Shown: piece by piece, positions 1 through 37,728 of the stretch
Layout of the letters: each line of letters opens with the position of its first letter
Numbering within the stretch: the stretch's first letter is position 1
Virus record (IMG/VR): IMGVR_UViG_3300033141_000881
Coordinates: 1-37,728 of that record
Origin: a virus
Strand: one strand, 5' to 3'
DNA: 37,728 bases
Notes under the pieces: generated by a model
What the model was told of the DNA's origin: nothing
Seen by the model: only the letters and a program-made list of their open reading frames with translations
Database searches by the model: none
Position numbers and translations under genes: made by a program

Positions 1-86
1 CTTTACTGTGTACAAATAGTGTTTTGCAAAGTGCCGTTGGCCATACCGCCCCGCCCATATGACATAGGCTCTACGCAGGGGGCTAT

Positions 87-632
87 ATGAGCGGGCATAA
101 GGACGAAGGCCTGGATCTGCTGGGTCCCGACGCCCCGGACGACGCCGGGCTGCTTATGGGCGACCTCGACTTCATAGCACCAGACGAAGTAAAGCACAAC
201 ACGGCGGCCCTGCGTAAGTGGCGCGAGGTAACAAAAATATTTAAAGAGGCGGGGCTTACCGTCGTAAGCTCTACGGACTGCGGGGTTATCGGTCGGTACT
301 GCATGTTATACGCTGAATACTGGGCGCTGCTCAAAGAGCGTAAAGCTATAAGCGACTTTGAGCTGCCAGACGACGATATGCAGGAGATAATGGCTATCAC
401 AGAGTTTGTATATGAGCGTGATCGGGGGCGTCGTCTATGGGGCGTCGTTGAATACTTTACCAGGTTAAAGGGGTTACTGGAATTGGACCGGGCTATCAAC
501 GCAAAACAGAAGGCGATCCTCGATGTAGAGGACCGTATATTTTTAAATCCGGCGGCGAAAGCCCGGAAGCTGGCTATAAAAAAGAGAGCTGCGAAGGTGG
601 ACCCGCTCGAAAAACTAGGGTTTAAAGTATGA
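87..632 (+). CDS. terS: Terminase small subunit, P27 family
   Basis: Predicted small terminase, the DNA-recognition subunit that selects the phage genome for packaging and recruits the large subunit. The 181-residue protein has the length and mostly helical composition of P27-type small terminases, with a central segment (about residues 45-95) resembling their conserved core around a Leu-Thr-Val-Val and Cys-Gly-Val-Ile-Gly-Arg-Tyr stretch. The ATG at 87 has an AGGGGG ribosome binding site a few bases upstream. The stop overlaps the large terminase start by 4 bases, and an HNH nuclease lies upstream at the other end of the window if the genome is circular; HNH-terS-terL is a usual order in HK97-like phages. 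The family call rests on both resemblance and position. Confidence 0.85.
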   Translation: MSGHKDEGLDLLGPDAPDDAGLLMGDLDFIAPDEVKHNTAALRKWREVTKIFKEAGLTVVSSTDCGVIGRYCMLYAEYWALLKERKAISDFELPDDDMQEIMAITEFVYERDRGRRLWGVVEYFTRLKGLLELDRAINAKQKAILDVEDRIFLNPAAKARKLAIKKRAAKVDPLEKLGFKV

Positions 633-2380
633 ATAAAGATTTAAAAAAGCTAATCGACTACGCGCAGGACTGTGTAGCCAAGAAAATACCCGGCTGCGTT
701 AAACACCGGCAGGCCTGCGCGCGCTTCCTGCGGGACTTCCAGGCAGCCCAGGGCCAGGGCTCCAGGTTTATTTTTAAGTGGTCCGAAGTCGTCCAGGTTC
801 TTAAGTGGTCCGCGTTGTTTAAACATACGAAGGGCGTCCTTACCGGTGAGTTTATAGCGCTGCATATATCCCAGGTTTTCGTAGTGGCCAATATATACGG
901 CTTTTATAATAGAGATACCGGTTACCGACGTTTTCAAAAATTCTATTTACAGCTCGCCCGTAAAAATGCGAAGTCTCAGTTATTAGCTATCATCATATCT
1001 TATGAGCTTATGGTATTTTTAGACGGGGGCGTATCCGAGGTATACTGCGCGGCCACGAAACGCGAGCAGGCTAACATCGTATATAAGGAGCTTCACGCTA
1101 TTTTAAAAGGATGTAAACCACTCGGGGGTAAATGGAAAGAAGCGTATCACCGTATCGAGCATTTAAAGACCGGTTCTTTTTGCAGGGCTATGTCTAAAGA
1201 GGATAAGAAAACCGGGGACGGTCTCAACCCGCAGTGCGCTTGTATAGACGAGTACCACGCGCACCCGACGACTGAAATATATGATATAATAGATTCAGGT
1301 ATGGCGGCGCGCCCGGAGCCGCTGCTCGGGATAATAACTACCGCTGGCTTCGACTTAAATAATCCATGTTATACGGTAGAGTATAAAATGATCTCGCGGG
1401 TCCTGGACCCGGACGACGATACCGAGCTGGATAGCATTTTCTGCGACGTTCACGAGCTGGAAATTAATACCACTTCGGAAGATATCATACTCCCAGGCGG
1501 CAAAAAGATAGCGCCGGGGGACCTTATCGACGACCCTTTCGACGAAAAAACCTGGGTAAAAGCTAATCCCATAGTATGCAGTTACCCGGAAGGCGTCGCT
1601 TATTTGCAAAATAAAGCCGAAGAGGCTAAGGCGATGCCGGATAAAATGCGTAATTTTTTGACAAAACATCTTAATATCTGGGTAAATCAGCGCGACGCGG
1701 GCTATATGCCGCTACTTCGCTGGGGGGCCTGCAAGGGCAAAATACCCGATTTAACCGGCGCGGAGTGTTTCGTCGGGCTCGATTTATCGGCTAAAAATGA
1801 CCTAACTAGCGCTGGATTAGTATTTCCTTTGCCGGGCCTTTATGTAATTATTGGTCATTCATTTATACCAGAAACGCGATTCCACGCTAAAATCAAGGAG
1901 GACTTAGTACCTTATGACCTTTGGGAGCAGCAGGGTTTTTTAACTTTGACGCAGGGCGAGGTAGTAAATTATAAAGAAGTTGTACTTTGGGTAGAAAAGC
2001 TTATATTAGAATTAGGCGCTGTGATCGCGGAGTTCTGTGTGGACCCGTGGGGCGCGGTACAAATCAGTAATGATTTAATTGAAAGTGGGTACGAAGTTGT
2101 TAATATCGTCCAGGGAATAAAAACCTTATCGGAGCCGACGAAAGACTTCCGTAATCAGGTATACCAGAAGGCCATTATACATGATGGTAACCCGGTTATA
2201 TCCTGGGCGATAGGTAACGCGGTAGTTGATATTGTAGATCGTAACATGAATATTTTACTAAATAAAGCAAAGTCTACAGAAAGGATCGACCCGATAGCCG
2301 CGATAATTAACGGATACGTGCGCGCTATGGTAGCCGATAGTACCGGCGGGTACAATAATAGGGGTATGCGTAGCCTATGA
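629..2380 (+). CDS. terL: Terminase large subunit (ATPase and nuclease)
   Basis: Packaging motor ATPase that pumps DNA through the portal and cuts the concatemer. The 583-residue protein has an N-terminal ATPase domain with a Walker A-like ARKNAKS at residues 110-116 (the form usual in this phage family), a Walker B CIDEYH near 205-210 and an ITTAG coupling motif near 236-240. The C-terminal RNase H-like nuclease domain starts with GLDLSAKNDLTS (Asp385 as first metal ligand), followed by an FCVDPWG strand and a late acidic motif ERIDPIAA. Start and stop overlap the neighbours by 4 bases (ATGA), indicating translational coupling with terS and portal. Complete and intact. Confidence 0.95.
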   Translation: MNKDLKKLIDYAQDCVAKKIPGCVKHRQACARFLRDFQAAQGQGSRFIFKWSEVVQVLKWSALFKHTKGVLTGEFIALHISQVFVVANIYGFYNRDTGYRRFQKFYLQLARKNAKSQLLAIIISYELMVFLDGGVSEVYCAATKREQANIVYKELHAILKGCKPLGGKWKEAYHRIEHLKTGSFCRAMSKEDKKTGDGLNPQCACIDEYHAHPTTEIYDIIDSGMAARPEPLLGIITTAGFDLNNPCYTVEYKMISRVLDPDDDTELDSIFCDVHELEINTTSEDIILPGGKKIAPGDLIDDPFDEKTWVKANPIVCSYPEGVAYLQNKAEEAKAMPDKMRNFLTKHLNIWVNQRDAGYMPLLRWGACKGKIPDLTGAECFVGLDLSAKNDLTSAGLVFPLPGLYVIIGHSFIPETRFHAKIKEDLVPYDLWEQQGFLTLTQGEVVNYKEVVLWVEKLILELGAVIAEFCVDPWGAVQISNDLIESGYEVVNIVQGIKTLSEPTKDFRNQVYQKAIIHDGNPVISWAIGNAVVDIVDRNMNILLNKAKSTERIDPIAAIINGYVRAMVADSTGGYNNRGMRSL

Positions 2381-3657
2381 ATATTTTCCAGCGGGTCCGA
2401 GCGGTATTTTCTAACAGCTACATGGAGCAATACCTAAAGGACTGGTACGCAGGTAACGAAGTACCGGGGTCTTTCGGAACACTTAATCAGGAAACAGCGC
2501 TAAAGTATAGCGCCTTTTTTGGTTGTAATCGGGTCCTCGCGGAGACCTTCGCCTCGGTCCCGATTAGCGAATATAAAAAGGATCTTAAGACCGGGGACCG
2601 GGAAGCGACTAACGACACCGGGCTCTATCCTATTTTACACTTCGCGCCTAACGACGAGACGAGCCGCTTTAATTTTCAGGAATGTATGATGTACCAGATT
2701 AACCTCGGCGGTAATTTTGTAGCCGAGCGCTTAATGGACGGTAACCGTATAGCGGGCTTTTCACAGATACCCTGGCAAAATTACGATATAGTCCGGGACA
2801 AAGCAGATAATAAATTAAAATATCGCCTGCATGGTGGTGCTGAAAATACGGTACTAGAGCGAGACGAGGTTTTACACGTACCGGGGCCGTCGGTTGATGG
2901 TCTTATAGGTATGTCTCTATTGTCTTTCGCTGCGGGTGCTATCCGGCTGGGTACTACCTACGATAAATTCGGGCAAAAATTTTATGATAACGGCGCAACG
3001 CCGACCGGCGTTTTTGAAGCCGAGAAGTTTTACAAGGAAGAGGCTTTTAACCGGTTGAAAGATGATCTTAATAAAAACTACACGGGGTTACATAACTCCG
3101 GTAAGCCTATGTTTTTAGAAGACGGGCTGAAGTATCACGCTTTAACTATTAACCCGATAGACGCCGAGCTGCTGGGCTCTCGTAAGTTTAATATAGAGGA
3201 TATATGTAGATTTTTTCGGGTACAACCACATATGATCCAGCACCTTGAAAAGTCAACTAATAATAATATCGAGCAGCAAAGTCTAGAGTTTGTTATGTAT
3301 ACTATGTTGCCGCACTTTAAGCGTGTCGAGGATAATATTAATAGCCAGTTACTCACGCCCAGGCAGCGGGCGCAGGGCTACTATTTTGAATTTAATATGG
3401 CGTCGTTACTGCGCGGGGATCAGAAAGCTATGAGCCTCGCCTTTTCTAAGGGTATACAATGGGGATATTTTTCTGTTAACGATGTCCGCAGGATGTTAAA
3501 TTTAAACAGCGTAACGGGCGGCGACACGCACTTACAGCCGTTAAACATGGTCCCGCTCGGGACTGAACCGCAGGCCACGAATAACGCCGTTAGTGCTCTC
3601 GTAACCGATAAGGTCAAGGCACTTATGGACGAGGCCGCAAATAAGGGGAAAATATGA
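2377..3657 (+). CDS. Portal protein, HK97 family
   Basis: Dodecameric portal ring at the unique capsid vertex through which DNA enters and leaves. The 426-residue length is typical for HK97-type portals. Visible family features are the N-terminal SAFFGCNRVLAETFASVP region, the VLHVPGPSVDGLIGMS loop, the FYDNGATPTGVF motif near residue 205 and the FRVQPHMIQ motif near residue 280. It overlaps terL by 4 bases upstream and the protease by 4 bases downstream, so it lies inside the packaging-head transcription unit. No truncation is seen. Confidence 0.95.
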   Translation: MNIFQRVRAVFSNSYMEQYLKDWYAGNEVPGSFGTLNQETALKYSAFFGCNRVLAETFASVPISEYKKDLKTGDREATNDTGLYPILHFAPNDETSRFNFQECMMYQINLGGNFVAERLMDGNRIAGFSQIPWQNYDIVRDKADNKLKYRLHGGAENTVLERDEVLHVPGPSVDGLIGMSLLSFAAGAIRLGTTYDKFGQKFYDNGATPTGVFEAEKFYKEEAFNRLKDDLNKNYTGLHNSGKPMFLEDGLKYHALTINPIDAELLGSRKFNIEDICRFFRVQPHMIQHLEKSTNNNIEQQSLEFVMYTMLPHFKRVEDNINSQLLTPRQRAQGYYFEFNMASLLRGDQKAMSLAFSKGIQWGYFSVNDVRRMLNLNSVTGGDTHLQPLNMVPLGTEPQATNNAVSALVTDKVKALMDEAANKGKI

Positions 3658-4379
3658 AACCAACTTGGTTAGAAGTAAAAGCACTCGCGAGCGGCGTAGG
3701 CGAAATCTATATTTACGGCGAGATTGACGATTTTAAATGGTGGGGCGACGAGGTTACACCTACTGATATTAAGGAAGAGCTGGACAAGCTTAAGGACGTC
3801 GATTCAATCAATGTATATGTTAACTCACCTGGCGGCGGAGTTTTCGCCGGGGTAGCTATCTATAACGAGCTTAGGCGGGTCAATAAACCGGTTACATCAT
3901 ATGTTGACGGTATAGCCGCTTCTATAGCGTCGCTTATTGTCCTGGCGGCTGATAAGGTGGTTATGCCGTTCAACGCTATGCTTATGATTCATAATGTATG
4001 GACTTGCGCTTGTGGAGACCATAAGGAGTTGCGCGAGCTGGCCGATAAGGTTGAAAAAATACAGGATAGTACGGTAACCGCAGCGTATGAGCGTAAGACC
4101 GGTTTATCTAAAGAAAAATTATCTGAAATGATGGACGAGGAAACCTGGCTAAATGGCGAGGAAGCCGTAAAACTTGGTTTCGCGGATGTCGTAGAGGAAG
4201 AACAGAAAATAGCCGCCTGCTATGTAGGTAATAACGTTAAATTTAACGACGTAGAGGTTCAACTGAGCAAATTTAAAGCTTTTCCAAAAGCTAAGTTTAC
4301 TGAACACAAACCAAAAAACAATCAATCATTAAAACAACGCCACAGGCATACACTTAATATGCTCTCGGCAAATAATTAA
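3654..4379 (+). CDS. Prohead maturation protease, ClpP-like (S14)
   Basis: Head maturation serine protease that removes the N-terminal scaffold segment of the capsid protein. The 241-residue protein shows the ClpP fold signature: NSPGGGVFAG (oxyanion region, residues 57-66), GIAASIAS with the nucleophile Ser90, and MLMIHNVW with His113; an acidic residue near 161 (MDEETW) is the likely third member of the triad. It starts inside the portal gene (ATGA overlap) and is followed directly by the major capsid gene, the standard HK97-like order. The tail after about residue 205 is basic and of low complexity. Confidence 0.93.
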   Translation: MKPTWLEVKALASGVGEIYIYGEIDDFKWWGDEVTPTDIKEELDKLKDVDSINVYVNSPGGGVFAGVAIYNELRRVNKPVTSYVDGIAASIASLIVLAADKVVMPFNAMLMIHNVWTCACGDHKELRELADKVEKIQDSTVTAAYERKTGLSKEKLSEMMDEETWLNGEEAVKLGFADVVEEEQKIAACYVGNNVKFNDVEVQLSKFKAFPKAKFTEHKPKNNQSLKQRHRHTLNMLSANN

Positions 4380-4391
4380 CAGGAGAAAAAT

Positions 4392-5762
4392 ATGAAATAT
4401 GCTGAACTAATGCTGGCGCAACTCGCTATCATGACAGCCCTGTTTGACGCTGCACAGGCCGAGAACAGAGAGTATACCGAAGACGAGCAGGCTAAATATG
4501 ACGCTGCCGAAAAAGAGCACAAAAGGTTGCAAGCGGCTAAAAAAATAGCCGACGACTTGGCGGCTAAGAAAGTCGAAGCAGACGCCGCCGCTGCTGTGGA
4601 CGCTGCCGCTGCCGCTGCCGCTGCCGCTGCCGCTGCCGCTGCTGTGGACCCGGACCCGGTAAACCCCGCTAGTAACGCCAGCGCGAAAGCGAATAAGGTT
4701 AAGGCAGGCGAGGATCTGAAAACCGAAAAGCCTTACGGCAATCTCGGCCTTATGCTGATGGACGTCGCTCGCACAAAATTCGGTAATGGCGAAGCTATGG
4801 ACCGGCTCGTAAAAGCCAGTCTTAACACTGAGACCGGATCGGACGGCGCTTTTCTTATTCCCGACGAATTTATTGGATCCTTACTGGAACAGGCCGACGT
4901 TGAAAGCCAGCTCTTTTCAAGGTGTACTCAGCTCGCGCTGACTATTGGTAACACTGCCAATATTCCCGGCGTAGACGAAGAAAGTCGCGCGGACGGTTCC
5001 CGCTTCGGTGGTATCGCTGTAAATTGGATACGTGAAGGCGGCGAAGGCAACTACACGCAGCCAAAATTTAAAAACCTGGATATTAAGCTTTCAAAGCTTA
5101 TGGGCCTCGTTAGCATTACTGATGAAATGCTCGAAGACGCAGCGCTGTTAACATCCTGGATACAGGGAGCGTTCCCCGCAGAAATGGCTTTCGCGCTTGA
5201 TCAGGCTATCTACGACGGCGACGGCAATCAGAAGCCCCTCGGTATTATGAACTCCGGCGCACTGGTAACGGTTGCGAAGGAAGGCAGTCAAGCAGCCGAT
5301 ACGGTAGTCTATGAGAATATTATTAAGATGTGGGCGCGTATGCCCGCGCGGCGTGCAATTCGTTCTGCCTGGTTTATTACCCAGCAGGTAATGGAGCAAT
5401 TACCCCTTATGTCTCTGGCGGTAGGTGACGCGGGCGGTCCGGTATATCTACCGGCTGGCGGCGCTTCCGAAAGACCTTACTCTATGCTTATGGGGCAGCC
5501 CGTTATAGCTATCGAGCAGGCCGCCACTCTCGGCGATAAGGGCGACATAGTCCTCGCGGATATGTCCGACTATATAGCCATTACTAAGGGCGGACTGGAT
5601 ACGGCGCAGTCTATTCATGTAGACTTTGATAAAGCGAAAACATCTTTCCGCTTTATCCGTCGGGTCAATGGCGCACCGTATAGCCGGGTTGCTTTAGCGA
5701 GCAGAGCCAAGTCTGCTTTTAAGACTTCGCCCTATATCACACTAGCAGAGAGAGCGGCGTAA
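4392..5762 (+). CDS. Major capsid protein, HK97 gp5 family
   Basis: Main shell protein. The 456 residues divide into an N-terminal charged, alanine-rich helical segment (about 1-100) that likely acts as the cleavable delta/scaffold domain, and an HK97-fold domain beginning near TETGSDGAFLIPDEF (about 145) and continuing with the KLMGLVSITDEMLEDA spine-helix region and a typical C-terminal RVALASRAKSAFK end. The delta region contains a long poly-alanine tract encoded by six GCTGCC repeats. The RBS is AACAGGAG and the gene follows the protease by 12 bases. A hairpin with a late U-run follows the stop. Confidence 0.95.
   Translation: MKYAELMLAQLAIMTALFDAAQAENREYTEDEQAKYDAAEKEHKRLQAAKKIADDLAAKKVEADAAAAVDAAAAAAAAAAAAAAVDPDPVNPASNASAKANKVKAGEDLKTEKPYGNLGLMLMDVARTKFGNGEAMDRLVKASLNTETGSDGAFLIPDEFIGSLLEQADVESQLFSRCTQLALTIGNTANIPGVDEESRADGSRFGGIAVNWIREGGEGNYTQPKFKNLDIKLSKLMGLVSITDEMLEDAALLTSWIQGAFPAEMAFALDQAIYDGDGNQKPLGIMNSGALVTVAKEGSQAADTVVYENIIKMWARMPARRAIRSAWFITQQVMEQLPLMSLAVGDAGGPVYLPAGGASERPYSMLMGQPVIAIEQAATLGDKGDIVLADMSDYIAITKGGLDTAQSIHVDFDKAKTSFRFIRRVNGAPYSRVALASRAKSAFKTSPYITLAERAA
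4590..4649 (+). repeat. GCTGCC hexanucleotide repeat within capsid gene
   Basis: Six perfect GCTGCC units (4602-4637) flanked on each side by the same 12-mer GCTGCTGTGGAC (4590-4601 and 4638-4649). Each unit encodes Ala-Ala, so a change in copy number would keep the frame and lengthen or shorten the scaffold-domain linker. This is visible directly in the sequence; slippage is inference. Confidence 0.9.
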
Positions 5763-5777
5763 CGCGGATCTTTAATT

Positions 5778-5815
5778 ACTCGGACCTTAGCGGGTCCGGG
5801 TAGTTTATCCTTTTT
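5778..5815 (+). terminator. Hairpin terminator after major capsid gene
   Basis: Nine-pair stem 5778-5786 (ACTCGGACC) with 5793-5801 (GGTCCGGGT, one G-U pair) and a 6-base loop, followed by AGTTTATCCTTTTT. The U-run is offset from the stem, so it may be a partial terminator or an mRNA-stabilising hairpin that sets a high capsid dose. Confidence 0.6.
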
Positions 5816-5860
5816 GAATTAACAAAACAAAAAAAACAATAATTAACAGGAGTTAAAAAA

Positions 5861-6298
5861 ATGAAAATGTTATCAGTAATACCGGAAAAAATAAAGACCG
5901 CAGGTAGGACTTTATTTAACGGAAAAGTAACAGGAACTAGCGACGCCGTGGGCGTATTACCGTCCGCTACAAACGGTATTGCAATTCTATGCCAAGTACT
6001 TATGGCTAACGCCGCTAATTTGGTACTTAATATTGTAACCGCAGACGATGCGGACGGGCTTAACCCCGTAGCTATAGCCGAAAATATACCTATTTATTTG
6101 GATGATGTAAGGCAGGACGACGCGAAAACGCTTACTATCGCCGACGATACGGGATCGTTTACGGCTGTATTTTGTATACCTCCGCTGTTAGTACCGGCGG
6201 GTAAGTATATATGTCTCGATTTTGACAATAGTAACGACGCTAACATACTTAGCGCTATTGCTCTCGACGACGCCTACCACGAAACAGGTCAGGCGTAA
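5861..6298 (+). CDS. Putative capsid decoration protein (unrecognised family)
   Basis: Unknown 145-residue protein. It is rich in Ala, Asp, Asn and hydrophobic beta-type stretches (for example LVLNIVTADDADG and FTAVFCIPPLLVPAGKYICLDF), with no catalytic motif, signal or membrane segment. It lies between the major capsid gene and the connector genes, bracketed by a hairpin on each side and with a strong RBS (AACAGGAG), so it is probably made as its own highly expressed unit. Head decoration (cement) proteins often occupy this position, which is the basis of the suggestion. A head fibre or minor capsid protein is equally possible. Confidence 0.5.
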   Translation: MKMLSVIPEKIKTAGRTLFNGKVTGTSDAVGVLPSATNGIAILCQVLMANAANLVLNIVTADDADGLNPVAIAENIPIYLDDVRQDDAKTLTIADDTGSFTAVFCIPPLLVPAGKYICLDFDNSNDANILSAIALDDAYHETGQA

Positions 6299-6331
6299 GC
6301 GCGACGTAGCTTAAACTCGTACCATACTAAA

Positions 6332-6366
6332 GCCCGGCCCGGTTAATTCCGCGTCGGGCCTTTTGG
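6332..6366 (+). terminator. Rho-independent terminator
   Basis: GGCCCG (6336-6341) pairs with CGGGCC (6355-6360) across a 13-base loop and is followed immediately by TTTT. An upstream GCCCG (6332-6336) could compete for the same 3' arm. It ends the capsid/decoration section before the low-complexity gene. Confidence 0.65.
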
Positions 6367-6393
6367 GTAAACACTTTAACGAAGGATGTAGGT

Positions 6394-6747
6394 ATGAACA
6401 AAGAAGAGAAAAAAGCTGCCGACAAAAAAGCTGCCGAAGAGAAAAAAGCTGCCGACAAAAAAGCTGCCGAAGAGAAAAAGGCCGAAGAGAAAAAGGCCGA
6501 AGAGAAAAAGGCCGAAGAGGAAAAGGCCGAAGAGGAAAAGGCCGAAGAGAAAAAAGCGGCTGATAAAAAAGCCGTAGCTAAACACGGTAAGTACAAGGGT
6601 AAAGAGCTTAACCTTGTGCAGGGTAATGGTGCTAAATTTAAAGGGCTATGTATCGGTGTGCGCGGTACTCCCAGCGGCGATCAGGTTTTCGTGAAGCTTA
6701 ACAGTACGGTTTCCCGTTGGTTTAATGTTAAGGGTATAGTAGAATGA
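6394..6747 (+). CDS. Lys/Glu/Ala repeat protein with small C-terminal domain
   Basis: Unrecognised 117-residue protein. Residues 1-64 are almost only Lys, Glu, Ala and Asp in short repeats of KKAADKKAAEE and KKAEE type, expected to form a long charged helix. The last ~50 residues form a compact basic domain with LNLVQGNGAKFKG and VFVKLNSTVSRWF. The ATG at 6394 follows GAAGGATGTAGGT. Its stop overlaps the connector gene (ATGA). Position suggests a head-neck accessory or virion structural role, but no function is recognised. Compare the tandem repeat entry; repeat number could vary between relatives. Confidence 0.75.
   Translation: MNKEEKKAADKKAAEEKKAADKKAAEEKKAEEKKAEEKKAEEEKAEEEKAEEKKAADKKAVAKHGKYKGKELNLVQGNGAKFKGLCIGVRGTPSGDQVFVKLNSTVSRWFNVKGIVE
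6406..6573 (+). repeat. Tandem 15-bp and related repeats (Lys/Glu/Ala coding)
   Basis: First, two copies of a ~30-bp unit (AAAGCTGCCGAC... and AAAGCTGCCGAAGAG...), then five to six consecutive 15-bp units of GCCGAAGAGAAAAAG with A/G changes at one position. All units keep the reading frame. Confidence 0.85.
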
Positions 6748-7310
6748 GACACTTTCGGCTGAATACAGCGGCAGGCTTGGAGCCGGTAACGGCGGCAGAC
6801 GTAAAACTCTACGCGCGTGTTGCTCATTCAGTCGAAGACGATCTTATAGACTCCTGGATAGCCGCAGCCGTAAAGCTGGCCCAGGACTACCAGCACCGGG
6901 CGTATATAGAGCAGACCTGGAAATTAACTTACGACGGTTTCCCCCCGAGCTGTATACTTGTACCCAGGCCGCCCCTTATAAGCGTCGAGTCAATTAAGTA
7001 TTACGACTCAGACGATGCCGAGACCGTTTTCAGCGCGGATAATTATTTTGTAGATAAAAACAGCGAAGTCGGGCGTATATCTCTTAATTATGGCGAGCAG
7101 TGGCCTACGGTCACGTTAAGACCTATTAACGCCTTTATAATAGACTTTACCGCTGGGTACGGCGACGCCGCCGCAGACGTCCCGGACAGTGTTAAAAATG
7201 CTATCTATATATACTGTACCCATATGTACGAAAACAGGGAAGCCGAAAACGGGACCATACCTACAGAATTTTACGACCTGCTGAGACCGGATAGAATGGC
7301 GGTTTATTAA
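6744..7310 (+). CDS. Head-tail connector, phiE125 gp8 / HK97 gp6-like
   Basis: Adaptor protein that forms the ring directly under the portal. The 188-residue protein has the family hallmarks: an N-terminal LEPVTAADVKLYARV and EDDLIDSWIAAAVKLAQDY helix, then TWKLTYDGFP, and a C-terminal VKNAIYIYCTHMYENRE helix ending near Phe-Tyr-Asp-Leu-Leu. The RPPLISVESIKYYDSD strand fits the phiE125 gp8 family. It begins inside the preceding gene's stop (ATGA) and is followed by the head closure gene after 1 base. Confidence 0.85.
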   Translation: MRHFRLNTAAGLEPVTAADVKLYARVAHSVEDDLIDSWIAAAVKLAQDYQHRAYIEQTWKLTYDGFPPSCILVPRPPLISVESIKYYDSDDAETVFSADNYFVDKNSEVGRISLNYGEQWPTVTLRPINAFIIDFTAGYGDAAADVPDSVKNAIYIYCTHMYENREAENGTIPTEFYDLLRPDRMAVY

Positions 7311-7311
7311 T

Positions 7312-7683
7312 ATGGCTTTGACGAGACACGAAAAGAAAAAGAGTCTCGCAAGTCGTACGCGCCATTATGTAGACTTCCAGGCGAAGACCGAAGAGTCCGA
7401 CGGCGAGGGAGGCTTTACTGAGAACTGGGATAATATAGAGGGCGCTACTCAGATACCGACCGAGATACTACCCATAAGGGCCGAGCGTAAGGCCGAAATG
7501 AGATCCCAAAATGTAATAGCGACTCACTACTTACGGGTCCGTTCTAATATCCCGGTCGAAGAGGTAGGGCGCGCCGTATGGGTAACGCCCGGCGGGACTA
7601 AATACTTTTATATACATTCTATCGAAGACGTGCAGGAGCGCGATATAGTGCAATTTATGATAGCAGAAGAGCGGCGCGTATGA
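7312..7683 (+). CDS. Head closure / head-tail joining protein (SPP1 gp16-like)
   Basis: Predicted stopper protein that closes the connector until the tail attaches. The 123-residue protein is a beta-rich phage head-tail joining type with HYVDFQAKTEESDGEGG at the start, TQIPTEILPIRAERKAEMRSQN in the middle (the family's R-x-x-E region) and TKYFYIHSIEDVQERD at the end. The gene order (gp6-like, this gene, gp10-like, DUF3168) matches many siphoviruses, which supports the call as much as the sequence does. Its stop overlaps the next start (ATGA). Confidence 0.82.
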   Translation: MALTRHEKKKSLASRTRHYVDFQAKTEESDGEGGFTENWDNIEGATQIPTEILPIRAERKAEMRSQNVIATHYLRVRSNIPVEEVGRAVWVTPGGTKYFYIHSIEDVQERDIVQFMIAEERRV

Positions 7684-8063
7684 AAACTTATAACAGTAAA
7701 TTTTCAAAGCTTACGACCTATACGGACGATATCATTAAAGATATTGAGTTTACCGAGTTTGAGCGCCGTCGCGATGCTGGTAAGTACGCCGTTAAGATAA
7801 TGAAAAAGAATGTAAGCAGGAAAGGCAGGTCTAAACCTGGAGAGTTTCCAGGGAGAAAGACTGGTTATGGTCGTCGTAAGGTAGGCATGCAGATGTTAAA
7901 GCATGACCGGTCGGTTAAAATAGGCAGCAAAGATTTTAAGGCGCACCTGCTGGAGTTTGGACACGGCGACGGTAAAGAGCGAAATAAACGCCCCTTTGTC
8001 TTTCGGTCACTCCGGGAGGCGGAGCCGGGTATAATTGCGATTATGTCGCGGGAGTATTTCTAA
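7680..8063 (+). CDS. HK97-gp10-like neck/tail component
   Basis: The 127-residue basic protein resembles HK97 gp10-type tail components, used in the neck where the tail joins the head. Typical parts are the RRDAGKYAVKIMKKNVSRKG helix and basic loop, a GEFPGRKTG segment, and the C-terminal LLEFGHGDGKERNKRPFVFRSL, corresponding to the family's conserved LEFG...RPFxRPA end. Translation is coupled to the head closure gene by an ATGA overlap; the next gene follows after a single base. Confidence 0.82.
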   Translation: MKTYNSKFSKLTTYTDDIIKDIEFTEFERRRDAGKYAVKIMKKNVSRKGRSKPGEFPGRKTGYGRRKVGMQMLKHDRSVKIGSKDFKAHLLEFGHGDGKERNKRPFVFRSLREAEPGIIAIMSREYF

Positions 8064-8064
8064 T

Positions 8065-8490
8065 ATGTTTGAAGGCTCCTTAATAACTTTTTTAGCTGCC
8101 GACTCCGCGCTGGTCGCGCTGTTGTCTCCTTTTGGCACGCCTGCCGGACCTGCGATATTTTCCAGCGCAGCGCCGCAGCGCGCAGTCCTTCCCTATATAG
8201 TTTTCGATATAGATGTTAACGCCGTCGAAAACCTGGCCGCTTCTGGCTTCGACGTTATTATCGATATATACGACAGGCAGGAGTCCGGTAAAAATTTAAG
8301 AGATATAGCCGAGCGGATCGAGATAGTTTGCGACCGAGAGATAATATATAACGACGACCGCTATGGACAAATAAGGTTATTTTGGGAAGACAGCCGGGAG
8401 GTAGAAAACTCGGACGTAAAAATAAGACATAGGGTTTGCAGGCTAAGCGCCCGAGCTGGGCGTAAAAAGTGGGCAGCGGAAACAACATAA
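8065..8490 (+). CDS. Tail terminator / completion protein, DUF3168
   Basis: Predicted tail terminator that caps the tail tube at the head-proximal end. From the ATG at 8065 it has 141 residues with DUF3168 features: FEGSLITFLAADSALVALL at the start, LPYIVFDIDV, FDVIIDIYDRQESGKNLRDIAERI in the centre and IRHRVCRLSARA at the end. A TTG at 8035 would add ten residues but overlaps the preceding gene and lacks family support, so the ATG one base after that gene's stop, with GGGAG about 10 bases upstream, is preferred. Confidence 0.8.
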   Translation: MFEGSLITFLAADSALVALLSPFGTPAGPAIFSSAAPQRAVLPYIVFDIDVNAVENLAASGFDVIIDIYDRQESGKNLRDIAERIEIVCDREIIYNDDRYGQIRLFWEDSREVENSDVKIRHRVCRLSARAGRKKWAAETT

Positions 8491-8504
8491 AAGAGGGGTA
8501 AAGT

Positions 8505-16128: not shown

Positions 16129-17804
16129 TGGATAAGATAATAGCGGGTTCAGTTAATCAATCGATAACTTTCGCGGTAAAGAGTGTATACGCGATAACGG
16201 AATTTAGGGCAACGTATACAAGGTATACCAGGGGCGACGGTACTAGCTTCACGACGGCGACTAACGCGCTTACGGCGCTGGCTTCAATTATAACAGCCCA
16301 TACCGATAACAAAGGTATATTCCTTTCAGCGGTCGCGACCGACGGGGCAAAATATCAGGTCCGGGTCGACTATCCCGACGCGGCTTTCGCGGCAGGGGCC
16401 GACGAAGTTATATGTACTATATACGACGATAGCGACGAGGAAGTAGCTCACAGGATTTTTGCTTTGATACCGGACGAGGTAGCCCAGTATAACGGCAGTA
16501 TATGGGTAGATACTAATAACGGGACCGCGGGAACTAAAAAAGGTTTTAATGGTCTACCTGATAGGCCTGTCGATAATATCGGCGACGCTATAACACTGTC
16601 CACGGCAACGGGAATTAAAAGATTTCATGTTGCCCAGCGCTCCGGGATTACGCTAGGCGCAACTATGACAGAGTACGAATTTGATGGTATTGATTACTTT
16701 ATAGACTTCGCTAACCAGGAACTAAACAAGGTAGTTATCCGGGGGGCGTGGGTCTCCGGGCTGGCTACGACAAACGACGACGAAGTAACCTTAATCGATT
16801 GTATACTTGGCATTATCTCACTGCCTGGCGGTACGCGCTGTTTTAACTGTAAACTTACCGGGCTTATTTCTTTAGGTAATACCTCGTCGACCTACTACTT
16901 TGATAAATGCTCTAGTTTTAATTACAGCGCTACTACTGCCGTAATCGATTACGATTCAAAGGCTAATATCGATGTACTTATTACCGGCTTCGAGGGTACT
17001 ATAGAAATACAAAAGATGGGAACCGCAGCCGGTCACACTCTGGAGATAACCGGTAACGGTGAGTTTATAGAAAATGCTAACTGCACAAGCGGCAGCCCTA
17101 AAATTACGGGCGCTTGGAAGCTTACCGGTATTACGGATCTTACGCCGGACGCCTATACAAACAGCGGCGTAAATGTTACGAAGATTAATAACGAAGATAC
17201 CGACGGCTACAACGCAGCGCTAAAATTAAAAGCTTTGGATATACAGAACAACGCGGGTAACGCTATTACGGCGAAGTCTACCGGCGCAAACGGTCACGGG
17301 GCTGAGATAGTAGGTCACGGAAGCGGGGACGGTATACTCGTAGAGGGCGGATCCTCGGGGGGCGTGGGTATAGTTGTAGATAGCGACGGCGACGCTAACG
17401 CGGTAGAGTTTAAAGCCGCCGCAGGGGGCGACGGTAGCGGCCTTTATCTACAAGGCGGCTCGGGCGGCTCCGATATCAACGCGGCAGAGATAGCGGCTAT
17501 ACAAGCGAAAACGGATAACCTGCCGCACTCCGTAAAGAAAAATACCATTATAGAAAAATTTAAGTTTGTAATGTTCGACGCTACGACCGGCGACCCGACG
17601 GCAGGCTTTACCGTTACGGCCACTAAAAAACTAGACGCCGACGCCGCCTGGTCTGCTATGACTGGAACGATCCGAAACCTGGGCTTCGGTGCCTACGATA
17701 TAGATATCAATGCCGCTGACACTAACGGCGACACCGGTATCTGGCTGTTTACCGCTCCAGGGGCGAAGGTTACTTTTATAACGATTGTTACCGAAGAAGT
17801 CTAA
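16128..17804 (+). CDS. Tail fibre / receptor-binding protein candidate (beta-solenoid-like)
   Basis: 558-residue protein. Residues 1-115 look like a baseplate-binding beta domain (AGSVNQSITFAVKSVYAIT, then VRVDYPDAAFAAGADEVICTIYDD). Residues 115-430 contain short repeating strands (for example VTLIDCILGIISLPGG, CFNCKLTGLISLG, YYFDKCSSFNYS) typical of a right-handed beta-helix fibre. A Gly/Asp-rich stretch (about 385-450: GNAITAKSTGANGHGAEIVG, GDGILVEGGSSGGVGIVVDS) follows, then a C-terminal beta domain. It starts on the A of the preceding TAA (TAATG) and ends the same way into the hub gene. Receptor binding is inferred. Confidence 0.62.
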   Translation: MDKIIAGSVNQSITFAVKSVYAITEFRATYTRYTRGDGTSFTTATNALTALASIITAHTDNKGIFLSAVATDGAKYQVRVDYPDAAFAAGADEVICTIYDDSDEEVAHRIFALIPDEVAQYNGSIWVDTNNGTAGTKKGFNGLPDRPVDNIGDAITLSTATGIKRFHVAQRSGITLGATMTEYEFDGIDYFIDFANQELNKVVIRGAWVSGLATTNDDEVTLIDCILGIISLPGGTRCFNCKLTGLISLGNTSSTYYFDKCSSFNYSATTAVIDYDSKANIDVLITGFEGTIEIQKMGTAAGHTLEITGNGEFIENANCTSGSPKITGAWKLTGITDLTPDAYTNSGVNVTKINNEDTDGYNAALKLKALDIQNNAGNAITAKSTGANGHGAEIVGHGSGDGILVEGGSSGGVGIVVDSDGDANAVEFKAAAGGDGSGLYLQGGSGGSDINAAEIAAIQAKTDNLPHSVKKNTIIEKFKFVMFDATTGDPTAGFTVTATKKLDADAAWSAMTGTIRNLGFGAYDIDINAADTNGDTGIWLFTAPGAKVTFITIVTEEV

Positions 17805-20056
17805 TGTTAATAAATTGGCCGTCGTCTCAAAATAGAAATGTCGTTTTCCAGCGGTATGGTGCTATTGATGTATACGATGGTCTTTTCTCGCCCGGTGCGG
17901 GTAAGTTTACCGAGGACTTTATCGCAGCGGCTACGGCGGACTTCCGCTGTCCGAAGGCTATGGTCGAGGTAACCTGGGGCGCTGGTAATGTAGATGAAAA
18001 CGTTATCATAACATCTAACGATATTAACCGCATAGACAGAACCGGCCAAGTAATAAACGGAGAAAACGACAGCGGTAAGAAGTGGGCGTATCTACATAGC
18101 GGGCTTATCGCCGACGGTTCTTTTTATGCTATGCCCGAGCTTGACACTGAATTACAAGCGGGCTGGTATGGCACGAGCCAGGTAAGCGACGGCAGCGGCG
18201 ACTTTTCGACGCCTCCCTGGTTACAGGTAGCGCACGACGCCCGCAGCTATACCGCCGTAACGATAGCCGGAGACAGCGGATACGACGAGTACCCGGTAGA
18301 CTTTACGATAACGCTTACGCACCCAGGCGGCCCTACTAATATACCGGTTACGGGTAATATCGAGCGGGTATACACAAATATTTTCGCGGCTATTAAAGAC
18401 GTAACGGCGGTAAAGGTTACTATAACTAAATGGAGCGCAGCCGATACCATAGTAAAATTAACGCAGGTATCCGGTACATTAATCGAGTATTATAAGACGA
18501 ACGATATAGTAGAGCTTAGCATACTGGAAGAAACTAACAGCGATACGGGCGTCGTCCCTATCGGTAACGTATCGGCTAACGAGCTGGATCTATCCCTATT
18601 GAATACCGAGCGCCGTTTTAGTTATGGTAATACCGATAGTGTATATAACAACTCTTTAAAGTCCGGTCGTAGGATACGCGCCTGGCTCGGCTTTGTCCTG
18701 CCTTCCGGGACCTCCGACGTTACGGGTGATGTACCCGGCTATATCGTGGATACCGTGGCCGGGGAAAAGATCGGCCTTATGCCTTACGGTATATACTGGT
18801 CGAAAGACTGGATAAGCAGCTATGAGAGCCAAGTAACGACGACCACGGCATACGATATTATTTATCGGCTCAGTCAAAAAGAATTTTTAAAGTCGGGTAA
18901 TTATACCGCTACGGTCCAGTATATAGTCGACGATATTCTGGAAGAGGCTAAGCTGGAAGTACCGGGGTTAACCTGGAAAGTTAGCGCCGATACGGCGGCC
19001 TTGGCCTGGGATAATGTCGCCTTCGAGCCCAAAAATTATATGGAAATTTTAAAAGATATTGCCGAGGCTTCACAGTCTTTTACTTTCGTCGACCGTTTCG
19101 GAGTCTTACAAGTCGGTTCTTTCCTGGAAGCGGTTACCCCGCTAGAAGAGTACCAGGAAGTAGGGCTCTCTGACTACTTTAATTTTAAAAGTGACCCTAA
19201 ACTCGACGAGCTTATTAACCGGATACGCGCCGGTTTTACTTTTAAATTCGTAGATACAAATATTTTTGACTCCGACCGTGAATACGAAATAGGCGATAGC
19301 GGCGACGCTGAAATATCGATAGACTGGAACGTCGACGGCGTAGATACGAGTACCGTAGTAATAACACTTACGCCGGTAGCGGGAACCCCTACGATAGACA
19401 GCTCGACGATATTTAACAAAGGCGCGGACTTGGTAGTAATTGGGTCGGAGTTTGATAAATTTACGCTATCGGCTACCGGTACGCCCCGGCCTACGATTTA
19501 CGCGGACGAGGAAGTATTAACGATCCCGGCGAGCGGCGAGCTTAATTTATTTTTAACTTGGAGCCAGGCCCCGGTTTTCACGCCGACCGTAGCCGTTAAT
19601 CTTACGCCCGTAAGCGGCGGCTCTGCGATAGCCGAGAGCGACGTATACGCCTACGGGGCGGACGTGCGCGTACTGGGAGACGTAGGCGCGACTTTTAAAA
19701 TATCCGCCTCGGGGACACCCTACACGCTGGAAGAAAATACCGAAACGACCGCCGACGATACGACCAGTATAAAAATATATGGCGTGCGCGAGTTTTCGCT
19801 TACCGGTAATGTACTCATAACATCGCAGGCCCAGGCCCAAACCATCGCCGCGCAGTTGCTCTCGTTTTATGGCAACCTGCGGCAGGACGGTGCTATGTCG
19901 TGGCCCGCGTCGACGCTTTTAGCGGTAGGCGATACGCTGGAAGTCGTAGAGTTTAAGAGCGACACAGTAGAAACTAAAGATTATTTTATAATAAAGAGAC
20001 AAACTACAACTTTCGACGGGTCCTTACAGGGCAGCGCCGAGTTAAGACGAGGGTAA
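17804..20056 (+). CDS. Tail tip / baseplate hub protein
   Basis: Large 750-residue tail protein. The centre (about 270-460) has features of phage tail hub proteins: RRFSYGNTDSVYNNSLKSGR, a PGYIVDTVAGEKIGLMPYG strand pair, then AYDIIYRLSQKEFLKSG and YMEILKDIAEASQSFTFVDR, a module also found in Gram-positive phage tail-tip proteins. Residues 515-565 and 593-642 form an internal duplication (TSTVVITLTPVAGTPTIDSS and TPTVAVNLTPVSGGSAIAES, each ending in a SATGTP or SASGTP turn), probably two Ig-like or carbohydrate-binding inserts. The C-terminus is ALTxxAQAQTIAAQLLSFYG-like, as in hubs. TAATG coupling to the upstream fibre gene. Confidence 0.7.
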   Translation: MLINWPSSQNRNVVFQRYGAIDVYDGLFSPGAGKFTEDFIAAATADFRCPKAMVEVTWGAGNVDENVIITSNDINRIDRTGQVINGENDSGKKWAYLHSGLIADGSFYAMPELDTELQAGWYGTSQVSDGSGDFSTPPWLQVAHDARSYTAVTIAGDSGYDEYPVDFTITLTHPGGPTNIPVTGNIERVYTNIFAAIKDVTAVKVTITKWSAADTIVKLTQVSGTLIEYYKTNDIVELSILEETNSDTGVVPIGNVSANELDLSLLNTERRFSYGNTDSVYNNSLKSGRRIRAWLGFVLPSGTSDVTGDVPGYIVDTVAGEKIGLMPYGIYWSKDWISSYESQVTTTTAYDIIYRLSQKEFLKSGNYTATVQYIVDDILEEAKLEVPGLTWKVSADTAALAWDNVAFEPKNYMEILKDIAEASQSFTFVDRFGVLQVGSFLEAVTPLEEYQEVGLSDYFNFKSDPKLDELINRIRAGFTFKFVDTNIFDSDREYEIGDSGDAEISIDWNVDGVDTSTVVITLTPVAGTPTIDSSTIFNKGADLVVIGSEFDKFTLSATGTPRPTIYADEEVLTIPASGELNLFLTWSQAPVFTPTVAVNLTPVSGGSAIAESDVYAYGADVRVLGDVGATFKISASGTPYTLEENTETTADDTTSIKIYGVREFSLTGNVLITSQAQAQTIAAQLLSFYGNLRQDGAMSWPASTLLAVGDTLEVVEFKSDTVETKDYFIIKRQTTTFDGSLQGSAELRRG

Positions 20057-20059
20057 ATT

Positions 20060-20995
20060 ATGGCTGATTATTTTACAACACCTAAAGTAGACTGGGAAGA
20101 TACCGACGGCATAGGTTACGAAGACCTTAACCGTATGGAACAGAATACAAGCGCCGTAAGAGACGGCACTAAGCGAAGGGTCCAGGGCTTCGGCTATACT
20201 ATGAGTAACGTAGTACCAAACGAGGACGGCGTAATAACGGTAACGCCTGGGTCATGCTTTTCTAATAACGGCGTGCCTATCAATATGTCGGCTAACTTTG
20301 TTAAAAATTTAGACTCGTGGGCGCAGGGTAACGGGTCCGGGGTTGGAGGTATGGCCCCCGACGCTCATACTGCCGGAGTAGATGCTCATACATGGTACTA
20401 TATTTTTGCCATAACTAACCCGATTAACGGCGACGTAGAAATAATGTTCGACGATAACCCAGCCGGTACAAATGTATCGAACGTAGTATTTACAGAAAAG
20501 CGACTCGTCGGTACATTTAAAACAATTACCGCAGGAGTCGAGAGCAGCTTCTATGTAGCGGAAACATATAGCGATGGAGACCATACCTATATTAATCCTA
20601 CGGGTACGCCTTACGTTGAAGGGACGCAGTTTTTAATGGGCGGCTTAGCCGGTAATGTATACAACCACGAACAACTATTGCTTAGTGGTAACCCGGTACT
20701 GCCTGCTATTGTTACCAGGGCCGACCTTAATTTAATACTGCTTGGCCAGACCGGCTCGGTCGATGTGTATATAGGGCTCGTTAATAGCGTTGTATTTTCC
20801 GTACCCGCTAATTTTTCAATGTCCGGGACTTACCGGGGTGAGTGGATAGGCTTAACCGACGCCTCTAACGACTGGGCTAGTTTTGACGTAGAGCTGTTAA
20901 TGGACCCGACTTCTGAGCTATACATAGCGGTTAGCGGCGGGGTCGGTACACTGGAAATACGGGTTAAGGGCTTTCACTGGGATAGACTTATATAA
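20060..20995 (+). CDS. Tail fibre protein
   Basis: 311-residue fibre-like protein. The N-terminus has the layout of phage fibre attachment regions (DGIGYEDLNRMEQNTSAVRDG), followed by a beta domain (GVITVTPGSCFSNNGVPINM, AHTWYYIFAITNPINGDVEI) common in fibres of environmental phages, and a C-terminal jelly-roll-like region (VDVYIGLVNSVVFSVPANFS ... ELYIAVSGGVGTLEIRVKGF). It follows the hub gene by three bases and precedes the endolysin. Host-surface binding is inferred; no enzymatic motif is visible. Confidence 0.65.
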   Translation: MADYFTTPKVDWEDTDGIGYEDLNRMEQNTSAVRDGTKRRVQGFGYTMSNVVPNEDGVITVTPGSCFSNNGVPINMSANFVKNLDSWAQGNGSGVGGMAPDAHTAGVDAHTWYYIFAITNPINGDVEIMFDDNPAGTNVSNVVFTEKRLVGTFKTITAGVESSFYVAETYSDGDHTYINPTGTPYVEGTQFLMGGLAGNVYNHEQLLLSGNPVLPAIVTRADLNLILLGQTGSVDVYIGLVNSVVFSVPANFSMSGTYRGEWIGLTDASNDWASFDVELLMDPTSELYIAVSGGVGTLEIRVKGFHWDRLI

Positions 20996-21010
20996 CGGAA
21001 GGTTAGTATA

Positions 21011-21445
21011 ATGAAAAGTACAGATTTTGGAAAACATTGTATAGATAACTTTACGGCTGCCGAGGTAGAGACTACCGGCGCGGCCCTGGACGACGTACAA
21101 TTAAAACTTATGATAGCTTTACAGGCGTTTCGTATTTTAATAGACCGCCGCGTAGGGCTAATACGTAACGGTATGACCACGGGAGATCATAAGTCTAAGG
21201 AGCACCCGCTCGGCCTCGCCGTCGACGGCTTCCTATACCCAGACGACGGCCAGATAGAAATTTCTGATATCGTGAAAGCAGCGCTCGCCGCAGGTTTTAA
21301 AGGTATGGGCGTCTATTGGAATATGAAACAGTTTAGTTTCCATTTAGACCTACGCCCCGACCTGGCTTTCTGGTATGGCTTTAAAGATGGGACAAACGGG
21401 CTTATGGGTAAATGGACTTACTCGTCTTTATTTGTTACGCCGTAG
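21011..21445 (+). CDS. Endolysin, M15-type peptidase
   Basis: Predicted zinc peptidase that cuts cell wall peptides for lysis. The 144-residue protein contains EHPLGLAVDG with His65 and Asp72 and FSFHLDLRP with His111 and Asp113, matching the zinc ligands (H-x6-D and H-x-D) of M15 (VanY-like / D-Ala-D-Ala carboxypeptidase or L-Ala-D-Glu endopeptidase) enzymes. The family usually has a SxHxxGxAxD motif; here the upstream residue is Lys-Glu rather than Ser-x. No signal peptide is seen, so a holin is expected. Its 3' end overlaps the convergent helicase gene by 18 bases. Confidence 0.85.
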   Translation: MKSTDFGKHCIDNFTAAEVETTGAALDDVQLKLMIALQAFRILIDRRVGLIRNGMTTGDHKSKEHPLGLAVDGFLYPDDGQIEISDIVKAALAAGFKGMGVYWNMKQFSFHLDLRPDLAFWYGFKDGTNGLMGKWTYSSLFVTP

Positions 21446-23017
21446 TCCTGCGTCACGCTTAACCGCTTCTAATAATTGGTTTTGGGTCCAGTCGTATTTT
21501 GCGACGCCCTCCATAAGTCGTACGTCGGCCCGGCCCTTCGCTATTAGATAGTAGATAAATACTTCGCGCTGCTGTCCAGGACGCCAGAGCCGCTTATTAA
21601 GCTGCTTATTATAGTCGAGTCTCCAGTTAAGCCCGAGCCAGACCAGAACCCGGCCCGGTCCTCGCTGGAGGTTTAAGCCGTGGCCCGCGCTGCCTGGGTG
21701 TACAAAGCCCAGCGGTATATCCCCGGCGTTCCACGCGTGGACAAAATCTTTACGGTCCCGTATATCGACGCCCTGGGGGTATCGGCTTTTAAGGCGCTGT
21801 AATTCATGGGCGAAATTATACCCTACCAGGACCGGCTCGTAGCAATGATCCAGCAGTATATCGTCCAGGGCGCTAAATTTCTCTTCGTGCAATTCAATCC
21901 ATTCTTTTTCTATACCGGTATAGACGGCCCCGCCGCAGACCTGGAGCAGTTTACCGGCGAGTACCCCGTTATTAGCTGCCGTTACCTCGTCCTCGTTTAT
22001 ATTAAGTATAAGGTCCCGCTCGAAAGTATCGTATTGTTTGGCCGCTTCCGGCGGTAGTATGATAGCCTTGTCAATATGGCTACACTTCGGCAGCTCGGCC
22101 TCGGCCTCGGACTCTACGCTTATACAGATATCTTTTATTTTATCGTGTATCTCGGCCTCGGCCCCGTCCTTTAATTCCCAGGAAAAGCCGTTATAAGATT
22201 TATTAAAATACTTCTTTTTGTACTGGCTATTGGTACGCTCCAGGCGGTCGCCGCCGTCCATCGTGAAAATAAGCGGCCATAAGTCGACTAGGCCCTTATT
22301 TGAGGGGGTCCCGGTTAAGTGGACCAGGCGCTTAACCTGTGGACGTAGCGCGCACAAAGCGCCGAAACGGGTATATCGAGCCGCCGGAGCCTGGAAGCCC
22401 TTACACAGCACCGCGCAGGCCTTTAGCGAGGACCTTACAGGCTTAAAATCAGCGCAGGGCATAATGCAGGCCTCGCCGTCCACACTGGGCCGGTAGTCCA
22501 GGCAGAAAGCGCTTTCCTGGCAGGCTCCGGTCTTTTCGTGCATGAATAGCGCGCAGTCGGCAGCGTGTTTACAAATTGAGTTTTTTGAGGTTGTTTTTCT
22601 ATTTGAGTTTTTAAAGCCTTCGGCGTCGTCAAAAACTACCATATCGTAAGGCCACTTACGACCGGCCCGCTCGGCTAACCATACGAAATTTTCGACGTTT
22701 ATTATGTGGATCTGCTCAGGCCCTCGGGCTCCGGCGAGCCGGGTCTCCGCGTCTCCAGTAATAACTTTAAATTTTAAATATGAAGTATGGGACCAGTCGC
22801 GCAGCTCGTCGGGCCACGTATTAGCGGCTACCCGTAGAGTCGTAACAACCAGGAGCTTTTTAATTTCCTTATACCGGAAAAGCTTTTCGATAACGGTCGT
22901 TACCGCCGCCGTCTTTCCGAAGCCCATATTATTAAAGCAAGCGCAGGCCTCGGTATTTTCGATAAACTCTACGACTTCCCATTGGGAACCCCGGATCATA
23001 TCCTTTGTGAAGGTCAC
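21428..23017 (-). CDS. SNF2-type DEAD/DEAH helicase with cysteine-rich insertion
   Basis: Superfamily 2 helicase/translocase for phage DNA replication or recombination. The 529-residue protein shows Walker A MGFGKT (31-36), motif II as FDDAEG (Asp130-Asp131-Ala-Glu133, not a classic DEAH), motif III HLTGTP (233-238), and motif VI KRLWRPGQQR near the C-terminus. Between motifs II and III, residues 140-212 form an insertion with eight cysteines in pairs (149/155, 166/172, 184/188, 201/205) that could bind zinc or an iron-sulphur cluster. It is coupled to the VRR-NUC gene by a 4-base overlap, a pairing typical of phage replication modules. Last gene of the - strand operon. Confidence 0.88.
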   Translation of the reverse strand: MTFTKDMIRGSQWEVVEFIENTEACACFNNMGFGKTAAVTTVIEKLFRYKEIKKLLVVTTLRVAANTWPDELRDWSHTSYLKFKVITGDAETRLAGARGPEQIHIINVENFVWLAERAGRKWPYDMVVFDDAEGFKNSNRKTTSKNSICKHAADCALFMHEKTGACQESAFCLDYRPSVDGEACIMPCADFKPVRSSLKACAVLCKGFQAPAARYTRFGALCALRPQVKRLVHLTGTPSNKGLVDLWPLIFTMDGGDRLERTNSQYKKKYFNKSYNGFSWELKDGAEAEIHDKIKDICISVESEAEAELPKCSHIDKAIILPPEAAKQYDTFERDLILNINEDEVTAANNGVLAGKLLQVCGGAVYTGIEKEWIELHEEKFSALDDILLDHCYEPVLVGYNFAHELQRLKSRYPQGVDIRDRKDFVHAWNAGDIPLGFVHPGSAGHGLNLQRGPGRVLVWLGLNWRLDYNKQLNKRLWRPGQQREVFIYYLIAKGRADVRLMEGVAKYDWTQNQLLEAVKRDAGLRRNK

Positions 23018-23358
23018 GGGTCGAAGCTTCGGATATCGTTAGACAGGACGGCCATATCTAAAAAGGGGCTTTCGTCGGCGGCTACCGTTGTCATAATATC
23101 AATAAAGGCGCGGGCGTCCTGGACGTTATCTATACAGCGGGCGGGTATGTCCACGGCCTTAAGGTCCACGGCTACACGCTGCTGTAAGGGCGTAGCTTTT
23201 TTGCCGGTCGTTTTATATTCAATGGTAAAAGCTACGCCGTTTTTAAAATGGAGTCTATCGTGGATGCCCTGGCTACCAGGCGACGCCCACTTGTAGACGA
23301 TCCAGCCTCGGCGCTTCGCGTACTTGACGCCTTCCTTTTCGACTATGCTTTCTATCAT
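23014..23358 (-). CDS. VRR-NUC nuclease
   Basis: Small virus-type replication-repair nuclease of 114 residues, usually found next to an SNF2 helicase in phage genomes. The PD-(D/E)XK-like core is visible as IVYKWASPGSQGIHDRLHF (Asp in HD), FTIEYKTTGKKATPLQQ (E-x-K) and the following helix. It probably processes branched or flapped DNA together with the adjacent helicase, whose start overlaps its stop. Alone in a ~130-base gap upstream is a perfect 8-bp hairpin. Confidence 0.88.
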   Translation of the reverse strand: MIESIVEKEGVKYAKRRGWIVYKWASPGSQGIHDRLHFKNGVAFTIEYKTTGKKATPLQQRVAVDLKAVDIPARCIDNVQDARAFIDIMTTVAADESPFLDMAVLSNDIRSFDP

Positions 23359-23394
23359 ATTATCCGATTTTTTACTATTTCTATTTTGGATCCG

Positions 23395-23415
23395 ACGAGC
23401 TGGCCGGCAGCTCGT
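23395..23415. promoter_or_regulatory. Perfect 8-bp hairpin in intergenic gap
   Basis: ACGAGCTG (23395-23402) and CAGCTCGT (23408-23415) are perfect complements around a 5-base loop. It lies in the 131-base AT-rich gap between the lipoprotein and VRR-NUC genes, upstream of VRR-NUC on the transcribed (-) strand. There is no U-run on that strand, so an mRNA processing or attenuation element is more likely than a terminator. Apart from this hairpin I see nothing firm in the gap. Confidence 0.5.
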
Positions 23416-23489
23416 TATTTGTCACCTAAATTATTAAAAATTAAATATTTGCCTTTTATGATACAGTATTTGTTCAAGCTTAAAATTTA

Positions 23490-23663
23490 CTATTCTGTAC
23501 AGCTCGACGGCTGGTTAGCTTTCTCGGTTATGCCGCCCTCGGGCGTTATCAGATAGTAACATCCATCATGGTAACGCTCTGAGAGCTGGCCGCTGCTGGC
23601 TGAATTATTGGCGCTCGTTACGCAGCCTATAATAACCAGTATTAAAAATAAAAAGTATCTCAT
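23490..23663 (-). CDS. Small lipoprotein
   Basis: 57-residue protein read from the ATG at 23663, two bases after the preceding stop. It has a type II signal sequence: MRYFLFLILVIIGC with the lipobox Leu-Val-Ile-Ile-Gly-Cys, followed by a Ser/Asn-rich linker (VTSANNSASSGQ) and a short mature part with two more cysteines (DGCYYLITPEGG, SSCTE). A longer reading from 23690 adds nine residues inside the preceding gene and masks the signal, so the shorter start is chosen. Possible roles are superinfection exclusion or an o-spanin-like lysis function. The family is not recognised. Confidence 0.72.
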   Translation of the reverse strand: MRYFLFLILVIIGCVTSANNSASSGQLSERYHDGCYYLITPEGGITEKANQPSSCTE

Positions 23664-23664
23664 A

Positions 23665-24045
23665 TTAACCCCGCTTTTTAATGGTTTCAAAATGTGCCTT
23701 ACCTTTTTTACCGTTGACCGCTAGCATATACCAGTTAAAACGGATATACCGCAGGCCTCGCAACCAAAAAGAGTGTTGTTTTATTTTATAGTGCGCCGCT
23801 TTTTTGAAAATAATATTTCCTATAAGCGCCTCTTCCCAGGTCTCGGCGAAATGCCAGTCGAGATCGTGGTCGTTACATTCATACCGGATATGCAGCCCGT
23901 AAAGGGTATCGGGTACGATGTCTATTTTCCAGCCGGACGGCCCGCAGCCGTTGGTTATCCGCTTAAACTCTTCGGCGTTTTCCGGTCGCCGCATTTCACG
24001 GGCTTTGGCCGATATGTATAATTGAATAAATTTTTTACGCGGCAT
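23665..24045 (-). CDS. Small protein with PLA2-like motif
   Basis: 126-residue basic protein. It contains NGCGPSGWKIDIVPDTLYG (residues 32-50), then CNDHD (57-61), which resemble the glycine-rich calcium loop and the CxxHD active-site helix of phospholipase A2-type folds; a helical aromatic tail follows (FWLRGLRYIRFNWYMLAV). Similar small proteins occur in other phages, usually without an assigned function. If the fold is right it might act on lipids, yet it sits in a replication operon next to a lipoprotein gene. The ATG at 24045 is six bases from AGGAG; another ATG at 24049 is out of frame. Enzyme activity is not shown. Confidence 0.55.
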   Translation of the reverse strand: MPRKKFIQLYISAKAREMRRPENAEEFKRITNGCGPSGWKIDIVPDTLYGLHIRYECNDHDLDWHFAETWEEALIGNIIFKKAAHYKIKQHSFWLRGLRYIRFNWYMLAVNGKKGKAHFETIKKRG

Positions 24046-24057
24046 ACATTACTCCTG

Positions 24058-24261
24058 TTAAAATTGCTTCATTAGTTCGTCGAATCGGTTTTTATCCGCC
24101 AGGCTCGTAAGTTCTGGCACATTATCGGGTATGTCTTTGACCAGACCTTCAAGTCTCTCGATTTCCTCTTCCTTATCGCTGTTCTCTTCAAGTGCTTCAC
24201 ATAGCGGACATTCTTTGATATCATACACTATCGAGTCGTGATTTTCTTCACACACTTTCAT
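24058..24261 (-). CDS. Small acidic protein with CxxC motif
   Basis: Unrecognised 67-residue protein. It has Cys4, CPLC (18-21) near the N-terminus, then a strongly acidic helix (EENSDKEEEIERLEGLVKD). The cysteine set suggests a small zinc knuckle. The ATG has a good AAAGGAAA site. It lies between the polymerase and PLA2-like genes in the - strand operon. No function can be given. Confidence 0.65.
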   Translation of the reverse strand: MKVCEENHDSIVYDIKECPLCEALEENSDKEEEIERLEGLVKDIPDNVPELTSLADKNRFDELMKQF

Positions 24262-24294
24262 CTTATTTTCCTTTCTTTTTAGCGTTATTAAATC

Positions 24295-26286
24295 TTATTT
24301 TTTATACCTATGGGCCTCGTAGCCGTCGGCTGCAATCGGTAGGCCTTCGGCCCAGTCCGGTATCGTTTCCATTATGTCGTTAAAAATGTCTATACCTAGT
24401 AGCGGGTGTATAGGCGTATCGGCTACTATTTCATCATGGACCGTTAAGACTATCGGATAGCCCGCGGCCTCTATAGCTATCATCTTATCGGCCATACAGT
24501 CCATAGCTACGGCCTGGGTAATATTCTCTACGAGCTTGCCGCCATAGGTCCGCTGCCGGGTATACTTCCGGGTCACAGAGTTAACGCCCAGGTACTCGAT
24601 TTGCTGCCGGTCGAAAGAACCGTCGACCAGGCGGGGCCTATGGTAAGCTATACGCCGACCGCTCGGCAGGTAGCAAAATAAAAAGGAAGTCGCGCCGGAG
24701 CCCTGGACTTTATAGGCTACCTTTCGGATCCGCTGGACGGTCCCAGGATTAGCGACGGCCTTAACCGCTGCGGCCTCTATATTAGACCAGAAAGATGTTA
24801 TCTTAGGGTTTCCGAGTCTCCAGTTTTTTATAAGTACCTTCGCCTCTTCGTCTGGAATTACCACGCCGTACACTTCGGCAAATTGCCGGAAGGCTCCGAC
24901 GCCGCCTTGGTATCCGCAGGCTAACTCGATAACCTTACCGATTTGGCGCTGCTCTTTATTAACGGCGTCGTAATCTATTTTATAAGCGGCGACTGCGTTA
25001 ACCTTATATATGTCGAGCTGGTCCTGGTAGGCTATGAGCTTATCGATAGCGCCCGCGAGCCAGGCCAGGACCCGGCTTTCTATTTGTGAAAAGTCGCTTA
25101 CTACCAGACGGTTACCTGGAGCCGCGCACATCATACCCCGCAGGCAGCGGCTAACGGCTTCCAGGCACTCGCCGAAAAGCATTTCTATAACTCCGGGGTC
25201 CTGGTATTTCAGCAGCTCTATACATAGGTCTGGCAGGTCCAGGGATTTACGCGGGAGGTTTTGGGGTTGGAATAAATTACCAGACCAGCGCCCGGTCGAA
25301 GCCCCGTGAAAACGCAGCAGCCCGTAGGCCCTGCTCGTATCGTCGACTATGCCCTGGAGTTTATCGTATTTCGCGAGGCTACTTTTCGATACTTCCAGGC
25401 GTAATTTAATAAGGTTCATAGCGTCCGGGTTTTCGCCGGTCTCTTCCAGCTCGATTACTTTTCTCTTAAGGTATTCTTTACGCGCGTTTTCAAGTGTGTA
25501 GCCTATCGTCTCCATGTATTCCATGAATTGATTGCGGCTGCTTATGTTATCTAATACCCCGCAAGTCTGCTCGGCTATCTTTTCCAGGGCGATAGCTTTA
25601 GCTTTGCCTATAGTTATCAGGGCGTTATTAACGGCCTGCATATCGAAGTATACACCGCGTAAATTTATAGCTCGGTCGAGTTCCCATAATTTCCGGGTCC
25701 TGGGCTGCAAGTCCGGGAGCATTTTATCGATACTACGCTCGGCGATAACATCCTGGATACAATACTTTTTAAATTTTTCAAATTCTGCGGGTAAATCTTT
25801 AGGGTAGGTCCGTATGTATAGCCCGCGCGTTTCTTTTTTCGTACTCTTTTTAGGCTTTGAAAATATTTGTATTAGCCGCTTTCCTTCTTTACTCTTTGCG
25901 GCGTCGGAGTCCAGGCCGAGCGCTTGCCCGCAGCCTTCCAGCGTACGCGGGAGCGATAGCGCGGCGGCTTTGGCTCCGGTATCGGCCCAGTATTTCGGAT
26001 CGGGTAAGGGCCACTTTAAAACGTTAGCCCACATACATACCTCAAAAAAATCATTCCAGGCGGTTATCTGAAAGGGTAGCTCTTCGCGATTTTCGTTAGC
26101 CTTTACTATATCCCATACCCAGGCGGGTACGTCGTAGCTCGGTAACCATATAACCGGCGGGTCGTCGTCGAAGGCCCAGGCCAGCATAAGAACCTCAGTC
26201 GATGGGTGTTTGGAATACGCCCACGGGCCGACCGTCCGCAGGTCCGCCCTGCTATACGTTTCATAATCTATGCGTAATTTATCCAT
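24295..26286 (-). CDS. polA: Family A DNA polymerase with 3'-5' exonuclease
   Basis: Phage replicative DNA polymerase of the Pol I type, 663 residues. The exonuclease domain has IDYETYS (Asp7, Glu9), AWNDFFE (about 76-82) and YCIQDVIAE (Asp179). The polymerase domain has motif A SDFSQIESRVLAWLAG (Asp398), motif B RQIGKVIELACGYQGGVGAF (Lys451), and motif C TVHDEI (His617-Asp-Glu619). The motif B with GYQGG, instead of the FGxxYG of bacterial Pol I, is usual in phage PolA of the DUF2815/DUF2800 module. It overlaps the methyltransferase stop by 8 bases. It copies DNA primed by the primase on the other strand's operon. Confidence 0.93.
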   Translation of the reverse strand: MDKLRIDYETYSRADLRTVGPWAYSKHPSTEVLMLAWAFDDDPPVIWLPSYDVPAWVWDIVKANENREELPFQITAWNDFFEVCMWANVLKWPLPDPKYWADTGAKAAALSLPRTLEGCGQALGLDSDAAKSKEGKRLIQIFSKPKKSTKKETRGLYIRTYPKDLPAEFEKFKKYCIQDVIAERSIDKMLPDLQPRTRKLWELDRAINLRGVYFDMQAVNNALITIGKAKAIALEKIAEQTCGVLDNISSRNQFMEYMETIGYTLENARKEYLKRKVIELEETGENPDAMNLIKLRLEVSKSSLAKYDKLQGIVDDTSRAYGLLRFHGASTGRWSGNLFQPQNLPRKSLDLPDLCIELLKYQDPGVIEMLFGECLEAVSRCLRGMMCAAPGNRLVVSDFSQIESRVLAWLAGAIDKLIAYQDQLDIYKVNAVAAYKIDYDAVNKEQRQIGKVIELACGYQGGVGAFRQFAEVYGVVIPDEEAKVLIKNWRLGNPKITSFWSNIEAAAVKAVANPGTVQRIRKVAYKVQGSGATSFLFCYLPSGRRIAYHRPRLVDGSFDRQQIEYLGVNSVTRKYTRQRTYGGKLVENITQAVAMDCMADKMIAIEAAGYPIVLTVHDEIVADTPIHPLLGIDIFNDIMETIPDWAEGLPIAADGYEAHRYKK

Positions 26287-27094
26287 ATAGTAAGTATAGA
26301 TTCTTAAATATGTGGGCGATAACGTCGACCGTCCAGCCGTTGCCCAGCATCTTATACCGCTGGGTATTGCTTACGCCCTCGGTATAACCGTCGGGTACTG
26401 TTTGTAAGCGCTCACATTCTAAAGGTGTTAGCCAGCGGGTGGTATCGTCGGTTATCCAGGCTATAGGCCGCTGACTTCTTTTAAATTGTCGCTGCCGGGT
26501 TTCTTCACTACCTTTTTTATAGTATGTAGCTGTGAGAGCGAAGGCTTTATACATACGGGCCTCGTCGCTTTCGAGTACATCCTGGAAAAGTACGCCCTTA
26601 TCCTGCGGCTGCTTAATGTCGGGAATATCCGACCAATACATACGGCTACGATTTTGCCCGCTTACCAGGCTGGAATTTATAGCCGTAGGGTTAACGCCCA
26701 TCTGTATAGTGATAGCGTTTAGCCATTCTTTTTTCATGAATACATTTTCTAGCAGAAAAAAGTAGGGGTCGAAGTGTTCCAGGCACGCTACATAATACCA
26801 GAATAAAGCGCTTCGGGGGTCGTCGAAATTTTTCCTTTTTAGTCTGGACCCGGCAACGCTAAAACCCTGGCAGGGACTCCCGCCTATAACCAAATCAATT
26901 TTTGGTAACGCCCAGCCCTTATAATTTTCTACCGGGCCGAGTTGTATATTATCCGGGTAGTTTTCGCCAGCTATGTGTATGGCGTATTTATCTATCTCAG
27001 AGGCGAAATAGTTATCGACTTTTATACCGGCTCGCTCCAAGGCTATACGCCCGCAGCTCATACCGTCGAAAAGGCTTAGTACATTTATTCCCAT
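26279..27094 (-). CDS. C5 cytosine DNA methyltransferase
   Basis: Makes 5-methylcytosine, probably to protect phage DNA from host restriction. Read from the ATG at 27094 it has 271 residues and all main motifs: NVLSLFDGMSCGRIAL (I), GGSPCQGFS with catalytic Cys75 (IV), FLLENV (VI), SGQNRSRMYW (VIII), LTPLECERLQTVPDGYT (IX) and MLGNGWTVDVIAHIF (X). A GTG at 27148 would add 18 residues unrelated to the family and is not used. The target-recognition region between VIII and IX is short, so the target site cannot be predicted. It lies between the SSB-like gene and the polymerase. Confidence 0.92.
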   Translation of the reverse strand: MGINVLSLFDGMSCGRIALERAGIKVDNYFASEIDKYAIHIAGENYPDNIQLGPVENYKGWALPKIDLVIGGSPCQGFSVAGSRLKRKNFDDPRSALFWYYVACLEHFDPYFFLLENVFMKKEWLNAITIQMGVNPTAINSSLVSGQNRSRMYWSDIPDIKQPQDKGVLFQDVLESDEARMYKAFALTATYYKKGSEETRQRQFKRSQRPIAWITDDTTRWLTPLECERLQTVPDGYTEGVSNTQRYKMLGNGWTVDVIAHIFKNLYLLYG

Positions 27095-27180
27095 TATTAC
27101 CAGCGTTAAGTTAAACCGCCGAGGGACAGGTAAGTAACAACCTGACACCCCGGCAGCCGAGGAGCGCTCAAGGAAAAGCG

Positions 27181-27789
27181 TTAACCGAGTAGGTTGTCCT
27201 CGTCTTCGATACCGGCGGCTACGTCTATATTTAAGTCGTCTATAGCTACATCGTCGTCCAGGGAGTCGAAGCCGTCCATAGCCTCTTCCGGGGAAACGTA
27301 GGAACCGTCGAAGCTATCGGCGGCTTTGGGTATATACTGAACGGCCAACAGTTTAGCGTTAACACGCCGCCCGAAGTCGTTAGCCTGTCCCCATATGTCG
27401 ACTTTGATATTTACATAGCAACCACTATATATCTTATCGGTCTCCTCTGTCATAAGGGTTTTACTGTCCGGCTCAAGTACGACCGGGGCTCGGGGATTGC
27501 CTGCTTTTAATATCAAGTTATCCGGTTTATATAATAGTTCTTCCTGGTCCGCTTCTGGTCTGCGTAAACAGATGTTATCGGCTTTTGGCGGTTTAGCCGT
27601 AAGCTTTTGGTTACCGGCTATAGCCGATTTCATTCGGGATTGTATCGCCTTTATAATTTCGGCGTGTTTTTTTCTCTCAAGTATTACCGTTATACCGGGG
27701 TTGAATGTTTTACCGTTCTTAACTTCCGAGCCGTATAGCTGAGGAAAAGAACAGCGGACATCTTTTATTATTAAGTGTTGTTTATCCAT
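27181..27789 (-). CDS. SSB-like protein, DUF2815
   Basis: Predicted single-stranded DNA-binding protein of the DUF2815 family found in phage replication modules. The 202-residue protein starts with IIKDVRCSFPQLYGSE, contains TFNPGITVILERKKHAEII, and GCYVNIKVDIWGQANDFGRRVNAKLLAVQYI, typical OB-fold strands. It ends in a long acidic tail (SLDDDVAIDDLN ... EDEDNLLG) like the protein-interaction tip of bacterial SSB. The closing DNLLG resembles DDLLG motifs in its two upstream neighbours. The RBS is AAAGGAT. Adjacent to the DUF2800 nuclease gene, as usual for this pair. Confidence 0.88.
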   Translation of the reverse strand: MDKQHLIIKDVRCSFPQLYGSEVKNGKTFNPGITVILERKKHAEIIKAIQSRMKSAIAGNQKLTAKPPKADNICLRRPEADQEELLYKPDNLILKAGNPRAPVVLEPDSKTLMTEETDKIYSGCYVNIKVDIWGQANDFGRRVNAKLLAVQYIPKAADSFDGSYVSPEEAMDGFDSLDDDVAIDDLNIDVAAGIEDEDNLLG

Positions 27790-27830
27790 AATATTTTATC
27801 CTTTATTTTGTGGTTATCTGTTTCATTAGT

Positions 27831-29150
27831 TTATCCTAGTAGGTCGTCGGCGTCGCCTAACAAGTCGTCGAAGTCGTCGGCCTGTACTGAGTCGTCTATT
27901 ACAATTTTCTCGGGTCCTGGGGGCCGGTGTATAGCTGAAAGCTCAAGCTTTTTATACCTGCGCGTCGCTTCCCTCGGCCTAATTTCTTTTATAATCTTTT
28001 CGGCCTGCGTGGGTGATATGATTTTAATTAGCTCGTAGTGCTTTTTCTGGAGCCCTGCGGTCCTCATATGTTTAATGGTTTCCTCTTCGTCTAGCTTCCA
28101 GGACCTAGGCTTTATGGTATCGATAAGCTTAAGGCCTGGGACTAGCTCGCCGTTAAGTATACGGCTGCGTATCTCGTCGTCCAGCTCAGCAGCGAAACGC
28201 AAAAAGACGGCCATAGCTTTATAAGCTGCGGCTATGTCGGCGTTATCCATAAGCATCGGGTCCTTAATAGTACTGTTAGATACTTCTATACTCGGAAGAT
28301 CGGCCTGCGCCTCGGCTGTAAGGTCCTCGAAGCCGTCGACCGCGGCCTCGTAGCCTTTAGTAGCCAGTGCCTTACAGCGCTTATGCTTTTTACCGTCGCA
28401 CCACTGACAGCCCTTTTCGGTCGGGTTAAAATGTTCAGGCTTTAAAATGTTCTTGCTGGTCGCCATAACCATCTCAAATAGATTATACGCAAGATTCGCT
28501 TTCGGCTTTATCTTTTCTTCCCAGGCTTTGAGGCCTTCGACACTGATTTCATACTCGTCTATATTATCCATACGTGGTTGTGCTATGACAACAATGACGC
28601 GCTCTATGTCCCGCTCGAAAAGCATTTCGAGAGAGTTAAGCGCCCCGGAGCCGTAACATAGACCTTGGCTGTTTTCAAAAGCCGCTACCTTAACGCCTTT
28701 ACCATATTTGAAATCGATTACGTATAGCGTGTTAACGCGTTTATCTACGGCGACCTTTTCGTATACCTCTAAAACTATATCCGCAGTCCCAAAACCGTTA
28801 GGCGCGATATGACTATAGTCTACTTTCTCCTCGTAAAAAGCGTTACGGGCCTGGAGCCTTTCAACGTATTCAATGGTTACCTCTACGGCGTCGACCATAT
28901 CCTGCGTGACTTCGACCATGATCTCGCTTTCGCCCCCCTGGTCAACTGGGATAACTGTATTAAGGTATTTTGTAGGGGCGTTATTTAGGCTCAGACACAT
29001 TTCGAGTACTTCGTGCGCTGCCGTACCTTCGGCGGTCCACGGGCTCCCCTCGTCGGGTATATCGATTAGCGCCTCTAAGGCCAGAGCGCCGGGGCAGGCG
29101 AGCCATTTAGCCGACCCCGAAGCGCTTAGCGTGGCGTGTTTGTTAGGCAT
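27831..29150 (-). CDS. DUF2800 protein, RecB/Cas4-like nuclease
   Basis: 439-residue protein of the DUF2800 family, a PD-(D/E)XK exonuclease thought to act in phage recombination. It starts with HATLSASGSAKWLACPGA and AEGTAAHEV (active-site His), then GFGTADIV and YVIDFKYGKGV (Asp and Lys), and a Gln/Tyr helix (ENSQGLCYGSGAL). A cysteine set CQWCDGKKHKRCKAL near residue 240 follows, as in Cas4/RecB-like nucleases. The C-terminus has two copies of DDLLG (DDFDDLLGDADDLLG). It overlaps the preceding gene's stop by 8 bases and is followed by the SSB-like gene. Confidence 0.9.
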   Translation of the reverse strand: MPNKHATLSASGSAKWLACPGALALEALIDIPDEGSPWTAEGTAAHEVLEMCLSLNNAPTKYLNTVIPVDQGGESEIMVEVTQDMVDAVEVTIEYVERLQARNAFYEEKVDYSHIAPNGFGTADIVLEVYEKVAVDKRVNTLYVIDFKYGKGVKVAAFENSQGLCYGSGALNSLEMLFERDIERVIVVIAQPRMDNIDEYEISVEGLKAWEEKIKPKANLAYNLFEMVMATSKNILKPEHFNPTEKGCQWCDGKKHKRCKALATKGYEAAVDGFEDLTAEAQADLPSIEVSNSTIKDPMLMDNADIAAAYKAMAVFLRFAAELDDEIRSRILNGELVPGLKLIDTIKPRSWKLDEEETIKHMRTAGLQKKHYELIKIISPTQAEKIIKEIRPREATRRYKKLELSAIHRPPGPEKIVIDDSVQADDFDDLLGDADDLLG

Positions 29151-29718
29151 CTTTAAGAGCCTTTTCTGCCGCTGCGTAGGCCTCGCCGTATTTCTCGGGG
29201 CTCATTTCCGGGAGCCGCCGGACGCCCAGCTCGCCGAGTATTTCTTTAGTAACTTCTTTACCGAGCTTTTCGTGGTTATTGATTTCGAGCAGCTTAGCCT
29301 TAACGTCGTCCAGGGTACGCTCTTCGGGCGCGTCGGCGGGGTCACCGCCCAGCAAGTCGTCGTCGTCGGTTTTTTTCTCCAGGCGTTCCTTAACGCTTTC
29401 CATAAATTTCTCCAAGGCGTCTTCGTCTTTTAGCTCGGGGAAGGTCTTAACGCCTGCGGCTTTAAGCAACTCAGCTAGTACCTTCTTACCTAATTCTTTG
29501 AGAGCCTTTGCGGCTACGAGCTTCGCCGCTTTTTTCTTTTCGGCGAGGTCCTTTTTATCGGCTTTTTTATTTGGGGCCGCTTTATTGGTCTTCCCGGCTT
29601 TGCCGCCCCCACGCTCGCCCCTACTATTAGCTTCCATAGCTCCCAGTACGATTGCATTTATATAGTCGACGAGTACGACGGTTAACGCGTTGGCTTTTCC
29701 TTCAATTATTCCTGACAT
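29143..29718 (-). CDS. Replication-module protein with duplicated helical domain
   Basis: First gene of the - strand operon, 191 residues, not matched to a known family. It has a basic Lys/Ala/Gly-rich linker (about 33-65), then two related ~45-residue helical units: residues ~70-115 (LGKKVLAELLKAAGVKTFPE) and ~140-190 (LGKEVTKEILGELGVRRLPE), each followed by an acidic helix. Between them is DDDDLLGGD. The organisation (tandem small domain, acidic LLG peptide in the linker) suggests a scaffolding or SSB-partner role. The start ATG has an AACAGGAG site and a promoter about 50 bases upstream. Confidence 0.7.
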   Translation of the reverse strand: MSGIIEGKANALTVVLVDYINAIVLGAMEANSRGERGGGKAGKTNKAAPNKKADKKDLAEKKKAAKLVAAKALKELGKKVLAELLKAAGVKTFPELKDEDALEKFMESVKERLEKKTDDDDLLGGDPADAPEERTLDDVKAKLLEINNHEKLGKEVTKEILGELGVRRLPEMSPEKYGEAYAAAEKALKDA

Positions 29719-29754
29719 TTTTTACTCCTGTTAATTGTGGTTAGTTGATTAAAA

Positions 29755-29769
29755 ATTAGTCTTTCTAAT
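29755..29769. promoter_or_regulatory. Inverted repeat over the - strand start site
   Basis: ATTAG (29755-29759) and CTAAT (29765-29769) are perfect complements around TCTTT. The expected - strand transcription start (about 29763) falls inside it and it abuts the -10 box, so it could be an operator. Short, so low certainty. Confidence 0.3.
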
Positions 29770-29798
29770 AAATTAACACCCTTTTTCGATAAAGTCAA
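29770..29798 (-). promoter_or_regulatory. Sigma-70-like promoter of the replication operon
   Basis: On the - strand: TTGACT (29798-29793), a 17-base spacer, then TAATTT (29775-29770). It faces the duplicated-domain gene, whose AGGAG lies about 35 bases beyond the predicted start. The surrounding 170-base gap is AT-rich and holds a divergent promoter. Confidence 0.65.
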
Positions 29799-29832
29799 TA
29801 AAAAAGATTAAAAGTACTAAATTAATTATTTC

Positions 29833-29861
29833 TTGCAATTCTATTAAAAGTAGTGTAAATT
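29833..29861 (+). promoter_or_regulatory. Sigma-70-like promoter of the rightward operon
   Basis: TTGCAA (29833-29838), 17 bases, TAAATT (29856-29861). The predicted start near 29868 lies just ahead of the AACAGGAGG site of the gene at 29890. Back to back with the - strand promoter, leaving about 35 bases between their -35 boxes. Confidence 0.6.
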
Positions 29862-29889
29862 GAAATATAAGCTAAAACAGGAGGTTTTT

Positions 29890-30180
29890 ATGGATTTTGG
29901 TAAAATAACAAAACAGGCCCACGACGTACACGAGCAAGTCCGTAAATTAAATATGGAGTGCTCCAAGTTAAACGGCATAGCCGGTAAAATTCCAGCTAAC
30001 GCACCTTTTCCACTTGATCGTTTTATAGGCGATAAGGTTATATTAAGTAACGTCGGGTACAGTTTTAAAAAGTGCTGCGTTGTAGCCTCTGTTAAAATGC
30101 CCTACGGCGATAAGGGTAGCGCTAGTACATACAGCGGGCGCGTTCTGGAGTTTGAAATAACAAAAGACTGGTTTAAATAG
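29890..30180 (+). CDS. Hypothetical protein, first gene of rightward operon
   Basis: Unrecognised 96-residue protein. The start is the ATG at 29890, five bases after AGGAGG; an in-frame TTG at 29860 would lie before the predicted transcription start and is rejected. Residues 1-45 look helical (KQAHDVHEQVRKLNMECSKLN), the rest beta-like (DRFIGDKVILSNVGYSFKKC, RVLEFEITKDW). It may be a regulator or early takeover protein given its place right behind an early promoter, but there is no motif to prove it. Confidence 0.65.
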   Translation: MDFGKITKQAHDVHEQVRKLNMECSKLNGIAGKIPANAPFPLDRFIGDKVILSNVGYSFKKCCVVASVKMPYGDKGSASTYSGRVLEFEITKDWFK

Positions 30181-30189
30181 GGGGTAAGT

Positions 30190-30600
30190 ATGCAGAGCTG
30201 TGTAACCTTAAAAAAATATCAGGATGATATAGACGGCTGGACAGCTATATACGCCGGTAAGGTCCGGGAATGGAAAGCTAAGTATCTACACGGGCCGCGC
30301 CTGCTATACATATATAAGGAAGACGGCGAGACCGTAGACCATACTACCGAGTGTATGCTAGACGTTACTATGGTAATGAATCTTATTCAACACCTTGACG
30401 ACGAGGAAGTTAAGGGCCGGGGCTGGGTAACCGACGCCGAGCTGGAAGAGCGCGACGCCGATACCATAGCCAAATTAGAAAAGACCCTTATAAAAATTAG
30501 TGGGTATACGCCCGAAAGTAAGAACGAGGAGATACTGCATATTAAATACATAGCGTCTGAGGCGCTGCGGGATCTTATAAAAATAGTTAAAAACATATAG
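30190..30600 (+). CDS. Hypothetical protein
   Basis: Unrecognised 136-residue protein, starting MQSCVTLKKYQDDIDGWTAI. It contains an aromatic-rich stretch (YLHGPRLLYIYKEDGETV), then acidic helices (HLDDEEVKGRGWVTDAELEE) and a Lys-rich C-terminal helix. No membrane or enzyme motif. RBS GGGGGTAAGT, nine bases after the previous stop; followed by a small gene with an AGGAG site. Confidence 0.6.
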   Translation: MQSCVTLKKYQDDIDGWTAIYAGKVREWKAKYLHGPRLLYIYKEDGETVDHTTECMLDVTMVMNLIQHLDDEEVKGRGWVTDAELEERDADTIAKLEKTLIKISGYTPESKNEEILHIKYIASEALRDLIKIVKNI

Positions 30601-30609
30601 GAGTAAGTT

Positions 30610-30780
30610 ATGGCCGAAAAGGTTAGATTATACGGCGATATATCGCCGAAACATAACAAGGACTTTTTATTAATTAGAGGTGTATACGGCTGCACGAATA
30701 ACGGCGACGCTCTCGAAAAAATGATAGAGACAGCGCTACCGGTAGCCAGAAAAGAAGCCGCTCGAAAAAGCGTTAAGTAG
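30610..30780 (+). CDS. Small hypothetical protein (56 aa)
   Basis: Short gene with an ATG seven bases after ATAGGAG and a stop (TAG) at 30778-30780. The product begins MAEKVRLYGDISPKHNKDFL, then has LIRGVYGCTNNGDALEKMIE and a basic C-terminus (VARKEAARKSVK). It fills an otherwise empty 187-base space in the operon and ends seven bases before the primase-helicase start. No family recognised. Confidence 0.6.
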   Translation: MAEKVRLYGDISPKHNKDFLLIRGVYGCTNNGDALEKMIETALPVARKEAARKSVK

Positions 30781-30787
30781 GGCGACT

Positions 30788-33067
30788 TTGCAAGTAAATT
30801 ATAAAAAGAAACACGGCCCCGCGCTCGTCGCCGCCCGCTATATGCTCGTACCGATAAAGTCGGGCGAGAAATATCCAAATAAAAAAGGCTGGCCCCAGCT
30901 CCGGGCGACCATAGACGACGTTAAGGAGTGGGCCAATACCAGATATTACGGCGGCCTGGGAGTTCTGGGTGAGTTTAATCCTGGTATAGATATAGACGTC
31001 CAGGACCGGGAAGTCGTAAAGAAAATTATTAATTACTGCCGGGAAAATATAGGCGTAACGCCGGTACGGCTAGGCGACGCGCCCCGCGTGCTTATACCCT
31101 GCTGCGCTCCTATCGGGGGCCTGGGGCCGGATAACTCGGCTAAGTACGAGGACGAGCTAGGCGTCTCACATCAAATTGAAATTAAGGCGAAGGGTCAGCA
31201 GTGGGTAGCTTACGGCATACACCCCAAGACCCGGAAGCCTTACACCTGGAGCGGCGGCGAGCTACACGAGGTAGATAGCGACCTGTTGCCGGAGCTAACA
31301 GGCGAAAAGATAGAAGCGCTTTTTAAATATTTCGAGTCAATAGTCCCGAGCGACTGGGATAAACTTTCAAAAGGTAGAACCCGGCCACGCGTAGGCGGCT
31401 ATACTACCGACGGTACACTCCAGGGGGCCGACGCCTTCGAGAATTATAAGCCTGCCCTGCATATCGACCCCGACCGCGTGCGCTCCATATTGGCAGCACT
31501 CAGCCCGGACGGGAAAGTTAACGGCGCGGGCTGGCGAACCGTGGGCATGGCGTTACATCACCAATTTAGCGGCGACGACGAAGGAAAAGAGATCTTCCGG
31601 GAGTGGTCCGAAAATTCTATAGAGTACGACTACGACGAAATCGAGGCCCGCTGGCCTTCCTGGACTGCCAACACTTACGGCGGTAACCCGGTAACCTTCG
31701 CGACCGTTATATCAATGTATAACGAGGTAACCGAAAAGGTCGACGACCCGACGTTACGGCAAAAAGGTAAAAAGCTCTCGGACTGGGAAAAGCGTTTTGT
31801 TATGGTAGACCTTTCGGATAAATCCGAGGTCCACGACGCCGGAGTACCTATACATAAGGCCCGTAAGCATACGCTAAAAGCTTTTAAGGAACAGAATAGC
31901 GGATACGTCCATAGATATATTAACGAGGTAGGCGAGTCTGAAAGTATGCCTATGACTAAAGCCTGGCAGGATAGCCAGCGAGTCCGGCATTTCGCCGGGT
32001 ATACTTACCAGCCGGGAAAGCCCCGATTTTGCAAAGCTCCGACGGCCTACGACGACGATACCCTATATATTAATGGCTTTTATTTTCCGCCACACAAGGA
32101 AGAAATACCCGACTACGTGGACCGGATAGAACCTTTCCAGGACCTAGTAGAGCACCTTTTACCAGAGCCCGACGAGGCGGCCTGGTTTATTGAATGGCTG
32201 GCCCGGCTCATACAAAACCCGGCTGTAAGGTCCTTCGTAACGCCTATTAATATAACGACGGTAACCGGGACCGGGCGCGGTATTCTTTTCGATATACTGC
32301 GGCTACTGGTCGGCGGCCATAACACCCACGACGTAAGCCCGGACGATATCGAAGGGCGGTTTAATGGCTTCCTGGATAAGTGCCTTATAGCGGTTATACA
32401 AGAAATAAAAGCCAATACCAGCGGTAAAAAGTTCCAGATATGGGAACGTATGAAAAGCCTACTCGCCGATACCGTGGCCAATATACAAGCGAAAGGGCAG
32501 GACAGCTATACGGCCAACGTATACGCTAACTTTTTAATGTTCAGTAACAACATAGACGCCCTACCGCTGCGCGACGTTAACGAGCGCCGTATACACGCTA
32601 TGCGAGGCGCAGCCCGTCCACTAACTAACGACGAGATAGAGCGGATAGTCGACTGGAAAAACGACGAGGTTAATATATCGGCCCTGTTTAAATACCTGAA
32701 ATTGTACCCGGTCGACGAGAGTAACTTTAAACGCGCGCCGAAGACCAGGACTAAGATCCAAATGGTTCACGCTTCGGTTGGCGTCGGCGCTGCCGATATA
32801 GACGACTGGATAGCCCAGGACGCGCCGCCGGTCTTCGATTATGATTACGCCGCCGAGAAATTAGAAATATTTAGCGAGGACCTGGCGACCGTGGGCGTAT
32901 CGCGGGAGCACCTGCGCCGTATGCTTATGGATAAGGGCTATCATAGCGTCCAGGTACGCGTCGATACCAATAAAAGGAAGTACCTATATTTTCACCCGGA
33001 CAGGACCGAAGACAAAGCGGAAAATTTGCGTAATTTATATAACGAGTTAATAGGGGGTTTATTATGA
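30788..33067 (+). CDS. Primase-polymerase / SF3 helicase (D5, VirE-like)
   Basis: Bifunctional replication initiator of 759 residues. The N-terminal prim-pol domain (about 10-175) has LGEFNPGIDIDV with Asp68 and Asp70, then HQIEIKAKGQQWVAYGIHP. A primase C-terminal 2-like helical domain follows (about 225-300, LAALSPDGKVNGAGWRTVGM). The C-terminal SF3/DUF5906-type ATPase (about 450-650) has an unusual Walker A VTGTGRG (492-498) with Arg for Lys, a Walker B-like LIAVIQEI (about 531-538) and a sensor FLMFSNNIDALPL. The start is a TTG with AGGGCGA upstream; the first ATG (residue 19) would cut into the prim-pol domain. It overlaps the MazG gene (ATGA). Confidence 0.85.
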   Translation: MQVNYKKKHGPALVAARYMLVPIKSGEKYPNKKGWPQLRATIDDVKEWANTRYYGGLGVLGEFNPGIDIDVQDREVVKKIINYCRENIGVTPVRLGDAPRVLIPCCAPIGGLGPDNSAKYEDELGVSHQIEIKAKGQQWVAYGIHPKTRKPYTWSGGELHEVDSDLLPELTGEKIEALFKYFESIVPSDWDKLSKGRTRPRVGGYTTDGTLQGADAFENYKPALHIDPDRVRSILAALSPDGKVNGAGWRTVGMALHHQFSGDDEGKEIFREWSENSIEYDYDEIEARWPSWTANTYGGNPVTFATVISMYNEVTEKVDDPTLRQKGKKLSDWEKRFVMVDLSDKSEVHDAGVPIHKARKHTLKAFKEQNSGYVHRYINEVGESESMPMTKAWQDSQRVRHFAGYTYQPGKPRFCKAPTAYDDDTLYINGFYFPPHKEEIPDYVDRIEPFQDLVEHLLPEPDEAAWFIEWLARLIQNPAVRSFVTPINITTVTGTGRGILFDILRLLVGGHNTHDVSPDDIEGRFNGFLDKCLIAVIQEIKANTSGKKFQIWERMKSLLADTVANIQAKGQDSYTANVYANFLMFSNNIDALPLRDVNERRIHAMRGAARPLTNDEIERIVDWKNDEVNISALFKYLKLYPVDESNFKRAPKTRTKIQMVHASVGVGAADIDDWIAQDAPPVFDYDYAAEKLEIFSEDLATVGVSREHLRRMLMDKGYHSVQVRVDTNKRKYLYFHPDRTEDKAENLRNLYNELIGGLL

Positions 33068-33378
33068 AAATAAATGAAATTGTAATAGAGGCGACCGAAA
33101 ACGCTAAAAGGCACGATTGGGGTAATATGACAATGCTCGAACATCTCGCTTTATTCTGTGAAGAAATAGGGGAAGCGTGCGACTGCGTAAGAAAAGATGA
33201 TTTAAAATTAAGGTATGCTGAAAGCGGAAAGCCCGAAGGCCTGCCCTCAGAAATAGCGGATATAGTTATACGGGCTTCGTATATGGCTGGTGTATTTGGG
33301 CTGCCATTAAATCAAGCTATCGAAGAAAAATTAAAATATAATCGCAAAAGACCCAAAAATCACGACAAGAAAATTTAA
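33064..33378 (+). CDS. MazG-like nucleotide pyrophosphohydrolase
   Basis: Predicted to hydrolyse (d)NTPs or alarmone-like nucleotides and so shape nucleotide pools during infection. The 104-residue protein has the MazG metal site: LFCEEIGEACD (Glu33, Glu34, Glu37) and SEIADIVIRASY (Glu63, Asp66), with the following EEKLKYNRKRP helix typical of this family. Coupled to the primase-helicase by a 4-base overlap and followed by the DUF1937 gene, which may also act on nucleotides. Confidence 0.85.
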   Translation: MKINEIVIEATENAKRHDWGNMTMLEHLALFCEEIGEACDCVRKDDLKLRYAESGKPEGLPSEIADIVIRASYMAGVFGLPLNQAIEEKLKYNRKRPKNHDKKI

Positions 33379-33397
33379 CTACGGAGGACTATACCCC

Positions 33398-33784
33398 ATG
33401 AAAAAAATATATTTGGCTATTGCTTACGCGGGCAGAGAATCAGAATCAGTTAAAGAGGCTAATAGATACGCCGCCGACCTTATGAAAAAGGGTAACGTAG
33501 TTTTTAGTCCCATAAGCCAAAATCACACGATAGCCGACCAGGAGGATATGCCTACTGGCTGGAAATTTTGGGAGGCGGTAGATTTACCTTTTATAGAATG
33601 GTGCGACGTGCTTTGTGTTGTACCTGGATGGGAAAAATCTATCGGCGTTAATGCTGAAATAAAATACGCTAAAAAGCTCGGAAAAGAGATAGTATTTTTA
33701 ACGCCCTATCCTGACAAGCCCGAAGCCGAGAAAGAAGAGGCCAACGCTAATAACGAACACCACAGAAAAACGGAGGGTAAATAA
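33398..33784 (+). CDS. DUF1937 / nucleoside deoxyribosyltransferase-like protein
   Basis: The 128-residue protein has a Rossmann-like start KKIYLAIAYAGRESESVKEA, a VVFSPISQNHTIADQ loop, FWEAVDLPFIEWCDVLCVV and IGVNAEIKYAKKLGKEIVFL. These are the hallmarks of DUF1937, a group near nucleoside 2-deoxyribosyltransferases. Glu in NAEIKYA could be the acidic nucleophile of that fold. The C-terminal ~22 residues are a charged tail. It may salvage or alter nucleotides; not proven. RBS is ACGGAGG. Confidence 0.75.
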   Translation: MKKIYLAIAYAGRESESVKEANRYAADLMKKGNVVFSPISQNHTIADQEDMPTGWKFWEAVDLPFIEWCDVLCVVPGWEKSIGVNAEIKYAKKLGKEIVFLTPYPDKPEAEKEEANANNEHHRKTEGK

Positions 33785-33785
33785 T

Positions 33786-34022
33786 ATGTGTATATGTATA
33801 ATTAAAAAATGTAGAACCAAGGCTAAGCGGCCCTTAATGCTTTGTGATGAACACCACAAGGAATTTAGGAAATTTTTCGCCCTGGAATTTGATGTTAGTA
33901 ACTTACGTTTGGGCGATGTTGCTAATAAGTGTAATCAGGAATTGCTTAGCAAGGAACAAATGAAGACCAGGCAGCTATCCGATAGCCTTCACGCTATGAT
34001 AGACTGCACTGTAGGCGCGTAG
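33786..34022 (+). CDS. Small Cys/His protein
   Basis: Unrecognised 78-residue protein beginning MCICIIKKCRTKAKRPLMLC and continuing DEHHKEFRKFF. Cys2, Cys4, Cys9 and Cys20 with His23/His24 could form a zinc finger (the CxxxxHH pattern). The rest is helical with no motif. RBS is GGAGG. Part of the operon's cluster of small proteins between the DUF1937 and Dam-like genes. Confidence 0.6.
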   Translation: MCICIIKKCRTKAKRPLMLCDEHHKEFRKFFALEFDVSNLRLGDVANKCNQELLSKEQMKTRQLSDSLHAMIDCTVGA

Positions 34023-34023
34023 T

Positions 34024-34479
34024 ATGGCTGGAGGTAATCAAAATATAGCTACGCCCTGGGCGTTTATACACGCGGTAGAAAAGTATTTTAAAATAAAATT
34101 TAAATACGATATGGCCGCGCTAAAATGTAACGCTAAGGCCCCTAAATATTTTACTAGAAAGAATGACTCTCTCTCGGCGGTAGACTGGCCCCGGTACGGC
34201 TGGCTTTGGCTTAACCCTACATTTATAAACCTTACTAAATGGATAAATAAGTGTAACGAGCAGAAAAACCGAGGCAGTAAAATAATATCTATATGGCCCT
34301 TAAGCGGGGATAAGAACCAGATAGTAACTTACGAAAACGCCGAGGTATACATAGTACACGGTAGAGTATGGCCCGAGGTTAGGGGCTGCATGGTATGTAA
34401 ATGGGATCTAGATAGTTTTTTAATGCCGATGGTTTACGGGCTAACCTGGGACGGGAAAGCCTTAACGGATCGCTGGTAG
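34024..34479 (+). CDS. Phage N6-adenine methyltransferase (Dam-like)
   Basis: Resembles the phage N-6-adenine methyltransferase family (Dam, PF05869-type). The 151-residue protein has ATPWAFIHAVEKYFKIKF, DMAALKCNAKAPKYFT, then WPRYGWLWLNPTF. Most members read NPPY in the catalytic motif IV; here NPTF (residues 64-67) keeps Asn-Pro but changes the third and fourth positions. It follows the previous stop by one base. Likely modifies phage DNA to avoid restriction; together with the C5 enzyme on the - strand it gives this phage two base modifications. Activity uncertain because of the motif change. Confidence 0.78.
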   Translation: MAGGNQNIATPWAFIHAVEKYFKIKFKYDMAALKCNAKAPKYFTRKNDSLSAVDWPRYGWLWLNPTFINLTKWINKCNEQKNRGSKIISIWPLSGDKNQIVTYENAEVYIVHGRVWPEVRGCMVCKWDLDSFLMPMVYGLTWDGKALTDRW

Positions 34480-34493
34480 TATAGGGGTAAAGT

Positions 34494-34697
34494 ATGTATA
34501 CGATAGAATTTAAGGTCCCGCAGTATTGCTATAACGAAACGAGTGGCGAGGCGTGCGGCTTTTATCGAGAGGCGAGTAGCTTTTTTAGTAAGGGCCGGAG
34601 CTGCGCGCTATTTAAAAGCGGGTTAACCCAGCGCAGTAAACTTGTACGCCGTTGCCGGGAATGTAAAGACGCTATTTTTAACTCAGCAGGCGGGTAG
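34494..34697 (+). CDS. Small cysteine-rich protein
   Basis: 67-residue protein of unknown family. Five cysteines (CYN, ACGFY, SCALF, CRECK) with basic residues suggest a zinc-binding fold. The form resembles small phage proteins with a CxxC near the C-terminus. RBS AGGGG is a few bases before the ATG. No function assigned. Confidence 0.55.
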   Translation: MYTIEFKVPQYCYNETSGEACGFYREASSFFSKGRSCALFKSGLTQRSKLVRRCRECKDAIFNSAGG

Positions 34698-34700
34698 CGT

Positions 34701-34769
34701 ATGGATATAATTATAATTTATGTGTTATTGTTTGTGGCCGGTTTTGCGCTCGGTAAAATATTAAAATAG
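34701..34769 (+). CDS. 22-aa transmembrane micropeptide
   Basis: ATG at 34701 preceded by GCGGGTAGC; stop TAG at 34767-34769. The product starts MDIIIIYVLLFVAGFALGK, a single hydrophobic helix with a short basic end. It sits in a 81-base gap filled only by this frame and is immediately followed by an AGGAGG site for the next gene. Too short to prove as a gene, but the frame, RBS and composition agree. Confidence 0.45.
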   Translation: MDIIIIYVLLFVAGFALGKILK

Positions 34770-34778
34770 GAGGCTGAT

Positions 34779-35270
34779 ATGAGTAATATAGAATCTATCG
34801 AGGTGATAATACGCCGCGCCGATGGTCTCAAAGAGCGTGTTATTATGCCCTTTGACAAATTTTGTAAATGTATCGCTAAAAGTATACCGGCTCCAGCTCT
34901 GGCCCCGGCAGTAAAAGCCAATATCAGTACCAAAAGCGAAAAGAAGCCGGATCCCATAATGGAGCGCGGACCGGTTAGTAATAAAATGAATATTTTAGCT
35001 ATACGCTTCCGTACGGGCGGTATGTGCCTGCTGTCTAAAAAAATGCACGAAAAGGCTAACGGTAGGCAATACATAAGAGTACTAAAGCAGCCGTACCAGA
35101 CGTCTATGACGGTGACTTTTCAGGCTATGGCGGATATAAATACATTTAATATTAATAGTAAGTCCATGATATATTTTTCCGCGGCGGCTTTCGTTAAAGA
35201 GCATAAGCTCGAAGATAAGCGCGTCGAATTTAAAGAGCAGGACGGCGTACTGGTAGGCGATGTATGCTAA
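34779..35270 (+). CDS. Hypothetical protein
   Basis: Unrecognised 163-residue protein. It has an N-terminal SIEVIIRRADGLKERVIMPF strand pair, a proline/lysine linker (PAPALAPAVKANISTKSEKK) and a C-terminal mixed domain (MNILAIRFRTGGMCLLSKKM, SMTVTFQAMADINTFN, MIYFSAAAFVKEHKL). Strong AATAGGAGG site. The end overlaps a small membrane-peptide ORF. Confidence 0.6.
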   Translation: MSNIESIEVIIRRADGLKERVIMPFDKFCKCIAKSIPAPALAPAVKANISTKSEKKPDPIMERGPVSNKMNILAIRFRTGGMCLLSKKMHEKANGRQYIRVLKQPYQTSMTVTFQAMADINTFNINSKSMIYFSAAAFVKEHKLEDKRVEFKEQDGVLVGDVC

Positions 35271-35344
35271 GACACTGGATTTTAGCCGTAATACTTGCGG
35301 CTGCGTTGTGTTTTATTTTAATGGTTAAATTTCACGGGCTATAA
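35264..35344 (+). CDS. 26-aa membrane peptide
   Basis: Frame from ATG 35264 to TAA 35344, overlapping the preceding stop by 7 bases. It reads MLRHWILAVILAAALCFILM followed by VKFHGL: a single transmembrane helix with a basic N-terminus, fitting a small membrane protein. The upstream GGTAGGCGA serves as RBS. Similar in type to the 22-aa peptide 560 bases upstream. Confidence 0.42.
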   Translation: MLRHWILAVILAAALCFILMVKFHGL

Positions 35345-35354
35345 GGAGGACGAT

Positions 35355-35636
35355 ATGAACAACAAGTTTAATGAAGATACTCTATATCAAGAAATAGTCA
35401 ATAAGTGGGGAGAGCACGGGGCGCACGCCGATGTTTTTAGAGGGATGAAAAAGGAAAGGGACTGGGTAAGCGTCAAGGCCATACTACCGGCGGATAAACG
35501 CCTGGTTATCGTAACAAATGAAAAGATTGTAGGGGTTGCGTTCTATTATAAACATAGTAATACTTTTTGTATAAATGATAAGAAGCTACCCGGCGTTACC
35601 CGGTGGTTGCCATTACCTAAACTGCCAAAGACATAA
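35355..35636 (+). CDS. DUF551-like protein
   Basis: 93-residue protein whose C-terminal two-thirds fit DUF551, a small phage domain of unknown function: DWVSVKAILPADKRLVIVTN, GVAFYYKHSNTF and the closing VTRWLPLPKLP (family: VTHWMPLP). The N-terminal ~30 residues are helical. RBS AAGGAGG. Small gene among early accessory genes. Confidence 0.75.
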   Translation: MNNKFNEDTLYQEIVNKWGEHGAHADVFRGMKKERDWVSVKAILPADKRLVIVTNEKIVGVAFYYKHSNTFCINDKKLPGVTRWLPLPKLPKT

Positions 35637-35648
35637 CGGGAGGCCATA

Positions 35649-35798
35649 GTGAAAAAAGCTAAAGAGGTATGCTATAGGAAGCGGTGCGAGGCCTACTCGA
35701 CGGCGGAAAATAACCGCTGTATGGCTTTGGTATATATTGATAACTGCCATTACCGGGAAAAACTAAAGCCTACCGCTATCGGTAAATTAATGAGATAA
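35649..35798 (+). CDS. Small cysteine-rich protein, GTG start
   Basis: 49-residue protein with GTG start, seven bases after GGGAGG. It has four cysteines (C8, C13, C24, C33) in VCYRKRCEAYST, NNRCMALVY and DNCHYREKL, a layout of small phage zinc-binding proteins. It ends at TAA 35796-35798; the next gene's AGAAAG site follows. No function known. Confidence 0.55.
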   Translation: MKKAKEVCYRKRCEAYSTAENNRCMALVYIDNCHYREKLKPTAIGKLMR

Positions 35799-35818
35799 CA
35801 ACTTAACGGGAGAAAGAT

Positions 35819-36034
35819 ATGTCTGATAAAATAGATGTAAGAGCAAAAACAAAAAATTTATACCAGGAGTTTGAAAAGACAGAACCTAAAGAAAGTATCC
35901 CGCTATGTATTAATAAGGATAACTTTAATTCAATATTGGTTAATAATTTTATCGATTTCCTTGTAGATAAAATAGAAGCCCTAGAAAAGCCGATAGACGT
36001 CCCCCCAGATATCGTCGATGAAATTATAAAATAA
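35819..36034 (+). CDS. Hypothetical protein
   Basis: 71-residue acidic protein, MSDKIDVRAKTKNLYQEFEK at the start and a helical NNFIDFLVDKIEALEK near the C-terminus. RBS CGGGAGAAAG. Not recognised. It is followed by ~200 bases that hold a structured element and only a doubtful short ORF. Confidence 0.55.
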   Translation: MSDKIDVRAKTKNLYQEFEKTEPKESIPLCINKDNFNSILVNNFIDFLVDKIEALEKPIDVPPDIVDEIIK

Positions 36035-36052
36035 TTAACCTACTGGCCGTGG

Positions 36053-36157
36053 ATGAAAAAGACAGAACGTAGACCCTACCGCTTAAGGGAAGGCTTCACC
36101 CTTAACACTCCCGCAATGAGTCGTACTCGTGGAGCGTTAAGGGAGGCTATCATATAA
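36053..36157 (+). CDS. Doubtful 34-aa ORF in structured region
   Basis: ATG 36053 to TAA 36157 encodes a basic peptide (MKKTERRPYRLREG...). There is only a weak GTGG ahead of it, and it lies over the hairpin described next, so it may be a leader peptide or not a gene at all. Confidence 0.25.
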   Translation: MKKTERRPYRLREGFTLNTPAMSRTRGALREAII

Positions 36158-36169
36158 GATTGATCTCCC
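36083..36169 (+). ncRNA. Multi-state RNA hairpin element (candidate)
   Basis: CCCTTAAC (36099-36106) can pair with GTTAAGGG (36136-36143), extended by CTCC/GGAG (36108-36111 and 36131-36134) and by an inner stem ATGAGT/ACTCGT (36116-36121 and 36125-36130) with a CGT loop. The same CCCTTAA can instead pair with TTAAGGG at 36083-36089. GGGAG (36141-36145) can also pair with CTCCC at 36165-36169. These exclusive pairings look like an attenuator or regulatory RNA ahead of the next gene. No known riboswitch is recognised. Confidence 0.45.
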
Positions 36170-36236
36170 GTATGAAGGTCTTTAAATCTATAAGCGGACG
36201 GCCAGTAAATTTTAACAATTAAATGGAGGTATGTAT

Positions 36237-36494
36237 ATGATAAAAATTAAAAAATTTGTAGAACAGGCTATTCCGGTAACGGTGCTGAGCCTTGATAAAA
36301 AACTACCCTTAACGGGAAAAGAACTAAAAGATTTACGCTGTACTTGCTGTGATTTAAAACTAGGGTCAAGGCCGTGGGGCCATGCCTGGATTAAGGTAGA
36401 AGACGAAAAAGAAAAGCGAGGGGCTAGGTTATGTGAAAATTGTTGTGATATGGCCGAAAAACAATTAAAAGGTAAGGAGACACATACATTATGA
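36237..36494 (+). CDS. Small zinc-finger-like protein
   Basis: Read from the ATG at 36237 (seven bases after GGAGG) rather than 36231 (one base after). 85 residues with RCTCCDLKLGSRPWGHAW and LCENCCDMAEKQL, two CxxC-like clusters that together could bind zinc. RNA- or DNA-binding is possible; the family is unknown. It overlaps the next gene by 4 bases (ATGA). Confidence 0.65.
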   Translation: MIKIKKFVEQAIPVTVLSLDKKLPLTGKELKDLRCTCCDLKLGSRPWGHAWIKVEDEKEKRGARLCENCCDMAEKQLKGKETHTL

Positions 36495-36757
36495 TAAGAA
36501 CAAAAAGAGTAAAGGCCCGGTATCTACATTGGCCCCGCGGGACCTGGAAGTCATACAGGATAATAACGACCTGCCAGGTATGTAAGAAGCCAATAAGGCC
36601 GCACGAAAGGTGCTTTGATACCGGCGGCCATATCGGGATAGAAGAGACCGCGAAGTACTGCATGAGCTGCGCCTATGAGAAAATGCCGACGACTTACGGC
36701 GAGGCCGAGGTTTTGCTGCGGTCGCGGAATATGGGAGCCCTGGGGCTACGCGGGTAA
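36491..36757 (+). CDS. Small protein with two zinc-type cysteine pairs
   Basis: 88-residue basic protein. TTCQVCKKPIRPHERCFDTG and AKYCMSCAYEKMP give CxxC...C and CxxC, with His, a treble-clef or LIM-like zinc pattern. Translation is coupled at both ends (ATGA upstream, TAATG downstream). It may be a transcription or host-takeover factor; not recognised. Confidence 0.6.
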   Translation: MIRTKRVKARYLHWPRGTWKSYRIITTCQVCKKPIRPHERCFDTGGHIGIEETAKYCMSCAYEKMPTTYGEAEVLLRSRNMGALGLRG

Positions 36758-36939
36758 TGCTATATAGAGCCCTGTATATAGGTACGGCTATATTGTATAA
36801 AGTGCTGTCTTGCGGGTTAGTGCGTATTACGCTAGGTATTGGCGTTTTAGCGCTGGTTTTGGTGTTTATGTCTTGCCGTCTTATATTGGATTATATGGCA
36901 AGACAGATCCAAGTCCTTGAAAATCAATGGTTTAAGTAG
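36757..36939 (+). CDS. Small membrane protein, holin candidate
   Basis: 60-residue protein with two hydrophobic stretches (about 5-17, ALYIGTAILYKVL, and 22-44, VRITLGIGVLALVLVFMSCRL) and a short charged C-terminus. The size fits a small holin or an unknown membrane protein, but it lies far from the endolysin unless the genome is circular. It starts on the last A of the preceding TAA (TAATG). Four GTCTT/AAGAC repeats occur within its coding DNA. Confidence 0.5.
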   Translation: MLYRALYIGTAILYKVLSCGLVRITLGIGVLALVLVFMSCRLILDYMARQIQVLENQWFK

Positions 36940-37218
36940 TGTTGTCTTATTGTCTTATACTTATTTATATATCTTATGTGACTGTGTTGTACTTACATAC
37001 AGATAGGCGTATATGTTATATATTCAAAGTGTATGTAAGTAGGCGTGTATATAGCGGAGTGGCGGGGGGTATGGCAAGACGGCTAAAAAGTAGGGCGTAA
37101 GTTATTGGATTAGTAGGAGTTAGGGCGCGTCTTGTGAGATTTAACCAGATAAGACAGGCAAGACAAGTAGGGATAAGTGTATGATACATAAGGACTTAGT
37201 ATTTTTCACCACAAGACA
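36807..37218 (+). repeat. GTCTT / AAGAC repeat cluster (iteron-like)
   Basis: Eleven copies of the core GTCTT or its complement AAGAC, mostly as GGCAAGACA or ATAAGAC: at 36807, 36870, 36879, 36897, 36944, 36952, 37073, 37129, 37149, 37157 and 37212, in both orientations. Part lies in a gene and part in the ~300-base non-coding stretch 36940-37243 before the HNH gene. Besides these repeats and the inverted repeat below, that stretch holds no credible gene. Confidence 0.7.
36990..37041. repeat. 12-bp perfect inverted repeat
   Basis: TACTTACATACA (36990-37001) and TGTATGTAAGTA (37030-37041) are perfect complements 28 bases apart. Each arm is followed by a near-identical TAGGCGTATAT / TAGGCGTGTAT. 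Could be an operator, terminase or initiator binding site. Confidence 0.65.
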
Positions 37219-37243
37219 GAGTGGTATACTGGAGTAGGATAAC

Positions 37244-37624
37244 ATGAAGAGCGCGAAGAGTATCTGCAGACAGGTAGGCTGTCCGGCTTTGATATCATCA
37301 CCTGGCTATTGTGAGCAGCATAAGAAAGAAGAGGGCGATAGGTTTAAGGACTTGGAGCGAGCCCCTGGATCTCGGGAGTTCTACGGTTCTCATAAGTGGA
37401 CGAAGACGGCCAAGGCATACCGGCAGTACAGCCCACTATGTGAAGAGCATAAGCGCCGGGGCCTGGTAGTTAAGGGTAGCTTAGTGGATCATAAGATAGA
37501 AAGGCCAGAGCTTGAAGCGTTGGGCCTGAACCCTTTCGACTTCCAATTCTTACAGACGTTGTGTACATCGTGCCACAATAAGAAGCTAAGGGAAAGGCAG
37601 CAAAAATTTAAGCGTAAGCGATAG
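37244..37624 (+). CDS. HNH endonuclease
   Basis: 126-residue HNH nuclease of the type that sits next to terminase genes and helps cut DNA in packaging. An N-terminal Cys/His group (ICRQVGC, GYCEQH) is followed by EFYGSHKWTKTAKAYRQYSPLCEEHK, the VDHKIERPE metal-binding strand (His83), LNPFDFQFLQTLCTSCHNKK (CxxC-His111) and a basic tail. RBS GGAGTAGG. It lies upstream of the terminase genes if the ends are joined. Confidence 0.88.
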   Translation: MKSAKSICRQVGCPALISSPGYCEQHKKEEGDRFKDLERAPGSREFYGSHKWTKTAKAYRQYSPLCEEHKRRGLVVKGSLVDHKIERPELEALGLNPFDFQFLQTLCTSCHNKKLRERQQKFKRKR

Positions 37625-37639
37625 GAGATAGTTACATAG

Positions 37640-37728
37640 ATGAAAGCAATAGCATACATAGGGGGCCACGTAGGGCGGTCCATAGGGGTAAGGGGGTATC
37701 TGTTCCCCAGAGGGAAGCGCCTCACGAC
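37640..37728 (+). CDS. Partial ORF open at window end
   Basis: ATG 37640 with TAGGAGATAG upstream; reads MKAIAYIGGHVGRSIGVRGY and continues to the last base without a stop. If the right end is joined to base 1 it ends at TAG (17-19), giving 35 residues. No family recognised. Confidence 0.4.
   Translation, partial: MKAIAYIGGHVGRSIGVRGYLFPRGKRLT

Follow-up and report, generated by a model that had tools for sequence, protein, structure and literature searches.

Acidic DDLLG-type peptides on the SSB, the DUF2800 nuclease and a putative replication protein of a phage operon: a candidate shared docking tag

The principle of acidic docking tails on single-stranded DNA-binding proteins (SSBs) and on the T7 helicase is already known. 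The bacterial SSB carries an acidic tip with a hydrophobic end (DDDIPF) and serves as a hub for genome maintenance, as described in PMC10164576 and PMC5928155, and the last six residues of the phage HK620 SSB recruit Sak4, so that in this case the tip of a phage SSB brings in a recombination protein (PMC5928155). In phage T7, the acidic tails of gp4 and gp2.5 act on the gp5 polymerase (PMC12593628, PMC8472574, PMC5686142). Besides, duf2800-gp2.5-polA has been presented as a phage gene module (PMC8093625), and structures 5ODJ, 5ODK and 5ODL represent the ORF6 SSB of phage Enc34.

The locus described here resembles the T7 system in that several replication proteins of one phage have acidic disordered C-terminal tails, such a tail being common to at least two replication proteins in the window (the whole 37,728-base stretch of DNA analyzed, a virus record from IMG/VR) and in its relatives, and in that the SSB has the gp2.5 fold. 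It differs from T7 in its tagged partners, which are a PD-(D/E)XK nuclease and the product of the first operon gene (gene A), in having one internal copy and in a receptor that stands at the level of a candidate; moreover, the proteins of one phage agree in a specific peptide motif, which varies from phage to phage. Whereas in bacteria the SSB has the tip and its partners have the pockets, in the window phage the partners carry copies of the tip, and the SSB ends in NLLG instead of Pro-Phe. The three genes of the published module occur here in the same order, but the window adds gene A in front and a methyltransferase before the polymerase, and the accessible text of PMC8093625 makes no mention of shared tails. 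The Enc34 SSB, of the same family as the window SSB, also has an acidic tail, which ends in DEDEV compared with DNLLG; the available text of PMC5686142 does not speak of this tail being shared with ORF3, ORF5 or the primase. In the open-access literature searched we found neither a tag common to SSB, DUF2800 nuclease, gene A, primase and terminase nor a description of last residues changing in concert, and there is a substantial chance that the phage-wide form of the tag described below exceeds a variant of known docking tails.

The operon, whose genes and peptides are given by window coordinates, lies on the minus strand and runs from gene A through the DUF2800 nuclease, the SSB, a C5 methyltransferase and a family-A polymerase (PolA) to small genes, thus constituting a duf2800-gp2.5-polA module preceded by gene A. 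The nuclease (27831..29150, 439 aa) matches PF10926 with E 1e-65 and 222.7 bits, above the cut-off of 21, as well as phrog_69 (exonuclease); DUF2800 nuclease matches were found in 1,526 of 50,697 phage records. Its residues D124, D146, K148, C19, C248, C251 and C259 were invariant in 11 aligned sequences, and we take the first three to be the PD-(D/E)XK catalytic core and the four cysteines to be a Cas4-like Fe-S site. The next gene (27181..27789, 202 aa) is predicted, from both sequence and model, to encode an Enc34/gp2.5-type ssDNA-binding protein: it matches PF10991 (DUF2815; E 2e-17, 64 bits against a cut-off of 26) and PDB entry 5odj (E 4e-11), and its AlphaFold2 model has an OB fold like those of 5odj (E 9.5e-12) and T7 gp2.5 (1je5, E 7e-6). 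The alignments used for structure prediction left out rows from the named-phage collection and some later loci. Neither the methyltransferase (26279..27148; PF00145, E 5e-42), which lies between SSB and PolA, nor PolA itself (24295..26286; PF00476, E 2e-21; phrog_17) carries the tag; PolA is a candidate hub and has the conserved C-terminal end YKK(D). After the small genes come a small nuclease-like protein (23358-23014) and an SNF2-like helicase (23017-21428), both identified from their location and their resemblance to named phages, LP.1 among them.

Gene A (29143..29718, 191 aa) consists of an N-terminal helix and two small helical domains with a disordered acidic linker between them; in the AlphaFold2 model the pLDDT falls below 50 at residues 123-129, and both flanking helical domains are confident. 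Homologues sit upstream of DUF2800 in many phages and most of them match PHROG 3709, 408 or 18562, though the window protein matched none of these families. Gene A also gave no Pfam family above cut-off and, as a lone query, no match among the named phages. The fold search with its whole model returned nothing with E <0.001 and no clear PDB match, while a second structure aligner returned generic small helical bundles alone (Z <=6.4). Gene A is called here a putative replication protein.

An earlier note on this DNA had reported a D(D/N)LLG peptide in these three consecutive proteins, and all four copies are present. The gene A copy, DDDDLLG (29347..29367), falls between the two domains as the note had said, in the linker that the model predicts to be disordered; the nuclease has DDLLG twice at its end (27855..27869, overlapping the aromatic element DDFDD, and 27834..27848, its final five residues); and the SSB closes with EDNLLG, strictly D-N rather than D-D, of which DNLLG (27184..27198) forms the final five residues. 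The copies lie where the note had put them, except that its interval breaks off 6 nt before the gene A motif is complete. The SSB tail reads IEDEDNLLG, an acidic tail with a hydrophobic end, and upstream of it lies a proximal aromatic element, MDGFDSL (residues 171-177, 27259..27279), whose F174 is invariant or nearly so in the alignments. The tail and tag peptides of the window are DDFDDLLGDADDLLG, EDEDNLLG and TDDDDLLGG. Among 75 open frames of at least 100 aa, counted in all frames, the motif [DE][DEN]LLG occurs in just these three. Shuffling of the whole proteins gave probabilities of 0.0094, 0.0054 and 0.0033, the product of which (about 2e-7) is post hoc, since the pattern was picked afterwards, and conservation is for that reason the stronger argument. 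Two further sequences were considered as copies and set aside because they are not conserved in relatives: the tag-like DEGLDLLG near the N-terminal end of a small-terminase-like protein (window positions 87-632), which begins MSGHKDEGLDLLGPDAPDDAGLLMGD, and the primase end ...LIGGLL.

Five near relatives were found by scans with alignment queries (L092, L093, L172, L326 and L327); viral contigs searched with gene A or the nuclease as a single-sequence query had yielded none. The earlier note had counted loss of the tails in relatives against its proposal, and the tag is kept in gene A of all five and, slightly altered, on their nuclease and SSB. Their gene A proteins are about 30-47% identical, and DDLL[GN] is the sole linker segment common to gene A of the window and the relatives, while the nuclease and SSB copies find their counterparts at the protein ends. 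Taken in the order gene A linker, nuclease end and SSB end, the window has DDDDLLG, DDLLG-DADDLLG and EDNLLG; L092 has DDDDLLG, IDDLLS and TDDLLA; L093 has ADDLLN, LDDLLS and GDDLLS; L326 has GDDLLG, VENLLD and PDDLLG; and L172 has DDDDLLG, FDLLE and GDPLLD. L327 combines DDDDLLG in the linker with two DDLLS copies in the nuclease and three tandem DDLLG copies in the SSB, the latter near-identical at the DNA level. Three more distant modules retain acidic-hydrophobic nuclease and SSB ends (FSFLD and DDFLN in L173, LSFLD and DDLPF in L329, LNFLN and TDFLD in L399) together with a gene A that lacks the motif. Within the called open frames of the relatives, the tag appears outside gene A, nuclease and SSB only on a single small protein of G002, which ends in DDIDDLLS, and on another of G004, which ends in DYDDLLS, in each case with the DDLLS of the nuclease of the same phage. 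Two such small proteins in relatives of the window phage, unrelated to each other, lie at L487:15613-15831 (72 aa) and L493:1254-1448 (64 aa). The ends of the primase and of the SNF2 protein are neither tagged nor conserved in the window clade. One in-frame TAG was seen inside a primase homologue match (G005:C1:31236-33509).

The wider survey comprised 366 DUF2800-SSB modules, or 283 once nuclease cores at least 85% identical had been removed. Acidic-plus-hydrophobic ends were found on 220 SSBs and 146 nucleases, and on both proteins in 126 modules. In a comparison of 61 representatives, one for each nuclease clade at <45% identity, the tail of the nuclease scored 3.61 against its own SSB tail and 1.69 against those of other phages (p=0.0002, a value limited by representatives that are not fully independent). 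Of the difference of 1.91, 0.92 remained once the residue order of the SSB tails had been shuffled, which puts about half of the tail similarity down to composition. At nuclease identities of 60-90%, own tails were no closer than the tails of cousins, as slow change of the tails would lead one to expect. Two elements can be told apart in the SSB tail, a proximal aromatic one ([D/A][D/A][F/Y/W][D/E]) and a terminal acidic-hydrophobic one, and the nuclease may copy either or both. Examples are the staphylococcal phage phiSa2wa (AEDDFDKL at the nuclease end, AEDDFDEL...DDEDFL in the SSB), Enc34 (GAYDDEDEDDDEV in the nuclease, DAYDEDEDEWDEDEV in the SSB) and the Aeromonas phage pAEv1812 (YWDDSDF...GYWDDDEI and YWDEDDF...GWEDDDEI, respectively). 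The type of aromatic residue agreed between nuclease and SSB (F in both in 170 cases, W or Y in both in 8, discordant in 8; Fisher p=6e-9, uncorrected for kinship). In other lineages (L008, L135, L449 and L459) gene A has a matching tail at its C-terminal end, and four of the five SSB-end residues were found inside gene A 14 times in 262 modules, compared with 4.1 expected (maximum of 11 in 200 permutations); since several of these 14 matches are clearly due to chance, tagging of gene A is restricted to particular lineages. Nuclease and SSB tails were also alike in modules with no PolA within 5 kb downstream, one of them with a weakly family-B-like polymerase. Such a polymerase occupies the PolA position of this module in a marine phage (L006:6317-8086), and an unassigned protein of similar size occupies it in the marine phages L334 and L066.

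In the cultured Casjensviridae, the sequences indicate that the tag is phage-wide and that its last residue changes in concert. Nine proteins of Salmonella phage Chi (L474, L481) end in acidic residues followed by V, namely the primase, gene A, nuclease, SSB, small terminase, gp18, gp42, an RdgC-like protein and gp62, and Enc34 (L473, L483) has the same V set. Eleven proteins of pAEv1812 (L478, L482) end in acidic residues followed by I, including the primase, gene A, nuclease, SSB, helicase, small terminase, RdgC, a methyltransferase and an exoribonuclease, while the corresponding L end was found on six proteins of MA11 (L496): primase, gene A, nuclease, SSB, helicase and small terminase. Phobos has an LI end on gene A, nuclease, SSB and helicase, and the ends in pPM_01 are mixed. 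When last residues were permuted within orthologue groups of Chi, pAEv1812 and MA11, 7 of 200,000 permutations were equally concordant, the groups having been picked after the pattern was noticed. A tagged helicase or primase is thus a feature of Chi (primase), pAEv1812 and MA11 and not of the window clade.

Judging from these sequence patterns, DDLLG, the terminal element of the acidic SSB tail, probably serves as a short linear docking motif in disordered protein that the nuclease and gene A carry as well and that would address one receptor, because the peptide is common to non-homologous neighbours, occurs in tandem, is allowed in a linker and changes in concert. Its presence, its conservation, the predicted disorder of the gene A linker, the within-phage covariation and the phage-specific last residues are observed; that it docks on a protein, and the choice of that protein, we infer. 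The interpretation of the earlier note stood in part: the shared docking tag is upheld by a peptide that is conserved, tandem in one relative and covarying within phages, and of the possible hubs that it had named, polymerase and helicase, the polymerase is one of two candidates here. The SSB, nuclease and gene A product would compete for, or gather on, one receptor, and the nuclease and gene A product could be recruited in this way to DNA covered by the SSB, either at the fork or in the course of recombination. As receptor we put the SSB body first, slightly favoured over the polymerase, although with less than an even chance of being right. The SSB is at least as good a hub candidate because sharing persists without a neighbouring PolA and because of the Enc34 crystal, in which, according to PMC5686142, the final eleven residues cannot be seen and the end of the tail that can be seen inserts in the concave beta-sheet groove of a neighbouring SSB. 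By residue count, this visible end would be TSDAYD, the proximal element. The nuclease also copies the element that would lie in the groove, which would let it dock on the SSB body. The same paper reports that the Enc34 SSB lacking its last 21 residues also binds double-stranded DNA (PMC5686142). More tentatively, tailed phages with the gene A-DUF2800-gp2.5 module may each place a phage-specific tag, with last residues that change in concert, on the SSB tail and on up to about eleven unrelated proteins (among them nuclease, gene A, primase, helicase, small terminase, RdgC and methyltransferase), read by one co-evolving receptor pocket within one replication, recombination and packaging assembly.

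Some observations weigh against a docking motif with one receptor. The gene A copy is internal in the window clade, where a free C-terminus cannot be required, and the tag is absent from gene A of L173, L329 and L399. For the T7 tail, polymerase and primase-helicase are known targets, and a T7-like arrangement, in which the tags dock on basic patches of PolA and gather SSB, nuclease and gene A (joined by primase and helicase in Casjensviridae), is the strongest rival, albeit on balance an unlikely one. It has the T7 precedent, and PolA lies in the same module and was without a tag in every module inspected by eye, its conserved end being mostly Y[KR]KD, which fits a receptor; yet tails are also shared where PolA is missing within 5 kb downstream, at least once beside a family-B-like polymerase. 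Hydrophobic-ended acidic tails are common in SSBs, so the likeness may be partly convergent. An improbable proposal has no common receptor at all, with independent acidic, disordered tails, serving as DNA mimics, for solubility or in autoinhibition, made alike by convergence and lineage composition. The usual acidity of SSB tails, the portion of the own-versus-other signal that outlasts shuffling and the lack of signal among close relatives speak for this proposal, but exact DDLLG-type peptides, tandem copies, the internal gene A copy and a concerted V, I or L over 6-11 non-homologous proteins are unexpected from composition.

It appears still less probable that a factor for quality control or sorting, from host or phage, such as a protease adaptor or a pocket for the C-terminal carboxylate, reads the tag in place of the replisome and, for instance, stabilizes or co-regulates early proteins. 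The tagged sets of Chi and pAEv1812 do extend beyond the replisome (small terminase, PAPS reductase, methyltransferase, exoribonuclease), but window-clade tags are almost limited to gene A, nuclease and SSB, internal copies exist, and most structural proteins have no tag. Spread of the peptide among neighbouring genes by recent gene conversion or DNA copying is very improbable. The tandem copies in the L327 SSB, near-identical in DNA, speak for it, but for the window it was rejected from the codons: as the earlier note had stated, the Leu pairs differ in all four copies (TTG CTG, TTG TTA, CTA CTA and CTA CTC) and the likeness is at the protein level, at which diverged relatives also share the peptide.

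If the shared docking tag is real, it would reveal from sequence alone the members of a replication assembly, including gene A, and would give the widespread DUF2800 nuclease a route to SSB-coated DNA. Moreover, the coevolution of receptor and ligand would be testable in culturable phages (Chi, Enc34 and BPP-1). Among other named phages, jat and Jersey (L477, L480) have a protein in the SSB position that ends in a basic run and a nuclease without a hydrophobic end, which looks like loss of the tag in both. In Sphingomonas phage Carli (L499), the primase ends in LDLTGL, the small terminase and a hypothetical protein in LDLDGL and the SSB in LDDL, possibly another phage-wide tag.
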